Below, one piece after another: positions 1 to 64,000 of a DNA stretch of 64,000 nucleotides. Position 1 is the stretch's first letter, and every line of letters begins with the position of its first letter. Source of the stretch: Bacillus sp. 103mf (GTDB taxonomy: Bacteria > Bacillota > Bacilli > Bacillales > Bacillaceae_G); NCBI RefSeq assembly GCF_900116295.1, contig NZ_FPAF01000016.1, positions 22,150 through 86,149 of the forward strand, written 5' to 3'. The notes below the pieces were generated by a model, which was not told the origin of the DNA, made no database searches, and saw nothing but the letters and a program-made list of their open reading frames with translations. A program made the position numbers and the translations under genes.

Positions 1-60
1 GAAATTTTCAAAAGTGCTTTTTGTCTTTCAGAAAAATGAATAAGGATTTGATACACAAAT

Positions 61-96
61 CCCCCCTTATTAAGCTGGATTGCTTGATAAGGGGGG
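61..96. other. C/G-capped perfect hairpin
   Basis: Six C and six G residues close a stem CCCCCCTTAT(T)AAGC / GCTT(G)ATAAGGGGGG with a six-base loop. No T-run follows on the plus strand, so it is a weak terminator candidate there. It directly precedes the left copy of repeat family E. Confidence 0.6.
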
Positions 97-103
97 ACGC
101 TAA

Positions 104-295
104 CAAAGAAAGAGTAGGAGAAACACAAGCATGGAAGTGAACAGTAAAACGGTTAAAAAACTTAATTTTCGGAAAATTATAAAGCTGAAGGGTTTTTTCG
201 TTTTACTCTTTCTTTATGATATGAGTGTATCATTAAAAATAAAATGAATCAACGAAAAAAAGACAATATTCTTATTAATTCGACATTTTTCGATA
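104..295 (+). repeat. repeat family E, copy 1
   Basis: This AT-rich block of about 190 bp recurs at 58657-58862. Shared landmarks, in order: AAAGAAAGAG at the left edge, GCACAAG or ACACAAG, a small AATTTTC/GAAAATT hairpin, GGGTTTTTTCG, the complementary ACTCTTTCTTT, then ATTAAAAATAAAAT, ATCAACGAAAAA and a final ATTCGACA. The AAAGAAAGAGTA and TACTCTTTCTTT arms can close one large stem around the inner hairpin. No protein is encoded. It could be a mobile repeat or a structured RNA. Confidence 0.65.
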
Positions 296-369
296 GTTGC
301 TATAATTTTTATTCGTAACATAACAAGTAACTTCAGAATGTTTTTGATTTGAAGGGGATTTTATGTCAA

Positions 370-408
370 ATAATTTATACATGACTAAATTATTGGTGTA
401 TAAATTAT
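370..408. promoter_or_regulatory. 12-bp inverted repeat, candidate activator site for the collagenase promoter
   Basis: ATAATTTATACA (370-381) and TGTATAAATTAT (397-408) are perfect inverted arms separated by 15 bases. They lie about 45-85 bp upstream of the sigma-54 type promoter at 453-469, a position where an enhancer-binding protein could sit. The assignment is inference from symmetry and position. Confidence 0.5.
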
Positions 409-452
409 TAGATTGTTCTAATAAAAATGCATTTTTTCTGTGGGATTTAATA

Positions 453-470
453 TTGGCACGCTTCTTGCTT
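453..470 (+). promoter_or_regulatory. sigma-54 (SigL) type -24/-12 promoter
   Basis: TTGGCACG, four bases, then TTGCTT gives the invariant GG and GC doublets with exactly ten bases between them, which is the canonical sigma-54 arrangement. The collagenase gene is the only gene downstream, with start codons 130-180 bp away. Confidence 0.75.
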
Positions 471-650
471 ATCTGAAATATGGAGGGGGGAATTTAGCAG
501 TAGCTGTAATAAGAGAATACTTATTAAAAATATTGGCCACTGATTTTACAGGTATCAATGAAGATGACGTTGTCTAGTAAAGGTATATGAAAGGGAGTTT
601 TGGTTAAAAAATTAAGAATTTTGACTATTTTAAAAAAAGGAGAAAATAGC

Positions 651-3287
651 ATGGTGAAATACTCAAAATTTTATAAACTGATGCTTGGTGTTGGGCTTGT
701 TACTATATCATGTAATGGCATGCAAATTCAAGCAGAGGCAAAAGAGAAAAATACGAAGAATGTATTACAAATGGAGCCGGTAGGATTAAAGAAATCCGTT
801 GATGAGTTAGCGCACTCTTCGAACGTACAAGAAAGTCCATCTTTTACAAAACGGTTAAAGTTAGCAGATTTATCGCAGCGTCCGCCGGCACCAAAAGAGG
901 ATGCTAAACAGCTGGCTGAAGAAAAAAAATATTCGATGGCTGAATTAAATCAATTAAGCAACAAACAATTAGCCGATCTTCTTGTTACGATTCAATGGTA
1001 TCAAATTCCGGAATTATTTCAGTTTAATAGTGATAGCCTGAAGTTCTATCAAGATGATAGCCGGATGCAAGCGCTTATTGATAAACTAGCAGAACAAGGC
1101 CAAGCGTATACGCAGGACGATTCAAAAGGAATTGAGACATTAGTAGAAGTTATACGTTCGGGATTTTATTTAGGTTTTTATCATCAAGAATTAAGTAAAT
1201 TAAGTGAACGCAGCTATCATGATAAATGTTTACCAGCTTTAAAAACAATTGCGAAGAACCCGAATTTTAAACTTGGTACAACAGAACAAAATAAAGTAAT
1301 TTCGTCTTATGGAATGTTGATTGGAGGTGCGTCAGCTGATGTTGAAGTTATTCAATATGCAGGTGAAATCTTAAGACAATATAATGATAATCTTGCAACT
1401 TTTATTGAAGACTACACAAAAGGCAATGCTGTATATAATTTGATGAAAGAAATTGATTATGATGTTCAGTCGTATATGTATACTACGGGCAAAGAACCAA
1501 AAGATACGATGTGGTATAGGAATATTGATAGCTTTATTAATGAAATAAGTCGTTTTGCACTAATTGGTACGGTAACAGACAAAAACGGATGGTTAATTAA
1601 TAACGGAATTTACTATGCTAGCCGATTTGGTAAGCTTCATAGTACACAAGCAAAAGGACAGCAAGTTGCAACAGAAGCGATGTGGATTTATCCATATTTA
1701 GGACAGCAATATTTTGTTGCGGTAGAACAAATTGTTACAAATTACGGTGGAGTAGATGCGAACGGAAAAACAGTAAATTTAGATCAAATTCGAGAAGATG
1801 GTAAGAAGAAATATTTGCCTAAAACCTATACGTATGATGACGGGGCAATCGTCTTTAAAGCGGGAGATAAAGTGACTGAGGATAAAATTAAACGTTTATA
1901 CTGGGCGGCAAAAGAAGTACGCGCTCAATTTTATCGTACAGTTGGTAGCGATAAGGCGCTCGAGGGCGGACATGCTGATGATGTGTTAACAATGGTTATT
2001 TACAATAGTCCCGACGAATATCAATTTAACCGTCAATTGTATGGCTATGAAACGAATAATGGTGGTATTTACATTGAAGGAATCGGAACGTTCTTCACAT
2101 ATGAACGTACACCGCAGCAAAGTGTTTTTAGTTTGGAGGAATTGTTCCGTCATGAATTTACACACTATTTACAGGGAAGATATGAAGTTCCAGGGTTATG
2201 GGGACAAGGAGACATGTATCAAGATGAACGCTTGACTTGGTTTGAAGAAGGCAATGCGGAGTTCTTTGCAGGCTCAACGCGATTAGATAGCGTTGTACCA
2301 CGAAAAAGTATGATTAACAGATTATCTAATGATCCAGCTAAACGATACACAGCGGAGCAAACATTATATGCAAAATACGGAACGTGGGATTTTTATAACT
2401 ATTCGTTTGCATTGCAATCTTATATGTATAATAACCGCTCTGATATGTTCGATAAAGTGCATGATTTAATTCGTGCAAATGATGTCCCAGGTTACGATGC
2501 GTACCGCTCTGCATTAAGTAAGGATAATAAATTAAATGAAGACTACCAATCTTATATGCAAATGCTGATTGATAATCGGGATAAGTATACAATTCCGCAA
2601 GTATCAGATGATTATTTAGCAGAGCATAAACCGAAAGCGTTTTCTGAAGTTACAGCGGATATTACCAATGAAGCGAAGCTAACAAATGTGAAGGTAACAA
2701 AGAATAAATCACAATTCTTTAATACATTTACACTACAAGGAACGTATACAGGAAGTGCGTCAAAAGGAGAAACTGAGGACTGGAAGGCGATGAATCAAGC
2801 AACGAATGAGATGTTAAAACATCTTTCCGAAAAAGAGTGGAGCGGATATAAAACTTTAACTGCTTATTTTGTGAATTACCGTGTCAATGCGGCTGGACAA
2901 TTTGAATATGATGTTGTGTTTAGCGGAGTGAATACTGAAGAAGATAATAGCGTAGAAAAAGAACCGAATGATTCATTTAATACAGCTAATCCACTATCTC
3001 TGAACACATTATTACGAGGTAGCCTAAATGATCAAGATCAAGTTGACCGGTTTGTTATTGATGTGAAGACAGCAAAAGATTTACAGATTACCGTTACGAA
3101 TGAACAAAACCTTGGAATGAATTGGGTATTATATTCTGAATCAGACCTGAATAACTACGCCGCTTATGCAACAAAACGCGACGGAAATAAATTACTTGGA
3201 AATTATTATGCGAACCCAGGAAAATATTACTTGAGTGTATATAAATATAGCGGTGGAACGGGGAATTATACAGTAGAGGTAAAATAG
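651..3287 (+). CDS. colA: secreted microbial collagenase (peptidase family M9)
   Basis: A zinc metalloprotease that degrades collagen outside the cell. From ATG 651 the protein has 878 residues. It begins with a signal peptide (KYSKFYK, hydrophobic core, cleavage near QAEA). A long N-terminal activator region precedes the gluzincin catalytic site H501-E-F-T-H505, with the third ligand E533 in EEGNAE, at the usual spacing for family M9. After residue about 690 come a PKD-like segment and a C-terminal PPC-type domain starting at EKEPNDSF, thought to bind collagen. ATG 651 has a good ribosome-binding site (AAAGGAG). An in-frame TTG at 600 also has AAGGGAG but adds 17 residues before the signal peptide. 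A sigma-54 type promoter lies upstream and a strong terminator follows. Confidence 0.93.
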   Translation: MVKYSKFYKLMLGVGLVTISCNGMQIQAEAKEKNTKNVLQMEPVGLKKSVDELAHSSNVQESPSFTKRLKLADLSQRPPAPKEDAKQLAEEKKYSMAELNQLSNKQLADLLVTIQWYQIPELFQFNSDSLKFYQDDSRMQALIDKLAEQGQAYTQDDSKGIETLVEVIRSGFYLGFYHQELSKLSERSYHDKCLPALKTIAKNPNFKLGTTEQNKVISSYGMLIGGASADVEVIQYAGEILRQYNDNLATFIEDYTKGNAVYNLMKEIDYDVQSYMYTTGKEPKDTMWYRNIDSFINEISRFALIGTVTDKNGWLINNGIYYASRFGKLHSTQAKGQQVATEAMWIYPYLGQQYFVAVEQIVTNYGGVDANGKTVNLDQIREDGKKKYLPKTYTYDDGAIVFKAGDKVTEDKIKRLYWAAKEVRAQFYRTVGSDKALEGGHADDVLTMVIYNSPDEYQFNRQLYGYETNNGGIYIEGIGTFFTYERTPQQSVFSLEELFRHEFTHYLQGRYEVPGLWGQGDMYQDERLTWFEEGNAEFFAGSTRLDSVVPRKSMINRLSNDPAKRYTAEQTLYAKYGTWDFYNYSFALQSYMYNNRSDMFDKVHDLIRANDVPGYDAYRSALSKDNKLNEDYQSYMQMLIDNRDKYTIPQVSDDYLAEHKPKAFSEVTADITNEAKLTNVKVTKNKSQFFNTFTLQGTYTGSASKGETEDWKAMNQATNEMLKHLSEKEWSGYKTLTAYFVNYRVNAAGQFEYDVVFSGVNTEEDNSVEKEPNDSFNTANPLSLNTLLRGSLNDQDQVDRFVIDVKTAKDLQITVTNEQNLGMNWVLYSESDLNNYAAYATKRDGNKLLGNYYANPGKYYLSVYKYSGGTGNYTVEVK

Positions 3288-3302
3288 TTGAAAGTAACAG
3301 TT

Positions 3303-3346
3303 AAAATCCCGCCAAGAGAAAAATAGTTTCTCTTGGCGGGATTTTA
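3303..3346. terminator. bidirectional intrinsic terminator after collagenase
   Basis: A 19-bp perfect stem (AAAATCCCGCCAAGAGAAA and its complement) with a five-base loop, flanked by A and T runs on the two sides. Confidence 0.9.
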
Positions 3347-3439
3347 CATTGTATCCTCATCATTATTTTATCAAAAGAATTACACAATTTGGTAATAAAT
3401 GCTATAATAAAAAAGAAACGAATAGGGTGAAGAATAGTA

Positions 3440-3967
3440 ATGAAACAAGCTTTAGTTGTCATTGACATGCAAGAAATTTTCTTTCTTGAACCGCAAAACT
3501 TTTTATATGATAAAGAACGTGTAGTTGAAAATATCAACGAATTAATTACGAAAGCTCACGAAAAAAATATTCCAGTTATCTTCATTCAACATACAGGTAT
3601 AGAGGAAGCAGATGAAATGTTTGAAGGAAAAGATGGATGGCAATTACATAAGGGGCTAGCGAAAACTTCCTCAGATAAAGTGATTCAAAAAACAAAATGG
3701 GACGCATTTTATCAAACAGAACTATTCAACTACTTAAAAGAGAAAGAAATTGAGCAAATTATTTTTGCAGGAGCTCAAACTGAATTTTGTTTAGATACTA
3801 CAATTCGAGCTGCTTATAGCTTAGGATACCAAAATAACCTTCTTGCTAGAAATACACATAGTACAATAACAAGTGCAGTATTAGAAGCAGAACAAATGAT
3901 TAAGCATCATGAAAACATTTGGAATAACCGATTTTTAAAAATTGTCGAATTAGATACGGTACTATAA
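3440..3967 (+). CDS. isochorismatase-family cysteine hydrolase
   Basis: A 175-residue cytoplasmic hydrolase of the isochorismatase / nicotinamidase fold. The catalytic triad is visible: Asp in VVIDMQ near the N terminus, Lys in KTKWDAF around residue 95, and Cys in QTEFCLDTTI near residue 118. The family hydrolyses isochorismate, nicotinamide, N-carbamoyl compounds and similar substrates, and the substrate cannot be read from the sequence. The gene stands alone between two terminators, so it is probably monocistronic. Confidence 0.88.
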   Translation: MKQALVVIDMQEIFFLEPQNFLYDKERVVENINELITKAHEKNIPVIFIQHTGIEEADEMFEGKDGWQLHKGLAKTSSDKVIQKTKWDAFYQTELFNYLKEKEIEQIIFAGAQTEFCLDTTIRAAYSLGYQNNLLARNTHSTITSAVLEAEQMIKHHENIWNNRFLKIVELDTVL

Positions 3968-3969
3968 AT

Positions 3970-4004
3970 AAAAGCTAGCAAACGATTTGTTTGCTAGCTT
4001 TTTT
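3970..4004. terminator. intrinsic terminator
   Basis: AAAAGCTAGCAAAC and its complement around a five-base loop, followed by six T. It can serve both the hydrolase (plus) and the convergent small gene (minus). Confidence 0.88.
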
Positions 4005-4005
4005 G

Positions 4006-4194
4006 TTAACGAGTGATATACATAATTGCAACAACAAAAATTAGTATAGCAACAAATCCTAGATTATCACCGATATCAAAGCTTTTCTTTTTCTGTTCTT
4101 TTTCTTCTTTTAAACTACGGACCTCATCTTTTAATTCATTGATAGATTCTTTCAACTCGTTAATTTCTTGTGTTAAATTAGGTGTATTATCCAT
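4006..4194 (-). CDS. small membrane protein with N-terminal coiled coil
   Basis: 62 residues. Residues 8-40 are a charged heptad-like coiled coil (repeated NELK and SLKEEKE units). Residues 44-60 form one hydrophobic transmembrane segment ending YITR. The ATG is preceded by a purine-rich AAGAGAGAG stretch. It lies 24 bases downstream of the 133-residue gene on the same strand and may be co-transcribed. No function is recognised; one-TM proteins of this design are common in Bacillus and often uncharacterised. Confidence 0.65.
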   Translation of the reverse strand: MDNTPNLTQEINELKESINELKDEVRSLKEEKEQKKKSFDIGDNLGFVAILIFVVAIMYITR

Positions 4195-4218
4195 TCTACT
4201 CTCTCTTTTCTTTTTTAT

Positions 4219-4620
4219 TTATCCTAAACTTCCACCTGGTAAAGAAACATGAAAATTATCCCCTATATTTAACTGCCAGCCTTCAAAAAAGCTACTATCA
4301 TGAAAGATATCTAAAAAGACATTTTCGTCAAATTCAATTGTTAAATCGGAAATTGGTGAAAAATGATGTATCTTTTGTACTTTCCGATTTAGTAGTAATT
4401 TTCTTGCGATTTTGCGAAATCTAGATCCATCCGAATTTGTAAGTTCATAGTCTGGTTTTCCTACTTGCACCTCACGATGATTTCTTATACGCCACGCACA
4501 TTCCACGGTTAAGCGCCCATCTTCAAATACGATGATAAGAGGAAGGTTTACTTCGGGGTTTATTTCTTTTACTGATTGACCAAGTAACTCTGAGAAATTG
4601 TGCTCACTTATATTTTGCAT
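4219..4620 (-). CDS. conserved hypothetical protein (DUF6188-like)
   Basis: 133 residues, no signal peptide or membrane segment. The strand pattern around LPLIIVFEDG, TVECAWRIR and GWQLNIGDNF resembles small Firmicute proteins placed in the DUF6188 group, but this assignment is from memory and tentative. A good ribosome-binding site (AGGAGG) precedes the ATG. It lies between two other small minus-strand genes with short gaps, suggesting a loose operon of unknown purpose. Confidence 0.7.
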   Translation of the reverse strand: MQNISEHNFSELLGQSVKEINPEVNLPLIIVFEDGRLTVECAWRIRNHREVQVGKPDYELTNSDGSRFRKIARKLLLNRKVQKIHHFSPISDLTIEFDENVFLDIFHDSSFFEGWQLNIGDNFHVSLPGGSLG

Positions 4621-4649
4621 GCGTAGCCTCCTGTTCTAAGAATAAGTTA

Positions 4650-5180
4650 TTAAAATATCCAATCAAAGACAGTATAAATACCAAGTAGAGCAAACAAAAT
4701 GATTAATATAAGCGCCGAGATGCATCCAAAAGGAATGAGCTTATCTTGCCACGTTTCTTCATATTCTTCGATCATGCTTTCTTTTACTTTTTCTTGCAGA
4801 GAAGATGCGATAGGTTCAGAACATAACTTTTGAATTATTTCATTATCCCCTTTAAATTTTAAGGCTCTAGCTATCTGATTAGCGTTGTTCCCCATAGATT
4901 TCTCGAATAGTGAGCACGCCTCAATCATTTCAGGTGTTTTCTGCTCTTCTAAGTACCAATATCGACCAGCCATTGCGGGGTGTTGTAATTTGTAATAAAC
5001 ATCTCCTAGTTTCTTACGAATATCTAATGCATTAGGATAAGTGGAAATTAAGCCATGTAGTCGATCTCTTGCTTTTCCTAAATCATTATTTGTAATATCG
5101 TTTTCAATCTTTTTTAACGTTTTTTTAGGTATGGTGTTTATGGTATAATCCTCCTTTTTTATCCCACTATTCGTGGGCAT
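4650..5180 (-). CDS. DUF6584-like membrane-anchored protein; start codon supplied by a repeat
   Basis: About 176 residues. A helical TPR-like region (KARDRLHGLI, IRKKLGDVYYKL, AGRYWYLEE) matches the DUF6584 pattern, and the C terminus has one transmembrane segment (LIPFGCISALILIILFALLG). The expected start is odd. A perfect AAAAGGAGG is followed eight bases later by ATA, not ATG, then AAC ACC ATA CCT. The frame stays open upstream into repeat A, where an ATG at 5180 follows GAGGTGGGAG. I chose 5180 for that reason. A further ATG at 5213 lies deeper in the repeat. Use of the ATA codon cannot be excluded. Confidence 0.7.
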   Translation of the reverse strand: MPTNSGIKKEDYTINTIPKKTLKKIENDITNNDLGKARDRLHGLISTYPNALDIRKKLGDVYYKLQHPAMAGRYWYLEEQKTPEMIEACSLFEKSMGNNANQIARALKFKGDNEIIQKLCSEPIASSLQEKVKESMIEEYEETWQDKLIPFGCISALILIILFALLGIYTVFDWIF

Positions 5181-5314
5181 TAATACTCCCACCTCAAAAT
5201 TTAGCGAAAGCAAAGAAGTTAGGTGGGAGATAAACTGCCCGTAAAAGCCCGATTGGTGAGGGCTGATAATCAGTGGGGATGAAGAACCCCTCCACTGATT
5301 AAAGTTTCACTTTA
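5159..5314 (-). repeat. repeat family A (bcr1-like), copy 1
   Basis: Read on the minus strand it runs from AAAGTGAAACTTTAATCAGTGG through the CAATCGGGC and GGCAGTTTATC landmarks to CCCACGAATAGTGGGATAA. It is flanked by ATAAA on both sides. Its left end forms the TAA stop of the 5312-5740 gene, and its right end enters the frame of the 4650-5180 gene. Confidence 0.85.
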
Positions 5315-5740
5315 TTTCATAAATTGTTTAGGATATTCTCTCGTATAGTTTTTATCGTCACGCCAATCATATGTTTCTTGTTTCGGAATATGTAAAGTTT
5401 GATTTCCGATTTTAACTGTAGTTTCATCAATCCATTCAACGGTTGGATCGTTATCAGGATAATTCCAGTATATCGTTTTAGCAGAATTCGTTTTAAGATG
5501 GACCAATTCACCTCTAACGGCGTTTGCGCTTAATGATCCTCCATCATGAACATAAGTTTTCAGTTTATAATCTCCATTTGGAGATTCAATTGTTCGAATT
5601 AATTTTCCTGTTGGAACACCTTGCAAACTAAAAAACTTCCAATATACAAAGCCAGCTCCAATAATCAACATAGAAAGTAATACAATTCCTACTTTTCTCT
5701 TTGTTTTCTTGATTTCTCTTTGTGCTTTTTTAGTATCCAT
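5312..5740 (-). CDS. DUF5412-family membrane-anchored protein
   Basis: 142 residues. A lysine/arginine-rich cytoplasmic N terminus (about 18 residues) is followed by one transmembrane helix (VGIVLLSMLIIGAGFVYWKF) and an extracytoplasmic beta-rich domain with SPNGDYKLKTYVHDGG, the hallmark of DUF5412 proteins, and WNYPDNDPTVEWID. The function is unknown. The ATG follows AAAGGAG. The stop codon TAA is the first base triplet shared with repeat A. Confidence 0.8.
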   Translation of the reverse strand: MDTKKAQREIKKTKRKVGIVLLSMLIIGAGFVYWKFFSLQGVPTGKLIRTIESPNGDYKLKTYVHDGGSLSANAVRGELVHLKTNSAKTIYWNYPDNDPTVEWIDETTVKIGNQTLHIPKQETYDWRDDKNYTREYPKQFMK

Positions 5741-5796
5741 TTACTTCTCCTTTAAAAATAGTTATATGTATTTTATACCATTTTATGGAGAAATTC

Positions 5797-5870
5797 TATG
5801 TATAGCCAGGTGCTCTCGCCTCACTAAAACAGAAGATTTTTATGTCGTTATTTAGGTTTATATATATATT
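5797..5870 (-). repeat. repeat family B, truncated copy
   Basis: Contains only the end of the element (ATAGCCAGGTGCTCTCGCC ... TTTTTATGTCG). It is directly joined to repeat D. Confidence 0.6.
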
Positions 5871-5872
5871 AA

Positions 5873-6050
5873 TTTTTCGACATCTTTGTCTAGCTCTGCC
5901 TCCTAGTCCTGTCGGCTCCGCCTTTCTTTATGATCCAGCTCCAGCGGCTAGAACAGTCGGTGGCTTCGCGTCTTCCGCCGAGGCAAAAAGCGCCTCTATG
6001 TCAGAAGCTCCATCCCCCTCTTGTTCTGAGCGAGCCGCTTCCGCCTTTCT
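5873..6050 (+). repeat. repeat family D, copy 1
   Basis: Begins TTTTTCGACATCTTTGTCTAG, continues CTCTGCCTCCTAG and contains GTCGGCTCCGCCTTTCTTTAT. The same opening and closing modules recur at 63864-64000. GC-rich compared with the surroundings. The open frame across it (5842-6141) is not considered a gene. Confidence 0.7.
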
Positions 6051-6224
6051 TTATAAGTTGCTGCTATGCAGAATAAAACATGACCTGTACTTGCTTCCTC
6101 CTTTTGTTTTAAACATTGCATGTGGTAGGAAAAGGCCCTGACCGTTTCTATGCGCAGCCAGATGCTCTCGTCCCCCTAAAAAGAAAGGAGGTTTTCATGT
6201 TGGTTTTTCAACTTATATATAGAT
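6051..6224 (-). repeat. repeat family B, copy
   Basis: Full-length copy in minus orientation. Landmarks: CTGCTATGCAGAATA, GTGGTAGGAAAAGGCCCTGA, CAGATGCTCTCG, then a short A-run and an AACTTATATATAG end. Confidence 0.8.
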
Positions 6225-6332
6225 TTGTGATTCTTAACAAAATATCTTAGAGGGCAAAGGATTAAAACAGATTTCAATACACGGTTATAATAAGGCTGAA
6301 CCATTACAAGAAAATATTTTTTATTTTTTTGT

Positions 6333-6351
6333 CACAAATAACGAATTTGTG
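6333..6351. promoter_or_regulatory. palindrome upstream of the ECF sigma operon
   Basis: CACAAAT and ATTTGTG flank a five-base centre 43 bp upstream of the sigma-factor start codon. An outer GTCAC / GTGAC pair extends from 6331. It could be an operator or an mRNA hairpin; no matching ECF promoter was recognised. Confidence 0.4.
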
Positions 6352-6393
6352 GTTTCTTTATAGTGACAGTAGCTAATAAGGAGGAAAAAACGA

Positions 6394-6939
6394 GTGGAGG
6401 TGAAAGCTTCATTGTTAAATATATATGAACAAGATTCAGTTTCAAATATACAGTTTCAAGATGTATTTAAACAATATTATGCTCACGTTGTGAGACAAAT
6501 TATGCGGATTGTGCGAGATCAAGCAATTGCTGAGGATTTAGCGCAAGAAGTATTTTTGCAATTATATCATACAGAATGGAAACAGATTGAAAGTTTATCA
6601 GCATGGCTTGCAAAAGCATCCATTTATGCCGCATATAACTATTTGCGATCTGAAAAAAGGCATCAAGCAAGAATCGAAAAAGAAGCAAATTATAAGCAGT
6701 CAATTAGTAGTCCGTCATCGGAAGAACAATGTATTCAAAAAGAAGAAATTACTCGTGTACAAAGTACATTAAAAGAGATGGATGAGCGTGAACGAACCCT
6801 CTTATTAATGAAGTTTTCAGGGTTTCAATACAAAGAAATCGCAGAGGCTACTCAGATGGAAGTATCCTCGGTTGGAACACTGCTAGCACGAGCGAAAGCG
6901 AAATTCCGGAAAATGTATAGAGGGATAAAGGAGGAGTGA
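6394..6939 (+). CDS. RNA polymerase ECF-type sigma factor
   Basis: 181 residues. Sigma region 2 is seen in ALAEDLAQEVFLQ-like residues 46-58 (AIAEDLAQEVF), and region 4 helix-turn-helix in the last 60 residues (MDERERTLLLMKFSGF, YKEIAEATQMEVSSVGTLL). It starts at GTG 6394 behind AAGGAGG. The anti-sigma gene follows after three bases and an ABC exporter after that, so the factor probably controls its own operon in response to envelope stress. ECF factors of the SigM/SigW/SigX type look alike, and I do not assign a name. Confidence 0.88.
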   Translation: MEVKASLLNIYEQDSVSNIQFQDVFKQYYAHVVRQIMRIVRDQAIAEDLAQEVFLQLYHTEWKQIESLSAWLAKASIYAAYNYLRSEKRHQARIEKEANYKQSISSPSSEEQCIQKEEITRVQSTLKEMDERERTLLLMKFSGFQYKEIAEATQMEVSSVGTLLARAKAKFRKMYRGIKEE

Positions 6940-6942
6940 CAA

Positions 6943-8118
6943 ATGAAATGCCAAGATATTGGATTTATTCAGGCGTATTTAGATGGAGAGTTAAACCGCG
7001 ATGAAAGAAAGCAATATATTCAGCATCTTGACCAATGTAAAGCATGTCAAAAGACGTTAGAAGAAGTGAGCAAGCTTAATCAATGGGTAGAAGTTGTAGT
7101 GGATGATGAATTCGCAAACGCTGGTCAAGAAGTTGATATCGATGTTGACCAAGCTTGGAAAACCTTTGAACAAAATATACAAAATCATAATACGAAAGAA
7201 ACAAACAGTAAAGAAAGTAAAAAGAAGGGAAGATGGCATAATATGAAGAAATCATCTAAACGTTGGATTACCGGAGCAGCAGCAGCGGCAATTGTGTGTG
7301 TGTCTTTAACAGTTCCAGAAGTACGGGCAGGAGCAAGTAATTTGTTATCGATTTTTCGAGTAAAGGATGTGCAATTAGTTCAACTTACCGAGTCGGACTT
7401 ACATGAAATTGAAGGATGGATCTCTCATATGGAAGAAGGAGAGAAGTCCATTAAAGGAATTGGGAAAATAGGAATCAAAGATAACGGAAGTAAAAAAGAT
7501 GCTCATTTTCAGTCGGAACAGCAAGCAAGAGAAGCTGGATATGCTGTTCCAAAAGTACCAAATGGATACCATGTAACGAGTGTAGATACGAACCCGTCAT
7601 TTATTATGCAATTTGAACTCGATACAGAAAAAGCTAATAAGTTGTTGAAACAACTACAGAGCAGTACGCAGTTTGAAAGTGCTTTGAATGGCAAGCAGTT
7701 TTCAATCACAGTTCCAGAATCAGTACGTACCCAAATAGATGTTGAGGGCAATCGAACATCAAGTGGTTTTTCTTATAATGTGATTGATGCACCAAAAATT
7801 TCTGTTCCAGAAGGTGTAGATGTTGCGAAATTACAAAAAACAGTTTTAGAGCTTCCGATTATTCCTGGGAATGTAAAAACACAGCTTGCAGGTATTCAAG
7901 ATTGGACACATACATTGCCGATTCCTTATGTAGCAAAAGATGCAAAAGCATCAGAGACAAAGGTTCAAGGAGTGAAGGCGGTTTTATATAGTACGGATTA
8001 TGAAAATGTGCTTGTTTGGGAAAAAGAAGGGAAATTGCATATGATCGAGCAACATAAAGAGCAGGGGAAAGATACGAATGCAAACGATCTTATTAAACTT
8101 GCAAATGAACTAAAATAA
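6943..8118 (+). CDS. transmembrane anti-sigma factor with zinc-finger domain
   Basis: 391 residues. The N-terminal 40 residues hold the zf-HC2 anti-sigma motif (YIQHLDQCKACQKTL, H-x3-C-x2-C). A cytoplasmic linker rich in Asn, Lys and Ser follows. One transmembrane helix lies near residues 109-125 (WITGAAAAAIVCVSLTV). The remaining 260 residues form an extracytoplasmic domain of the DUF4367 kind (PKVPNGYHVTSV, VLVWEKEGKLHMI). The predicted role is to hold the upstream sigma factor at the membrane until an external signal arrives. The ribosome-binding site AAAGGAGGAG overlaps the end of the sigma gene, implying coupled translation. Confidence 0.85.
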   Translation: MKCQDIGFIQAYLDGELNRDERKQYIQHLDQCKACQKTLEEVSKLNQWVEVVVDDEFANAGQEVDIDVDQAWKTFEQNIQNHNTKETNSKESKKKGRWHNMKKSSKRWITGAAAAAIVCVSLTVPEVRAGASNLLSIFRVKDVQLVQLTESDLHEIEGWISHMEEGEKSIKGIGKIGIKDNGSKKDAHFQSEQQAREAGYAVPKVPNGYHVTSVDTNPSFIMQFELDTEKANKLLKQLQSSTQFESALNGKQFSITVPESVRTQIDVEGNRTSSGFSYNVIDAPKISVPEGVDVAKLQKTVLELPIIPGNVKTQLAGIQDWTHTLPIPYVAKDAKASETKVQGVKAVLYSTDYENVLVWEKEGKLHMIEQHKEQGKDTNANDLIKLANELK

Positions 8119-8183
8119 TGATTGAACAAGAGCGGCTCCGCAAAAAGGGGCGGCTCTGTTCCTGTATAGGGCGGAGGTAAAAC

Positions 8184-9149
8184 ATGAACGAAGAATGGAT
8201 TATTCAAACAAAGAACTTAACAAAACAATATAACGGAAAAGGCGGTATCCGCAATATTTCATTAGAGGTGCCGCGCGGTACTGTATTCGGATTTATAGGT
8301 CCTAACGGTGCAGGAAAAAGTACGTTTGTGCGAACGATGCTTGGCTTACTTCATCCGGATTCTGGAACAGCGCAAATGCTAGGGCAACCGATTGGGACAA
8401 TTGAATCAAAGCGGCGCATTGGTTATTTACCTGAACTGTTTCGCTATCCTGATTGGCTGACCGGATGGCAGTTACTTGAAACGCATGCAAAATTGTGCAA
8501 TATTCCTTTTCGGGAGCGGAGGGCAAAAATGAATGAGGTTATTGAAAAAGTTGGCCTAAAGGGAAGGGAAAAGGAAAAAATTCGCGGTTATTCAAAAGGA
8601 ATGCAGCAGCGTATCGGACTTGCTTGTGCCCTGCTTTCTGATCCGGAATTGATTTTTTTAGATGAGCCAACATCCGCGCTTGATCCGATCGGACGGAAAG
8701 AAGTGCGTCATTTAATGGAAGAGCTTCGGAATCAAGGGAAAACAGTATTTTTAAACAGTCATCTATTAAATGAAATTGAACATCTATGTGATCACGTGGC
8801 GATTATTAATAAGGGAGAGTTAATTGTCCAAGGAGATTGGCGCTCATTGATGATGATTCAAACGGAAGTTGAAGTAACACTTGGTGAAAAGAGTGAATTG
8901 TTTTTTAAACAACTACCTCCATTTATTAAAAATGTAAGGAAGATAGAAGAGCAGCAAAATCGTAAGCGCTGGATTATAACGCTGCAACAAGAAGATGACA
9001 TTCCTAGATTGTTAGAAGCATTTGTATCACTACATATTCCTGTGTATCAGTTAAATCCGGTTCATCCGCATTTGGAAGATGTGTTTATGTATTGGGTAAA
9101 TAAGAAAGAGGGGACGCAGCATGTGGACAATCGCCAAGTTATCATTTAA
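8184..9149 (+). CDS. ABC transporter ATP-binding protein
   Basis: 321 residues. Walker A is GPNGAGKST near residue 39, the signature is YSKGMQQRI, and Walker B is LIFLDEPTSALDP followed by the H-loop NSHLL. The C-terminal 100 residues are an accessory domain typical of NatA/CcmA-like exporters. It sits 65 bp after the anti-sigma gene, overlaps the permease gene by 29 bases and reads as part of the ECF-sigma operon. The substrate is unknown; drug, peptide or lipid export would be typical for such a regulator. Confidence 0.9.
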   Translation: MNEEWIIQTKNLTKQYNGKGGIRNISLEVPRGTVFGFIGPNGAGKSTFVRTMLGLLHPDSGTAQMLGQPIGTIESKRRIGYLPELFRYPDWLTGWQLLETHAKLCNIPFRERRAKMNEVIEKVGLKGREKEKIRGYSKGMQQRIGLACALLSDPELIFLDEPTSALDPIGRKEVRHLMEELRNQGKTVFLNSHLLNEIEHLCDHVAIINKGELIVQGDWRSLMMIQTEVEVTLGEKSELFFKQLPPFIKNVRKIEEQQNRKRWIITLQQEDDIPRLLEAFVSLHIPVYQLNPVHPHLEDVFMYWVNKKEGTQHVDNRQVII

Positions 9150-9993
9150 AGAAATTTTGTTAAAGCGTATTTTTACCATTACGTTATGTATGACCTTTGC
9201 CTTTTTAATATTTTATGGAGTGGCCATTCACTATGCTGTCAGTGAAATCCTTCCAGGAGAATCTAGTGGTATTTCGGCAGCACAAGATTTTATGAGCAAA
9301 AGTTTCTTTTCTACACAACTTCTAGGGGTTGGGTTATACTTTTCTTCGTTTATTACTGCACTGTTAGCTATTTTAAGTAGTGTTGGAAGTATTGCTAATG
9401 AAATTGAAAGTCATCAAATTGATACATGGTTAACGAGACCGATTTCACGATTTTCCTTTTTAATGGGGAAATGGATCGGCTTATGCTTGTTACTGATTGC
9501 GTACGCGGCCTTCCTGTTTATGAGTATCGTGATTATTCATCAAACAATGGGAGGTAGTACGTTCCATTTAGATTTCACAGCCGCGCAGATTATAAAAGCA
9601 TTGGCTCTTTTCTTGCTACAGCCCGTTATTTTAATTAGCATCGCGATATTACTAAGCACGCGTATGGCGACATTAAATGCTGGCATTGTGTTAATTATTT
9701 TATACGGAACTGGATTTATTGGCGGATTTGTTGAACAAATCGGTACATTGGCACATAAAGCAGCACTTGTAAACATGGGCATAATTGCCAGCCTTTTATT
9801 CCCAATCGATACAATGTATCGTAAAATGACAATCTATTTATTTGATTCAGCAGACAATCCTTTATCAATAGCTTCACAAGGAGTATTTGGGAGTGTTTCA
9901 ACACCGAGTAACATGATGGTTGTTTATGCTGTTTTATATGTGTTAGCAGCTATTTTTATAGCGATGCGTACATTTAAATCACGTGATTTATAG
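9121..9993 (+). CDS. ABC transporter permease (ABC-2 type)
   Basis: 290 residues with six hydrophobic segments, at roughly 20-38, 75-95, 115-140, 160-180, 185-205 and 265-285. The motif IESHQIDTWLTRPISR after the second segment is characteristic of ABC-2 permeases. It is the membrane partner of the overlapping ATPase gene. It ends the operon; no strong terminator is visible, only a short TCTCCCGCT / AGCGTGAGA stem about 75 bp downstream. Confidence 0.88.
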   Translation: MWTIAKLSFKEILLKRIFTITLCMTFAFLIFYGVAIHYAVSEILPGESSGISAAQDFMSKSFFSTQLLGVGLYFSSFITALLAILSSVGSIANEIESHQIDTWLTRPISRFSFLMGKWIGLCLLLIAYAAFLFMSIVIIHQTMGGSTFHLDFTAAQIIKALALFLLQPVILISIAILLSTRMATLNAGIVLIILYGTGFIGGFVEQIGTLAHKAALVNMGIIASLLFPIDTMYRKMTIYLFDSADNPLSIASQGVFGSVSTPSNMMVVYAVLYVLAAIFIAMRTFKSRDL

Positions 9994-10145
9994 GGGGAAG
10001 AAGAGAGTTTAAAGCAATTGGCTTAAAATGTGAGATACACTCTATCGGCAGTAACTACGCCTTAATTTGTGTATTCTCCCGCTCTTGTAAAGCGTGAGAA
10101 ACAACCATTTCGCTTTTGAGAAAAGGGTGTATGTTTAGTATAAGC

Positions 10146-10253
10146 TTTATCCCGCTATTCGCGGGATAATTGCTGGCATAAGTCCGATTGGTTTAACTAA
10201 CTACCAGTGGGAGATGAAAAAACACTGATGGGAGTTTCATTTTATATATCATA
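10146..10253 (-). repeat. repeat family A, shortened copy
   Basis: A 108-bp derivative in minus orientation. ATAAA-type flanks, the CGCGGGATAA end and the CACTGATGGGAGTTTCATTTTAT end are kept, while the middle is deleted. Confidence 0.7.
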
Positions 10254-10258
10254 GTTAA

Positions 10259-10285
10259 AGCTCCTTCAATTGTAGAGAAGGAGCC
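10259..10285 (-). terminator. terminator of the gene remnant
   Basis: GGCTCCTTC / GAAGGAGC stem on the minus strand directly after the remnant's stop codon. Confidence 0.6.
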
Positions 10286-10563
10286 TTAACTATGAAACTT
10301 TTTCTTATTTATTCTTAATACAATTGCTATGATTAACAGTATAACTCCTAATAAACATGTGAGTATTGGATAAAGTAGAGGAAAGAATATGCTTGGATAT
10401 CCTTTCATTATGTCTGAATAATGTCCCATTAACATTAAGCCTGTATAAGAGAAGTTAATAAGTTCTACACCAAGGTTATGGTTACTTCTTTCGTCATAAG
10501 TGAAGCGTTCTTCGAGAGAAGTGCCATCTTAATTGATATGAATAATTTTCCATTTCCTGGCAT
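10286..10563 (-). pseudogene. remnant of a small membrane protein gene, 5' end lost to repeat B
   Basis: On the minus strand an open frame codes KWKIIHIN, an in-frame TAA (10529-10531), then DGTSLEERFTYDERSNHN, a hydrophobic helix (FFPLLYPILTC ... LLGVILLIIAIVLRI) and a lysine-rich tail ending at TAA 10286-10288. Upstream the frame runs straight into a repeat B copy without a start. The stop codon plus missing 5' end mark it as broken. The parent family is not recognised; the one-TM C terminus resembles small secreted-stalk proteins. Confidence 0.65.
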
Positions 10564-10720
10564 ATAAGTCACTGCCGTGCAGAATACACCATGACCACTA
10601 CTTGCATTCTCCTTTTGTTTTAAACCTTGCATGTGGTAGGAAAAGGACCTGACCGTTTCTATGCGTGGCCAGATGCTCTCGCCAGCCTAAAAAAAGAGGG
10701 TTTTTATATCAACTTTTTAA
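10560..10720 (-). repeat. repeat family B, copy
   Basis: Minus-oriented copy. It has the GTGCAGAATACACCATGACC, TGGTAGGAAAAGGACCTGAC and CAGATGCTCTCGCC landmarks and truncates the neighbouring gene remnant. Confidence 0.8.
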
Positions 10721-10848
10721 TGTGGATTTATACAGTGAGTATCTTATTATCTGAATTTCATCAACTATTAATCAGTTGCCTTCTTATTTAAAAACGACTA
10801 CAATTTTACTGTTATATAGGAACGAAAAAAAAGAATAGGAGGGGGACT

Positions 10849-12042
10849 ATGCCAAGGAAAGTATGGCTATTAGTAGCTGGGATGATTATTAATGTCACGG
10901 GTGCTTCTTTTTTATGGCCTTTTAATACAATTTATTTACATGATCATTTAGGAAAGTCGTTATCTGTGGCCGGAATGGTATTAATGATTAACTCGTTAAC
11001 AGGAATAATCGGTAATTTACTCGGCGGTGTTTTATTTGATAAATGGGGCGGATATAAGTCAATTTTAGTTGGAATTGTGATTACATTATTATCAATTTTA
11101 GGTCTTGTATTTTTCCATGGCTGGCCATTTTATATTATTTGGCTTGCGTTAATTGGTTTTGGTTCTGGAATGGTCTTTCCGGCGATGTATGCGATGGTCG
11201 GAACGGTTTGGCCAGAAGGCGGCCGGAGAGCATTTAATGCGATGTATGTGGGCCAAAACGTTGGAATCGCCGTTGGAACGGCGTGCGGTGGTTTAGTTGC
11301 CTCTTATCGCTTCGATTATATTTTCTTAGCGAACTTTATTTTATACTTTATTTTCTTCTTAATCGCTTTTATCGGATTTCGTGGTATGGAAGATAAGAAA
11401 GATAAGCGTGTAGCAGTCAAAGAAAAAACGAAAGATGGTTGGTCACTTACACCGGGATTCAAGGCGCTTCTTATTGTATGTGTAGCATATGCTTTATGCT
11501 GGGTTACGTATGTACAGTGGCAAGGAGCGATTGCGACGCACATGCAGGAGCTAAACATTAGTCTTCGCCACTATAGTTTATTATGGACGATAAACGGGGC
11601 GATGATTGTTTGTGCCCAGCCATTAATCAGTATGATTATTCGCGCGATGAAACGTTCTTTAAAACAACAAATTATGATCGGAATTGGTATTTTTGCAGTG
11701 TCGTTTATTGTATTAAGTCAAGCGCAGCAATTTACAATGTTCCTTGTCGCGATGGTGACATTAACAATTGGTGAATTATTTGTTTGGCCAGCTGTGCCAA
11801 CGATTGCGAATATCCTTGCACCAAAAGATAAGCTCGGTTTTTATCAAGGTGTTGTAAATAGTGCAGCGACTGTTGGAAAAATGTTTGGCCCAGTTGTTGG
11901 CGGAGCAATTGTTGATTTATATAATATGGAAGTATTGTTTATCGCAATCATGGTAATGCTTGTAGTAGCAATTATCGCAACGAGTATGTATGATAAGAGA
12001 GTACGTGTTGAAGAAACTGTAGATGAAAAAGTTGCAGTTTAG
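10849..12042 (+). CDS. MFS transporter (YttB-like)
   Basis: 397 residues with about 12 transmembrane helices. The MFS loop motif appears as GGVLFDKWGGYK between helices 2 and 3. A central cytoplasmic loop (MEDKKDKRVAVKEK) separates the two six-helix halves. The protein resembles the DHA1-type YttB that neighbours leuS in B. subtilis, which is a memory-based comparison. The substrate is unknown. It starts at ATG behind AGGAGGGGG. Confidence 0.82.
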   Translation: MPRKVWLLVAGMIINVTGASFLWPFNTIYLHDHLGKSLSVAGMVLMINSLTGIIGNLLGGVLFDKWGGYKSILVGIVITLLSILGLVFFHGWPFYIIWLALIGFGSGMVFPAMYAMVGTVWPEGGRRAFNAMYVGQNVGIAVGTACGGLVASYRFDYIFLANFILYFIFFLIAFIGFRGMEDKKDKRVAVKEKTKDGWSLTPGFKALLIVCVAYALCWVTYVQWQGAIATHMQELNISLRHYSLLWTINGAMIVCAQPLISMIIRAMKRSLKQQIMIGIGIFAVSFIVLSQAQQFTMFLVAMVTLTIGELFVWPAVPTIANILAPKDKLGFYQGVVNSAATVGKMFGPVVGGAIVDLYNMEVLFIAIMVMLVVAIIATSMYDKRVRVEETVDEKVAV

Positions 12043-12099
12043 TTTGACGGAACATGTAACTTGTTTTAGAATATATTTTAAATAACTCATATGTAATAA

Positions 12100-12333
12100 C
12101 AGTGAGAAGGAGTAGTAGTAATAGAAGCTGGTTTAGAGAGTTGACGGTCGGTGCAAGTCAATCCACGTTTCGTTATGAACTCGCCTTTGAGTTGCAGTTG
12201 TGAAACAAAGTAGCAATTGCCGTTCATCCACGTTACGGATCTAAGCGAATGTAATTATTACATTAATTTAGGGTGGTACCGCGGGAATCTATAACCTCTC
12301 GTCCCTTTTCTGGGATGAGGGGTTTTTTGTATT
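12100..12333 (+). promoter_or_regulatory. T-box leader (tRNA-Leu sensing) of leuS
   Basis: The conserved T-box AGGGTGGTACCGCG is at 12269-12282. Upstream lies the AG-box region (GAGAGTTGACGGTCGGTGCAAGTC). The probable specifier codon is CTC (12180-12182), which fits leucine. The terminator stem CCTCTCGTCCC / GGGATGAGGGG with a T-run is at 12293-12331. Uncharged leucyl-tRNA would favour the antiterminator and switch leuS on. Confidence 0.95.
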
Positions 12334-12375
12334 TTTGGCGGTGAAAATATATAGAATTTGAATGGAGGGTATTTT

Positions 12376-14784
12376 ATGAGCTTCAATCATCAAGAAATTG
12401 AAAAGAAGTGGCAAGCGTATTGGGAAGAAAATAAAACATTCCGTACGCCAGATGAAACAGAAAAACCGAAATTTTACGCACTAGATATGTTCCCATATCC
12501 ATCAGGTGCAGGGCTGCACGTAGGACATCCAGAAGGATATACAGCAACGGACATTTTATCTCGTATGAAACGTATGCAAGGCCACAACGTTCTTCATCCA
12601 ATGGGATGGGATGCATTCGGTCTTCCAGCTGAGCAATATGCGCTTGATACTGGAAACAGCCCAGCTGAATTTACAGAGAAAAACATTAACACGTTCCGAA
12701 ACCAAATTAAAGCATTAGGCTTCTCTTATGATTGGGATCGTGAAGTAAATACGACAGATCCAAACTACTATAAATGGACACAGTGGATCTTCTTAAAACT
12801 ATATGAAAAAGGTTTAGCCTACGTTGATGAAGTACCAGTAAACTGGTGCCCAGCACTTGGTACTGTACTTGCGAACGAAGAAGTAATCGATGGCGTAAGT
12901 GAGCGCGGCGGACATCCTGTTGAACGTCGTCCAATGCGACAATGGATGCTGAAAATTACAGCTTATGCAGATCGCCTGCTAGAAGATTTAGATGAACTTG
13001 ATTGGCCAGAGAGCTTAAAAGATATGCAGCGCAACTGGATTGGCCGTTCTGAAGGTGCTGAAGTTCACTTCGCTATCAACGGTACAGATGAGAAATTTAC
13101 TGTATTTACAACGCGCCCAGATACATTATTCGGTGCAACATACTGTGTGCTTGCTCCAGAACACGCACTTGTTGCAGAAATTACAACAGCAGAGCAAAAA
13201 GAAGCAGTAGAAGCTTACGTTGATTCTGTAAAAGCGAAAAGTGATTTAGAGCGTACAGAGCTTGCAAAAGAAAAAACAGGTGTATTCACAGGTGCTTATG
13301 CGATTAGTCCAGTAAACGGTGAGAAATTACCAATCTGGATCGCTGACTATGTACTTGCAAGCTACGGAACAGGTGCAGTAATGGCGGTTCCGGCACATGA
13401 TGAGCGCGATTATGAGTTTGCGAAAACATTTGAACTGCAGATGAAAGAAGTTGTAGAAGGCGGAGACATTACGAAAGAAGCACATACAGGTGATGGTGCA
13501 CATATTAACTCTGCATTCTTAGATGGATTAAATAAAGAAGAAGCGATTGCGAAAATGATTGAATGGCTTGAAGTAACAAGCGCAGGAAATCAAAAAGTAA
13601 CGTACCGTCTTCGTGATTGGTTATTTAGCCGTCAACGTTACTGGGGTGAGCCAATTCCGATTATTCACTGGGAAGACGGCACAATGTCAGCTGTGAAAGA
13701 TGAAGAATTACCATTAGTTCTTCCAAAAACGGAGAACATTCGTCCATCTGGTACAGGCGAATCTCCACTTGCAAACATTGAAGAGTGGGTAAATGTTGTT
13801 GATCCAGTGACTGGTAAGAAAGGTCGCCGGGAGACAAATACAATGCCGCAATGGGCAGGTAGCTGCTGGTACTACCTACGCTACATCGATCCAAACAACA
13901 GTGAAGCGCTTGTAGATCCTGAAAAAGTAAAACAATGGCTTCCAGTTGATATTTATATCGGCGGTGCGGAGCATGCGGTACTTCACTTACTATATGCACG
14001 CTTCTGGCATAAAGTATTATATGATATCGGTGTTGTGCCAACGAAAGAGCCATTCCAACAACTATTTAACCAAGGTATGATTTTAGGAGAAAACAACGAG
14101 AAAATGAGTAAATCAAAAGGTAACGTTGTAAATCCTGATGATATCGTAGCAAGCCATGGTGCAGATACACTTCGTCTATATGAAATGTTTATGGGACCAT
14201 TAGATGCTTCCATTGCTTGGTCTGAAAATGGCCTTGATGGAGCTCGTCGTTTCTTAGACCGCGTATGGCGTCTATTTGTTCAAGATAATGGTGAACTAAG
14301 CGAGAAAATTACAGATGCACCAAACAAAAATCTTGAAAAAGTATATCACCAAACAGTGAAGAAAGTAACAGAAGACTATGAAGAGCTTCGCTTTAATACT
14401 GCCATTTCTCAAATGATGGTATTTATTAACGATGCATATAAAGCAGAAACACTTCCGAAAGAATATGTAGAAGGTTTCGTGAAAATGTTAGCGCCAGTTG
14501 CACCGCACGTTGCGGAAGAACTTTGGAACAAGCTTGGATATAACGAAACAGTTTCATATGTAAGCTGGCCAACATTTGATGAGTCTAAACTTGTAGAAGA
14601 TGAAGTAGAAATCGTTGTTCAAGTCATGGGTAAAGTACGTGCAAAGCTAACAATGAAAAAAGACGCATCAAAAGAAGAAATGGAACAACTTGCAATTGAA
14701 GCAATTAAAGAACAAATTGAAGGGAAAACAGTTCGAAAAGTAATTGTTGTTCCTGGAAAACTTGTAAATATCGTAGCAAACTAA
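12376..14784 (+). CDS. leuS: leucyl-tRNA synthetase
   Basis: 802 residues, class I aminoacyl-tRNA synthetase joining leucine to tRNA-Leu. The HIGH-type motif is HVGH at residues 48-51 ([12 protein letters not shown]). The editing domain lies in the 220-400 region ([12 protein letters not shown]). The KMSKS loop is at 576-580, followed by the anticodon-binding and C-terminal domains. The start at ATG 12376 is supported by TGGAGGG eight bases upstream; an in-frame ATG 12358 has no comparable site. Controlled by the T-box upstream. Confidence 0.98.
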
Positions 14785-14787
14785 TGA

Positions 14788-14818
14788 AAAAGGGCACCTA
14801 TTTTTAGGTGCCTTTTTT
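14788..14818 (+). terminator. leuS terminator
   Basis: GGCACCTA / TAGGTGCC stem with T4 loop followed by a run of six T. Confidence 0.9.
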
Positions 14819-14917
14819 CGCATATTAAAGCGGAATTATAGTATAGACAAACACCTATTTCTCTTTTTGCAATATGATAACATCGACACATTAAATTGTG
14901 AGGAAGAGGTGAACCGA

Positions 14918-15154
14918 ATGAATTATTATGAACAACGCCAAATGCCTAGCCCGTATGGTATGGGAGTATTTCCTCCAACGCAAGTAGGGCATTATCCACC
15001 ACATGGAGGCTATCCTTATGGTTATCATCATGTGGGATATCATCCATATCATCATCATTATCCACATCATCACCATGGCTATCAACATGTTATTTATCAT
15101 CCGCATCATCATCACCATGGCCATCATTATGGCATGCCATATCAAGGCCAATAA
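14918..15154 (+). CDS. His/Tyr/Pro-rich small protein, possible spore coat protein
   Basis: 78 residues, over a third of them His, with recurrent HHHH, YHPYHHH and GGYPYGYHH units and almost no acidic residues. The composition recalls Bacillus spore coat proteins and metal-binding peptides. A sigma-K-like -10 element (AATATGATA at about 14871) with an AC-rich -35 lies about 40 bp upstream, which would fit mother-cell expression; this is weak evidence. The ATG 14918 follows GAGGAAGAGGTGAA. Function not established. Confidence 0.7.
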   Translation: MNYYEQRQMPSPYGMGVFPPTQVGHYPPHGGYPYGYHHVGYHPYHHHYPHHHHGYQHVIYHPHHHHHGHHYGMPYQGQ

Positions 15155-15177
15155 AATGTAAAATTTATCAACTATGT

Positions 15178-15208
15178 AAAATCTCCTTCTATGCAAGGAG
15201 ATTTTTTA
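15178..15208 (+). terminator. intrinsic terminator
   Basis: AAAATCTCCTT / AAGGAGATTTTTT with a six-base loop. Confidence 0.88.
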
Positions 15209-15242
15209 TTTGGGAATGATAAAGAAGAAGGGGGTGTTACAT

Positions 15243-15353
15243 ATGGGTAAAGGAAGAAGTAATAACGCTGGACAAAAACAGCCAAACTTTGATGATTCAT
15301 CTAATTTCTCTAAAGGGAAACAAAGTCAAACGACAGCACCGAAGAAGAAATAA
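15243..15353 (+). CDS. very small basic Lys/Ser/Gln-rich protein
   Basis: 36 residues: MGKGRSNNAGQKQPN, a central FDDSSNFSKGK segment and a PKKK C-terminal tail. The ATG follows AAGGGGGTG, and a terminator sits five bases after the stop, so it looks like a genuine cistron. Size, charge and lack of hydrophobic residues resemble minor acid-soluble spore proteins (SspN/SspM-like in style), but I do not recognise a specific family. Confidence 0.6.
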   Translation: MGKGRSNNAGQKQPNFDDSSNFSKGKQSQTTAPKKK

Positions 15354-15358
15354 CATAG

Positions 15359-15386
15359 AAGGAGCCATCTGTAGATGGCTCCTTTC
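15359..15386 (+). terminator. intrinsic terminator
   Basis: AAGGAGCCATC, TGTA loop, GATGGCTCCTTT. Confidence 0.85.
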
Positions 15387-15391
15387 CATAG

Positions 15392-15513
15392 TATGAATAT
15401 ATCAGCGATTTTTAGAATATATCGACCGTTTTCCATCATATATCGGCGATTTTTAAGATATATCGGCGGTTCGACACAATATAAAGATCTTTCGACAATA
15501 TATGACGTGATCT
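15392..15513. repeat. repeat family C, copy 1
   Basis: Built from short modules: ATATATCGGCGATTTTT, ATATATCGACCGTTTT, ATATATCGGCGATTTTT, ATATATCGGCGGTTCGACAC, then ATATAAAGATCTTTCGACA. The same modules recur in similar order at 45203-45310. No coding capacity. Confidence 0.75.
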
Positions 15514-15518
15514 CATGG

Positions 15519-15947
15519 TTATTTTCCTACTTTTTCAAGTGCTTCTTGACGTTGACGTTCAATTTCTGCACGAAGTTGTGGTTCTGGCGCTTCCCATCCT
15601 TCTGGTTTTAAAATTTTTCCGTCACCTTCGCGGAAGCGTGGTTTACCGTCTGGGAATAATTTTGCCATGTTTGCATTGTTTACAATTTCAAACCCTTTAT
15701 CAGGACGTACACCCATTTCGGCAAACGTTCCGAATGCAAAGTAAATTAAGTCAATTAGTGCATCATATTGATCCTCAACTGTGTTTGCTTCTAAGAACTC
15801 TTCTAGTTCTTCTTGCATGAAGCTTGCACGAATTTTTGCACGCTCTTCTGTTAATTTTGTTGGTGTATCTGCAACAGGGTGACCAAATACTTCATGCATT
15901 TTCGCAACAAGTTCGTACCCTTTATCTAAACCTTTTTCGATTGTCAT
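15519..15947 (-). CDS. MazG/PRA-PH-like all-alpha NTP pyrophosphatase family protein
   Basis: 142 residues. The metal-binding pattern of the all-alpha NTP pyrophosphohydrolase fold is visible: EELEEFLEA near residue 46 and D(A)LIDLIYFAFG near residue 63. The family hydrolyses nucleoside triphosphates or phosphoribosyl-ATP; related Bacillus proteins are often listed as phosphoribosyl-ATP pyrophosphohydrolase-like. The C-terminal 40 residues are charged and glutamine-rich. The ATG follows AAAGGATG. It is outside any his operon, so a house-cleaning role is more likely than histidine synthesis. Confidence 0.8.
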   Translation of the reverse strand: MTIEKGLDKGYELVAKMHEVFGHPVADTPTKLTEERAKIRASFMQEELEEFLEANTVEDQYDALIDLIYFAFGTFAEMGVRPDKGFEIVNNANMAKLFPDGKPRFREGDGKILKPEGWEAPEPQLRAEIERQRQEALEKVGK

Positions 15948-16032
15948 GTTGTTTCATCCTTTCTCGTTCTTTTCCGATTGTTATTGTAACATGATTTAGG
16001 TTAGGGCAGTGTATATTCTACTTTTGCAAATG

Positions 16033-16215
16033 CTATTCTTTTTTTTCAGTTAAGGATAGCGTGATATCTATTCCAAACATTCCAATGATAAGTATGGGTA
16101 CTGTTGCAAGGAGATAACGTGTAAAGGAAGCGTTTTTTAAATATGTATGAGCAAATAAAAAGACGGTGCAAAAGAGAATGATATGTAACATAGGCTTTAT
16201 TAATTTTTTAGACAC
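16033..16215 (-). CDS. small two-helix membrane protein
   Basis: 60 residues with two transmembrane segments (MLHIILFCTVFLFAHTYL and YLLATVPILIIGMFGIDI) and a charged tail (LTEKKE). It starts with GTG 16215 behind GAGGTGG. It stands between the pyrophosphatase and gerIC genes. No known family recognised. Confidence 0.6.
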   Translation of the reverse strand: MSKKLIKPMLHIILFCTVFLFAHTYLKNASFTRYLLATVPILIIGMFGIDITLSLTEKKE

Positions 16216-16287
16216 GGTGCCACCTCGTTTATGATTCTTACCTTTGAGTATATGGAATAAACAGAAGTATGAAAAGTTATTTTGCGT

Positions 16288-16328
16288 TTGATCCTCTTTC
16301 TAGTTTCGATTTAGGAAAGAGGATCAAA
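16288..16328. terminator. hairpin after gerIC
   Basis: TTTGATCCTCTTTC / GAAAGAGGATCAAA stem of 13-14 bp with a 13-base loop just beyond the gerIC stop. T-richness is modest (ATATTTT on the plus side). Confidence 0.55.
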
Positions 16329-16332
16329 TATT

Positions 16333-17439
16333 TTACTCAATAACTCCTGAATTTGTAATATCAACATCATATTGTACTTTTACAGGAACGTCTTTGTACA
16401 TTTTTCTCCATTCCTTTAATTGAAACGGTCGGTAGTGCTGTTTAAATCTCGCACCTAAAGCGAGTGGATCTGCACCTAGAGATTGAAGCTTTTTTACTAG
16501 TTTTTCTCCATCTGTATTCAATTTCTTTACAATGTCTTTTCGTATTTTTTCTACATTTTTTTTGTTTTCTAAGTTTGTATGCTTCGAAATTTCCTGAATA
16601 CGAGCTGCCATTTTTACGCGAATAACAAAGGAAGGCTTTCCGTTCTTTACATATACATGATAAGAAGGAGAGGAACGAATGTTGTTAATCGTTGTGTAGC
16701 CTAACTTTGTTTTAAATTCATGTGAGTCGAGTTGACTTTTATCGAGCAGCGTTTTAAGAAGAAACATATCTTTTTCTTCTACTTTTCCCACATATTTATC
16801 TTGTTTGAAAAGAGCTATACTGGTAATTTTAATGCTGTTCTTTTTCTTTTTTAATATAGGCATATATGTATCTTGACCTTCACGATAATATCGGAAAGTT
16901 TGCATGTATAAATTATCGCTTGGTACGTCACCTGATTTCATATTCTGTTCTAACATTTTTTTGATATAGATTGCTACGTTAGAAGCAGTGTTGTATTTGC
17001 CTAATAAAAGTTTTTTGCCTTCTCCATTGCCGCCTCCTTCAAGGATACCAATATATACTAAGTTTCCAATATTCACATCGCGAATCAGCGTATCAAATAC
17101 ACTAGAAAGGCCTTTTTTAGCTAATTTTTCTGTGAAAAGAGTAACGCGTATTTGTCCGTTTGCAAGAGGTTGTCCCGATTCTAAAGAGGTTGTTGTTTTC
17201 ACTTGTTTAATTGTATTTCCGTAGCCTTGAAGTACTTGTACTTTGTTCCCTTTTCTTTGAATTGGACAAACGTAAGTCACTTGTAATCTTTCACGGTTTG
17301 AATCTGTATTTGGAGCGACATCGAAAACAGCACCTTGAATGAGGCTAATGTCGTCAATGATACTTTTTGGGACACATGCTGTTGTCAAAAATAAGCATAA
17401 ACAAAAAAGGAATATTACTTGCTTCTTAAAGTTTTCCAT
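16333..17439 (-). CDS. gerIC: spore germination protein GerIC (Ger(x)C lipoprotein)
   Basis: 368 residues. A lipoprotein signal ends in the lipobox LTTAC, so the mature protein would be anchored to the spore inner membrane by a diacylglyceryl cysteine. The body matches the Ger(x)C family (GIVY-like N-terminal Q.A.FDVAP segment, long charged C-terminal domain). It forms the C subunit of a nutrient germinant receptor with the A and B proteins encoded upstream. The start at 17439 (MENFKKQ) overlaps the gerIB end by 25 bases; an earlier in-frame ATG at 17496 would place residues before the signal peptide. Confidence 0.85.
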   Translation of the reverse strand: MENFKKQVIFLFCLCLFLTTACVPKSIIDDISLIQGAVFDVAPNTDSNRERLQVTYVCPIQRKGNKVQVLQGYGNTIKQVKTTTSLESGQPLANGQIRVTLFTEKLAKKGLSSVFDTLIRDVNIGNLVYIGILEGGGNGEGKKLLLGKYNTASNVAIYIKKMLEQNMKSGDVPSDNLYMQTFRYYREGQDTYMPILKKKKNSIKITSIALFKQDKYVGKVEEKDMFLLKTLLDKSQLDSHEFKTKLGYTTINNIRSSPSYHVYVKNGKPSFVIRVKMAARIQEISKHTNLENKKNVEKIRKDIVKKLNTDGEKLVKKLQSLGADPLALGARFKQHYRPFQLKEWRKMYKDVPVKVQYDVDITNSGVIE

Positions 17440-18509
17440 TTCTTTTTCACCCACATTATGAGAAATAAGATTGGGATGTACACAAAAACAAGCCAAAAGC
17501 TTGCTTTGGAGATATAAGTAATAAAATTATTGATGTCATGGCGTTCGGTTAGGAGTTGTGAAATGACGACAGTTATAAATAATAAAGAAATTAATATGTA
17601 CTTTTGTTTGACGTAAAAGACTTCGTATAATCCTCTTGTTGCAGCCCATAATGGTAAGATAATACTTGTAATGACAATGAGTGCATAGCCAGAAATCGCA
17701 ATATATTCTAGGCGCTCGATGAAAGGAAGGTGAATGACTTGTGTGATCGATAGCTGCGACCAAATTGTTTTTGACAATTGTTTTTCGCTAAAAAATGCAA
17801 AAGCAAGGATTGTACTTAATAGATATAAAAAGTTAGAAAATAAAATACCATATTGTGCAAATTTATGAGATTTCTCAGGCGTTTTGATAAAGGGATACAT
17901 CATCAAAATAACTTCAAAACTAATCATTGTATAAGTTGATGCTTGAGCCGCTTTTAAAATATCTCCAAAAGAATGAGAAAATATAGGAAGCAGGTTTCCG
18001 AAATTTGCATATTTAATAACTATAAATAGCTGCATGATATATCCACATGTAGCAATAACAGAAATGACACAAATGCCGGTCATAACCCGAAAGCCAGATG
18101 AAATAATGTAATAACTAAGTATGGATAAAAAGATTGTTACTTTCCATGTAGCTGCCGTTGGGAACATCCAAACTTGAATAATCTCTACGTATGTGCGCAT
18201 AACGGAGACACTGACAAGAAAGAAATATGCCATAAAGATTAGATTGAATGCATTTCCTATCCATTTTCCGAATAGATGATGATGCAATGTAATCAAATTT
18301 CCATTTATACTTTCTAATAAACGGTAAATCATCCACATAATAATATGAATGATGATACCTGCAATAATAACGCCCATCCATGCATCGTATCCGGCCGCTT
18401 TTGCAATAACACGTGCAAATCCAAGAACACCAACACCGAATTGCGCGCTATGGACTAAGAAAAAAACAAAAATGGGAGATACTTTATAGTTGATTTTAAC
18501 TGTACTCAT
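17415..18509 (-). CDS. gerIB: spore germination protein GerIB (GerAB family)
   Basis: 364 residues, ten transmembrane helices, amino-acid/polyamine permease-like fold of the GerAB (endospore germination permease) family. This B subunit is thought to bind the germinant. The chosen start ATG 18509 (MSTVKINYK) is preceded by GAGGAG; an upstream in-frame ATG 18533 overlaps the end of gerIA. It lies in a three-gene operon with gerIA and gerIC. Confidence 0.88.
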   Translation of the reverse strand: MSTVKINYKVSPIFVFFLVHSAQFGVGVLGFARVIAKAAGYDAWMGVIIAGIIIHIIMWMIYRLLESINGNLITLHHHLFGKWIGNAFNLIFMAYFFLVSVSVMRTYVEIIQVWMFPTAATWKVTIFLSILSYYIISSGFRVMTGICVISVIATCGYIMQLFIVIKYANFGNLLPIFSHSFGDILKAAQASTYTMISFEVILMMYPFIKTPEKSHKFAQYGILFSNFLYLLSTILAFAFFSEKQLSKTIWSQLSITQVIHLPFIERLEYIAISGYALIVITSIILPLWAATRGLYEVFYVKQKYILISLLFITVVISQLLTERHDINNFITYISKASFWLVFVYIPILFLIMWVKKKWKTLRSK

Positions 18510-18525
18510 ATGCGCTCCTCGCTTT

Positions 18526-20607
18526 TTACTCATCGAAATCTGTCATACGTTTTTGAAATACTTCCTTTATATAACGACCAGCATGTTGTGGCCTTGCTTG
18601 AACCCCGCGCTGATCTATTTTAGATAGTGGCATTCGTACGAAAGAGTCTTTTGCCAATTGTTTGCGAAATGGATAAACAAACCCATACGGCTTTCGAAGA
18701 GATGATAATCGAAAAAGCCGTGTTAATAGAAAGATAAATCCTAAAGAAATTCCTAATAATCCCCATAACTCAGCAAGTATGAGAAAGGGAAAGCGAAGTA
18801 AACGAACGGCATTGCCCATTTGATAAATCGGTGTAATAAACGATGCAAGCGCAGATAAAGCGACAATGATTAGCAAAATATTACTTGTTAATCCTGCTTG
18901 GACAGACGCTTGTCCAATTACGATACCGCCTACAATGCCGAGCGTTTGCCCGACTTTCACTGGTAATCGTGCTCCTGCTTCCCGCAGAAGATCAATAGCT
19001 AACTCTAGGAAAATGGCCTCTATTATAGGCGGAAATGGTACTTGTGCCCGCGATAAAATTAATGTCTCCAGCAAATCACTTGGAATTAATTCATAGTGAT
19101 AACTAAGCACAGCTACATATAGGGGCGTTGCACAAATGGAAAACGTAACTGCGACAAAACGTAATAAACGGGAAAAAGTTGCATAAAACCATGACACGCT
19201 GTAATCCTCTGGAGAGATGAAGAAATCCAGTAGAGATACAGGTGATAACAAAACATTTGGTGAGCCATCAACAAATGTAGCAATTTTTCCATCAATGAGC
19301 CCGTTGCTGACACGATCAGCCCGTTCTGTATTAATAAATGTTGGAAAAATAGATGTATTACCCATGAGCTGGGGAATATAATAGCTATCATTAATTTGTT
19401 CATACTTAATTGTGTTTAAGATATCTTCTAAATATGTAACATTTTCTTTTTCTACTACATTGCTTAAATACATGATAACGACTTTCGTTTTGGATAATTC
19501 TCCAACTAATAGTTCTTTTGTTTTTAATTCAAGAACTGGCAACCGTTTTCGAACAAGATTAATGTTTGTGTCGATATCCTCTACGAATCCTTCTTGCGGT
19601 CCGATAACTGTGGATTCGTTTAATGGTATAGTTGGTAATCTATATTTTTCAATTGCAATGTTTGCAAGTAGACATTCCGTATCATGTTCGTGTAGTTGAA
19701 TGATAGCATGTCCCTTTAAAACCATTTCTTCAATTTTTTTTACGTCACTTGTAATAATGAGTCCGCTGATTGGAATCATTGCTTTTACTTCTTCTAATGT
19801 TGGTGCAGTATGATGCAATAAAGCAGGCATTAAATAATTCTGTAATCTCATACCATCCATTGACGTACGAAAATATGAAATCCAATACGGTTTAGTAGGG
19901 TCTTCAGAAGTATGATAGTGAACAAAGTCGCTTGATTCTCGTAATTTTTGGATCAATTCTTGTAGTGAATGAGCGGTTTCGTGCTCTGGCTTACTAAAAT
20001 TGAAAATGTTGTTTTCACTTTGCTTTGATTGTTGGTTTGCTTGCTGCTTGTTGTTTTGAGTTTGTTGCTGGTTTGCTTGCTGTTTGTTGTTTTGATCCTG
20101 CTGTTGGTTTGCTTGCTGTTTATTGTTTTGAGTCTGTTGTTGGTTTGCTTGCTGCTTGTTGTTTTGAGTTTGTTGCTGGTTTGCTTGCTGTTTGTTGTTT
20201 TGATCCTGCTGTTGGTTTGTCTGCTGTTTGCTCGATTGAGCTTGTTGTTGGTTTGTCTGCTGTTTGCTTGCTTGAGCTTGCTGCTGATTTGTCTGTTGTT
20301 TATTGGCTTGAGCTTGCTGTTGATTTGTCTGTTGTTTGTTCGCTTGAGCTTGCTGTTGATTTGTCTGCTGTTTGCTTGCTTGAGCTTGCTGCTGATTTGT
20401 CTGCTGTTTGCTCGCTTGAGCTTGCTGTTGATTGTTGGATTGAGCTTGCTGTTGATTTGCCTGTTGTTTGTCCGATTGTACTTGTTGTTTCGTTTGCGCT
20501 ACTTGATTGCTTTTGGTTTGTTCATTTTGCTTCTTCTTCGTATCTGTATTGTTCTTTTCTACTTGCTTATGATCGTTCTTCTTTTTGCGAAACCATTTGA
20601 AAAACAT
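18526..20607 (-). CDS. gerIA: spore germination protein GerIA with Gln-rich repeat domain
   Basis: 693 residues. The C-terminal 470 residues are the GerA family core: hydrophilic domain, then membrane helices (PLYVAVLSYHYELIPSDLL, ARLPVKVGQTLGIVGGIVIG). The N terminus starts MFFKWFRKKK, followed by about 180 hydrophilic residues including roughly a dozen 12-residue repeats of the type QAQASKQQTNQQ or QTQNNKQQANQQ. B. cereus GerIA is reported to carry such a Gln-rich region, which is why I assign gerI (inosine response) and not another ger operon. Start ATG 20607 is favoured over the long upstream extension to 20817. Confidence 0.85.
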   Translation of the reverse strand: MFFKWFRKKKNDHKQVEKNNTDTKKKQNEQTKSNQVAQTKQQVQSDKQQANQQQAQSNNQQQAQASKQQTNQQQAQASKQQTNQQQAQANKQQTNQQQAQANKQQTNQQQAQASKQQTNQQQAQSSKQQTNQQQDQNNKQQANQQQTQNNKQQANQQQTQNNKQQANQQQDQNNKQQANQQQTQNNKQQANQQSKQSENNIFNFSKPEHETAHSLQELIQKLRESSDFVHYHTSEDPTKPYWISYFRTSMDGMRLQNYLMPALLHHTAPTLEEVKAMIPISGLIITSDVKKIEEMVLKGHAIIQLHEHDTECLLANIAIEKYRLPTIPLNESTVIGPQEGFVEDIDTNINLVRKRLPVLELKTKELLVGELSKTKVVIMYLSNVVEKENVTYLEDILNTIKYEQINDSYYIPQLMGNTSIFPTFINTERADRVSNGLIDGKIATFVDGSPNVLLSPVSLLDFFISPEDYSVSWFYATFSRLLRFVAVTFSICATPLYVAVLSYHYELIPSDLLETLILSRAQVPFPPIIEAIFLELAIDLLREAGARLPVKVGQTLGIVGGIVIGQASVQAGLTSNILLIIVALSALASFITPIYQMGNAVRLLRFPFLILAELWGLLGISLGFIFLLTRLFRLSSLRKPYGFVYPFRKQLAKDSFVRMPLSKIDQRGVQARPQHAGRYIKEVFQKRMTDFDE
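20030..20460 (-). repeat. 36-bp tandem repeats inside gerIA
   Basis: About a dozen units of 36 bp encode two repeat types, QAQ(A/S)(S/N)KQQTNQQ toward the N terminus and Q(T/D)QNNKQQANQQ toward the C terminus. The two types are arranged in blocks, which suggests block-wise expansion. The repeats also create spurious long hydrophobic frames on the plus strand. Confidence 0.85.
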
Positions 20608-20860
20608 ATGTATTCCCTCTTTACCCAAATAAGATAACTTTAGTCTGTGGGAATTTTTATATATTATGCATATATTTGTGTGTGAAAAAGTGAAATGTGA
20701 ATAGCGAGGGAAGTAATTTTGGATACATAGTGATATGAGTTTTAGAGGAAATAATAATTGAACAAATAAAGGAAATGTGTTTTCTCTTTTTGAATAGTCT
20801 TCTGTAGCGCACTTCATTTGTTTTATGTAGAAACGAAGTGTGAATTAAGGAGGCGAAAAG

Positions 20861-21985
20861 ATGTTATATGTACAAAAACAAGTATTTCGGCTAAAGAAAT
20901 ATACATTTGAAAACGGTGCATCAATTCCAATCCAAATTGGTTATGAAACATACGGTACGTTAAACCGTGAGAAATCAAATGCTATTTTAGTGTGTCATTA
21001 TTTTAGTGCAACAAGTCATGCAGCAGGAAAGTATACAGAGCAAGACTTAATTCCAGGTTGGTGGGATGCGTTAATTGGACCTGGAAAAGCGATTGATACA
21101 AATAAATATTTTGTAATTTGTACAGATAATCTTTGTAATGTACAAGTGAAAAATCCTTATGTTGTGACAACAGGACCAAAAACGATAAATCCGGAAACAG
21201 GCGCAGAGTATGGAATGGAATTTCCAGTCTTCACGTTTCTTGATATGGCTCGCATTCAGTATGAATTAATAAAGGATATGGGAATTACGAGGCTGCATAC
21301 GGTTATTGGTCCATCTGCTGGAGGTATGATTGCTCAGCAATGGGCCGTTCATTATCCGCATATGATGGAACGAATGGTTGGCGTGATTACAAATCCGCAA
21401 AATCCAGTTGTAACGTCTATTAATGTTTTGCAACATGCAATCGATGCAATTCAATTAGACCCAGCTTGGAAAGAGGGAAATTATGGGGAGCAGCAGCCTG
21501 TAAAAGGACTGCACTTAGCAGCGAAAATGATGTTTATAAATGCATATGATGCTCACTATTATGAAACGACATTTCCGCGGGACAGTACAGAATCTGCGCC
21601 GTATCAAGATTTTTGTACATTAACTTCATTTGAAGAAGCAATTAACGAGGCTACATTACAGAATATCTCCTTTGTTGATGCAAATTCATGGATGTACACC
21701 GCAAAAGCAACTTTATTACACGATATTGTTCACAGGTTTTCTGCATTAGAAGAAGCGCTTCAGCAAGTAGAAGCGAGCGTCCTTATGATTCCTTGTAAGC
21801 AAGATTTACTGCAGCCTCCCCGTTATAATTATGAGATGGTTGAATTGTTGAGAAAGAATGGGAAATTTGCAGAAGTATATGAAATTGAAAGTATATACGG
21901 ACATATGGCAGGTGTGTTTGAGACGCATTTATTTGCAGGGAAAGTGCATCAATTTCTTAATCAGCGGATCTCAAGTATTATGTAG
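20861..21985 (+). CDS. homoserine O-acetyltransferase (MetX)-like alpha/beta hydrolase
   Basis: 374 residues, full-length match in outline to the MetX family, which acetylates homoserine for methionine synthesis. Visible: the N-terminal IGYETYGTLN, the oxyanion region CHYFSATSHAAG, the nucleophile elbow GPSAGG, the acidic residue in CKQDLLQPPR and the catalytic His in YGHMAGVFE. Canonical MetX has G-G-S-x-G-G at the elbow; here it is G-P-S-A-G-G, and no other methionine gene is nearby. A different acyl substrate is therefore possible. Divergent from gerIA, with AAGGAGG before the ATG. Confidence 0.8.
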   Translation: MLYVQKQVFRLKKYTFENGASIPIQIGYETYGTLNREKSNAILVCHYFSATSHAAGKYTEQDLIPGWWDALIGPGKAIDTNKYFVICTDNLCNVQVKNPYVVTTGPKTINPETGAEYGMEFPVFTFLDMARIQYELIKDMGITRLHTVIGPSAGGMIAQQWAVHYPHMMERMVGVITNPQNPVVTSINVLQHAIDAIQLDPAWKEGNYGEQQPVKGLHLAAKMMFINAYDAHYYETTFPRDSTESAPYQDFCTLTSFEEAINEATLQNISFVDANSWMYTAKATLLHDIVHRFSALEEALQQVEASVLMIPCKQDLLQPPRYNYEMVELLRKNGKFAEVYEIESIYGHMAGVFETHLFAGKVHQFLNQRISSIM

Positions 21986-22052
21986 CTTTTACACATAACT
22001 TGTTTTCTCAGTGGTGCATGCTAAAATTGAGGAGAAAGAAGGAGGAGAGTTT

Positions 22053-22358
22053 ATGACTGAAGTGAAAACAATTATGCCAGAAGAAGTACAAGAGCGTTTA
22101 GAAAAAGGAGAAACGCTCTTTTTAGTAGATGTGCGTGAAGATGAAGAAGTAGAATATGGGAAAATTCCAGAAGCAGTGCATATTAAAATGGGTGATATTC
22201 CTCATAAATTAGACTTCTTTGATAAAGAAAATGAATATATTTTTATTTGCCGATCTGGTATGCGCAGCGAAAATGTTTGTCATTATTTAAATGAACTAGG
22301 TTATAAGACATTGAACATGCTTGGCGGTATGATGCAGTATGAAGGAGAAATAAAATAA
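22053..22358 (+). CDS. rhodanese-like domain protein
   Basis: 101 residues, a single rhodanese domain. LVDVREDEEVEYGKIPEA is the conserved CH2A region, and CRSGMRS is the active-site loop with the catalytic cysteine; GGMMQYEGE closes the domain. Such proteins carry persulfide sulfur. ATG 22053 follows GGAGGAGAG. It lies 67 bp after the MetX-like gene, possibly co-transcribed, and ends at a strong terminator. Confidence 0.9.
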   Translation: MTEVKTIMPEEVQERLEKGETLFLVDVREDEEVEYGKIPEAVHIKMGDIPHKLDFFDKENEYIFICRSGMRSENVCHYLNELGYKTLNMLGGMMQYEGEIK

Positions 22359-22400
22359 AATCTTTCATCTAATACTTGTTAAAATGTAATAATTCTTTTG

Positions 22401-22433
22401 AAAACTTGAAACGCGTCCGTTTCAAGTTTTTTT
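22401..22433 (+). terminator. intrinsic terminator
   Basis: AAAACTTGAAACG, CGTC loop, CGTTTCAAGTTTTTTT. Confidence 0.9.
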
Positions 22434-22487
22434 CTTTTGCATACAGTGTAGAAAGCACGAGATATTGTTAAGGAAGGTGGTTCAAGA

Positions 22488-22709
22488 GTGAATTCACTTA
22501 TTCGAAAAATCAAAGTCATAAACAATAGAGGAGCAATCAATATGGGGAATTGCTACAATCTTTCTCCATTTTTTGCGACGAAGGCATTTAGCGGCGCTGG
22601 TGGATCAAGCTTTGCGACATTCTTAAATGGGAAGTTAATGCCGCCGAGCGTACCAACAGGTACTGAATTTACTCCACCGCTAGAGACAAGTTTAACGGCA
22701 GGAGCATAA
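22488..22709 (+). CDS. GerPA/GerPF-family spore protein
   Basis: 73 residues. The pattern INNRGAINMGNCYNLSPF, TKAFSGAGGS and a Gly/Ala-rich end follows the layout of the GerPA/GerPF family, small proteins of the spore coat interior that help germinants reach their receptors. It starts at GTG 22488 behind AAGGAAGGTGG. The proximity to gerI and to a second GerP-like gene fits a germination role. It is not the main gerP operon. Confidence 0.75.
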   Translation: MNSLIRKIKVINNRGAINMGNCYNLSPFFATKAFSGAGGSSFATFLNGKLMPPSVPTGTEFTPPLETSLTAGA

Positions 22710-22731
22710 TATATATACAAGTTAAAAAAAC

Positions 22732-22910
22732 GACATAAAAACCCCTTTCCTTTTAGGGGGGACGAGGGCATCTGGCCGTGCATAGAGACGGTCAGGGCCT
22801 TTTCCTGCCACATGCGAGGTTTAAAACAAAGGAAGAAAGCAAGTAGTGGTCATGTTTTGTTCTGTATAGCAGCGACTTATATGTTGAAAAAATAAAATGG
22901 ATTTATGCGG
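22732..22910 (+). repeat. repeat family B, copy
   Basis: A plus-oriented full copy: ACATAAAAACCCCTTTCC, GAGGGCATCTGGCCGTGCAT, GACGGTCAGGGCCTTTTCC, GTGGTCATGTTTTGTTCTG and AAAATGGATTTAT. It separates the two GerP-like genes. Confidence 0.85.
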
Positions 22911-22925
22911 AAAGGTTGTATAAAA

Positions 22926-23267
22926 ATGGGGGCTTTTATTAAGGAATTTGTTATTGTCAATAATTCTGGGAATATTTTCACGGGAGATAATTTGCGAGAT
23001 ACTTCGTTTGTTGCTTCGAAAACATTTACAGGATCAACAGGACCAACATGTATGGATGTTGTCGTCGTTATCGGGAATACAAATCAAGTTTGTTTACGTC
23101 CTGGAGATACAGTGACAACTACGATTACACGAGGCGCTGCACTAGGAAGTAGCCCAAGCAGTGGCCAAAGTAATAGTTCAAGTAGTAGCAGCGGGAGCGG
23201 TTTACAAGCAGTTCCTCAAGCAACTCCTAGTACAGAGAATACAGATTTTGGAGTAGGTTTTTCATAG
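22926..23267 (+). CDS. GerPA/GerPF-like spore protein with Ser-rich tail
   Basis: 113 residues from ATG 22926. The first 75 residues resemble the upstream GerP-like protein (IVNNSGNIFTGDN, SKTFTGSTGP) and include two cysteines. The C-terminal 40 residues are Ser/Gly/Pro-rich (SNSSSSSSGSG), a low-complexity tail unusual for GerP proteins. No strong ribosome-binding site lies in front of the ATG because the end of repeat B is there (GGAAAGG, 13 bases upstream). Ends shortly before a bidirectional terminator. Confidence 0.7.
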   Translation: MGAFIKEFVIVNNSGNIFTGDNLRDTSFVASKTFTGSTGPTCMDVVVVIGNTNQVCLRPGDTVTTTITRGAALGSSPSSGQSNSSSSSSGSGLQAVPQATPSTENTDFGVGFS

Positions 23268-23292
23268 AAGTGCGGGCTGATTACTTCTATGA

Positions 23293-23342
23293 AAAAGCAT
23301 CCATCAATGGGAGAGGGAAAACTCCCCACTGATGGATGCTTT
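23293..23342. terminator. convergent-gene terminator
   Basis: AAAGCATCCATCA(A)TGGG / CCCACTGATGGATGCTTT stem with a purine-rich loop, lying between convergent genes. The minus-strand stop codon is inside it. Confidence 0.8.
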
Positions 23343-24012
23343 ATTTAATCCATTCAACAACCATATCCATTGTTTGACGGGTTTTTTCATGTTGTGGTTC
23401 TTCTAATCGATAACCGAAAGCCACTAAACAAGAGACACCGAATGTATCTCCGGACATAATTCCTTCTTCGCGTAAAAGCGATTCTACCTTTTCTTGATGA
23501 AAGCCTTCAATAGGACAAGAATCGATACCGATTTGAGCAGCTGCAGTCATCATATTACCTAGAGCAATGTACGTTTGTTTAGAAGCCCAATCAAACATAG
23601 CGCGATCACTTTCTAATAAATTGAAATCGGATTCTTGGAACGTTTTATAAAAATCACCTTTCACATTCACCACGTCTTGTGGAAGTCTTTGGATATTTGT
23701 CATGAAGTTAGAAATATAAGAAGAGTTATACATCATATCTTCTTTCTTTCGAGCTAATATCACAACAAAATGGCTGGCTGTTGGTAATTGTTTTTGTGCT
23801 CCCCATGCTATCGGCAGGAGTTTTTTGCGAAGATCTTGATTTTGAATCACGACAAATTTCCAAGGTTCAAAGCCAAATGAACTTGGAGAAAGACGACCTG
23901 TTTCTAGAATAAAATGAAAATCTTCATCAGAGATTTTTTTATTTACATCAAATACTTTGCATGCATGTCTAAACTGATATGCTTTTAAAATTTCTTCTTT
24001 TGTATTTTTCAT
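23341..24012 (-). CDS. nitroreductase-family NAD(P)H oxidoreductase (HypO/YfkO-like)
   Basis: 223 residues, FMN-dependent nitroreductase fold. RHACKVFD near residue 16 is the FMN phosphate-binding RR(S/A)-type region, SPSSFGFEPWKFVV the second FMN motif, and IGIDSCPIEGF the C-terminal substrate-loop motif. It is divergent from an HxlR regulator, an arrangement like the B. subtilis HypR-HypO disulfide/hypochlorite response, which I recall rather than verify. ATG 24012 follows AAAGGTGG at good spacing. Confidence 0.88.
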   Translation of the reverse strand: MKNTKEEILKAYQFRHACKVFDVNKKISDEDFHFILETGRLSPSSFGFEPWKFVVIQNQDLRKKLLPIAWGAQKQLPTASHFVVILARKKEDMMYNSSYISNFMTNIQRLPQDVVNVKGDFYKTFQESDFNLLESDRAMFDWASKQTYIALGNMMTAAAQIGIDSCPIEGFHQEKVESLLREEGIMSGDTFGVSCLVAFGYRLEEPQHEKTRQTMDMVVEWIK

Positions 24013-24072
24013 TTCAATAACCACCTTTTGATAATTTACTTTCTCTTGGTAAGTTGATTACAAAATAGATTT

Positions 24073-24136
24073 TACTATAGTATAATTATAGATGTAAGTA
24101 CGCACATTTTTGACATATAGTATCAAAATGTATACT
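24073..24136. promoter_or_regulatory. candidate HxlR operators between nitroreductase and regulator
   Basis: TACTATAGTA (24073-24082) is a perfect palindrome. AGTAT, eight bases, ATACT (24119-24136) repeats the same half-sites, and ATAGTAT occurs in both. TTGACA at 24109-24114 could be the -35 of the regulator gene, so binding at the second site would overlap its -10. Confidence 0.45.
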
Positions 24137-24152
24137 AATGGAGAGTGATGAG

Positions 24153-24482
24153 ATGGAGAAAGAGAATATATATCGTTGCTCAGTAGAAGTAACATTAGAT
24201 GTAATCGGCGGAAAATGGAAAGGCGTTATTCTATTTCATTTAATAAATGGAGAAATTCGCTTTAATCAATTTTTACGATTGATGCCTGGTATCACACAGC
24301 GAATGTTAACGAGACAATTACGAGAGCTAGAGGCTGATGGTGTGATTCACCGTGAAGTATATAAGGAAGTACCTCCGAAGGTTGAATACTCGTTAACGGA
24401 ATTCGGAAAGTCGTTAATTCCGATTATCATAATGATGCGTGATTGGGGAAATCAGTATCGAACACAAATAGAGCAGGGATAA
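24153..24482 (+). CDS. HxlR-family (DUF24) winged-helix regulator, HypR-like
   Basis: 109 residues. The DUF24 pattern is clear: YRCSVEVTLDVIGGKWKGVILFHL-type N terminus, a winged helix with RFNQFLRLMPGITQRMLTRQLRELE, and the wing PPKVEYSLTEFG. The single N-terminal Cys9 is where HypR and YodB carry their redox-sensing cysteine. It probably regulates the divergent nitroreductase. ATG 24153 is supported by GGAGAG. Its TAA stop is the first triplet of a repeat A copy. Confidence 0.88.
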   Translation: MEKENIYRCSVEVTLDVIGGKWKGVILFHLINGEIRFNQFLRLMPGITQRMLTRQLRELEADGVIHREVYKEVPPKVEYSLTEFGKSLIPIIIMMRDWGNQYRTQIEQG

Positions 24483-24640
24483 AGTGAAACTTTAATCAGT
24501 GGGGGTTTTCTTCATCCCCCACTGATTATTAGCCCTCCCAATCGGGCTTTTACGGGCAGTTTATCTTCCATCTAACTTCTTTGCTTTTGCTGAACTTTGA
24601 GGTGGGAGTATTAATGCCCACGAATAGCGGGATAAAAAAG
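24478..24640 (+). repeat. repeat family A, intact copy
   Basis: About 155 bp between two ATAAA pentamers, from AAAGTGAAACTTTAATCAGTGG to CACGAATAGCGGGATAAA. It contains GGTGGGAG, five bases, ATG near the right end, i.e. a portable ribosome-binding site and start codon. It joins the HxlR stop codon directly. Confidence 0.88.
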
Positions 24641-24669
24641 TGTGCAATCAAGGTGCTGCACACTTTTTT
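24634..24669. terminator. bidirectional terminator after narI
   Basis: AAAAAAGTGTGCA / TGCACACTTTTTT with a ten-base loop between the HxlR gene and narI. Confidence 0.88.
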
Positions 24670-24676
24670 ATTTTTA

Positions 24677-25360
24677 TTAAAATTTTACCGGTTTTCTTTT
24701 CCGATAAATGATATAACTGCGTCGTAAGTATTTCACTGGTACGCTAAAGACATGAACAAGTCTTGTAAATGGCCATGTTGCAAACAGTCCCATAGCTGCA
24801 ATGATGTGAATTTTAAACCAAATTGGCACCTCCGCCATATACTCCGCTTTAGGCTGGAAAATAAAGAGGCTGCGGAACCATGGGCCAATCGTTGTTCGAT
24901 AATCAAAACCGTTTGAATCGATATTTAAAAATGTAGAAGAAAGTCCTGCGAGCATTACAATAAGCAACAAGATGAGAGCGATATAGTCTCCGGTTGTACT
25001 CGTTGCAATAATCCGTTTTACGGTAAAGCGGCGATACGTTAAAATGAATAATCCGATTACAGAAGCAATACCTGCCGGAAGACCGAAACCGATTGCCATT
25101 ATATGATACGTATGTTCAGAAATGCCGAGGGAACTGTAGATGGATTCAGGGATTAAAATTCCCATGACATGTCCGCCAATTACGAACATAATACCAAAAT
25201 GAAATAGTAAACTGCCGATTCGGAGCATTTTCTTCTCTAATAGTTCACTAGATTTTGATGTCCAACCAAATTGATCGTAGTTGTATCTAAAAATATGTCC
25301 ACCAATGAAAATGACTAAAATGATATATGGGAAGAGTACCCATAAAAATTGATCCATCAT
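24677..25360 (-). CDS. narI: respiratory nitrate reductase gamma subunit (cytochrome b)
   Basis: 227 residues with five transmembrane helices. It anchors NarGH to the membrane and passes electrons from menaquinol through two b haems. Candidate haem ligands are visible in HIFRYNYD, HFGIMFVIGGHVMG, KIHIIAAMG and RLVHVFS. It is the last gene of narGHJI, 17 bp after narJ, with AAGGAG before the start. A terminator follows. Confidence 0.96.
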   Translation of the reverse strand: MMDQFLWVLFPYIILVIFIGGHIFRYNYDQFGWTSKSSELLEKKMLRIGSLLFHFGIMFVIGGHVMGILIPESIYSSLGISEHTYHIMAIGFGLPAGIASVIGLFILTYRRFTVKRIIATSTTGDYIALILLLIVMLAGLSSTFLNIDSNGFDYRTTIGPWFRSLFIFQPKAEYMAEVPIWFKIHIIAAMGLFATWPFTRLVHVFSVPVKYLRRSYIIYRKRKPVKF

Positions 25361-25377
25361 CTTTGTCGTACTCCTTT

Positions 25378-25908
25378 CTAGTTTATTTCATACTGCCATG
25401 CACGAATAGCAGTAAGGATGCAGCGGACAATTGGTTCGTGCATACTGTTTATGTCTTTTAATTGTTGATGCAATGCTTCGATATTGCTTTCATATTTTTT
25501 CATGATCAGCTCACTATCTTCTTCACCAGCATTTGCGAGAAATTCTAACATAAGCGGTAAATAATCAGGCAGTTCTTTATCTGTAACAGCGAAGCCTGCT
25601 TTTTGATAGTGTTGTTTTAGTTCTAACAGTTCAATTCCTCGTTCTCTTTGTTCACCAGTATTCATATAAGTGAGATACATATTTGTTTTTTTGCCAAAAT
25701 CAAATGTATATACAAATGATTGAATTAATTCATCACTTGTTTTTTGCTTTGCTTGTTCGATAAACGTTGTAAGGATAGTGCGAATTTCCTCATGTTCGAT
25801 AGTTTGAATATCATTTTGTAAATGAGTAAGTGCTTCTCTCCATCCTTGTTCAGGATAGGAGAGAAGAAAGGAAGAACAAGAAAATGCTGTTTGTAAACTT
25901 TGATTCAT
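25378..25908 (-). CDS. narJ: nitrate reductase assembly chaperone
   Basis: 176 residues, helical NarJ/TorD-family chaperone (SFLLSYPEQGW, YVYTFDFGKKTNMYLTY, ELPDYLPLMLEFL). It binds apo-NarG in the cytoplasm and allows molybdenum cofactor insertion before membrane attachment. It is not a subunit of the finished enzyme. The ATG follows GGAGGTAAC. Confidence 0.95.
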   Translation of the reverse strand: MNQSLQTAFSCSSFLLSYPEQGWREALTHLQNDIQTIEHEEIRTILTTFIEQAKQKTSDELIQSFVYTFDFGKKTNMYLTYMNTGEQRERGIELLELKQHYQKAGFAVTDKELPDYLPLMLEFLANAGEEDSELIMKKYESNIEALHQQLKDINSMHEPIVRCILTAIRAWQYEIN

Positions 25909-25927
25909 AATTGTTACCTCCTTTATT

Positions 25928-27403
25928 TTAAGAGATTGTCATGCAAGAACCAGGACCGCCGGCAAAGGAAAGACCACAGCTTCCTTGCTCGTTATAAAGA
26001 TCTGCCACTTGTTCGCGGTGGGAAGTTGGAATGACGAAACGATCTTTATATTTCGCAATCGCAAGAAGACGGTACATATCTTCAATGTCTTCTTTTGTTA
26101 AGTTTAGTTCTTTTAATATATCTTCATTAGGCTCTTTATTTATTTGCAATGCTCTCATATGAGTACGCATGACAGCCATTTTTTTCAATGTAAGACGAAT
26201 ATGAGATTCATCGCCTGCAGTTAATAAATTTGCTAAATATTGAATTGGAATACGCATATTATCAATAGCAGGGAAAATTTCTTCTGCTTGCCAGTTGCTT
26301 CCTTTTCCTTCGACCATGTTCATAATTGGACTTAATGGCGGGATGTACCAAACCATTGGCAATGTACGATATTCTGGATGAAGAGGAAGAGCAATTTTCC
26401 AATCGATAATCATTTTATAAATTGGTGATTGCTGAGCAGCTTTGATCCATTCTTCTGGAATCCCTTGTTTCTTTGCTTCAGCAGCTACTTCTGGATCGTT
26501 TGGATCTAGGAATACGTTAAGTTGAGACTCGTATAAGTCTTGTTCATCTGATACAGATGCAGCTTCTTTTACTTTGTCAGCGTCATATAACATAACTCCG
26601 ATATAACGAATACGTCCAACGCATGTTTCTGAACAAATTGTTGGCATACCTGCTTCAATACGCGGGAAGCACATCGTACATTTTTCAGCTTTATTCGTTT
26701 GCCAGTTGAAATACACTTTTTTATACGGGCAAGAAGAAACGCAGAATCTCCAAGCACGGCATGCATTTTGGTCAACAAGGACAATGCCGTCTTCATCGCG
26801 CTTATACATAGAACCGGATGGACAAGAAGATACGCACGGCGGATTGATGCAATGTTCGCAAATACGCGGTAAGTACATCATGAACACATTTTCAAAATCC
26901 GTTTTAATTTCTTCTTCCATTTTTTTGACGTTTGGATCTTGTAAGCCTGTTATATGCCCGCCTGCTAAATCATCTTCCCAGTTTGGGCCCCATTCAATTT
27001 TATCGATAAATTCACCTGTAATAGCTGATTTTGGGCGAGCGACCGGCTGATGTTTACGCTGCGGACTGTTTGTTAATGTTTCATAATCATAGTTCCAAGG
27101 TTCAAAATAGTCATCAATTGTTGGCTGATCCGGGTTATGGAAAATGTTCATAAGACGCTTCATTTTTGAACCGGATTTCAACTGAAGATCTCCGTTTTTC
27201 AGCTCCCAGCCGCCCTTATATTTTTCTTGATCTTCCCATTGTTTTGGATAGCCAATGCCCGGTTTTGTTTCCACGTTGTTAAAGTACATGTATTCAGCAC
27301 CTGGACGATTCGTCCAGGTGTTTTTGCATGTTACGCTACAAGTGTGACAGCCGATGCATTTATCAAGGTTCATTACCATTCCGACTTGCGCTTTAATCTT
27401 CAA
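25928..27403 (-). CDS. narH: respiratory nitrate reductase beta subunit
   Basis: 491 residues, iron-sulfur electron-transfer subunit. Four cysteine groups are visible: CIGCHTCSVTC, CEHCINPPCVSSCP, CRAWRFCVSSCP and CTMCFPR...CSETC. The Trp in CRAW replaces a cysteine, as in other NarH proteins, giving one [3Fe-4S] cluster beside three [4Fe-4S]. The initiation codon is TTG 27403, nine bases after AAGGAGG, and overlaps the narG end by 11 bases, implying translational coupling. Confidence 0.97.
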   Translation of the reverse strand: MKIKAQVGMVMNLDKCIGCHTCSVTCKNTWTNRPGAEYMYFNNVETKPGIGYPKQWEDQEKYKGGWELKNGDLQLKSGSKMKRLMNIFHNPDQPTIDDYFEPWNYDYETLTNSPQRKHQPVARPKSAITGEFIDKIEWGPNWEDDLAGGHITGLQDPNVKKMEEEIKTDFENVFMMYLPRICEHCINPPCVSSCPSGSMYKRDEDGIVLVDQNACRAWRFCVSSCPYKKVYFNWQTNKAEKCTMCFPRIEAGMPTICSETCVGRIRYIGVMLYDADKVKEAASVSDEQDLYESQLNVFLDPNDPEVAAEAKKQGIPEEWIKAAQQSPIYKMIIDWKIALPLHPEYRTLPMVWYIPPLSPIMNMVEGKGSNWQAEEIFPAIDNMRIPIQYLANLLTAGDESHIRLTLKKMAVMRTHMRALQINKEPNEDILKELNLTKEDIEDMYRLLAIAKYKDRFVIPTSHREQVADLYNEQGSCGLSFAGGPGSCMTIS

Positions 27404-30400
27404 GCCAATCTACCTCCTTCAGTTTGCGGATGACGACATTTAAGTCGCGTTGGTTTCCAGTTGGGCCATAGTAGTTAAAGCCGTAACTTAATTGACCGTA
27501 TCCGCCAATCATATGAGTTGGTTTTACGTGAATGCGCGTCGGGCTATTATGTGTTCCTCCGCGGTTACTTGTTAAATTCGTACCAGGCACGTTAATATGG
27601 CGATCTTGTGCATGATGCATAAAGGCCATTCCACGCGGCATACGGTGTGTGACGACAGCGCGTGCAACAACAACGCCGTTTCGGTTAAAGCATTCAATCC
27701 AGTCATTATCAGCAACACCGGCTTCAGCGGCGTCATCTTTATTCATCCATACTGTTGGTCCGCCGCGGAATAGCGTTAACATCGGCAGTGCATCAAAATA
27801 CATACTATGAATAGACCATTTATTATGCGGTGTTAAATAGTTTAGCGTAATTTCTTTTCCTTCTACTTCAGGGCGAGATTTTCGGAACGGTTTATGCTGT
27901 AAAATTGGTTTGAACGTTGCCATTGTTTCGCCAAATTCTTTCATCATGTCGTGATCTAAGTAGAAAGATTGACGCCCTGTTATTGTTCGCCACGGAATAA
28001 GGCGCTCCACATTTGTTGTAAATGGTGAATAGCGGCGTCCGCCTTTTTCAGAACCACTAAAAGCAGGTGATGTAATAACCGTTTTTGGCTGCGCTGTAAT
28101 TTGTTCAAATGTGAAGCATTCTTCTTCACGCTCTTCTGCCAAATCACGCAGTTGTAAATCCGTTTGTTTTTCAAGTGATTCCCATGCCTTTACTGCCATG
28201 TGACCGTTTGTTGTCGAAGAAAGGGTTAACACAGCTTCAGCGGCATTGATTGCTTCTGTTATGTCAGGGCATCCTTTCGCGATAGAATCAGTGCGGATTA
28301 CACCTAATTTGCTCTTTAATTGTTCGTATTCTTTTTCAGCAGACCAAGAGATTCCTTTTGTACCAATTGGTTGTTTTCCAACGTTTGGTCCGAGTGCGGT
28401 CATTTTGTCATGCAGCGTTTTATAGTCTCGTTCTACAACATGAATTTGCGGCATTGTTTTGCCTGGGATTGGCTCACATTCCCCTTTGCTCCAATCTTTA
28501 ATTTGTCCAAGCGGCTGTGCTAATTCTTGCGGTGTATCGTGAAGAAGTGGCGTTGCAACAACTTCTTTCATTGGCTCAAGGTCTAATTTTTGCGCCAAAT
28601 CAGACACTGCTTTTGAAAGGGAGCAGAAAATATCCCAGTCAGAACGAGCTTCCCATGGTGAACCAATTGCCGGGTTAAATGGATGCACGAATGGATGCAT
28701 ATCTGTACTGCTTAAATCATGCTTTTCATACCACGTTGAAGCAGGAAGAACGATATCAGAGTATAGTGCTGTTCCAGCCATACGGAAATCTAAGTTGATA
28801 AGTAAATCTAGTTTTCCTTCAGGTGCTTCTTCATGCCACTTTATTTCCTCTGGTCGTAATGAATCACTATCGTCGTTCATTAATCCGTTTGTTGTACCTA
28901 ATAAATGTTTTAAGAAATACTCGTGTCCTTTACCAGAACTTGAGATTAAGTTTGCGCGCCATACGAATAAATTGCGCGGGAAGTTGTTTTTGTTATCTGG
29001 GTCTTCAATCGCAAATTTTAGCTCTTTGTCTTTTAGTTTTTGCGCAACATATTTTCCAATTTCCTCTTGGGTTGTTGCACCACTAGCGACCGCTTCTTTA
29101 TATAATTCAATTCCGTTTTTCTCGAATGTTGGATAAGAAGGTAACCAGCCGAGTCTTGCCGCTAATACGTTATAATCACCGTGATGCTGATAACGTGAGT
29201 TGCCGACAACTGGTGATGCTAAATGTCCAACTGGTGTATCTTCATAGCGCCACTGATCTGTAACGAAATAGAAGAAGGATGTACCGTTTTGTAGTTTCGG
29301 CGGGCCTTGCCAATCCTTTGCGGTTGCGATGGTTTGCCAACCTTCTGCCGGACGTAATTTTTCTTGGCCAACATAATGAGCCCAGCCGCCGCCGTTTACA
29401 CCTTGTGCCCCAACAAGCAGAACTAGGTTTAAGACAGCGCGGTAAATCGTATCCGAGTTAAACCAATGGTTAATACCAGCGCCGACAATAATCATCGAGC
29501 GTCCATTTGTATCAACGGCATTTTGCGCAAATTCACGAGCGATTTGAATAATAAGTTCTCGTTTTACACCTGTCATTTTTTCTTGCCATGCTGGCGTAAA
29601 CGGAACATCTTCATCAAAGCTCTTCGGTTCTTGCCCCCCAAGACCGCGGTCCACGCCGTAGTTTGCTAATGTTAAATCATAGACAGTTGTTACGAAAAGA
29701 TCGCCATTTGGTGTTGGAATCTTTTTCACTGGAATGGTACGTTCTAATACCTCATTTCCGTCATCAGAAAAGTATGGAATTTGTACAGTTCTAATTGCAT
29801 CCTCCATACCAAGTAAAGAAAGACGCGGATCAATTTTTTCGCCTGTTTGTTCATCTTCTAAACGTAAATTCCATTTTTTCTCGTTATCCCAGCGTGATCC
29901 CATTGTGCCGTGCGGCGTAGCGAAATCATGACCGTTATCGTTCCAAAGAACAGGTTTCCATTCGCCAAGCTTTGTTTCCCGGCCGATATCAGCAGCATTT
30001 AAGAAACGATCTGCAACAAATTGACCTTCTTGTTGTTTTAACGTGACAAGGAATGGGAAATCGGTGTATTGTTTTGCATAATTGATGAAGTAGTCTACTT
30101 GTTTGTCCACGTAGAATTCTTGTAAAATGACGTGCCCCATTGCCATTGCAAGTGCACCGTCTGTTCCTTGTTTTACACTGATCCAGTCATCAGCGAATTT
30201 TGTTGATTCGGCAAAATCAGGGCTAACAGAAACAACTTTCGTTCCTTTATAGCGCACTTCCGCTAAGAAGTGGGCATCTGGCGTCCGTGTTAGCGGTACA
30301 TTGGATCCCCATGTCATAATGTAGCCAGCGTTGTACCAATCACTACTTTCTGGCACATCGGTTTGATCACCCCAAATTTGCGGCGAAGCTGGCGGTAAGT

Positions 30401-31076
30401 CAGCGTACCAATCGTAGAAGCTCAGCATCGGTCCGCCCATAAGCTGCATAAAGCGACTGCCAGCTGCGTGACTTAACATTGACATCGCAGGGATTGGTGA
30501 GAAACCAACATTTCGATCAGGGCCATACTTGATTACTGTATATAGTAAGGAAGCAGCAACGAGCTGTAATACTTCATCCCAATTTGCACGAATGAAGCCG
30601 CCTTTTCCGCGAGCACTTTTATATGCGCGTGCTTTTTCTGGATTTTCAACAATGCTTTTCCAAGCATCTAACGGCGATTCATGTTTTTGTAGTTCTTCTT
30701 GCCACATATTCCAAAGGACGCCGCGTACATATGGATATTTCACGCGAAGCGGACTATAAATGTACCAAGAAAAGCTTGCTCCGCGCGGACATCCGCGTGG
30801 CTCAAAGTCTGGCATATCAGGACCAGTAGACGGATAATTTAGCTCTTGTCCTTCCCAAGTGACAATTCCATCCTTTACGTAAATGTTCCAGCTGCAAGAA
30901 CCGGTGCAGTTTACGCCGTGTGTGGAGCGAATTACTTTATCATGTTGCCACCGTTTTCTATAGGCATTTTCCCATTCCCGGTCTTCATACGTTTCTTGCG
31001 TATGATTATCGTTATAACGATCTATTGGAGAAAAATATTTTAAACGTTGCATGAGTGGTGATAGTTTCTTTTTCAT
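27393..31076 (-). CDS. narG: respiratory nitrate reductase alpha subunit (molybdoenzyme)
   Basis: 1227 residues, catalytic subunit reducing nitrate to nitrite on the cytoplasmic side with bis-MGD. N-terminal [4Fe-4S] ligands: HGVNCTGSCSW and the later Cys in PRGCPRGAS. The segment TDVPESSDW holds the Asp that coordinates molybdenum in NarG. MGD-binding regions follow (GAGINHWFN, THRMPRGMAFMHHAQD). ATG 31076 is preceded by AAGGAG; an in-frame GTG at 31085 is less likely. An Fnr-type palindrome lies about 41 bp before the inferred transcription start. Confidence 0.97.
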   Translation of the reverse strand: MKKKLSPLMQRLKYFSPIDRYNDNHTQETYEDREWENAYRKRWQHDKVIRSTHGVNCTGSCSWNIYVKDGIVTWEGQELNYPSTGPDMPDFEPRGCPRGASFSWYIYSPLRVKYPYVRGVLWNMWQEELQKHESPLDAWKSIVENPEKARAYKSARGKGGFIRANWDEVLQLVAASLLYTVIKYGPDRNVGFSPIPAMSMLSHAAGSRFMQLMGGPMLSFYDWYADLPPASPQIWGDQTDVPESSDWYNAGYIMTWGSNVPLTRTPDAHFLAEVRYKGTKVVSVSPDFAESTKFADDWISVKQGTDGALAMAMGHVILQEFYVDKQVDYFINYAKQYTDFPFLVTLKQQEGQFVADRFLNAADIGRETKLGEWKPVLWNDNGHDFATPHGTMGSRWDNEKKWNLRLEDEQTGEKIDPRLSLLGMEDAIRTVQIPYFSDDGNEVLERTIPVKKIPTPNGDLFVTTVYDLTLANYGVDRGLGGQEPKSFDEDVPFTPAWQEKMTGVKRELIIQIAREFAQNAVDTNGRSMIIVGAGINHWFNSDTIYRAVLNLVLLVGAQGVNGGGWAHYVGQEKLRPAEGWQTIATAKDWQGPPKLQNGTSFFYFVTDQWRYEDTPVGHLASPVVGNSRYQHHGDYNVLAARLGWLPSYPTFEKNGIELYKEAVASGATTQEEIGKYVAQKLKDKELKFAIEDPDNKNNFPRNLFVWRANLISSSGKGHEYFLKHLLGTTNGLMNDDSDSLRPEEIKWHEEAPEGKLDLLINLDFRMAGTALYSDIVLPASTWYEKHDLSSTDMHPFVHPFNPAIGSPWEARSDWDIFCSLSKAVSDLAQKLDLEPMKEVVATPLLHDTPQELAQPLGQIKDWSKGECEPIPGKTMPQIHVVERDYKTLHDKMTALGPNVGKQPIGTKGISWSAEKEYEQLKSKLGVIRTDSIAKGCPDITEAINAAEAVLTLSSTTNGHMAVKAWESLEKQTDLQLRDLAEEREEECFTFEQITAQPKTVITSPAFSGSEKGGRRYSPFTTNVERLIPWRTITGRQSFYLDHDMMKEFGETMATFKPILQHKPFRKSRPEVEGKEITLNYLTPHNKWSIHSMYFDALPMLTLFRGGPTVWMNKDDAAEAGVADNDWIECFNRNGVVVARAVVTHRMPRGMAFMHHAQDRHINVPGTNLTSNRGGTHNSPTRIHVKPTHMIGGYGQLSYGFNYYGPTGNQRDLNVVIRKLKEVDWLED

Positions 31077-31114
31077 ATTGTTCACTCCTTTTTGCGTCTC
31101 TCTTGCTTACTTTC

Positions 31115-31157
31115 ACTATAAGAGGGCACGCAAAATAGAGATGTGATATCCATCACA
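31115..31157 (-). promoter_or_regulatory. Fnr-type box and promoter of narGHJI
   Basis: TGTGATATCCATCACA (31142-31157) matches the TGTGA-N6-TCACA palindrome exactly. TATAGT on the minus strand (31115-31120) is a good -10. The inferred start near 31108 puts the box centre at about -41.5, the class II activation position. Confidence 0.85.
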
Positions 31158-31208
31158 GTTCAACAGATTGTCAAAAAATTATTGATATATAAGGGAAAAT
31201 GAAAAAAA

Positions 31209-31224
31209 TGTGATATTTTGCACA
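31209..31224. promoter_or_regulatory. second, weaker Fnr-type box upstream of narG
   Basis: TGTGATATTTTGCACA differs from the palindrome at one position and lies 67 bp upstream of the first box. It is followed on the plus side by a run of ten G (31253-31262). Confidence 0.5.
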
Positions 31225-31298
31225 TCGCAAAATATGTTTTGTATGTAAAGTAGGGGGGGGGGAGAAAGAAAAAAGAGCAGCATCCTCAATCATATATC

Positions 31299-31492
31299 CA
31301 TTTTAAATTTCTGACACATAAGCTGCTGCTATGCAGAATAAAACATGATTGCTACATGCGTGCTCCCTTTGTTTGAAACCTCGCAATGTGGCAGGAGAAG
31401 GCTCTGACCGCTTCTATGCACGGCCAGATGCTCTCGTCCCTCCCAAAAAAGAAAAGGGTTTTTATGTCGGTTTTTTAACTTGTATATATAGA
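31299..31492 (-). repeat. repeat family B, copy
   Basis: A minus-oriented full copy between the fnr stop codon and the nar promoter. Landmarks: GCTGCTATGCAGAATAAAAC, GTGGCAGGAGAAGGCTCTGA, GGCCAGATGCTCTCG and TTTTTATGTCGG. Confidence 0.85.
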
Positions 31493-31495
31493 ATG

Positions 31496-32188
31496 CTACT
31501 CAATACTACAAATAGAAGTAGGGCAATCTTCACAAGCGATTGCACATTTTAAAAAGTGTAAATTATGAATGGTGATTTTGCCTTTATGAATAGAAATAAC
31601 GTCTTGTTTTTTTAAATCATTTAACATGCGATTGACACTTTCACGGGAGGTTGCACAGAAGTTTGCAAGCTCTTGATTCGTTAATGGAAGATCGATAAGA
31701 ATACCATCTTCTTTTAAAATGCCATAACTATTCGTCATGCGAATAAGAGTCGAGTAGAGTGCTCCCTTTTTGCCGTGCAATACTAAATCACGAAACTTCG
31801 TTTGCATTCTTCGTAAATGTTCACTAACCCACTTCATAAATTCGAAGGCAAGAGCTGGTTTTTCCAGCAATGCTTTTTCTAATGCATCCCGCTTAATGAC
31901 GCCGATTTCTGCATGTTCAAGCACTTTTGCATTTAATAGATACTTGGCATTTTCTGTAAATAATGTAAGTTCCCCAATAATATCATTCTCCGAACAAATG
32001 CGCAGTGTCAATTCTTGACCGTCGGCGCTAATTTTACTAATTTGCACTTTTCCAGAGTGAATAATATATAGTTCTTTTGCCTTCATACCTTCTTGGAAAA
32101 TATAATTAGATTTGTTCACTTGCATTTTATATTCGACAGATGCGAGTAATTCTTTTAAATCATTTGATAATGCAGTACTGTTTGCCAC
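31496..32188 (-). CDS. fnr: anaerobic regulator Fnr (Crp/Fnr family)
   Basis: 230 residues. The N-terminal cyclic-nucleotide-type beta roll has GMKAKELYIIHSGKVQIS, followed by a long dimer helix and a C-terminal winged helix with recognition region TNQELANFCATSRESVNRML. The last residues hold four cysteines (KCAIACEDCPTSIC), the arrangement by which Bacillus Fnr carries an oxygen-sensitive [4Fe-4S] cluster, unlike the N-terminal cluster of E. coli FNR. GTG 32188 follows GAGGTG; GTG 32197 is the alternative. Likely activator of the nar and moa promoters here. Confidence 0.92.
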   Translation of the reverse strand: MANSTALSNDLKELLASVEYKMQVNKSNYIFQEGMKAKELYIIHSGKVQISKISADGQELTLRICSENDIIGELTLFTENAKYLLNAKVLEHAEIGVIKRDALEKALLEKPALAFEFMKWVSEHLRRMQTKFRDLVLHGKKGALYSTLIRMTNSYGILKEDGILIDLPLTNQELANFCATSRESVNRMLNDLKKQDVISIHKGKITIHNLHFLKCAIACEDCPTSICSIE

Positions 32189-32328
32189 AGCAATCACCTC
32201 TCTTCTCAGAATAGTCTATTTCTTATTTTGAATATAAATATAGTGAAAATGCAAGAGATTTTTTTCCTTGACTAATTGTGAACAGTTTTTGAACAGATTT
32301 GTGAAGAATTTTTGAATGAAGAAATTGA

Positions 32329-32372
32329 TGTGAGAAATATCACAACATAGAGTGTTGTTCTTTTTTTATGAT
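32329..32372 (+). promoter_or_regulatory. Fnr-type box and promoter of moaA
   Basis: TGTGAGAAATATCACA (32329-32344) is an exact TGTGA-N6-TCACA palindrome. TATGAT (32367-32372) is the candidate -10, placing the box centre near -41.5 from the inferred start at about 32378. Confidence 0.8.
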
Positions 32373-32486
32373 GAAGACAAATGAAAGACAGCCAAAAAAA
32401 GATAAAGTGCAAGGGCAAAAACACCCTATTTAAAAATATATTATAATAGAATAAAAGTATATATGCAGCAAGAAGGAGGGGTGAAG

Positions 32487-33500
32487 ATGACTGAGAAGAT
32501 TGTAGATGTATGGCAGCGGCCACTTCAAGATTTACGCATTTCTGTTATTGATCGTTGTAATTTTCGGTGCACGTATTGTATGCCGGCTGAAGTGTTTGGG
32601 CCAGATTATGCATTTTTAAAAGAAGAGTTTTTACTGACGTTTGATGAGATTGAGCGATTGGCTAAACTTTTTGTTCGCATGGGCGTAAGGAAAATTCGTT
32701 TAACTGGCGGCGAACCGTTACTTCGTAAAGATTTACCACAGCTTATTAAACGTCTTGTTAAAATAGAAGGTTTAACAGATATTGGACTAACGACAAATGG
32801 CATTCATTTAACGAAGCAAGCAAAGGCATTGAAAGAGGCAGGTTTACAGCGAATAAACGTCAGTTTAGATGCGTTAGATGATGATGTATTTCGAAGTATT
32901 AATGGTCGCAATGTAGGTACAAAACCTGTATTACGAGGAATTGAAGAAGCAAGATTCGCCGGCTTAGACGTAAAAATTAATATGGTCGTGAAAAAAGGAA
33001 TGAACGATAAACAAATTTTGAAGATGGCCGCTTATTGTAAAGAGCAGTGCATCCTTCTTCGCTTTATCGAATTTATGGATGTTGGAAGTACGAACGGTTG
33101 GAACTTTGAACAAGTTATTACAAAGAAAGAGTTAATCGATATAATTGGCCGTGTGTATCCAATTGAGCCAGTAGATCCACGTTATTTCGGTGAAGTGGCA
33201 AAGCGATATCGATATGTTGGAACTGAGGCCGAAGTTGGTTTTATTACTTCTGTTTCTGAATCGTTTTGTTCTTCTTGTACGAGAGCGCGCATTTCAGCAG
33301 AAGGTCAGTTGTATACATGTTTATTTGCAACGACAGGAACAGATTTACGAACGCTGATTCGTAATGGGATAGATGATGATGAACTGTTTCAAGTTGTGCA
33401 AGATGCGTGGAAGAAGCGGGGAGATCGTTATTCAGATGAACGAACGGAAGAAAGTGCAAATAACCGCCCAAAAATTGAAATGTCATATATTGGCGGATAG
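32487..33500 (+). CDS. moaA: GTP 3',8-cyclase MoaA
   Basis: 337 residues, radical SAM enzyme that, with MoaC, converts GTP to cyclic pyranopterin monophosphate. The radical SAM cluster motif is CNFRCTYC near residue 20. The C-terminal cluster cysteines are in [11 protein letters not shown] and a later TCLF. The C terminus ends in the conserved Gly-Gly. ATG 32487 follows AAGGAGGGG; a longer start at 32463 lacks such a site. First gene of a plus-strand pair with moeB. Confidence 0.97.
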
Positions 33501-33515
33501 GGAGAAGGGGTTAAG

Positions 33516-34529
33516 ATGCAAGAGCGGTACTCACGACAAATATTATTTTCTGAGATTGGGGAAGCTGGTCAGCGAAATTTACGTGAAAAACACGTATTAA
33601 TCATTGGCGCTGGTGCACTTGGTGCAGCAAATGCTGAGGCGCTTGTTCGGGCAGGAATTGGCAAGTTGACGATTGCAGATCGTGATTATGTCGAATGGAG
33701 CAATTTGCAAAGGCAGCAATTATATACAGAAGAAGATGCGAAGCGTTATGTGCCAAAAGCAGTTGCAGCCGCGCAGCACTTAAGGCGGATTAATTCTGAC
33801 GTAGCTATTCAGCCAGTTGTAACGGATGTAACGGTGCAAGAAATAGAGCGGCTTGTTCAAAACGTGGATGTTATGATTGATGCAACGGATAATTTCGATA
33901 CGCGCCTTCTTATTAATGATATTTCACAAAAGTATAACGTTCCGTGGATATACGGTGGCTGCGTTGGGAGTTACGGTGTAACGTATACGATTATTCCAGG
34001 GAAAACACCATGTTTTCGCTGTTTAATGGAGCATCCAACGAGCGGAGCAACGTGTGATACAGCGGGAATTATTCAACCAGCCGTACAAATGGTTGTTGCT
34101 TATCAAGTTGCCGAAGCTTTAAAAATATTAGTTGGAGATTTTGCAGCACTAAGGGAAACGATGGTATCATTTGATCTTTGGAATAATCAGTATATGGCAT
34201 TTAAAGTAAATAGGCAGAAAAAAGAAAACTGTCTATCATGCGGCAAGCTGCGTACATATCCAAGCTTAACATTTGAAGCACAAATGAAAACAGAAGTACT
34301 ATGCGGCCGTAATACGGTTCAGATACGTCCAGGCATAAATCAGCCGCTTAACTTAGAAGAATTGGAAAAGCGCTTACAAAGAAGCGTGCTAGTAGAGAGG
34401 ACACCGTACTTATTATCATTTCATGCTGATGAATATCGCTTCGTTTTATTCCAAGACGGGCGGGCATTCGTTCATGGTACAAATGATATACAAGTGGCAA
34501 AGCGATTATATGCGCGTTATATAGGGTGA
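33516..34529 (+). CDS. moeB: MoeB/ThiF-family adenylyltransferase
   Basis: 337 residues. An E1-like enzyme that adenylates the C-terminal Gly-Gly of MoaD. The nucleotide-binding loop is GAGALGAANAEAL, the structural zinc cysteines are CFRC and CLSC, and TCDTAG holds the family's conserved cysteine. The C-terminal 80 residues go beyond the usual catalytic domain and resemble the tail found in Bacillus MoeB proteins. Context with moaA, moaD and moaE favours molybdopterin over thiamine synthesis. Confidence 0.9.
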   Translation: MQERYSRQILFSEIGEAGQRNLREKHVLIIGAGALGAANAEALVRAGIGKLTIADRDYVEWSNLQRQQLYTEEDAKRYVPKAVAAAQHLRRINSDVAIQPVVTDVTVQEIERLVQNVDVMIDATDNFDTRLLINDISQKYNVPWIYGGCVGSYGVTYTIIPGKTPCFRCLMEHPTSGATCDTAGIIQPAVQMVVAYQVAEALKILVGDFAALRETMVSFDLWNNQYMAFKVNRQKKENCLSCGKLRTYPSLTFEAQMKTEVLCGRNTVQIRPGINQPLNLEELEKRLQRSVLVERTPYLLSFHADEYRFVLFQDGRAFVHGTNDIQVAKRLYARYIG

Positions 34530-34554
34530 ATCCAAAGGGGGGGCCCCCTTGGAT
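34528..34554. terminator. convergent hairpin between moeB and moaC
   Basis: AATCCAA(A)GGGGG / CCCCCTTGGATT stem. No clear T-run on either side. It lies exactly between two convergent stop codons. Confidence 0.6.
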
Positions 34555-35042
34555 TAAGACTGATTTCTTATATAATCACCGTTTTTGCCGCCTGTTTTTT
34601 CAAACAAGTATGTTTCACCAATAATCATACCTTTATCGACAGCTTTGCACATGTCATATACGGTAAGAGCAGTAGCAGAAGCGGCAGTTAAGGCTTCCAT
34701 TTCAACGCCGGTACTGCCTTCTGTTTTCACTTTTACTTCAATAAGCAAACGATATTGTTCATCTGCAATATGCCAGTCAAAGGAAATATCAACACCTTTA
34801 AGAAGCAGCGGATGACACATCGGAATAATATCAGAAGTACGTTTTGCTGCCATAATACCAGCGATTTGTGCAACGGCTAAAACATCGCCTTTTCCGATTT
34901 CATTACGGGTGATTTTATCATAAATTTCTTTCGTCACAATGATGCTAGAACGAGCGATAGCTGTTCGTACAGTAATTTTTTTATCGCTAATATCGACCAT
35001 TTTGGCACGGCCTTGATTATTAAAATGAGTAAATGAAGACAT
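34554..35042 (-). CDS. moaC: cyclic pyranopterin monophosphate synthase MoaC
   Basis: 162 residues, the usual MoaC length. Completes conversion of the MoaA product to cPMP. Visible motifs: [18 protein letters not shown] at the N terminus, [14 protein letters not shown] (active-site His and Lys region), [12 protein letters not shown] and [14 protein letters not shown] 35042 follows AAGGAGGAA. It is transcribed opposite to moaA-moeB and moeA, from a promoter in the moaC-moeA gap that carries an Fnr-like box. Confidence 0.97.
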
Positions 35043-35079
35043 GAAATTCCTCCTTGAAGTAATTGCTATTATGATTAGC

Positions 35080-35122
35080 ATTGTACAACAAAAATTGTAA
35101 TGAAGATGTGATATTTTGCAAA
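35080..35122 (-). promoter_or_regulatory. Fnr-like box and promoter of moaC
   Basis: TGTGATATTTTGCAAA (35107-35122, plus strand) has one intact TGTGA half-site. On the minus strand TACAAT (35080-35085) is a candidate -10, putting the box centre at about -41.5 for moaC. For moeA the box would lie only 13 bp before the start codon, too close for activation. Confidence 0.55.
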
Positions 35123-35137
35123 TACGAGGTGAAAATG

Positions 35138-36430
35138 ATGCTAGAAAAACGAATACCAATTGCAGTTAGTGATGCAGTCGCACGTGTAATGAAGTATGCA
35201 CAGCGCGGAGAAATTGAGCGCGTACCACTTACGGAAAGTTATGGACGAATTCTTGGGGAAGATGTAATTGCTGATCATGATGTGCCTCATTTCGACCGAT
35301 CTCCATACGATGGGTTTGCGATTCGTGCAGAAGATACGAAGAAAGCAAGTTATGAACATCCGGTCGAATTTGAAGTTGTTGGAGAAATTGGAGCTGGTTC
35401 TGTTTTTACAGAGGAAGTGAAGGCATTTCAAGCGGTGCGGATTATGACCGGTGCAGCGATTCCAACTGGTTGTGATGCAGTTGTCATGCTTGAGCTGACA
35501 GAAGGATTTCAAAAAGACGAGAAGACATATATGAAATTGAAGCGTCCGTTTCAGTCAGGCGATAATATTTCACGCAAGGGTGAAGATGTCAGGAAACACC
35601 ATGTGCTTGTCGAAAAAGGAACGACGATTAACCCAGGAGTGGCAGCGCTTCTTGCAACGTTTGGCTATAGTGAAGTGGCCGTTATAAAACGTCCGGTTAT
35701 TGGAATTGTGACGACAGGAAGTGAATTGTTAGAAGTTCATCAGCCGCTTGAACCAGGAAAAATTCGCAACAGTAACTCATATATGATTGCTGCACAAATT
35801 ATGCGAGCAGGCGGAACGGTTCGGTATTACGGACAATTCGCAGATGACTTTGACACTTGCTATGAGATGGTAAAAAAGACAATGGAAGAAGTCGATATTC
35901 TCATTACGACAGGCGGTGTGTCAGTTGGTGATTATGACTACTTACCAGCTATTTATGAAAAGCTTGGAGCGAACGTACTGTTCAATAAAGTAGCGATGCG
36001 CCCGGGAAGTGTAACGACAGTAGCGGAAGTAAATGGAAAATTACTATTTGGATTATCAGGAAATCCATCTGCTTGCTATGTTGGATTTGAATTGTTTGTA
36101 CGTCCGGTTGTTCGAACATTTCTACATATGAAAGAGCCGCATATGTACCGCAGTGATGCCATTTTAATGAAGGGGTTCCCGAAAGCAAATCCATTTACAC
36201 GCTTTGTTAGAGGGAAAGTAGACATTGTAAATGGAAGGCTGCAAGCAGTGCCAGTTGGACTTGATAAATCAAGTGCTGTTTCTTCACTAGCCGATGCAAA
36301 TGCTTTTATCGTCCTGCCAGGTGGCACGCGCGGTTTTGAAGAAGGTATGACTGTTACTGTCTTTTTATTAGACAGAGAGCAAGGAAGTGAGTGGCCGTGG
36401 AAAGAGCCGTTCCAGTCTTACAAATCGTAG
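35138..36430 (+). CDS. moeA: molybdopterin molybdenumtransferase MoeA
   Basis: 430 residues. Inserts molybdate into adenylated molybdopterin. Motifs: [19 protein letters not shown] near residue 50, [35 protein letters not shown] and [16 protein letters not shown] 35138 has better spacing from GAGGTG than the adjacent ATG 35135. It opens a plus-strand run moeA-mobB-moaE-moaD in which successive genes overlap by a few to a few dozen bases. Confidence 0.96.
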
Positions 36431-36912
36431 GGTATCAAAATAGTGGGAAGACAACTTTGACAGAGAAGCTGATTAAAGCGCTAACGAATGAAGGTGTGAA
36501 AGTAGGCGCGATTAAGCATCATGGGCACGGAGGGTATCCAGAATTGCCGCTGCAAAAAGATAGCGAACGTCATCGCCAAGCTGGAGCGATTGTCAGCGCA
36601 GTGGAAGGGGACGGATTATTGTCTTTATCCGCTCAGCGCGACTGGTCTTTAGAAAAAATTATTCATTTGTATACATGTTTTGAAGCGGAAGTCATAATCG
36701 TTGAAGGATATAAAAAAGAACGATACCCGAAAGTTGTTTTACTTCGGTCAGAGGAAGATGCTTCTTTATTAGAAAGTGTAGAAAATGTGATCGCCGTTAT
36801 TACATGGAATGAGGCTCTAAAAACAGGGCAAGAGAACTATCAAGTTTTTTATATAACAGAAGATGAGAAGTATATAAATTGGTTCGTACAAAGAATGAGG
36901 GATGCAAAATGA
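36397..36912 (+). CDS. mobB: molybdopterin-guanine dinucleotide biosynthesis adaptor MobB
   Basis: 171 residues, P-loop GTPase-like protein with Walker [11 protein letters not shown] at residue 10 and the conserved AIKHHGHGG and IVEGYKKERYPKVV segments. It assists MGD formation. The start lies inside the moeA end; GTG 36397 has better spacing from AAGGAAG than GTG 36391. mobA, whose product makes MGD, is not present in this cluster. Confidence 0.92.
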   Translation: MERAVPVLQIVGYQNSGKTTLTEKLIKALTNEGVKVGAIKHHGHGGYPELPLQKDSERHRQAGAIVSAVEGDGLLSLSAQRDWSLEKIIHLYTCFEAEVIIVEGYKKERYPKVVLLRSEEDASLLESVENVIAVITWNEALKTGQENYQVFYITEDEKYINWFVQRMRDAK

Positions 36913-37379
36913 CAAAAACGTATTTTGAAGTAGTGGATACGCCGATTTCCATTGAAGAAGTAGCGCAGAAAGTCATTCGCCGTGAATGCGGCGCTGTGAC
37001 GACATTCATTGGTACAGTGCGCGAATTTACGAAAGGGCGCCGTACGCTTTACCTAGAGTATGCTGCATACCGTTCGATGGCTGAAAAAATGCTTGCCAAA
37101 ATTGGTGAAGAAACGAAAGAAAAATGGCCAGGAACATATGTGGCCATTTCACATCGCATCGGCACATTGCAAATTTCTGATATTGCGGTTGTTGTTGCCG
37201 TATCGACGCCGCACCGAAAAGCGGCGTATGAAGCGAATGAATATATTATGGAACGCATTAAACAAATTGTTCCCATTTGGAAGAAAGAGTTTTGGGAAGA
37301 CGGTGAGAAATGGATTGGTGATCAATTAGAGCAAACACCGTATCCAAACGGAGAACCAGGAAAGGAGAAAGTGGAATGA
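36909..37379 (+). CDS. moaE: molybdopterin synthase catalytic subunit MoaE
   Basis: 156 residues, large subunit of molybdopterin synthase, which adds two sulfurs to cPMP. Motifs: GAVTTFIGTVREFTKGR near residue 37, LEYAAYRSMAEKML, SHRIGTL, and the catalytic-lysine region PIWKKEFWEDGEKWIG. It overlaps the mobB stop by ATGA (start 36909) and the moaD start by four bases, so translation is probably coupled. Confidence 0.96.
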   Translation: MTKTYFEVVDTPISIEEVAQKVIRRECGAVTTFIGTVREFTKGRRTLYLEYAAYRSMAEKMLAKIGEETKEKWPGTYVAISHRIGTLQISDIAVVVAVSTPHRKAAYEANEYIMERIKQIVPIWKKEFWEDGEKWIGDQLEQTPYPNGEPGKEKVE

Positions 37380-37609
37380 TTACAGTATTATTATTTTCCC
37401 ATCTACAAGAAGAAGCTGGAACACACCAATTACAAATTGATGTACAAAACCTTACGGTAGCAGAGCTGAAGGAGCTTGTAATGAAGGACTACAATGTCTC
37501 CCTTTCTCAGCACATAATGGTAGCAATTAATGAAGAATATGCGAATGAAGATGATATGATCCAAGATGGTGATGTTGTCGCATTGATTCCACCCGTAAGC
37601 GGCGGGTGA
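37376..37609 (+). CDS. moaD: molybdopterin synthase sulfur carrier subunit MoaD
   Basis: 77 residues, ubiquitin-like fold. It ends with the essential VSGG C terminus (IPPVSGG), which MoeB adenylates and a sulfurtransferase thiocarboxylates. It overlaps moaE by four bases. Length is normal for MoaD. Confidence 0.95.
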   Translation: MITVLLFSHLQEEAGTHQLQIDVQNLTVAELKELVMKDYNVSLSQHIMVAINEEYANEDDMIQDGDVVALIPPVSGG

Positions 37610-37613
37610 TTCT

Positions 37614-37651
37614 CTCCTGCCTAATCATGAAAGAACGTGATTAGGCAGGAG
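37614..37651. other. strong hairpin without T-run between moaD and narK
   Basis: CTCCTGCCTAATCA and TGATTAGGCAGGAG form a perfect 14-bp stem with a ten-base loop. The downstream sequence GGAAGCAATAG is not T-rich, so it is unlikely to be a simple terminator. Confidence 0.7.
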
Positions 37652-37700
37652 GGAAGCAATAGAAAATGTGAAATATTGAACAAAATAGGGGGAGAGACTA

Positions 37701-38870
37701 ATGAAAAATCCGAATTTTCAGTTAGGATTACAAACTTCAAATCTTATACTTGGCTTTATGGTATGGGTGATTTTATCTGCTTTAATGCCATTTATTAAAG
37801 CAGACATTGCGTTAACAGCAGGACAGATTTCTCTTGTCACAGCAGTACCAGTCATTTTAGGCTCTATTCTTCGCATTCCAATTGGTTACTGGACCAATCG
37901 TTACGGAGCAAGAAAATTATTCTTTATTAGTTTTATTATTCTATTATTCCCTGTCTTTTATATTAGTATGGCAACATCGATGCTAGATTTAATTATTGGC
38001 GGTTTATTTGCTGGGGTTGGCGGAGCTGTATTCTCTGTAGGGGTAACATCTCTTCTGAAATACTATCCGAAAGAAAAGCATGGCTTTGTAAACGGAATAT
38101 ACGGAATAGGAAATATAGGGACAGCAGTTACATCCTTTCTCGCACCAGTACTTGCAACTTCATTTGGCTGGAGAACAACGGTACAAATGTACTTAATCTT
38201 ACTCGCTGCATTTGCATTAGCAAACTTCCTGTTAGGAGATCGTAACGAGAAAAAGGTAAATACATCATTAACGGAACAAATTAAAGGTGTTTATAAAAAT
38301 GAAAAGCTTTGGTTCTTATGTATTTTCTATTTCTTAACTTTCGGTTCGTTCGTCGCATTTACAGTTTATTTACCGAACTTCCTCGTATCTCACTTCGGCT
38401 TAGCGAAAGTAGATGCGGGATTACGTACAGCTGGTTTTATTGCATTAGCAACAATTATGCGTCCAATTGGCGGCTGGCTCGGCGACAAATTTAATCCATT
38501 TAAAATTTTAATCTTTGTCTTTACCGGTTTAACATTAGCAGGAATTATTTTATCATTCATGCCAAAGATGAATGTATACACATTCGGTTGTTTATTAGTT
38601 GCTTTTTGCGCTGGTACTGGAAATGGAACAATCTTTAAACTTGTACCAATGTATTTCTCAAAGCAAGCTGGTATTGTAAATGGTCTTGTATCGGCACTTG
38701 GTGGACTTGGTGGCTTCTTCCCACCATTAATTTTAACGCTATTATTCCAACTGACAGGCCATTATGCAATTGGGTTTATGGCGTTATCAGAAGTAGCGCT
38801 TGCTTGTTTAGTTATTACTGTTTGGATGTATAGTCAAGAGAAGTTACTGGCGATGTTACAGCATAGATAG
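37701..38870 (+). CDS. narK: nitrate/nitrite transporter NarK
   Basis: 389 residues, 12 transmembrane helices, MFS nitrate/nitrite porter family. GRYWTNRYGARKLF-like loop between helices 2 and 3 (IGYWTNRYGAR). The glycine-rich signature GVGGAVFSVGVTSLL in helix 5 and CAGTGNGTIFKLVP in helix 11 correspond to the nitrate-signature regions. It lies after moaD, and its position suggests it serves the nar enzyme by nitrate uptake and nitrite export. Confidence 0.93.
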   Translation: MKNPNFQLGLQTSNLILGFMVWVILSALMPFIKADIALTAGQISLVTAVPVILGSILRIPIGYWTNRYGARKLFFISFIILLFPVFYISMATSMLDLIIGGLFAGVGGAVFSVGVTSLLKYYPKEKHGFVNGIYGIGNIGTAVTSFLAPVLATSFGWRTTVQMYLILLAAFALANFLLGDRNEKKVNTSLTEQIKGVYKNEKLWFLCIFYFLTFGSFVAFTVYLPNFLVSHFGLAKVDAGLRTAGFIALATIMRPIGGWLGDKFNPFKILIFVFTGLTLAGIILSFMPKMNVYTFGCLLVAFCAGTGNGTIFKLVPMYFSKQAGIVNGLVSALGGLGGFFPPLILTLLFQLTGHYAIGFMALSEVALACLVITVWMYSQEKLLAMLQHR

Positions 38871-38871
38871 G

Positions 38872-38919
38872 AAAAGAAGGTGTCTCCGAAGTGATGATTT
38901 TGGGGATATCTTCTTTTTT
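38872..38919 (+). terminator. narK terminator
   Basis: Imperfect AAAAGAAGGTGTCTCCGAA / TTTTGGGGATATCTTCTTTTTT stem-loop. Confidence 0.75.
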
Positions 38920-39020
38920 CGTATTTTAGGGAATTTGAAAACAAAAATGCAATTTGCTTACTTTTGGCTATCTGATCCTGTTAAAAATCTTTCAAATCTC
39001 GGTGTTAATTTAACTATATG

Positions 39021-39219
39021 TCCATTTAAATTTTCCCGCATATAAGTCTCTGCTATGCAAAATACAACATACAACATGACCGCTACTTGCTTTCTCCCTT
39101 TGTTTTAAACCTCGGATGTGGCAGGAAAAGGCCCTGACCGTTTCTATGCATGGCCAGATGCTCTCGACCTCCAAAAAAAGAAAGAGGTTTTATGTCGATT
39201 TTTAACTTGTATATATGAA
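39021..39219 (-). repeat. repeat family B, copy
   Basis: A minus-oriented full copy with a small internal duplication (ATACAACATACAACATGACC). About 100 bp of AT-rich sequence between the narK terminator and this copy shows nothing recognisable. Confidence 0.85.
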
Positions 39220-39294
39220 GAGGGGGAATTATTTCAATAGTATAAGCATACTAGTTTATAGAGTTTATCTTTATGCATAAGGGGAATGAAGAGA

Positions 39295-39642
39295 ATGGAT
39301 AGAGTGAACAGGGTAGGAAAAAATGATTTCGTTTCTGGTTTTGTGCCACATCATAACCATGGGTCAGTGGATTATACATCTGTTGAGGGAGGACATGTAC
39401 ATCAGTGCCTAGATGTAACATCTCCGCCCATTAAGACACAAGAGGGAGGGCATATACATTATACAGAAGGATATGTATTGTTCGAAGATGGACATACACA
39501 CTATTACAAGGCGTATTCAGGACCAGCAATTCCAGTTGGAAACGGAATGCATGTTCATTATTATGACTTTTATACGACGGAAAATAATGGGCATAAACAC
39601 CATGTTAAGGGAGTAGATCAGCCTGCCCCGGGTGATAAATAA
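39295..39642 (+). CDS. YmaF-like histidine-rich protein
   Basis: 115 residues. Four repeats of the type GGHVHQ, GGHIHYTEGYV, DGHTHYY and GMHVHYY spaced by 20-25 residues match the YmaF family pattern. The many paired His suggest metal binding, but no function is established. ATG 39295 lies ten bases after AAGGGG; the ATG at 39286 is too close to that site. The TAA stop is fused to a repeat A copy. Confidence 0.8.
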   Translation: MDRVNRVGKNDFVSGFVPHHNHGSVDYTSVEGGHVHQCLDVTSPPIKTQEGGHIHYTEGYVLFEDGHTHYYKAYSGPAIPVGNGMHVHYYDFYTTENNGHKHHVKGVDQPAPGDK

Positions 39643-39765
39643 AGTGAAACTTCCATTCGGAGATGCCTTTTCTCCGAATGGTTAGTTGAACCAATCGGGT
39701 TCTTACAAGCAGTTCCTCTTCTCGCAATTCCCATCTTTGCTTACTGCTTGTTAGAGCGGGATAAA
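39640..39765 (+). repeat. repeat family A, diverged copy
   Basis: AAAGTGAAACTTCCATTCGGAG ... CTTCTCCGAATGG forms its own hairpin, followed by CAATCGGG, AGCAGTT and GAGCGGGATAAA. It starts at the YmaF stop codon and abuts a second copy. Confidence 0.8.
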
Positions 39766-39914
39766 GTGAAACTTCCATCAGTGGCGGGGTATTCCTTACT
39801 GATGATTAGTTGAACCAATCGGGCGCATGCCAGCAGTTATCCCCCACTTATCTTCTTTGCTTTTCTCTGAATCTTGAGGTGGGGTTTTACTGCCCACGAG
39901 TAGAGGGATAAAGT
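39763..39914 (+). repeat. repeat family A, tandem second copy
   Basis: Shares ATAAA with the previous copy, so two elements lie head to tail. Keeps AAAGTGAAACTTCCATCAGTGG and the end CACGAGTAGAGGGATAAA. The portable ATG is lost here (CTG). Confidence 0.82.
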
Positions 39915-40030
39915 TAATACGCCCCCCTCTTGCTGTTAAATGGCAGCTTGTTTTTGTTCTTAATAATTAAAACGCCAGCGCCTAATAGCAGCTTCAGGAC
40001 AGAAGAAATCACTTTGGAGTCGTCTGTTTG
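39914..40030 (-). pseudogene. possible remnant of an LPXTG-type C-terminal tail
   Basis: On the minus strand a short frame reads KVISSVLKLLLGAG, then VLIIKNKNK and ends after NSKRGAY. A hydrophobic helix followed by positive charge resembles a sortase-sorting tail, but no LPXTG survives and there is no start. The following bases up to 40179 are AT-rich and only hold the promoter region of the DUF2935 gene. Confidence 0.3.
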
Positions 40031-40179
40031 GTAAATAAATTAGAATTATTATTTATGTTGTGATGAATAGAAAAAATAAGATTATTTTTATAGCCAGACT
40101 GAACTTTTATTGATGGTATTTTTACATATATCTATTCATAAGAATAGAACTAGCATAGTATTTACTGGAGGGATTGAAA

Positions 40180-41019
40180 ATGGATAGATTACATCCTGAT
40201 ACGGGTGTTACATCTGGAGCGTTTGTTGAACGATCATTAAATGAAATTCGCTTTTGGTCTAGAATCATGAAAGAGCATTCTTTATTTCTTCGATTGGGGT
40301 TTAGATGTGAGGATACTCAACTAATCCAAGAGGCTAATCAATTTTACCGATTGTTTGAACATATCGAACAAATTGCACATTCCTATACAAATCAAACAGA
40401 TCCTGAGCAAATAAAAAGATTTAATTCAGAAGTACAACAAGCTGCAACTAATATTTTCGGATTTAAACGAAAAATTCTAGGATTAATTCTCACATGTAAA
40501 TTGCCAGGGCAAAATAATTTTCCACTGTTAGTTGATCATACAAGTAGGGAAGCTGATTATTTTAGAAATCGTTTAATTGAATTAAATGCGGGTAAATTGA
40601 ATGCTCTTCCTGATGCCATTATTAAAGAAAATGTTTTCTTTTTAAGGATTATGGCAGACCATGCTAAATTTATTGGTCATCTTCTTGATCCATCGGAAAG
40701 AAAGCTTGTAGATATGGCCCGGAATTTTAGTAATGATTTTGATGAATTGATGTATCAAGCAATTGACTTAGAATCTATGAAACCACAATCTCAAACAGTT
40801 CCTCTTTTAGATCAATTTCTGGATCAAAATCGTGTGTCAGTCACATCTCTTCGGGACTTTAAGAAAACGGCACGTGATTTAATCGAGCAATGTAAAATAA
40901 AGAGTATCATTCACCCACTATTAGCAGACCATGTTTTCCGTGAAGCTGATAGATTCCTTGAAATAATTGATATGTTTGATGCGCATCTTACAAGCGTTAA
41001 ATCACAATCTAGAATGTAA
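40180..41019 (+). CDS. DUF2935 family helical protein
   Basis: 279 residues, all-helical, built of two similar halves each with an E-x2-FW-RIM-x-EH or HPLLADHVFREADRFL-type segment. The spaced His and Glu residues (EHSLFLRLG, DHTSREADYF, DHAKFIGHLL, DHVFREADRF) suggest a ferritin-like or DinB-like metal site. DUF2935 has no assigned function. ATG 40180 follows GGAGG. A truncated copy of its C terminus follows directly. Confidence 0.85.
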   Translation: MDRLHPDTGVTSGAFVERSLNEIRFWSRIMKEHSLFLRLGFRCEDTQLIQEANQFYRLFEHIEQIAHSYTNQTDPEQIKRFNSEVQQAATNIFGFKRKILGLILTCKLPGQNNFPLLVDHTSREADYFRNRLIELNAGKLNALPDAIIKENVFFLRIMADHAKFIGHLLDPSERKLVDMARNFSNDFDELMYQAIDLESMKPQSQTVPLLDQFLDQNRVSVTSLRDFKKTARDLIEQCKIKSIIHPLLADHVFREADRFLEIIDMFDAHLTSVKSQSRM

Positions 41020-41021
41020 TT

Positions 41022-41132
41022 AATCCTTTACTAGCGGATCACGTTGTAAGAGAAGCGAAGCATTTCCTCTTTATGATTCACGTTTTAGAACAGCGATTAA
41101 AACTAAAACAAATGGAGCAATTCGGACAGTAA
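41022..41132 (+). pseudogene. C-terminal fragment of a second DUF2935 gene
   Basis: In the frame shifted relative to the intact gene, the sequence reads NPLLADHVVREAKHFLFMIH and then VLEQRLKLKQMEQFGQ before TAA 41130-41132. The intact gene ends HPLLADHVFREADRFLEIID. The match begins right at the end of the intact gene, so this looks like the remains of a tandem duplicate whose front part was deleted. Confidence 0.75.
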
Positions 41133-41310
41133 TCATATAGCTAGGATTCTCTAGTTTTAATATGGATATTGAATCATACTCTCCAAACCTTTATTATGAA
41201 TATATTGGATGTTATGTATTATTTTGGAGTTCTTGTTTTTTGACATATCAATTGCAAGATTTACGCTAGCTTTTATGTCAATTGTATATACATAGTAAAG
41301 GTGGATTTAC

Positions 41311-41514
41311 ATGTTCTTTCAGAAATATAAAGGTTTAATTCTTGCAGTAGCTGGTGCTGTTATTTACATGGTCACAACACTTTATTTTAAAGATTTAGAG
41401 TATGGATATAGAGTGTGTATCAAAATATTTGCGGCAATCATGATAATTGTTGGAGGGATTATGATTGAGGATTCAAATCGCTTCTATAAAAAGCAGAGAG
41501 ATAACAATGTATGA
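41311..41514 (+). CDS. small two-helix membrane protein
   Basis: 67 residues: short basic N terminus (MFFQKYKG), helix LILAVAGAVIYMVTTLYF, helix IKIFAAIMIIVGGIMI and a basic tail (NRFYKKQRD). A good ribosome-binding site (AAAGGTGG) precedes the ATG. No family recognised. Confidence 0.6.
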   Translation: MFFQKYKGLILAVAGAVIYMVTTLYFKDLEYGYRVCIKIFAAIMIIVGGIMIEDSNRFYKKQRDNNV

Positions 41515-41548
41515 CATATGATCGTTTAAAACGATACATGTACAGGAG

Positions 41549-41588
41549 AGTGCCTACCGAGTATAAACTTGGAGGCGCTTTGTTTTGT
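41549..41588 (+). terminator. imperfect terminator
   Basis: AGTGCCTACCGAG / CTTGGAGGCGCTT stem followed by TGTTTTGTTT. Confidence 0.5.
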
Positions 41589-41614
41589 TTATAAAATAAA
41601 AAGGAGAATAGTGT

Positions 41615-41920
41615 ATGAAAACAAGGTACATCGTTCAATTCGGGATAGCAATTATCTTCTTCAGCGTTTCCGCTCTTATTAGTTGGTACGAAGGAAGTAA
41701 TCTAATCGAGGATTCATTTGAATGGAAATATTCCGCTAAGTTTACGAATTATTTTAAAGGGCCAGTTTCAAATTATGACGACATTTTGCAAATCGATTTT
41801 TTTGTATATGCAGCTAAGTTTTATCCTATACCAGTGTTGATTATGGTTGCGAGTTTTGGGTATATGTTGTTTTTAAGTATGTATCTTATTTTGAAGAAAA
41901 GAGGCATTTATAAAGTTTAG
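41615..41920 (+). CDS. DUF4306-family membrane protein
   Basis: 101 residues. An N-terminal helix (IVQFGIAIIFFSVSALISWY), an extracytoplasmic loop (EGSNLIEDSFEWKYSAKFTN) and a C-terminal helix (FYPIPVLIMVASFGYMLFLS) make up the DUF4306 layout known from the B. cereus group. AAAGGAG precedes the ATG. The function is unknown. A degenerate copy of the last third lies at 43821-43946, on the other side of the LPXTG gene. Confidence 0.8.
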   Translation: MKTRYIVQFGIAIIFFSVSALISWYEGSNLIEDSFEWKYSAKFTNYFKGPVSNYDDILQIDFFVYAAKFYPIPVLIMVASFGYMLFLSMYLILKKRGIYKV

Positions 41921-42013
41921 AAGTAGTTATGTATACTGATAATCTGCTTTTTTCCGAAAATAAATGAGCGTTTCACACATTTCATTCCTACTTTGTCATA
42001 ATGTTTGTGAAGT

Positions 42014-42067
42014 AAAAAGAAATCAAATTGATCCTCATAAAAGGATTCAATCTGATTTCTTTTTTTA
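42014..42067. terminator. convergent terminator
   Basis: A long stem (AAGAAATCAAATTGATCCT / AGGATTCAATCTGATTTCTT) between the DUF4306 and LPXTG genes, with A and T runs at the two ends. Confidence 0.82.
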
Positions 42068-42073
42068 TTTCTA

Positions 42074-43717
42074 TTATTCTCCTTCTCGCTGTGCCTTTCT
42101 TCGCAAGAACCAAGCTCCAAGGAGTGCAAGAGCTCCAGCGATTCCAGTTGTTTCAACAGCAGAACCTGTTTCTGGAAGTGATTGTGATTTTGTTGAGTTG
42201 TTAACTTGACCTGTTCCATTTGTGTTACTGTTATTAGAATTGTTATTGCCACTGTTAGAATTTCCATTGTCATTAGAGTTGTTATTGCCGTTGTTGGAAT
42301 TTCCGTTATTATTGTTATTCCCATTTCCATTGTTTGTATTATCTGTTTGTGAGAATACTAGTTTTGTTGATTCACTCTCTAACCATTTATCAGTCTTTTT
42401 GTATCGAATGAGGGCTTTTTTACCTTCTTCGACTGAAAGGTGTCCATTAATCATGAAATCATGCCATGTTTTTCCTTCATCAAGAGAGTATTCCATATGT
42501 TGAGTTACGCCTAAAATCTTCTTGTTTTTCATATCAGCAAGGACAACTGGTGCATCTGGACGATCACTGTGAGTTGAGAATTGATAATCAAAATAATAAC
42601 CAAAAGCCTCTTGCCCATTATCAGGCTTAAAATCTTGCTGTAACAATTCGAGATGCTTTTTCGCAAATGGTCCATTTTTTAAATCAAATTTATTTTCTTC
42701 GATATTTAAATAAAAAAGTTTAGACGTGTTTAAGTTAGGCAAATCAGTCAGTGCATTGTTATTTAATTGTACATTACGAAGTATTGCGTTTGGATTGAAC
42801 TGTATAGAAGAAAGTGCATTGCGTTCTGCAAGGAGATCGTGCAATGCGACTTGATTTTCTAAGTTTAAATTTTTTAGGTTGTTGTTATTTACATCGAGTA
42901 TTTGTAGTTTCGATTCTTTTGGTAAACGTAATTCTTTCATACCATTATGTATAGCTGACAGATCGGTTAGTTTCGTTTGGTTAGATACATCTAATACAGC
43001 AATTTGATTGTTTTCTAAATGCAATGATTGTAGATCTTTATTTTCAGATAAAGAAAGTGCGTTGATTCCTAAGTTGCTTATAGCTAAGTGCTTCAGTTTC
43101 TTATTGCTTGATAGATCAATAGAAAGAGACGATTTAGTTAATGCCGTATTTACATTATTATTTGCATACAAATTAAGGTCTTCTAAATTCGGTAATAACT
43201 GAAATCCTTGTAAAGAAGTGAATGTTCCCTCGTTTGTAATATAAAGCTTTGTTACTTGTTTTAATTCTTCTTCTGTTACTTTATCGTCAGGTGTTTTTTC
43301 AAGTTCACTAGCAACTGCATCGGCAATGGTTGCGTCAGGGAACATTTCTGAGATTGTTTGTTTTACTGGAGCTTGTGCTTGTTGGTTTGTTTCCTCTTTT
43401 AATTTTTCTTCTTTTGTAGGTTCCGTTTGCTGAGGTGTTGGTTTATTTTCTTGTGAAGATGGAGCCGCTGTTTGGCTTTGTTTTTGTACAGGCTTTGCTT
43501 GTTCAGTTGGTTTTTGTTCTTGTTCGGACTTGGATTCTTGTTTTTGCACAGTTTCAGGAGCATTCGTTTGTTTTGATTCAAGTTCTTTCTGATTTACAGT
43601 TTCTTTTTTTTCTTCTGAAGTAACAGTCTTTGTTTCGTTCGTTTGAGCAAACGTACTCATAGGTTGCAGTAATAAGGATGTAGCTGCGACTGCTGGTAAA
43701 GTGTATTTTTTCTTCAC
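42074..43717 (-). CDS. LPXTG-anchored leucine-rich-repeat surface protein (internalin-like)
   Basis: 547 residues. The parts, in order: signal peptide (YTLPAVAATSLLLQPMSTFAQ), a Gln/Lys/Glu/Pro-rich spacer (residues 25-125), about eight degenerate leucine-rich repeats (130-330: LPNLEDLNLYANN, LKHLAISNLGI, LQSLHLENNQI), a DUF4073-like beta domain (VVLADMKNKKILGV, MEYSLDEGKTW), an Asn/Gly/Ser stalk (460-505), and the sortase signal LPETG at about 514 with hydrophobic tail and RRK. It would be displayed on the cell wall and could bind host or environmental ligands. GTG 43717 follows GAGGTGG. Confidence 0.9.
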   Translation of the reverse strand: MKKKYTLPAVAATSLLLQPMSTFAQTNETKTVTSEEKKETVNQKELESKQTNAPETVQKQESKSEQEQKPTEQAKPVQKQSQTAAPSSQENKPTPQQTEPTKEEKLKEETNQQAQAPVKQTISEMFPDATIADAVASELEKTPDDKVTEEELKQVTKLYITNEGTFTSLQGFQLLPNLEDLNLYANNNVNTALTKSSLSIDLSSNKKLKHLAISNLGINALSLSENKDLQSLHLENNQIAVLDVSNQTKLTDLSAIHNGMKELRLPKESKLQILDVNNNNLKNLNLENQVALHDLLAERNALSSIQFNPNAILRNVQLNNNALTDLPNLNTSKLFYLNIEENKFDLKNGPFAKKHLELLQQDFKPDNGQEAFGYYFDYQFSTHSDRPDAPVVLADMKNKKILGVTQHMEYSLDEGKTWHDFMINGHLSVEEGKKALIRYKKTDKWLESESTKLVFSQTDNTNNGNGNNNNNGNSNNGNNNSNDNGNSNSGNNNSNNSNTNGTGQVNNSTKSQSLPETGSAVETTGIAGALALLGAWFLRRKAQREGE

Positions 43718-43820
43718 TAGAAACCACCTCTGAATTTTGAATTTTAAAAAACATCACAAGAAATTTATACCAAAAATTACAATAATAATCAATATAATTA
43801 AATTTTTTGTAGGTTTTTCT

Positions 43821-43946
43821 GTATATGTAGCGAAATTTTACTCTATACCAACCTTAATTGTGGTTACTAGTTTTAGATGTATATTGCTAAGTGTGGATAT
43901 CACTTTGAAAAGACAGGGTACTTATAGATTAGAAAAGGCAATGTGA
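43821..43946 (+). pseudogene. C-terminal remnant of a DUF4306 gene
   Basis: The frame reads VYVAKFYSIPTLIVVTSF, then RCILLSVDITLKRQGTYR. The intact DUF4306 gene at 41615-41920 ends VYAAKFYPIPVLIMVASF, then GYMLFLSMYLILKKRGIYK. The 5' two thirds are missing; the frame upstream (from 43737) is lysine/isoleucine-rich and unrelated. The LPXTG gene lies exactly between the two DUF4306 copies. Confidence 0.75.
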
Positions 43947-44101
43947 ATGTATTCCACATTACTTTTTCCGCTGATTTTGCTAGGTGTATATTTTAAGTCT
44001 TTTGTGCTATTTTATCTCATCCTAATGAGTGATTTTAAGAAGTATATGGCTATTTTATAATAGGAGTTGAAAGTATTCTAAAATGATAGGGAGAGAATTG
44101 T

Positions 44102-44488
44102 ATGGAAAGTTGGGTTCAATTTAGAATCGCAAGACCAACAGACAAATTTGAAGAAGTAATTAAGTTTTACGAAGAAGGGTTAAGGTTAAAACGTATAGGC
44201 GAGTTTCACAATCATGAAGGCTATGATGGAGTAATGTTTGGATTACCTGGTGTAGAATATCATTTAGAGTTTACAAGGCATATGAACGGAAGTCCATGTC
44301 CTGCTCCGACAAAAGATAATTTACTTGTATTTTATATGCCGGATAAAGTTAAAATCGAAAAAATAAATAATAGATTAAATACAATGGGATATTTTGAAGT
44401 TGAACCAGAAAACCCTTATTGGAAAGAAAAAGGAATTACTATAGAAGATCCGGATGGTTGGAGAATTGTACTTATGAATACAGAGTGA
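44102..44488 (+). CDS. VOC-family (glyoxalase-like) protein, YycE-like
   Basis: 128 residues, one vicinal-oxygen-chelate fold made of two beta-alpha-beta-beta-beta modules. Typical phrases: RIARPTDKFEEVIKFYEEGL, YHLEFTRH and a C-terminal TIEDPDGWRIVLMN. Potential metal ligands are His in the second phrase and Glu/Asp in the last. The substrate is unknown; YycE is the closest B. subtilis protein I recall. The ATG follows GGGAGAG. Confidence 0.85.
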   Translation: MESWVQFRIARPTDKFEEVIKFYEEGLRLKRIGEFHNHEGYDGVMFGLPGVEYHLEFTRHMNGSPCPAPTKDNLLVFYMPDKVKIEKINNRLNTMGYFEVEPENPYWKEKGITIEDPDGWRIVLMNTE

Positions 44489-44556
44489 TTAAAGCAGTAA
44501 GCTCGCTAATATGGCACGTCTCTCTTTTTTTCCACAGCATATCCCCTTAATTTTCA

Positions 44557-44585
44557 TTCATAAAATCAAAAATCCTTAATACAAT
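44557..44585 (+). promoter_or_regulatory. sigma-E-like sporulation promoter
   Basis: TTCATA, 15 bases, then AATACAAT, close to the sigma-E consensus ATA-N16-CATACAAT. It lies about 40 bp before the 78-residue gene and would serve cse60 as well. Confidence 0.5.
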
Positions 44586-44622
44586 AAACCAATCCGTTCT
44601 TTTTCGAAAGGAGGGCTGGGAG

Positions 44623-44859
44623 ATGAGTCGTACAATTAAAATTGATATTACAGACAAGGTAGTGGCGAAGTTCAAAACAGATTATTTGGAATTATACTCT
44701 AATAAATTTATGATTGGTAAATTTTATGTCTATACTGAAGAGAAGCAGTATGTATTAGAAGATGGCTATTTATATGAAGATGGTAAGTTTTATCGCATCA
44801 TTGATACGCGCCGAGATAACAGTCCAGCAGTAGAAGGTTGTGACTTAGGATGGTGTTAA
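44623..44859 (+). CDS. hypothetical protein upstream of cse60
   Basis: 78 residues, soluble, rich in Tyr and Asp/Glu with alternating pattern (KFYVYTEEKQYVLEDGYLYEDG-type strands) and a C-terminal EGCDLGWC with two cysteines. A strong ribosome-binding site (AAAGGAGGGCTGGGAG) precedes the ATG. It ends two bases before the cse60 start, so the two are a likely operon. Family not recognised; the context suggests expression in the mother cell during sporulation. Confidence 0.72.
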   Translation: MSRTIKIDITDKVVAKFKTDYLELYSNKFMIGKFYVYTEEKQYVLEDGYLYEDGKFYRIIDTRRDNSPAVEGCDLGWC

Positions 44860-44860
44860 T

Positions 44861-45043
44861 GTGATTCGCGTGAAAATATTTGATGAAAGTCATGAAAAGG
44901 ATTTAGAAGAGGCTATCAATGTCTTTTTGAAGAAAGTGGATGAAGAAAAAATTGTAGATATTAAGTACCAAGTATCGGTTTCGAACAATGATGAAGAGAG
45001 TCAGATTTATTGTTTCTCTGCGATGATTATATATCGGTCTTAA
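44861..45043 (+). CDS. cse60: sporulation protein Cse60
   Basis: 60 residues matching the Cse60 outline: KIFDESHEKDLEEAINVFL at the N terminus, VDIKYQVSV in the middle and QIYCFSAMIIYR at the end. In B. subtilis cse60 is transcribed by sigma-E; the molecular role is unknown. It starts with GTG 44861 and follows the 78-residue gene with no gap. A very strong terminator follows. Confidence 0.85.
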   Translation: MIRVKIFDESHEKDLEEAINVFLKKVDEEKIVDIKYQVSVSNNDEESQIYCFSAMIIYRS

Positions 45044-45083
45044 ATACAAAAACAGACGACGCGAAGTCGTCTGTTTTTGTATT
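45043..45083 (+). terminator. cse60 terminator
   Basis: An 18-bp perfect stem (AATACAAAAACAGACGAC and complement) with a five-base loop. Confidence 0.92.
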
Positions 45084-45202
45084 TATTCCGCTATTTGCGG
45101 GCAGTAAAGACTCGGGAAACACGTGGGAGGTAACTGCCCGTAAAAGCTCAATTCCCTAAGTGGGGGATGAAGAAAACCACCACTTAGGGAAGTTTCACTT
45201 TA
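45084..45202 (-). repeat. repeat family A, diverged copy
   Basis: In minus orientation, with ATAAA at both edges. The AGTGAAACTTCCCTAAGTGG start and CGCAAATAGCGGAATAAA end are kept, while the middle is shortened. It abuts a repeat C copy. Confidence 0.75.
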
Positions 45203-45310
45203 TCGGCGGAAATCCCTCATATATCGGCGCTTTTTCAAATATATCGACCATTTGAAGCGATATAAAGATCTTTCGACACAACATAAAGACTCTTCGACAC
45301 AATCAGACAT
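45203..45310. repeat. repeat family C, copy 2
   Basis: Modules ATCGGCGGAAAT, ATATATCGGCGCTTTTT, ATATATCGACCATTTG, ATATAAAGATCTTTCGACAC and ATAAAGACTCTTCGACAC, in the same order as at 15392-15513. Confidence 0.75.
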
Positions 45311-45351
45311 ACCCCCGAGGTACATTTATAACAGAACGTTTATTTCATTTT

Positions 45352-46800
45352 CTACAGTGCGGTGCCTTTTTGATGCGGTGCAACTGTTTCTTGTTGTTTA
45401 GATTGTAAGCATACCCATGCAATAACTAAACTGATAACGGCTAATATAAACGTGCCGCTAAAGATAATATGAACACTAGAAGCTAATACTTCTTGCGATC
45501 CTGTAGCAGTACTTCCATGTTCTGAAGTTACTAAGTTTACATTTCCTTCTCCTGCGCTGTGGATTACTGTATTGAAAATCGTTCCAAATGCTGCTGCCCC
45601 TAGCGTTTGGCTAAATGTATTAATAAATGTATTTAAACCGACTGCTGTTCCGCGTTTATTTGCAGGGACAGAAGCTTGAATTGTGACCATAAAGATTGGT
45701 GTTATAAGTCCCATTCCAAGGCCGAACATACCCATTGCAATGTAAATAAGAGATGGGTGCGAATGAGTAGATAGCATGAATAATAAGAGCGTTGAAGCGG
45801 ATAAAATGCTGCCGCCAAGTAAAATAATTTGTTTTGTTTGTAAACGGCCAACTAAGTTACCGGACATCATCGCACCAACTGTCCAAAATACAGGAATTGG
45901 CATCAGAATCATACCGGCTTCCGTTGCATTTTTTCCTAATACCCCTTGTGTCCAAATTGGAAGGTACATTGTAATACTAATAATCATCGCACCAGTGATT
46001 AACGTTAATACGTTCACGATAGATACAGTTCGGTTAGAGAATAGATCTAACGGAATTAATGGTTCTGGTGATTTTTTTTCTACAAGTAAGAAAAGAATAA
46101 ATGCGATAACGGCAAATACTAGCAGGCCAATAATTGTGATATCGCCCCAGTTTTGATGCTGACTTCCTGTTAGTAGTGCATAAAGTAAGGCAATCGTACT
46201 AAGTGAGAAGATAACAGCACCTGGATAATCGATATGATGTTTTGCAGGTTTAATGGCTTCTTTATAAGAAATCGCAATCATCGCACAAGCAAAGATTCCA
46301 AATGGAATGTTTAAGAAAAAGATATAACGCCAAGAGAGTGAATCGACTAAAAAACCGCCAACTAACGGTCCGACAACACCAGATACACCCCAAACAGCGC
46401 TCAGCCAACCTTGCGCTTTTGCTCTATCTTTTGCTTCGCTATATAAGTCACCGATAATTGTCATTGTAATTGGCATAACAGCACCTGCTCCTACTCCTTG
46501 CAGGGCGCGGAACAGAATTAATTGTTCCATTGATGTTGCAACGCCGCATAATGTAGAGCCGATTAAAAAGATGGCAGCTCCAATTAATAGTACTTTTTTA
46601 CGTCCAAATAAGTCTGCTAGCTTCCCGTAAATCGGTGTTGTTACTGCGGTTGCTAACATATAAATTGCATACACCCAGCTTACAAGTCCTACTCCTGAAA
46701 GTTCGCTTGTAATGCGAGGTACCGCTGTGCTAACAATCGTTCCTTCAACAGCAGAAAGAAACGTCATTAACATTAAAGATATCATTACTTTTTTTCTCAT
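45352..46800 (-). CDS. DHA2-family (14-TM) MFS drug exporter
   Basis: 482 residues with 14 hydrophobic helices, EmrB/QacA type. Motif A is GKLADLFGRKKVLL after helix 2, and motif C GVSGVVGPLVGGFLVD lies in helix 5. Such proteins expel lipophilic cations or other toxic compounds using the proton gradient; the substrate is not predictable here. No regulator gene is adjacent. The ATG follows AAGGGGAAAAC. Confidence 0.9.
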   Translation of the reverse strand: MRKKVMISLMLMTFLSAVEGTIVSTAVPRITSELSGVGLVSWVYAIYMLATAVTTPIYGKLADLFGRKKVLLIGAAIFLIGSTLCGVATSMEQLILFRALQGVGAGAVMPITMTIIGDLYSEAKDRAKAQGWLSAVWGVSGVVGPLVGGFLVDSLSWRYIFFLNIPFGIFACAMIAISYKEAIKPAKHHIDYPGAVIFSLSTIALLYALLTGSQHQNWGDITIIGLLVFAVIAFILFLLVEKKSPEPLIPLDLFSNRTVSIVNVLTLITGAMIISITMYLPIWTQGVLGKNATEAGMILMPIPVFWTVGAMMSGNLVGRLQTKQIILLGGSILSASTLLLFMLSTHSHPSLIYIAMGMFGLGMGLITPIFMVTIQASVPANKRGTAVGLNTFINTFSQTLGAAAFGTIFNTVIHSAGEGNVNLVTSEHGSTATGSQEVLASSVHIIFSGTFILAVISLVIAWVCLQSKQQETVAPHQKGTAL

Positions 46801-46835
46801 CTGTTTTCCCCTTTTGTTTTTTACAATTACAAATG

Positions 46836-46866
46836 AAAAGGAGGCTAGTAATTAGACTCCTTTTTT
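46836..46866. terminator. terminator between ytfP-like and exporter genes
   Basis: AAAAGGAG(G)CTA / TAG(A)CTCCTTTTTT stem. Confidence 0.75.
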
Positions 46867-46870
46867 ACTA

Positions 46871-48136
46871 CTATATGGTAGCATTTTGACCAGCAGTCAT
46901 TCCAGCAATTCGGCCTGTAACGAGTGCTGAGGTAATATTATACCCGCCTGTATAGCCGTGAATATCAAGAACTTCTCCGCAAAAATATAAGCCGTTCATG
47001 AGTTTTGATGACATTTCTTTCGGATTAATTTCTTTCACCGTCACACCGCCGCCTGTTACGAATGCCTTTTCAAGTGGCTGCGTTCCATTTACGCTAAAAG
47101 TAAACCCTTTGAAGTCTGCAGCGAGAGCACGGATTTTTTCATGAGAAATTTGTCCGCATTGCTGACTGCCGTCAATTTCATTTTTCTCTAATAGGAATAA
47201 GAAATACCGTTCAGGTACATAGCCTTTTAGTACATTTTTTACTGCTTTTTTCGGCTCTTCTTTTATTTGTTTCATCATGCGCTGAAAGAGTTGCTCGCTA
47301 TGTTCCTCTGGCAATGCATCAATGCTCATTGTTACTTTGTTTGTTTTGAACTTTTTCATCGTTTTCAGGGCGAACTGACTGCAGCGAAGTGCTGCTGGCC
47401 CAGACACACCGAAGTGGGTAAAGAGCATATCCATTTTATGAGAGATAACCGCTTTTCCTTTTGGATTTAATACGCTTAGTTCTACATCACGAAGTGCTAA
47501 GCCTTGTAATGTACGGTCACGAATAAATGGTTCATTAGAAAGAATTGGTACTTCAGTTGGGAATAGTTCTGTAATCGTATGCCCTGCCTTTTCAGCCCAA
47601 GCATAACCATCCCCAGTAGAGCCTGTATGCGGCACTGATTTCCCGCCAACTGCAATAACGACATGGTTCGTTTCAAGCACCTCACCATTTTGCAGGACAA
47701 CCGCTTTCGTTTGCCCATTTTCATACTCTACAGTTTTAACAGGGAGATTTGTACGAATTGTAACGCGCAGTTCTTTTAAACGCGTTAGCAGTGCATCCAC
47801 AACCGACTGAGCTTTGTTTGATACAGGAAACATGCGGCCATGATCTTCTTCTTTTAATTTTACGCCAAGCTTTTCGAAGAACTGAATAATATCTTCATTA
47901 TTAAAAATAGAAAAGGCGCTATATAAGAAACGACCATTTCCAGGAATATGTTTTACAATTTCATCGAGCGGAAGACGGTTTGTTACGTTGCAGCGTCCAC
48001 CGCCAGAAATAGCAAGCTTTCTTCCTAATTTATCACCTTTATCAAGAAGTAAGACGCGTGCACCTTCTTCAGCAGCACCGATTGCTGCCATTAATCCAGA
48101 AGGACCGCCTCCAATGACAATTACATCATAATGCAT
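46871..48136 (-). CDS. ytfP: HI0933/YtfP-family FAD-dependent oxidoreductase
   Basis: 421 residues. N-terminal FAD dinucleotide-binding motif [19 protein letters not shown], the family signature [16 protein letters not shown] near residue 40, and the C-terminal [17 protein letters not shown]...[13 protein letters not shown]. Reactions of this family are poorly known. Divergent from ytgP, the neighbourhood seen in B. subtilis. Start 48136 (MHYDVI) follows GAGGTC; upstream in-frame ATGs only add a non-conserved leader. Confidence 0.9.
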
Positions 48137-48288
48137 ATAAATCGACCTCATTTTCTTGTTTTGCTGCATTCAAGAATATCACGTTTTCATAGAAAAGAAA
48201 AATGAAGGGATATACTGTTAAGAAGAGAAAGTATGGTACAATACAAAGGTTGAAGTTCAGCGTTTGGAATAATAGAGGAGGATTTTTT

Positions 48289-49938
48289 ATGTCCGATTCA
48301 AAATTTTTACGCGGAACGCTTATTGTGACGCTTGGAACGTTTCTAGTAAAGTTCCTCGGCATGATTTATGTTTTTCCGTTTCATGCGTTAGTTGGCACAG
48401 AAGGCGGGACGTTATACACATATGGATATATTCCATATACAATCTTTTTAAGTATTGCAACGGCAGGAGTGCCGCTTGCAGTTTCGAAGTTTGTTTCGAA
48501 ATATAATGCGCTTGGAGATTATAAGACGAGCCGGAGAATGTTTCGCTCCGGTATGGTTATGATGATCATAAGCGGAATACTTTCTTTTTTAGTCTTGTAT
48601 ATGACGGCACCGTTATTTGCTGAGGCAATGCTAGGGAAGAAGAATTTACATAACAGCTTAGAAGATGTAACAGTGATTATTCGTCTCGTTAGTTTTGCGC
48701 TTCTTGTTGTACCAGCGGCAAGTTTAATTCGCGGCTACTTTCAAGGGTTCCAATCAATGGGGCCAACAACCGTTTCACAAATTATTGAACAAATTATTCG
48801 TATTGTATTTTTACTTGTAGGTAGTTTTATCGTTATAAAAGTAATAAAAGGTTCAGTCGCAACAGCAGTTGGTGTGGCGACATTTGCAGCGTTTGTTTCC
48901 GCTATCGGGGCATTGGCTGTACTTATTTGGTATTGGATGAAGCGAAAGCATCATTTAAATCAATACATCATTAATCAAACAGTACCAGAATCAGCAGTTC
49001 GAACATTTGACTTATTTAAAGAACTGTTTGCTTATGCGATTCCTTATGTTGTGATTGGGTTAACGATTCCGCTTTATCAACAAATTGACACGTTAACGTT
49101 TAATGCAATGATGCAAGCAATTGGACAAGGGGATATTGCAGAACGTGCCCTTGGTATATTTACAATGTGGACACATAAATTAATAATGATTCCAGTATCG
49201 CTTGCAGCGGCGTACAGTTTAACGCTCGTACCAGCGATTACAAAATCGTTTACAGAAGGGCAGTTCGGTTATTTGAAACAGCAAATTACACAAACGTTTC
49301 AAGTAAATATGTTTTTAACATTACCAGCTGTCATTGGAATTTCCACTTTAGCGTATCCAATTTATACAGCATTTTATGAAGCTGATCCGCTTGGCGGAAA
49401 AGTATTAATGTGGTACGCTCCAGTTGCATTATTATTTGCATTATTCACAGTAACAGCAGCTATTTTGCAAGGCATTAATCAGCAGAAGCATGCGATTATT
49501 GCACTTGGCATGGGGGTTATTTTAAAATTCTTATGTAATGTGCTGTTCATTCGCTATTTTGGAACAATCGGTGCGGTTGTAGCAACAGGTGTAGGATTCG
49601 CTGTATCCGTTTGGTATACCAATAAACAAATTCGAAAGTATGCTCACTTTTCATTTGCACTTGTGTATAAACGAACGTTTCAAATTGCAGTATTAACAGC
49701 GGCGATGGTCGTAGTTGTTAAAGTATTATTATGGATTCTTTCCTTTATGCTTCCATATGAGACAAGCCGCTCTGCGGCACTTGTTACAACCTTCATTTGT
49801 GCAATGGGAGGAGCGGCTGTATACGGCTATTTAGCATTCCGTACTGGCGTAATAGAGCGAGTATTTGGCGGTGAATTTTTAGAGAAGATTCAGCGTAAAC
49901 TTGGTGGTAGATTGAAGATCAAAACGAAAGGGGCGTAA
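48289..49938 (+). CDS. ytgP: lipid II flippase MurJ-type (YtgP) polysaccharide exporter
   Basis: 549 residues, 14 transmembrane helices, MOP/MVF superfamily. Motifs GTFLVKFLGMIYVFPF at the N terminus, GVPLAVSKFVSKYNALG and RGYFQGFQSMGPTTVSQIIEQ are typical of Bacillus YtgP, which flips the peptidoglycan precursor lipid II. ATG 48289 follows GAGGAGG. The longer frame upstream lies in non-coding sequence. Confidence 0.9.
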   Translation: MSDSKFLRGTLIVTLGTFLVKFLGMIYVFPFHALVGTEGGTLYTYGYIPYTIFLSIATAGVPLAVSKFVSKYNALGDYKTSRRMFRSGMVMMIISGILSFLVLYMTAPLFAEAMLGKKNLHNSLEDVTVIIRLVSFALLVVPAASLIRGYFQGFQSMGPTTVSQIIEQIIRIVFLLVGSFIVIKVIKGSVATAVGVATFAAFVSAIGALAVLIWYWMKRKHHLNQYIINQTVPESAVRTFDLFKELFAYAIPYVVIGLTIPLYQQIDTLTFNAMMQAIGQGDIAERALGIFTMWTHKLIMIPVSLAAAYSLTLVPAITKSFTEGQFGYLKQQITQTFQVNMFLTLPAVIGISTLAYPIYTAFYEADPLGGKVLMWYAPVALLFALFTVTAAILQGINQQKHAIIALGMGVILKFLCNVLFIRYFGTIGAVVATGVGFAVSVWYTNKQIRKYAHFSFALVYKRTFQIAVLTAAMVVVVKVLLWILSFMLPYETSRSAALVTTFICAMGGAAVYGYLAFRTGVIERVFGGEFLEKIQRKLGGRLKIKTKGA

Positions 49939-49982
49939 ATTGTGCGCCTCTCTTTTTCTAATTATACAAAGCAGGTGAAACG

Positions 49983-50699
49983 ATGAGATTAGATAAATTA
50001 TTAGCAAACATGGGTTATGGTAGTCGTAAAGAAGTGAAAAAATTATTAAAAGACGGCGTTGTAAAAATAGATGGCGTATCAGTGAAAGATGCGAAATATC
50101 ATGTGAACGTGGAGGAACAAGAGGTTACGATTCACGGTGAAGTAGTGGAATATAAAGAATTTGTATACTTAATGATGCATAAACCTCAAGGTGTCATTTC
50201 TGCAACAGAAGATGACAATCATGAAACAGTGATTGACTTATTAGAAATGGAAGATGCAATTTTTGATCCGTTCCCAGTTGGAAGACTCGATATTGATACA
50301 GAAGGTTTTCTTTTATTAACGAATGATGGAAAGCTAACGCATCAACTTCTTTCTCCGAAAAAGCATGTCCCGAAAAAATACTTTGCGAGAGTAGCTGGGA
50401 AAGTGACAGAAGAAGATGTTGTTGCGTTTAAAAAAGGCGTTATTTTAGATGATGGATATGAAACAAAGCCAGGTGAGTTGACAATTCTACAAAGCGATGA
50501 CGTGTCTGAAATTGAACTTGTTATTACAGAAGGGAAGTTTCATCAAGTAAAGCGCATGTTTGAAGCGGTTGGAAAAAAGGTTGTGTACTTAAAGCGTACA
50601 GAGATGGGTCCTTTAGTATTAGATGAGGAACTAGAGCTTGGGCAGTACCGTGAATTAACAGACGAAGAAGTAGAAATGCTAAAGTCTTATCATAATTAA
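49983..50699 (+). CDS. 16S rRNA pseudouridine synthase, RsuA family (YtzG-like)
   Basis: 238 residues. N-terminal S4 RNA-binding domain (RLDKLLANMGYGSRKEVKKL), then the RsuA/RluB/E/F catalytic domain with the active-site Asp in GRLDIDTEG and the motif YLMMHKPQGV. Likely isomerises a uridine of the small-subunit rRNA. It lies 44 bp after ytgP in the same orientation, as in B. subtilis. Confidence 0.92.
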   Translation: MRLDKLLANMGYGSRKEVKKLLKDGVVKIDGVSVKDAKYHVNVEEQEVTIHGEVVEYKEFVYLMMHKPQGVISATEDDNHETVIDLLEMEDAIFDPFPVGRLDIDTEGFLLLTNDGKLTHQLLSPKKHVPKKYFARVAGKVTEEDVVAFKKGVILDDGYETKPGELTILQSDDVSEIELVITEGKFHQVKRMFEAVGKKVVYLKRTEMGPLVLDEELELGQYRELTDEEVEMLKSYHN

Positions 50700-50711
50700 A
50701 TATAAATACAA

Positions 50712-50886
50712 GAGTATAAAAAGCCTTTCTTTTTTTGTGGGCGAGAGGTACTGGCGATGCATAGAAGCGGTCAGGGCCCTTTTCTGCCACGTGTGGTGTT
50801 AAAACAAAGAGATGAAACGAGTGCGGGTTACTTTTTGTTTTAGTTAGCGGTGAATTAGAGGTTGAGAAATCAAAATGAATTTATAT
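50712..50886 (+). repeat. repeat family B, copy
   Basis: Diverged plus-oriented copy: GCGAGAGGTACTGGCGATGC, GCGGTCAGGGCCCTTTTCTG and AAAATGAATTTATAT. Confidence 0.75.
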
Positions 50887-50897
50887 GTAAATACAAG

Positions 50898-51034
50898 GTA
50901 TGAAACCCTCTTTTTTAAGATGGAAAAGAGATACTGGCGATGGATAGAAGCGGTCAGGGCCTTTTTTTGCCACATGCGGTATTAAAAACAAAGAGAGAAG
51001 ACGAGTGCAGGTTACAAGACTAAAATGAATTTAT
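50898..51034 (+). repeat. repeat family B, tandem shorter copy
   Basis: A second copy in the same orientation with an internal deletion after GTGCAGGTTAC. It shares GATACTGGCGATGGATAGAA with its neighbour, so the two arose by local duplication or adjacent insertion. Confidence 0.75.
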
Positions 51035-51049
51035 ATCATAATCAAAAAG

Positions 51050-51079
51050 ACCCCCATTCTTTCTATAAAGAATGGGGGT
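51050..51079 (-). terminator. terminator of ytzE-like gene
   Basis: ACCCCCATTCTTT / AAAGAATGGGGGT perfect stem. On the minus strand it is followed by CTTTTTGATT. Confidence 0.82.
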
Positions 51080-51107
51080 ATGTATATAATAAATCAAGTT
51101 ATACTCA

Positions 51108-51332
51108 TCACGAGGTCATTCTCACTTTCTTTCCTGTTGTTGTCCACTTACCACGGCAAGGGCTATACACGAGTTCATTAAATTGCAACACATTCAGATC
51201 GCGCTGTATCGTTCGCGGTGTGATCCCGAACTCATCTACAAGGTCTTGCGTCGTTACGGTGCCTTTCTCATTAATGTAAATATAGATCGATTTAATGCGT
51301 GTTAGCATACGAGTAGTTGTAGGTTTTATCAA
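51108..51332 (-). CDS. ytzE: DeoR-type helix-turn-helix protein, YtzE-like
   Basis: 74 residues, consisting only of the winged-helix domain of DeoR regulators (TQDLVDEFGITPRTIQRDLNVL); the sugar-binding domain of full-length DeoR proteins is absent, as in B. subtilis YtzE. The start is TTG 51332, seven bases after GAGGAG; the next in-frame ATG (51308, MLTRIKS) would shorten the first helix. A 32-codon frame overlaps the start in another frame (see 51292-51390). Confidence 0.82.
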   Translation of the reverse strand: MIKPTTTRMLTRIKSIYIYINEKGTVTTQDLVDEFGITPRTIQRDLNVLQFNELVYSPCRGKWTTTGKKVRMTS

Positions 51333-51390
51333 AAAACCACTCCTCTACAAGTTTTTTGACCCATTCAGGAAAGAAGGTCTTTATTTCCAT
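51292..51390 (-). CDS. possible 32-residue peptide overlapping the ytzE start
   Basis: ATG 51390 opens MEIKTFFPEWVKKLVEEWFF and continues DKTYNYSYANTH to TAA. It is amphipathic and aromatic. The ribosome-binding site is weak (GGAGT three bases before ATG). It ends inside ytzE, so it could be a coupled leader peptide. The rest of the gap to pepV (51391-51681) is AT-rich with nothing else recognisable. Confidence 0.35.
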   Translation of the reverse strand: MEIKTFFPEWVKKLVEEWFFDKTYNYSYANTH

Positions 51391-51681
51391 TGTACTCCAA
51401 ATGAAAAAAAACATGCTCTAACTTACTCAAATTTTACAAAATTTTAATATGTGATAGAGTTTGTAGAAAGAAAGTTGTTGATATTTTGTTTCTCTTTATC
51501 AACTATCTTATAAATTTCTACGTAAAACGTCAAATTCCTGCAAAAAAATTTAAAAAAATAAGAAAAAACTAATTTTAATTATCTGAAATATTAAAATTGT
51601 TCGTTATTAGACTTAAGCTTGCTAGCATAAAAAGAGATCGTTTGCTATGATGAAAAAGAGAATAGAGAAGAGGGTGAAAGT

Positions 51682-53088
51682 ATGACAAATATAAATTGGA
51701 TGCAAGAAGTAGAGAAACGAAAAGATGCTCTGATTCACGATGTGCAGCAATTTTTACAAATTAAAAGTGTATGGGAAGAAGAAACGGAAAAAGAAGGGGC
51801 ACCGTTTGGAGAAGGTGTAGCAAAAGCATTATCTTTCATGTTAGATAAGGGAGAGACTGACGGATTTCTTTCTAAAAATTTAGAGGGATATGCAGGGCAT
51901 TTAGAAATGGGACAAGGAGAAGAAATTGTTGGTATTTTATGTCACGTCGACGTAGTGCCAGAAGGAGATGGCTGGACAACGCCTGCATACAGCGCTGATA
52001 TTCGTGACGGTAAAATCTTTGCACGCGGTGCGATTGATGATAAAGGTCCAACAATGGCAGCTTACTACGCAATGAAAATTGTAAAAGAACTAGAATTGCC
52101 GCTTTCTAAACGTGTTCGCATGATTTTAGGAACGGATGAAGAAAGTAACTGGAAGTGCGTAGACCATTACTTTAAACACGAAGAGATGCCGACGATGGGA
52201 TTTGCTCCGGATGCAGATTTCCCAATTATTAATGCGGAAAAAGGAATTTGCGATTTATATGTTGTTCAAAATAAAAAAGAATATGCAGCAGGAGAAAATA
52301 TATTAGTATCCTTCTCATCTGGACGCCGTTTAAATATGGTTCCTGATTTTGCAGAAGCTGCCCTAACGAGCGAAAAAGCAGTAGAACTTGCAAGTCAGTA
52401 TGAACAATATATACAAGAAGCAAAGAAAAACGGGAAAGCAATTGTGGAAGGAAATACAGTTAGGCTGCAAGTAGAAGGGATTTCGGCACACGGTTCTACG
52501 CCGGAACAAGGCGAAAATGCAGGCTTAACACTTGTGAACTTCTTAACAACAATCTCTTTAGATGAGAAAGGCGGCGCATTTGCTAGCTTAGCTGCGGAAA
52601 CATTTACAAATGATACGCTTGGAGAAAAAGCTGGCATTGCGTATGCAGATGAGATTACAGGTCCATTAACAGTAAACGTTGGTCTTCTTTCTTATACAAA
52701 AGAAGAAGGCGGTAAGCTCGGATTAAATATTCGTTATCCAGTCACAACAAACTTAGAAGGAACGCTGCAAACATTAACAAATTATGTGAGTGCAAAAGAC
52801 TTTGCTATCACAAATGTGTCAGACTCTCGCCCGCATCACGTTGATAAAGATCATGTATTAATTCGTACGCTTCAGCGTGTATATGAAGAACAAACAGGAG
52901 AAAAAGCCGAGTTATTAGCAATTGGCGGCGGTACATATGCACGATCATTGAAGGCTGGTGTTGCGTTTGGTCCGCTATTCCCAGGGAAAGAAGAATTAGC
53001 GCATCAAAAAGATGAATATATTGAAATTGAAGATTTACTTAAAGCAACAGCGATTTATGCACATGCAATTTATGAATTAGCGAAGTAG
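51682..53088 (+). CDS. pepV: dipeptidase PepV (M20 family)
   Basis: 468 residues, zinc-dependent dipeptidase of family M20A. Metal and catalytic motifs: CHVDVVPEGDGW (His and Asp), ARGAIDDKGP (bridging Asp), GTDEESNWKC (general-base Glu and ligand Glu), PDADFP (ligand Asp) and a C-terminal IGGGTYAR with the last His in KEELAHQKDE. It cleaves a wide range of dipeptides, including beta-Ala and D-Ala types in relatives. The ATG follows AGAGGGTG. Confidence 0.95.
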   Translation: MTNINWMQEVEKRKDALIHDVQQFLQIKSVWEEETEKEGAPFGEGVAKALSFMLDKGETDGFLSKNLEGYAGHLEMGQGEEIVGILCHVDVVPEGDGWTTPAYSADIRDGKIFARGAIDDKGPTMAAYYAMKIVKELELPLSKRVRMILGTDEESNWKCVDHYFKHEEMPTMGFAPDADFPIINAEKGICDLYVVQNKKEYAAGENILVSFSSGRRLNMVPDFAEAALTSEKAVELASQYEQYIQEAKKNGKAIVEGNTVRLQVEGISAHGSTPEQGENAGLTLVNFLTTISLDEKGGAFASLAAETFTNDTLGEKAGIAYADEITGPLTVNVGLLSYTKEEGGKLGLNIRYPVTTNLEGTLQTLTNYVSAKDFAITNVSDSRPHHVDKDHVLIRTLQRVYEEQTGEKAELLAIGGGTYARSLKAGVAFGPLFPGKEELAHQKDEYIEIEDLLKATAIYAHAIYELAK

Positions 53089-53104
53089 TAGGATGGAAAT
53101 TCAA

Positions 53105-53262
53105 AAACATAAAAGCTGTCTTTTTTAGGTGGGCTAGAGGGACTGGCCACGCTTAGAAGCGGTCAGCGCTTATGGCTGCCACGTGCCATGCAAAAACAAA
53201 GAGAGAAAACGAGTGCAGGTCACTTTTTGTTTTCCGTACCAGTGACTGATGTGTTGAAAAGA
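53105..53262 (+). repeat. repeat family B, diverged copy
   Basis: Landmarks AGGGACTGGCCACGCTTAGA, GCGGTCAG, GTGCAGGTCACTTTTTG and GTGTTGAAAAGAACATAAAA. It joins directly to a further partial copy. Confidence 0.75.
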
Positions 53263-53350
53263 ACATAAAATCTCTTTCTTTTAGTATGTACGAGAGGTAC
53301 TGGTGACGCATAGAAAGAGGGAAAAGCATCTTCTTGCTACTTGCAATATG
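53263..53350 (+). repeat. repeat family B, partial degenerate copy
   Basis: ATAAAATCTCTTTCTTTTAG, GAGAGGTACTGGTGACGCAT and a degraded remainder. Nothing else is seen up to the thpR start except a small stem containing CCGCTCTT / AAGAGCGG. Confidence 0.6.
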
Positions 53351-53475
53351 ATATGTTAAAAAATCGAAACCAATGAATGAACCGCTCTTGATAAGGAGAG
53401 CGGCTTCTTTCATATGTATGGAGAATCAGCTTCACACGAATAATAGATGTATCCTGGAAAAAGGAGAGAGAAAAG

Positions 53476-54030
53476 ATGGCGAGACATTATTTTATTGCAG
53501 TGAAATTACCAAATGAGATAAAGAACATATTGGCAGAGTGGAAAGAAATGATAGAAGAAACGACGCCATTTCGTTCTTGGGTACATAAAGAAGACTACCA
53601 TATTACACTTTCGTTTTTAGGAAGTGCTGAGGAAAGGCAACTTGAAAAGTTAAAATTAGACTTGCAGCAGCTAGCAGAAATATCCCGTTTTTCACTTACA
53701 TTGCAAGGATGTCATACATTTGGTGTAAAAGAACAGCCACGTGTTTTTTGGATAGGAGTGGAAGAAGAACGGGCTTTGTTTGACTTACAAAAAGAAGTGT
53801 ATACGATATGTGAGCAAAATGGTTTTCAATTAGAAACGCGTCCGTATCATCCTCATATTACCGTAGCTCGTAAGTGGAAAGGAGAAGAGGCGTTTGATAA
53901 AAATCAGCTTCCCGCCCTGCTGCGGCGTATATTTGAAGTGGAAACAGTAACGTTATATGAAACACATGTAGAACGGATGCCAAAGTACGAGGCGATTTAT
54001 GAAATATCTTTGCAGAATACACAAGCTTGA
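53476..54030 (+). CDS. thpR: RNA 2',3'-cyclic phosphodiesterase (2H family)
   Basis: 184 residues with the two HxTx motifs of the 2H phosphoesterase fold, HITL at residues 42-45 and HITV near residue 130. The family opens 2',3'-cyclic phosphates at RNA ends; earlier annotated as 2'-5' RNA ligase. It starts FIAVKLPNEIK, standard for ThpR. AAAGGAGAGAG precedes the ATG. It corresponds to B. subtilis ytlP in gene order. Confidence 0.92.
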   Translation: MARHYFIAVKLPNEIKNILAEWKEMIEETTPFRSWVHKEDYHITLSFLGSAEERQLEKLKLDLQQLAEISRFSLTLQGCHTFGVKEQPRVFWIGVEEERALFDLQKEVYTICEQNGFQLETRPYHPHITVARKWKGEEAFDKNQLPALLRRIFEVETVTLYETHVERMPKYEAIYEISLQNTQA

Positions 54031-54097
54031 AAACGTTTTCTGAATTTTTGAATATACTATAGAAAATGGAATGTCTCTTGGGAAGGTGTGGATACAT

Positions 54098-56239
54098 ATG
54101 TTAAGCATACAGCGTACATTTGAAGCATATTTAGATGAGATGGATAAAATTACAGTTTTACTTCCGCATGCATACGGGACGAGTAGCGTATTCCATTTAA
54201 AACAAGGTGCAAATGAATGGGAGCTTTCAATCAATTGTGTCACCTCCCTTCCACATGTAACGAAATATGAGTGTAAAGTCAGCGAACCAATTACATTGAG
54301 TAACTGTTATATCATACGTGATGAACAGGGGGCAGAAACCGACTTACAGATGGGTGCTGTCATTCGGACAGAGAAATTTGATGAGTTATATATGTACGAA
54401 GGACGAGATTTAGGTGCTTCTTATTCCTACATTCAAACTGTATTTAAAGTGTGGGCACCAACAGCTACAAAAGCAAAAGTTCGTATTTATGAAAGTGAAA
54501 CAGTGTATAAGGATTATGAAATGGAAGGACAGGAAAAAGGTGTTTGGAGTTACGAGTTAACGGGAGACTGGGACGGTGCAAAGTATACCTTTCTCGTCTG
54601 CATTAATTTAATTTGGCGAGAAGCGGTTGATCCATATGCAAAATCAGTGTCTGTAAACGGTACGTACGGAATTGTTGTAAACCTTGCGAAAACATATGTG
54701 CAAGATGAGGAACCACTACCTCTTATGACTTCTATGACGGATGCTGTTATTTATGAGGCGCATATTCGTGATATGACAGTTCATCCTCATAGCGGCGCAA
54801 TGTATAAAGGGAAATATCTCGGTTTAACAGAAGAAGGAACGACAGGAGAACGAGGGACGGTAACAGGCCTTTCTTATATAAAGGAATTAGGTGTTACACA
54901 TCTTGAACTATTACCGATTCATCATTATGCCGGAGTCGATGAGGAGCAGCCATTTGCAACGTATAATTGGGGGTATAATCCGTTATTTTATAATGTTCCA
55001 AATGGTAGCTATGCAACAAATCCTCTCGATCCGTACAATCGAATTGTTGAATGTAAACAAATGATTCAAGCACTTCATCGAAATGGTTTGCGCGTCATTA
55101 TCGATGTTGTTTATAACCATGTGTATGAAAGAGAAACATCTTCTTTTGAAAAGCTTGTACCCGGATATTATTTTCGGCATGATGAAAATGGAATGCCGTC
55201 AAATGGGACGGGGGTTGGAAACGATATTGCCTCAGAGCGCAAGATGGTGCAGAGGTTTATTGTCGATTCAGTGTTATATTGGTTAACAGAGTATAAGGTG
55301 GATGGTTTCCGGTTTGACTTAATGGGAATTTTAGATGTTGAGACAATGAACGAAATCCGGCAGAAAGTAAATGAAGTAAAAGAGCATGTAATATTACTAG
55401 GTGAAGGATGGAATTTACAAACACCGCTTGCTGCGGATCAGAAGGCAACATTACAAAATGCAGCGAAACTACCATGTATCGCCCAGTTTAATGATCAATT
55501 TCGTGATGGAATTAAGGGAAGTACATTTGACGTGCAAAAATGCGGGTATGCGCTCGGAGAGACAACAAATAAAGAGCATATTCAATACTTGCTTACAGGA
55601 AGTATCCCTTATTTCAAACAGAAGAGTTTATTTACAGAACCTGTGCAAAGCATTAACTATGTAGAATGTCACGATAACATGACAATGTGGGATAAGATTA
55701 TAGGTAGTAGTAAAGAAGAGGAACATATGCAAAAACGCCGCCATCGCCTTGCAACAACGATGACATTATTAGCACAAGGTATTCCGTTTTTACATGCTGG
55801 TCAAGAATTTTATCGTACAAAGCAAGGAAATGAAAATAGTTATAATGCTCCGGACTGTATTAATCAAATGGACTGGGATCAAAAAGAACGAGAAGAAGAA
55901 ACGATTTCTTATATAAAAGGAATCATTCGTATTCGCAAATCACACGGAGCATTTCGTTTTGCGTCTTCTGAATTGATTAAACGGCATATGTCCTTTTTTA
56001 ATACAGCTCCTTCTGTAATTGCATATTATTTACAAGATGTGCAGCAGTTTGGACCGTGGAAAGAGATTGTTGTGTTATTTCATAACGGAATAGAGGAGCA
56101 AACGGTTTCATTGCCTAAAGGTGGTACATGGCACGTACTTGCAAATGACGGAAAAGCGCATGAAAGTGTAATTTCTTCATTTGAGGGAGAGACAATTACC
56201 ATTGCTCCGATTAGCACCTATATATTGACGAAATTGTGA
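54098..56239 (+). CDS. pulA: type I pullulanase
   Basis: 713 residues without a signal peptide, so intracellular: debranches alpha-1,6 links of glycogen, pullulan and limit dextrins. The pullulanase signature YNWGYNP is followed by the four GH13 regions: DVVYNHVY, GFRFDLMG (catalytic Asp), GEGWNL (acid Glu) and VECHDNMTMWD. An N-terminal CBM48-like beta domain (FKVWAPTATKAKVRIYES) precedes the barrel. Corresponds to AmyX. ATG 54098 follows AAGGTGTGG; upstream in-frame codons are less likely. Confidence 0.94.
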   Translation: MLSIQRTFEAYLDEMDKITVLLPHAYGTSSVFHLKQGANEWELSINCVTSLPHVTKYECKVSEPITLSNCYIIRDEQGAETDLQMGAVIRTEKFDELYMYEGRDLGASYSYIQTVFKVWAPTATKAKVRIYESETVYKDYEMEGQEKGVWSYELTGDWDGAKYTFLVCINLIWREAVDPYAKSVSVNGTYGIVVNLAKTYVQDEEPLPLMTSMTDAVIYEAHIRDMTVHPHSGAMYKGKYLGLTEEGTTGERGTVTGLSYIKELGVTHLELLPIHHYAGVDEEQPFATYNWGYNPLFYNVPNGSYATNPLDPYNRIVECKQMIQALHRNGLRVIIDVVYNHVYERETSSFEKLVPGYYFRHDENGMPSNGTGVGNDIASERKMVQRFIVDSVLYWLTEYKVDGFRFDLMGILDVETMNEIRQKVNEVKEHVILLGEGWNLQTPLAADQKATLQNAAKLPCIAQFNDQFRDGIKGSTFDVQKCGYALGETTNKEHIQYLLTGSIPYFKQKSLFTEPVQSINYVECHDNMTMWDKIIGSSKEEEHMQKRRHRLATTMTLLAQGIPFLHAGQEFYRTKQGNENSYNAPDCINQMDWDQKEREEETISYIKGIIRIRKSHGAFRFASSELIKRHMSFFNTAPSVIAYYLQDVQQFGPWKEIVVLFHNGIEEQTVSLPKGGTWHVLANDGKAHESVISSFEGETITIAPISTYILTKL

Positions 56240-56481
56240 CGAATCGCCCCTTGACGATGCGAATATAATAAATGTAAAATTGAATAAGGTGGCTATTTAG
56301 TTAAGTTGCCAGTCTATCATTATTTTTGTAAAATAAAGTAAAAGGGTAAGCGGCTTGTCTGTTTCTTTTTCACTTTTACTTACTACTTGAAGCAGAATGG
56401 ATGGAAACCCTGGGCATATGTTTGGATATGTTGTGGTTTTTCTTTTCATAACTATAAAAGATAAGGAATTGTTAACGGGTA

Positions 56482-57279
56482 ATGAACATGGAATGGTTGG
56501 AACAATTGTTAGGAAAAGAATGGAAAGTAATACCAGCCGGAGGGGCGACAGGAGATGCCTATATTGCGCATAACGAATATCATAAAATCTTTTTAAAGCG
56601 CAATTCATCGCCCTTTCTTGCGGTATTGTCGGCAGAAGGAATTGTTCCGAAGTTACTTTGGACAAGGCGATTAACAAATGGTGATGTGATTTCGGCACAA
56701 AAGTGGCTCCCAGGACAAAAATTAGAACCAGAAGATATGAACTCTGAGCGAGTGGCAGCATTGTTGAAAAAAATTCATTCTTCTGAAGCGTTATTGCATA
56801 TGATTCAAAAGCTTGGTAAACAGCCTTTGCATGCGCAAGATATACTAGAAGAAGCGCTTCTCACTTTACAAGAGGATGTAAAGCAAAATGAAGTCATTCA
56901 AAAAGGACTTCAGTATTTACAAAAGTCCCTTCAGAATGTAGAATTTGATCATCTTGCTGTTTGTCATTGCGATGTGAATCATAACAATTGGTTAGTAACA
57001 GATGATAACGAATTGTTTTTAATTGATTGGGACGGAGCGATTATTGCAGACCCAGCTCTTGATATTGGGATGTTACTCCATTGGTACGTTCCAAGAGATG
57101 AATGGCATGAGTGGCTTGAGCATTACGGATTAGAACTCACTGATTCTTTGCTAAGCCGTATGAAATGGTATGTTACGCTGCAATGTATGGTTTTTGTGCA
57201 ATGGTATACAGCAAAAAATAAGCAAGTAGAAGCAGAATATTGGCTTCAATATTTAATGCAACTACTCGCTTCAGAATAA
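56482..57279 (+). CDS. ytmP: aminoglycoside phosphotransferase-fold kinase, YtmP-like
   Basis: 265 residues. The kinase-like fold has a short N lobe (GGATGDAYIAH, HKIFLKRN) and the catalytic loop CHCDVNHNNWLV followed by FLIDWDGAIIADPALDIG, i.e. the H-x-D-x4-N and D motifs of APH/choline kinase enzymes. The substrate is unknown; the same gene lies next to ytzH and trmB in B. subtilis. The 240-bp region upstream is AT-rich with no recognised element. Confidence 0.88.
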   Translation: MNMEWLEQLLGKEWKVIPAGGATGDAYIAHNEYHKIFLKRNSSPFLAVLSAEGIVPKLLWTRRLTNGDVISAQKWLPGQKLEPEDMNSERVAALLKKIHSSEALLHMIQKLGKQPLHAQDILEEALLTLQEDVKQNEVIQKGLQYLQKSLQNVEFDHLAVCHCDVNHNNWLVTDDNELFLIDWDGAIIADPALDIGMLLHWYVPRDEWHEWLEHYGLELTDSLLSRMKWYVTLQCMVFVQWYTAKNKQVEAEYWLQYLMQLLASE

Positions 57280-57280
57280 G

Positions 57281-57559
57281 TTAAGAAAAACTATCCATTC
57301 CTGTAATCCATTGTGACAGTTGTTCTTGATGACCAGAAATATGGTTATCTAAATCAGGAGAATATTTACCCGATTGACTATAGTAATATACATCGTTTAA
57401 CATCGTTTTAACCTCATTACTCACATGGTCATTTACGAGTAACGATTGAATGAGACGTTCTAATTGTTCACATTCAGAAACCGTTCCACAGCAATCACTT
57501 TGATGATTGACTAAGATGTCTTTTAAGATTGCCATTTGATGTTCATGATTAAGTGGCAT
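57281..57559 (-). CDS. ytzH: YtzH-like protein
   Basis: 92 residues, helical and acidic, no membrane segment (NHEHQMAILKDILVNHQSD, CEQLERLIQSLL). Matches the YtzH pattern and position between ytmP and trmB, convergent with ytmP by one base. Function unknown. AAAAGGATG precedes the ATG. Confidence 0.82.
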   Translation of the reverse strand: MPLNHEHQMAILKDILVNHQSDCCGTVSECEQLERLIQSLLVNDHVSNEVKTMLNDVYYYSQSGKYSPDLDNHISGHQEQLSQWITGMDSFS

Positions 57560-57686
57560 TTTGACACATCCTTTTCATTTGTTATCGTAACAATGAAACG
57601 AGCGTAACGAACCGCTGATGGAAATTGTATTTGATACACTTTGTAGTTTCCGTCAAAATAGTAAATTTTATACTTGAAAGAAACGG

Positions 57687-57714
57687 ACCGAGTGCTCGTA
57701 CGTACTTGGTTTTT
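57687..57714 (+). terminator. possible attenuator upstream of trmB
   Basis: ACCGAGT / ACTTGGT imperfect stem with a ten-base loop and six T, 43 bp before the trmB start. The stem is short, so this is tentative. Confidence 0.35.
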
Positions 57715-57756
57715 TATATGATACACACATCTTGGAGTGCAGAGAGGGAGAGAACT

Positions 57757-58410
57757 ATGCGTTTAAGACATAAACCATATGCAATGGACCGAACGAAAGA
57801 ATATTCACAGTTTGTAATTGGAAATCCAGAAGAACATAACGGAAAATGGAAAGAATTATTTGGAAATGACAACCCGATTCACATTGAAGTTGGAACAGGC
57901 CGCGGCCGCTTCATGTACGAAATGGCAAAAGCAAATCCAAATGTAAACTATATTGGAATTGAGAAATTTACAAGTGTAGTTGTAGATGCACTTGATAAAT
58001 TAATTGAATACGCGCTGCCGAATTTAAAATTAATTAATAAAGATGCAGAAGATTTAACAGTATTCTTTGGGGAGAATGAAATTGATCGTGTGTATTTAAA
58101 TTTCTCTGATCCATGGCCGAAGAATCGTCATGAAAAACGCCGTTTAACGTATAAAACATTTTTACGTAACTACGAAACAGTACTTGTAAAAGGCGGAGAA
58201 ATTCACTTCAAAACAGATAACCAAGCCCTGTTTGAATACTCTCTTACAAGTATGGCGGAATACGGCATGCTGCTGCCGTATATTAGCTTAGATCTTCACA
58301 ACAGTGATTTTGAAGGAAACATTATGACGGAATACGAAGAAAAATTCTCAAGCAAGGGAAATCGTATTTACCGCGTTGAAGCAAAATATCGTACAGAACC
58401 TGCGCAATAA
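57757..58410 (+). CDS. trmB: tRNA (guanine-N7-)-methyltransferase
   Basis: 217 residues. Methylates G46 of tRNA with S-adenosylmethionine. Motifs [18 protein letters not shown] (SAM binding), [14 protein letters not shown] and the TrmB signature [19 protein letters not shown], ending [20 protein letters not shown] 57757 follows GAGAGGGAGAG; the longer upstream frame is not conserved in character. Confidence 0.97.
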
Positions 58411-58427
58411 TGCGGAGGTTTTTTTTA
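58397..58427 (+). terminator. trmB terminator
   Basis: AACCTGCGCA, ATAA loop, TGCGGAGGTT followed by T-run. Confidence 0.85.
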
Positions 58428-58656
58428 TTCTTGGAAAGACAGTCGCAACCTGAGTTTAACTAAAGGGTGAATACGATAGATAGCGCATGTTTTAATGAAA
58501 ATACTTTAGATATTGCCTTTGTTGATACTCTTGAAATTTTAATATGTGTTTAAAGTTAATAAAAAGTTCTATTGAGCAACAAACATTAAAGAATAATGCA
58601 GGGATGTAAGGAAATAAAAAAAGCCGCCACAAAGTACTAGCTTTGTGACAACTTCT

Positions 58657-58862
58657 TGAAAGGATAAAGAAAGAGCGGGAGCAGCACAAGAATGTCAATG
58701 AAAGTGAAAAAGGTTTTAAAAACTTAATTTTCAGAAAACTTAAAATATTAAGGGTTTTTTCGCTACTCTTTCTTTATTATTAAGAGTTTAACATTAAAAA
58801 TAAAATAAATCAACGAAAAATAGACAATTTTCTTTAAAATTCGACAATTTATTAAATCTAGG
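58657..58862 (+). repeat. repeat family E, copy 2
   Basis: Same landmarks as at 104-295 (AAAGAAAGAG, CACAAG, AATTTTC/GAAAACTT, GGGTTTTTTCG, ACTCTTTCTTT, ATTAAAAATAAAAT, ATCAACGAAAAA). Preceded, as at copy 1, by an unrelated short hairpin (CACAAAG / CTTTGTG at 58630-58650). The 58430-58620 stretch before it holds nothing recognised. Confidence 0.65.
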
Positions 58863-58926
58863 AAATTAGGTTAGATTTAATAAATAATCACATACATGTT
58901 TATATATAAATACAAATTGGAACAAC

Positions 58927-58996
58927 GACATAAAAACCCCTCTCTTTTTAGATGAGCGAGAGCATCTGGCCATGAATAAAAGTCTGTCACATGCAA
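58927..58996 (+). repeat. repeat family B, truncated copy
   Basis: ACATAAAAACCCCTCTC, GAGAGCATCTGGCCATG and CTGTCACATGCAAGG only. The 3' half is missing where the minus-strand L7/L12-like gene ends. Confidence 0.65.
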
Positions 58997-59024
58997 GGCT
59001 AGCATTTTGCTAGCTTTTATAGCG

Positions 59025-59288
59025 CTATAAAGAATCAACATAATTTTTAGCTTCAAGTAATGACAACCCTAAAACCTCTCGTGCCTTCTTAATTGCTTTG
59101 ATTTTATCTCCATCTTTCACTAGCTGGCGAAGTTTTTCGTTAATTGTATGCTCAGGGAGTTCCATGTGTTTAGCGATTTGATCTAATTTATCTTCTGTTC
59201 GTTTTAATCTTGTATGAATGTTGTTTAACTGATCGGAAATATAAAATATACCTAAAGCGATTACTGCTGTTAGAAGTAAATAATCCAC
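59025..59288 (-). CDS. membrane-anchored protein with ribosomal L7/L12 C-terminal-like domain
   Basis: 87 residues from GTG 59288 (AAAGGAGAG upstream). N-terminal helix DYLLLTAVIALGIFYISDQL, a coiled segment (NNIHTRLKRTEDKLDQIAKH), then KIKAIKKAREVLGLSLLEAK, which matches the C-terminal fold of ribosomal protein L7/L12 (K-x-V-K-x-R-x3-GLGLKEAK). The true L7/L12 is elsewhere, so this is a stand-alone relative, possibly a membrane docking protein. Function unknown. Confidence 0.75.
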   Translation of the reverse strand: MDYLLLTAVIALGIFYISDQLNNIHTRLKRTEDKLDQIAKHMELPEHTINEKLRQLVKDGDKIKAIKKAREVLGLSLLEAKNYVDSL

Positions 59289-59313
59289 ATTTATCTCTCC
59301 TTTCTTGTTGACG

Positions 59314-59829
59314 TTATTTAACAAAATTTTTAGACTGTCCTCTCGGAATGCTTAATATTTTCCACTCCGAACCTTTAATTTGCTTACCGATATATAGAAT
59401 TTGACCTAAGTGATTGCTGCAATGAGCAATTTCAATTTGAATGGCTTCTAAAACCGTTAAGGGATTTTTTCTAATGGTCACAATCTTTAGTAGATCATCT
59501 GTTTTAAGTTCTTGAATCGTTGAAAATAAGAGGAACCATCCTTTTTCCCAAATATGTAGTAATTCTTCTCTTGACTGGATCGTGTCAACGAATTCATCGT
59601 CGCGATCTCTTTCTTCTTTTTCTCCATCTGTTGTTAAAAAGCCAGTCCATCTTGAATGCATATTTCCACTTAAATGCTTCATAATGATTGCGACACTATT
59701 AGATTCTTCATTAGGTTGCCAATGGAGTTCTTGTTCGGTTAATTGTTCAATTGCTTGTTCTGCTCGTTCTTTTATATGTATAAATTGGGAAAGTACAGTA
59801 GATAAAAATTTGTCTTCAACTTGATTCAT
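59314..59829 (-). CDS. DinB-like / DUF1572 family protein
   Basis: 171 residues, four-helix DinB/YfiT fold. Candidate metal ligands: His in MKHLSGNMHSRW and in IAHCSNHLGQILYIGK; the DUF1572 phrases TEQELHWQPNEESNSVA and LSIPRGQSK are visible. Members are putative metal-dependent thiol S-transferases or hydrolases. It lies 25 bp upstream of the L7/L12-like gene on the same strand and may share its transcript. Confidence 0.85.
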   Translation of the reverse strand: MNQVEDKFLSTVLSQFIHIKERAEQAIEQLTEQELHWQPNEESNSVAIIMKHLSGNMHSRWTGFLTTDGEKEERDRDDEFVDTIQSREELLHIWEKGWFLLFSTIQELKTDDLLKIVTIRKNPLTVLEAIQIEIAHCSNHLGQILYIGKQIKGSEWKILSIPRGQSKNFVK

Positions 59830-59907
59830 TAAAAAGGCTCCTCTCCATTTCCTTAATTTACCTTTATTTTATCACAAAAAAATTATGTGCAATGAGAAAA
59901 GGGAAAC

Positions 59908-59923
59908 ATTACAGAAATGTAAT
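59908..59923. promoter_or_regulatory. ATTACA-GAAA-TGTAAT palindrome
   Basis: Perfect six-base arms about 90 bp upstream of the YxeA-like gene and in the divergent gap with the DinB-like gene. Could be a regulator site; no regulator is identified. Confidence 0.35.
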
Positions 59924-60013
59924 CTTGCTGTCATGTAAATCGATAACAAATCATATATAAAACTTTTATCATACAAACAGACATAGTAAATGAACAGAAG
60001 AGGTGTGATTCAC

Positions 60014-60415
60014 TTGAAGAAATATGTAATAGGTATTACTTTATTCATGCTGTTATTTTCCATATCTTCAATGGTAGTGCTAGCTGTTGCTGAAAAAAAT
60101 GATGCAATAGATATTAAAAAATGGGTAGCAAAAGAATATTACGTTCAAATCACAGAGAATGGAAAAGAAGAATCTGTACAAGATAATGATGGAGAAAAGC
60201 AGCCCGTGTATTGGTATACGATGAAAGCATATGATAAAAAGGGAAATGAAGAAACAGTTAAATTTTTTGCAACTAAAAACTTAAAATTACAGGCATTTCT
60301 GCGTGTGTATGTAAATGGTGAATATCCTGATAAAACACATGGAATTCAAAGATACGAAGAAATAACGACTAAGCAAATACCTGTGAAAGCAAAAGAAAAG
60401 TTAGGTGTGAATTAA
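60014..60415 (+). CDS. YxeA-family (DUF1093) secreted protein
   Basis: 133 residues. A signal peptide or N-terminal anchor (KKYVIGITLFMLLFSISSM) precedes a small beta-barrel-like domain with YYVQITENGKEE, YWYTMKAYDKKGNEE and RYEEITTKQIPVKAKEKLG, the DUF1093 hallmark. In B. subtilis yxeA is the last gene of a bacitracin-type ABC transporter locus; none is present here. TTG 60014 follows GAAGAGGTG; an in-frame ATG at 59990 is possible but has no good site. Confidence 0.82.
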   Translation: MKKYVIGITLFMLLFSISSMVVLAVAEKNDAIDIKKWVAKEYYVQITENGKEESVQDNDGEKQPVYWYTMKAYDKKGNEETVKFFATKNLKLQAFLRVYVNGEYPDKTHGIQRYEEITTKQIPVKAKEKLGVN

Positions 60416-60583
60416 AAACCCCTTTCTTTTTAGGAGGACGAGAGCAACTGGTCATGCATAGATGCGGTCAGGGCCTTTTTCTGCCACATACAAGGGTTAA
60501 ACCAAAGGGAGAAAGCAAGTGGGGAGCACTTTTTTGTATAGCGGCAGTTTATATGTTGGAAAGTTAAAATGAATTTATATATA
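60412..60583 (+). repeat. repeat family B, copy
   Basis: A plus-oriented full copy beginning at the YxeA stop codon: AAAAACCCCTTTC, GAGAGCAACTGGTCATGCAT, GCGGTCAGGGCCTTTTTC and AAAATGAATTTATAT. Confidence 0.85.
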
Positions 60584-60588
60584 AACAA

Positions 60589-60627
60589 GGGCATGCTGAT
60601 AGATTATTGCTATCCAGCATGCCTTTA
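60589..60627. terminator. hairpin terminator
   Basis: GGCATGCTG(ATAG) / (CTATC)CAGCATGCC with a seven-base loop and TTTACG after it. Likely closes the YxeA-like transcript beyond the repeat; the 40-residue gene beyond it runs toward it on the minus strand. Confidence 0.65.
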
Positions 60628-60679
60628 CGTTTCATACTCATGTAATTCTGTATATTCCTTTTGTAGTGTCCCCTCTACA

Positions 60680-60802
60680 TTATTTTTTCATGTACGTGAT
60701 GAATCCTGATAGGGAGGCCATCAAAGAAAAAACAATGGGATCATAAGGAATTGAGCCCTCACACATTTCTTGAACATGTTTACTCCATTCATACAATTTC
60801 AT
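60680..60802 (-). CDS. 40-residue hypothetical protein
   Basis: ATG 60802 behind GAGGTGA opens MKLYEWSKHVQEMCEG, then SIPYDPIVFSLMASLSGFI and the end TYMKK. A soluble N-terminal half with a hydrophobic C-terminal helix and basic end, consistent with a tail-anchored mini-protein. No family is recognised. The site and composition argue that it is real. Confidence 0.55.
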   Translation of the reverse strand: MKLYEWSKHVQEMCEGSIPYDPIVFSLMASLSGFITYMKK

Positions 60803-60944
60803 TTCGTAACTTCACCTCGCTGGGGGTTGATTATTCTTAATATTTAAATTATAACACGAAAAAAGTATCCAAAATCAAAGAAGCCAAGGGAATTGTAAGA
60901 TTAGAAAAGTCAGATCAGAAAATTGGTCTGACCTCTTTCTTTAA

Positions 60945-61001
60945 TTACAAAACCACTTACAAAACTTACAAAATCTATTATTACTATTGAAAGCGTTTTA
61001 A
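60945..61001 (+). promoter_or_regulatory. regulatory region of the symporter: three TTACAAAA boxes and a cre-like site
   Basis: TTACAAAA occurs at 60945, 60957 and 60966. TGAAAGCGTTTTAA at 60988-61001 matches the CcpA cre consensus at most positions. The layout suggests an activator (response-regulator direct repeats) plus catabolite control; both are inferences. Confidence 0.5.
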
Positions 61002-61033
61002 TATTGTAAATAACAACATAAGGGGGTGCCTCT

Positions 61034-62380
61034 ATGGGGATTCAAAATCAAGTGGAAACGATGTCACCTGCAGGTGAAGGAGAAACAAAGCAGGAAACAT
61101 TCATTTCAAAAATTATGAACATAAAAATTGGTGTTATACCGTTACCTTTATATCTTGTGCTAGCAGCGGTTATTTACGGAGCATCTGTATATAATAAGTT
61201 GCCAGCGGATATGATTGGCGGATTTGCAGTTATTATGATTATGGGTATTTTCTTAGGCGATATCGGAATGAAAATTCCAATTTTAAAGAACGTTGGTGGA
61301 CCAGCAATTCTTTCATTATTTATTCCGTCATTTCTCGTGTTCTTTAATTGGATGAACCCAGCATCAATGAATGCTGTGAATATGTTGATGAAAAAATCGA
61401 ACTTTTTATATTTATATATTTCTTGTTTAGTAATCGGAAGTGTTTTAGGAATGAGCCGTAAAGTGTTAGTGCAAGGCTTTATTCGTATGTTTATTCCATT
61501 AGTTGTAGGAACACTAGCTTCTATTGCAGTTGGATTATTAGTTGGATCATTATTTGGATTTGAAATGAAGAGAACGTTCTTCTTTATCATTGTACCAATT
61601 GTGAGCGGTGGTATCGGAGAAGGTATTTTACCACTTTCTTTAGCTTACAGTGAAATTTTACATCAATCATCAGCAACATTTGTATCTCAGCTTATTCCAG
61701 CAGCGGTTATCGGAAATATGTTTGCGATTGTAGGCGCTGGATACATGAAGCGATTAGGTGAGAAAAAACCAGAGCTTAGCGGTAATGGTGTATTGGTGAA
61801 AACAGGTAATCAAGATGACTTATTAAAAGAACAAAATACAGAAAAACCAATTGACTTCTCATTAATGGGAGCAGGTTTATTAATTGCATGTACGTTCTTT
61901 ATTTTCGGTGGACTTGCTTCTAAATTTATCGGTATTCCAGGGGCAATCATTATGATCTTTTCAGCAGCACTTGTAAAATACTTTAAATTAATGCCAGCAA
62001 AAATGGAGCAAGGTGCCTATCACTTATATAAATTTATTTCAACAAGCTTAACGTGGCCATTAATGGTTGGTTTAGGACTATTATACATTCCGTTAAAAGA
62101 TGTAGCAGCTGTTCTTTCAGTTGGATATGTTGCGGTGTGTGCATCAGTAGTAGTAACAATGATCGCGACTGGTTTCCTTGTGGGGAAAGTTATGAAAATG
62201 TACCCAGTTGAATCTGCGATTGTAACAGGATGCCATAGCGGACTAGGCGGAACGGGAGACGTTGCGATTTTATCAGCTTCAAACCGTATGGAATTAATGC
62301 CGTTTGCCCAAATTTCAACGCGTTTAGGCGGAGCAGCAATGGTTGTAACTGCATCAATTTTATTAAAAATGTTTTCGTAA
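61034..62380 (+). CDS. 2-hydroxycarboxylate (malate/citrate) symporter, 2HCT family
   Basis: 448 residues, the same length as B. subtilis MaeN, with about 11 transmembrane helices in two inverted halves. Each half carries the family's re-entrant GGxG loop: SGGIGEG near residue 195 and SGLGGTGD near residue 400. The family takes up malate or citrate with Na+ or H+. The malic enzyme gene 68 bp downstream points to malate. GGGGGTG precedes the ATG. Confidence 0.92.
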   Translation: MGIQNQVETMSPAGEGETKQETFISKIMNIKIGVIPLPLYLVLAAVIYGASVYNKLPADMIGGFAVIMIMGIFLGDIGMKIPILKNVGGPAILSLFIPSFLVFFNWMNPASMNAVNMLMKKSNFLYLYISCLVIGSVLGMSRKVLVQGFIRMFIPLVVGTLASIAVGLLVGSLFGFEMKRTFFFIIVPIVSGGIGEGILPLSLAYSEILHQSSATFVSQLIPAAVIGNMFAIVGAGYMKRLGEKKPELSGNGVLVKTGNQDDLLKEQNTEKPIDFSLMGAGLLIACTFFIFGGLASKFIGIPGAIIMIFSAALVKYFKLMPAKMEQGAYHLYKFISTSLTWPLMVGLGLLYIPLKDVAAVLSVGYVAVCASVVVTMIATGFLVGKVMKMYPVESAIVTGCHSGLGGTGDVAILSASNRMELMPFAQISTRLGGAAMVVTASILLKMFS

Positions 62381-62392
62381 TGTAACATCAGG

Positions 62393-62423
62393 CAAGCTAG
62401 CTATGTAAAGACGTAGCTAGCTT
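62393..62423. other. hairpin between symporter and malic enzyme genes
   Basis: CAAGCTAGCTA / TAGCTAGCTTG perfect 11-bp stem, not followed by a T-run. It may lower read-through or stabilise the upstream mRNA while leaving the two genes in one operon. Confidence 0.6.
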
Positions 62424-62448
62424 GTAAAATTAGGAGGAGATTATTTCT

Positions 62449-63660
62449 ATGTTAGAGAGTCAAATTAAAGAACGTTCGTTATTACTTCATAAAGAATTAG
62501 TAGGAAAAATTGAAATTACAAGTAAAGTAGAAGTAAATTCAGCTGATGATTTAAGTTTGACATATACACCGGGCGTAGCGGAATCTTGTAAGGCGATTGC
62601 GGCAGATGAAGAAACAGCCTATGACTATACAGCGCGCGGTAATATGGTTGCGGTTGTCTCAGATGGAACGGCAGTACTTGGCTTAGGTGATATTGGACCG
62701 AAAGCAGCTATGCCTGTTATGGAAGGAAAAAGTATTTTATTTAAAACGTTTGCGAATGTCGATGCATTTCCGCTTTGTCTTGGAACGACTGATGTAGATG
62801 AAATCGTAACCATCGTTAAAAATTTAGAACCTACATTTGCGGGTATTAATTTAGAAGATATTGCAGCGCCGCGCTGTTTTGAAATTGAAAAGCGTTTAAA
62901 AGAAGAAACAAACATTCCAGTATTCCATGATGATCAGCATGGAACAGCGATTGTTGTTTTAGCAGCAGTTATTAACGCGTTAAAAGTTGTAAATAAAACG
63001 ATGGATGAAGTGAAGATTGTCATTAATGGTGCTGGTTCTGCAGGGATTGCAATTGGTAAATTGTTATTAAAAGCAGGCGCACAGCATATGACGTTAGTAA
63101 GTTTAGAAGGTGTCGTTTGTGAAGGAGAATCATGGATGAACCCTGCACAAATCGAGATTGCGAAAGAAACAAATCGCGAACATGTACGCGGAACATTAAA
63201 AGAAGCGATTCAGGGCGCAGACATTTTTATCGGCGTATCTGCTCCTAACGTATTAACAAAAGAACATGTGAAGACAATGAATGAAAATCCGATTGTGTTT
63301 GCAATGGCGAATCCAGTACCAGAAATATTCCCAGAAGAGGCACTGGAGGCGGGAGCAGCTGTTGTTGGAACAGGACGTTCTGATTTTCCAAACCAAGTGA
63401 ACAATGTATTAGCATTCCCGGGTATATTCCGCGGTGCATTAGATGTGCGTGCTACAGATGTTACTGAGGAAATGAAATTAGCTGCCGCGTATGGAATCGC
63501 TAACATCATTACAGATGAAGAACGAAATGCAAATTATGTTATCCCAAATCCATTGGATAAAAGAGTTGTACCAAGTGTAGCAGCTGCGGTAGCAAAAGCA
63601 GCAATCGAATCAGGTGTGGCACAAATTAAAAAAGTACCAAACTATTCAATCGAACAATAA
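62449..63660 (+). CDS. NAD(P)-dependent malic enzyme
   Basis: 403 residues, short bacterial malic enzyme converting malate to pyruvate and CO2. Visible: YTPGVAESCKAI and the general-base Lys in GPKAAMPVMEGK, metal ligands in NLEDIAAPRCFEIE and FHDDQHGTAIV, and the Rossmann motif NGAGSAGIAIG. The family resembles YtsJ/MaeA-like enzymes; the cofactor cannot be decided. AGGAGGAG precedes the ATG. Its TAA stop is followed by AGTGAAACTTT, the first bases of repeat A. Confidence 0.93.
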   Translation: MLESQIKERSLLLHKELVGKIEITSKVEVNSADDLSLTYTPGVAESCKAIAADEETAYDYTARGNMVAVVSDGTAVLGLGDIGPKAAMPVMEGKSILFKTFANVDAFPLCLGTTDVDEIVTIVKNLEPTFAGINLEDIAAPRCFEIEKRLKEETNIPVFHDDQHGTAIVVLAAVINALKVVNKTMDEVKIVINGAGSAGIAIGKLLLKAGAQHMTLVSLEGVVCEGESWMNPAQIEIAKETNREHVRGTLKEAIQGADIFIGVSAPNVLTKEHVKTMNENPIVFAMANPVPEIFPEEALEAGAAVVGTGRSDFPNQVNNVLAFPGIFRGALDVRATDVTEEMKLAAAYGIANIITDEERNANYVIPNPLDKRVVPSVAAAVAKAAIESGVAQIKKVPNYSIEQ

Positions 63661-63674
63661 AGTGAAACTTTGAT
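63659..63674 (+). repeat. left edge of repeat family A
   Basis: Only AAAGTGAAACTTTGAT remains at the malic enzyme stop codon; the rest of the element is not recognisable. Confidence 0.5.
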
Positions 63675-63760
63675 GCGAGAAATATATCGAGCTTGGATAT
63701 ATTACGAATCTAAAAGATGTGGATCGTGTATGTCTAAGCTGGATACATGCCACCTATTTT

Positions 63761-63802
63761 AAAACTGCTCCCCATCTTTAAGAGGTGGGGAGCAGTTTTA
63801 TT
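63761..63802 (+). terminator. malic enzyme terminator
   Basis: AAAACTGCTCCCCA(T)CTT / AAG(A)GGTGGGGAGCAGTTTT followed by ATTTCTTC. Confidence 0.9.
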
Positions 63803-63863
63803 TCTTCTCTATAAATCCTATTTTTTCAACCATATGTATTCCTTCTCAATATATCAATTTTCA

Positions 63864-64000
63864 TTTTTCGACATCTTTGTCTAGCTCTGCCTCCTAGGCC
63901 CTCATGTCTAAGAACCTTCCACACAAGAAGGTAAAAAGCACCTTCTGTGTGAAAGAACCTTAGCCAATGGGCCTAAACAGTCGGCTCCGCTTTTCTTTAT
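63864..64000 (+). repeat. repeat family D, copy 2 (cut by the window end)
   Basis: Opens TTTTTCGACATCTTTGTCTAG CTCTGCCTCCTAG like the copy at 5873 and ends in AGTCGGCTCCGCTTTTCTTTAT. Its central part carries a hairpin, AGAACCTTCCACACAAGAAGG with a partly complementary CACCTTCTGTGTGAAAG. Confidence 0.7.

What the first reader, a model, noticed from the sequence alone, without database searches (positions are those of the whole stretch)
363..480. Collagenase gene behind a canonical sigma-54 promoter with an upstream palindrome
TTGGCACG-N4-TTGCTT (453-470) has the invariant GG/GC spacing of sigma-54 promoters. A perfect 12-bp inverted repeat (370-381 / 397-408) lies where an enhancer-binding activator could bind. 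Known B. cereus-group secreted virulence proteases are usually discussed under PlcR or stationary-phase control. I see no PlcR box here. This suggests collagen breakdown is wired to an amino-acid or nitrogen signal through SigL.
Basis: partly seen in the sequence, partly recalled or inferred. Interest (0 to 1): 0.75.

Follow-up and report, generated by a model that had tools for sequence, protein, structure and literature searches.

The report
Collagenase gene with hydroxyproline-type sigma-54 switch
A Bacillus collagenase gene carries the same kind of promoter and activator-binding site that related bacteria place before their genes for eating hydroxyproline, the amino acid typical of collagen, which suggests that the bacterium makes collagenase when it senses collagen's own breakdown product.

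Summary
TTGGCACGCTTCTTGCTT (453-470) scores 22.2 of 23.1 bits as a sigma-54 promoter; the next best site in 64 kb scores 14.6. The 12-bp inverted repeat is perfect; it is the inner part of two 20-bp operators (363-382, 396-415). Of 46 collagenase loci from other genomes, 14 have a strong -24/-12 site and 12 of these the operator, including 9 of 9 loci of one clade, in which the window's gene order recurs in 3 of 3 genomes checked. The operator also precedes sigma-54 promoters of hydroxyproline catabolism and OppA genes. A motif learned de novo from eight hydroxyproline-locus promoters ranks 363-382 first in the window at widths 18 and 20, not at 22. Likely activator: the enhancer-binding protein of that locus (HypR here; SoxR in B. 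thuringiensis HD73). So collagenase looks wired to hydroxyproline through SigL. Against: the published SoxR footprint does not fit the motif; related PrdR-like activators have similar sites; the most similar collagenases mostly lack the promoter; no B. cereus-group genome could be searched; there is no expression evidence.

The parts
363..382 (.).
   Evidence: Best of 63,981 window positions with a matrix that excludes the window (17.2 bits, next 12.6), with a Hyp-promoter-only matrix and with a de novo Hyp-promoter motif of width 18 or 20, not 22
396..415 (.). Right (weaker, half-site) operator GTGTATAAATTATTAGATTG; holds the right arm 397-408
   Evidence: 9.7 bits, rank 5 of 63,981; only pair this good at 19-40 bp spacing in the window; rank 3 with the Hyp-promoter-only matrix
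453..470 (+). Sigma-54 (-24/-12) promoter TTGGCACGCTTCTTGCTT
   Evidence: 22.2 of 23.1 bits; next best in window 14.6
480..480 (+). Predicted transcription start, 12 nt after the C of the -12 GC
   Evidence: Inference from sigma-54 promoter geometry; not measured
482..490 (+). GGAGGGGGG at the predicted mRNA 5' end, Shine-Dalgarno-like, no start codon at a usable distance by eye (STAB-SD-like)
   Evidence: -13.9 kcal/mol with the anti-SD, 0 of 40 shuffles as good
636..642 (+). Ribosome-binding site AAAGGAG
   Evidence: Read; gene SD -9.3 kcal/mol
651..3287 (+). Secreted M9 collagenase, 878 aa
   Evidence: Pfam M9, M9_N, ColG_sub, PPC; PDB relatives ColH and ColG
6394..9993 (+). ECF sigma - anti-sigma - ABC ATPase - ABC permease block downstream of the collagenase; marks the conserved neighbourhood
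   Evidence: Same order and orientation in G598, G573, G653 (39-60% identity); not proposed to take part in the switch

Best explanation
The collagenase is transcribed from a sigma-54 (SigL) promoter at 453-470. It is switched on by an enhancer-binding protein that binds two 20-bp inverted-repeat operators at 363-382 and 396-415 (consensus GTGTATAAAATTTTATACAC, 33 bp apart). The protein is most likely the activator of the hydroxyproline catabolic locus (here HypR; PAS-AAA+-Fis HTH; called SoxR in B. thuringiensis HD73). Hydroxyproline or a relative such as sarcosine activates HypR; bound HypR reaches the polymerase at -24/-12 and opens it by ATP hydrolysis. Secreted collagenase would release Hyp-rich peptides; uptake and catabolism genes under the same operator consume them, giving a positive feedback loop. 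Shown by sequence: promoter, operator pair, the shared operator in other genomes, the HypR gene beside Hyp-gene operators. Inferred: binding, ligand, activity in this organism, and that its genome has HypR and SigL.
For: Promoter far above chance. In 9 of 9 loci of one clade the -24/-12 and both operators are conserved, and gene order matches the window in 3 of 3 genomes checked. 14 of 46 collagenase loci have a strong -24/-12 site; 12 of the 14 have an operator of at least 15.1 bits upstream, against at most 12.4 in the other 32 (that matrix includes 5 collagenase operators). A collagenase-derived matrix (window included) puts the three Hyp promoters at ranks 1-3 of the 65 non-collagenase TTGGCAY-type sites of three genomes, and the three OppA promoters at ranks 5-7. 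With the same matrix the top two sites of a 17.6-kb piece of a named P. megaterium plasmid lie before two sigma-54 promoters of the Hyp locus; the first, CTGTCAAAAAAATTATACAT, matches the window operator at 17 of 20 positions. De novo Hyp-promoter motif: window 363 ranks first at two of three widths. HypR is found in 13 of 13 genomes with the collagenase site (G581's weak one counted) and 6 of 21 without. B. cereus ATCC 14579 grows, slowly, on trans-4-hydroxyproline and induces its Hyp genes (PMC4113996, section read); the HD73 sox locus has the same gene set and is SigL- and SoxR-dependent (PMC4941409, sections and passages).
Against: The published HD73 SoxR footprint scores -0.0 bits with the operator matrix; only its first 15 letters recur in the P. 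megaterium locus, in the weak promoter-proximal site. PMC4428206 lists no collagenase among its 16 SigL promoters, and the word collagen does not occur in its main text; of its 21 tested promoters 2 were unaffected by sigL, 2 rose in the mutant and 1 was silent, and I could not tell whether any is this gene. The most similar collagenases (G276 61%; G599 family 59-64%) mostly lack the site although five such genomes without it have HypR. L279 and L280 have the promoter but operator scores of only 7.1 and 6.3 (both have two TTTATACA half-sites 32 bp apart). By lineage the HypR association is weak (p about 0.06, my coarse grouping). The Hyp enzymes match their NCBIfam families below the curated cut-offs, so the locus is named from gene set and literature. 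No B. cereus-group genome was available.
Confidence: 0.66

Rival explanations
1. The promoter is sigma-54-dependent, but the activator is another PrdR-type enhancer-binding protein, such as HD73 PrdR or the unknown activator of the prolidase and proline racemase promoters; the signal is then proline.
For: HypR proteins have NCBIfam PrdR as best family (539 and 525 bits, under the 795 cut-off). Loci of other PrdR-like proteins have related sites, for example GTGTACATGATTTTGAACAA (14.0 bits, L244-L246) and GTGTACAGAAATTGAAACAA (12.0, L252, L291, L292). HD73 prolidase and proline racemase are SigL-dependent with unknown activator (PMC4428206). The HD73 SoxR footprint does not fit.
Against: The operator lies between HypR and its divergent Hyp genes in L227, L228, L231, L237, L265, L266 and L286. 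At the position where the two groups differ (GTGTATA beside HypR, GTGTACA beside the others) both window half-sites are of the HypR type (by eye), though the clade's OppA operator is GTGTACA. L255, another PrdR-like locus, has nothing above 4.5 bits.
Confidence: 0.22
2. The -24/-12 element and palindrome are real but minor: the gene is driven mainly by a sigma-A promoter (PlcR, CodY or stationary phase).
For: Two other B. cereus collagenases are PlcR-controlled (PMC2464732, PMC5010206). A CodY-like box with 1 mismatch lies at 164-178.
Against: No PlcR box; CodY-like matches are no more frequent than chance (2 against 1.76 expected); sigma-70-like sites equal the shuffled expectation (4 against 3.8). 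In 9 of 9 clade loci operator and promoter are kept together.
Confidence: 0.1
3. Chance resemblance: an AT-rich inverted repeat beside a lucky -24/-12 match.
For: The upstream region is AT-rich, and inverted repeats of 10-25 nt are common in it (8 pairs in 700 nt).
Against: The promoter score is 5.6 bits above the best of 20 resamples; the operator ranks first of 63,981 under several window-free matrices; in the same orientation and order it recurs before other collagenases.
Confidence: 0.02

Closest known systems
SoxR/SigL sox locus of B. thuringiensis HD73 (PMC4941409)
   Same: Sigma-54 promoters, PAS-AAA+ activator beside the operon, inverted-repeat activator site upstream; gene set (SoxB-type oxidase, proline-racemase family, DHDPS family, aldehyde dehydrogenase) as in the Hyp loci found here
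   Different: Reported for sarcosine; no collagenase in the described regulon; the printed footprint does not match the operator motif
PlcR-controlled collagenases colA (BC3161) and colC (BC0556) of B. cereus
   Same: M9 collagenases of the same group
   Different: Listed in the PlcR regulon; the window gene has no PlcR box upstream and is not BC3161
PrdR, activator of proline reductase genes in Clostridioides (recalled) and of HD73_1070 (PMC4428206)
   Same: Closest curated family of the HypR proteins; related operator-like sites beside PrdR-like paralogues
   Different: HypR is below the PrdR cut-off; gene context is hydroxyproline catabolism
LevR/SigL levanase operon of B. subtilis (recalled)
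   Same: A secreted depolymerase under SigL and an activator that senses the breakdown product
   Different: PTS-domain activator and sugar polymer; here PAS-type activator and collagen

Membership tests
Sigma-54-dependent promoter | GG and GC at -24/-12 with correct spacing and consensus flanks, above chance | tested here: met
   22.2 of 23.1 bits; 20 resamples peak at 16.6
Sigma-54-dependent promoter | Transcription start about 12 nt downstream, lost in a sigL mutant | not testable with these tools
   No expression data
HypR (SoxR-type) regulon | Operator shared with promoters of the Hyp locus | tested here: met
   Rank 1 of 63,981 with Hyp-only and de novo Hyp motifs (width 22 fails)
HypR (SoxR-type) regulon | Two operators upstream of the -24 element | tested here: met
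   363-382 and 396-415; pairs also in L092-L100, L086, L087 and the OppA promoter of G653
HypR (SoxR-type) regulon | Operator specific to HypR and not to related activators | tested here: inconclusive
   PrdR-like paralogue loci have GTGTACA-type sites of 12-14 bits
HypR (SoxR-type) regulon | hypR/soxR and sigL in the same genome | not testable with these tools
   No genome held for the window; no activator motif in the window itself; literature only for HD73
HypR (SoxR-type) regulon | Agreement with the published SoxR footprint | tested here: inconclusive
   -0.0 bits as printed; the footprint may show only part of a site
PlcR regulon | PlcR box TATGNAN4TNCATA upstream | tested here: not met
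   None within 1 mismatch upstream
PrdR (NCBIfam NF041552), for the proposed activator | Score above curated cut-off 795 | tested here: not met
   539 and 525 bits; related, not a member
M9 collagenase | Peptidase_M9 domain and HExxH motif | tested here: met
   225 bits; HEFTH in translation
STAB-SD leader | SD-like sequence near mRNA 5' end that starts no ORF | tested here: inconclusive
   482-490; start site predicted, absence of an ORF read by eye
STAB-SD leader | Stabilises the mRNA | not testable with these tools
   -

The most novel reading that the evidence does not exclude
There is a collagen-utilisation regulon in several Bacilli lineages, including the B. cereus group. One hydroxyproline-sensing enhancer-binding protein and sigma-54 jointly control a secreted collagenase, oligopeptide uptake and hydroxyproline catabolism, so that attack on extracellular matrix is triggered by the collagen-specific amino acid itself, independently of quorum sensing (PlcR).
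Probability: 0.57. Interest if true: 0.85.

Novelty: new member of a known kind. Interest (0 to 1): 0.72.

Why it matters
Collagenases of the B. cereus group are discussed as PlcR-controlled virulence factors. If this one answers to hydroxyproline through SigL, matrix breakdown is at least partly a nutritional programme, and host or carcass collagen supplies its own inducing signal. It would also recast the HD73 sox locus as a hydroxyproline locus and give SigL a place in tissue colonisation. The prediction is concrete: one operator, one activator, one inducer.

Tried and rejected
Rejected: PlcR control; CodY control (chance level); an activator gene beside the collagenases (none by Walker-A or GAF[S/T]GA motif in the window or in the 12 collagenase surroundings L192-L196, L229, L230, L296-L300; the earlier scans used a GAFTGA pattern that misses HypR's GAFSGA). 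SoxR was first set aside because its printed footprint differs, then restored when the Hyp-locus promoters of other species showed the operator. The first 12-match operator count was replaced by weight matrices: the count found nothing at 10 of 12 beside the other PrdR-like proteins except L256, but it also missed the HypR loci L239 and L240, and the matrix does find sites there.

Led nowhere: the window collagenase in genome contigs and viral contigs (none of six exact peptide patterns matched); plasmids gave only distant M9 relatives in 18 records and no DNA match; PF01752 across 398 genomes of the phylum rang in 2, one new (L114), which has no site and is not in the 46; L113 duplicates L081. 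Paper searches: hydroxyproline + collagenase + sigma 54 gave 0 papers; Brevibacillus collagenase gene regulation 0; collagenase + hydroxyproline + B. cereus + regulon 1 (PMC5010206), which reports PlcR control. Searches returned listings, several cut (20 of 22, 20 of 54, 8 of 265, 10 of 136); no listed title, nor any passage I opened, links a collagenase to SigL. Only an open-licence library was searched; supplementary tables of PMC4428206 and PMC4524646 could not be opened.

Full report
What is there. The window begins 650 nt upstream of an M9 collagenase gene (ATG 651, stop 3287; Pfam M9, M9_N, ColG_sub and PPC domains; solved relatives are clostridial ColH and ColG). At 453-470 stands TTGGCACGCTTCTTGCTT. 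A matrix from 12 of 16 B. thuringiensis sigma-54 sites (PMC4428206 Table 2, results section read) gives it 22.2 of 23.1 possible bits; the next best place in 64 kb on both strands has 14.6, and the best of 20 first-order resamples 16.6. No PlcR box lies upstream within one mismatch.

Comparative set. No genome is held for the window. In the GTDB-220 contig set none of six exact collagenase peptides matched and the best LeuS match is 84%, so B. cereus-group genomes seem absent. Whole-genome searches with the window collagenase gave matches in 5 of 397 genomes of the order, 17 of 398 of the class, 14 of 250 of the G599 family, 1 of 19 and 2 of 2 of two further families and 1 of 10 of the G581 family; these overlap. 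The 46 distinct loci L081-L112 and L267-L280 were scanned (L113, a duplicate, and L114, without a site, left out). Fourteen have a -24/-12 site of 16.1 bits or more: L085, L086, L087 (genomes G069, G025), L092-L100 (nine genomes of 6.2-6.7 Mb, presumably Brevibacillus) and L279, L280 (G1347). The other 32 have 13.6 or less; of these L089 (G581) has a GTGGCAT-type site (12.0) with a 12.4-bit operator. The 13.6 of L081 lies inside another ORF.

The palindrome is part of an operator. Alignment of the nine L092-L100 upstream regions shows, besides the promoter, two conserved blocks. Read as 20-mers of type TGTATA-N6-TATACA they start 79 and 47 nt before the -24 element: GTGTCTAATATTTCATACAT and TTGTAAAAAAATGTATACAT or close variants; the window has ATGTCAAATAATTTATACAT (363-382) and GTGTATAAATTATTAGATTG (396-415), starting 90 and 57 nt before it; L086 and L087 have ATGTATATATTTTTATACAT and a second copy 24 nt on.

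Which other genes have it. TTGGCAYN5TTGC occurs 15, 17, 35 and 32 times in G069, G025, G653 and G598, against 1, 1, 5 and 5 for the reversed pattern. The sites of G069, G025 and G653, 67 in all, were cut out and their 300 nt upstream scored with a matrix from collagenase operators, window included. Besides the two collagenases of the set, the top three of 65 are the DHDPS-family gene promoters of G069 (18.2) and G025 (16.1) and the FAD-oxidoreductase promoter of G653 (15.1). Rank 4 (L207, 11.1) is an unrelated promoter; ranks 5-7 are the three OppA-like promoters (10.0, 9.4, 9.4). The first three belong to loci with FAD oxidoreductase, proline-racemase-family epimerase, DHDPS-family protein and aldehyde dehydrogenase, in G025 with 2Fe-2S and FAD subunits (in the G653 listing the DHDPS gene is hidden by an overlapping frame and was seen in G598): the gene set of trans-4-hydroxyproline catabolism as described in PMC4113996. 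The NCBIfam matches (proline racemase/4-hydroxyproline epimerase, alpha-ketoglutaric semialdehyde dehydrogenase, dapA) stay below the curated cut-offs, so the name rests on the set. Divergent to the oxidoreductase lies a PAS-AAA+-Fis enhancer-binding protein (GAFSGA motif), here called HypR. In G653 an OppA gene with the operator pair 33 bp apart (as in the window) and an M24 prolidase gene sit in the same cluster.

Check in named records. The HypR relative on P. megaterium plasmid pBMV_2 (58% identity) has, in 17.6 kb, its two best operator matches before two sigma-54 promoters of Hyp genes: CTGTCAAAAAAATTATACAT (18.1 bits; 17 of 20 letters as in the window) and GTGTATAAATATCTTTACAC (15.8; 289 nt upstream). 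B. badius pPM400 has two more (16.5 and 13.8) before its Hyp promoter. These used the collagenase matrix, which includes the window sites.

Tests without the window. A matrix without window sites ranks 363-382 first of 63,981 positions (17.2; next 12.6) and 396-415 fifth; no other pair as good at 19-40 bp spacing exists in the window. Matrices from Hyp promoters only, from the Brevibacillus-like clade (all sites, or collagenase sites only), from G025/G069, or from P. megaterium plus B. badius all rank 363-382 first. A palindromic EM search on eight Hyp-locus promoters, with no collagenase and no window sequence, finds GTGTATAAAATTTTATACAC; at width 18 and 20 the window's 364/363 is first (17.9 and 17.3; next 11.2 and 12.3), at width 22 it is not in the top five. 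In 1.59 Mb of control contigs (80 LeuS loci) one site reaches 17.1 bits. Limits: the half-site form was first noticed with the window in view, and the choice of width and of promoter pieces was informed by earlier scans.

Is the operator HypR's alone? Not wholly. Loci of other PrdR-like activators, mostly divergent to what looks like a proline dehydrogenase gene (recalled, not tested), have GTGTACA-type sites: 14.0 bits in L244-L246, 12.0 in L251, L252 and L291-L293, 12.8 in L294, 11.0 in L295, 12.4 (TGTCTA type) in L256, nothing above 4.5 in L255. HypR loci give 13.4-19.7 in L237, L239, L240, L242 and L286-L290, but only 8.2 in L243. The window half-sites are of the TATACA/TGTATA type seen beside HypR.

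Orthology. Downstream of the window collagenase lies an ECF sigma - anti-sigma - ABC - ABC block (6394-9993). The same block, same order and orientation, follows the sigma-54 collagenase in G598, G573 and G653 (54, 39, 60 and 51% identity in G598). It was not found within the pieces fetched round the collagenases of G276, G599, G1181, G1347, G581, G025 and G069; most cover 6 kb or more downstream, but G025 only 3.6 kb beyond its second gene and the L195 gene of G069 only 1.1 kb. So the positional counterpart of the window gene has the element. Against this, G599-family and G276 collagenases are more similar in sequence (59-64% against about 50%) and mostly lack it; descent is not settled.

Co-occurrence with HypR. 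HypR (490 bits or more) is present in 13 of 13 genomes whose collagenase has the promoter (G581 counted) and in 6 of 21 without (Fisher p 4e-5 by genome, but 0.06 by my coarse lineages).

Literature. B. cereus ATCC 14579 grows on trans-4-hydroxyproline (scored as slow) and raises its Hyp genes on it (PMC4113996, section read). The HD73 sox locus has the same gene set and needs SigL and SoxR (PMC4941409, sections and passages); that paper tests sarcosine and does not mention hydroxyproline. Its SoxR footprint AAAATATTTTTTACAAATAAAAATATTTT scores -0.0 bits, a real point against SoxR itself; its first 15 letters occur in the P. megaterium locus, in the weak promoter-proximal operator, so the footprint may show part of a site. 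Loss of rpoN in ATCC 14579 lowers several virulence genes and plcR (PMC4524646, section read); the word collagen is not in its main text.

Leader. In 11 of 14 sigma-54 collagenase leaders examined (the window, L085-L087, L089, L092-L100; L279 and L280 not included) a Shine-Dalgarno-like sequence stands away from the gene's own SD, with 0-2 of 40 shuffles as good; these are all the leaders longer than 90 nt. In the window it is GGAGGGGGG at +3. The three short leaders lack it. By eye no ORF after it is conserved (L085 has a 7-codon frame). This resembles the STAB-SD of cry3A (PMC4113751, passages).

Verdict. The promoter is very probably sigma-54-dependent (my estimate 0.85-0.9); the activator is most likely the HypR/SoxR orthologue (0.66 overall, lowered from 0.70). 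The system works like known SigL catabolic operons; what is new, as far as the searches named above show, is a collagenase in such a regulon.

Noticed in passing
window 482-490; L085, L086, L087, L089, L094, L096-L100 leaders: SD-like sequence near the predicted 5' end of sigma-54 collagenase mRNAs (STAB-SD-like); absent in the three short leaders L092, L093, L095.
   Followed up: partly
L279, L280 (G1347): Two neighbouring collagenase genes with strong sigma-54 sites share a leader of several hundred nt that is strikingly conserved between the copies; duplication or a structured leader.
   Followed up: no
window 164-178: CodY-like box AATTTTCGGAAAATT (1 mismatch) inside a possible 38-aa small ORF (131-247, read by eye); chance level by count.
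   Followed up: partly
window 12093-12309: T-box leader upstream of leuS, 150.5 bits; ordinary.
   Followed up: no
L244-L246, L251, L252, L255, L256: Other PrdR-like enhancer-binding proteins, mostly divergent to a gene that looks like proline dehydrogenase (recalled, not tested); sigma-54 sites in L244-L246 and L256 and GTGTACA-type operator-like sites. Candidate activators for proline catabolism.
   Followed up: partly
HD73 sox locus (literature) against L227, L231, L265: The locus described for sarcosine use has the gene set of trans-4-hydroxyproline catabolism.
   Followed up: partly
window 20025-20637: Glutamine- and asparagine-rich repeats in the 763-aa reading frame 18526-20817 on the minus strand; function not tested.
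   Followed up: no
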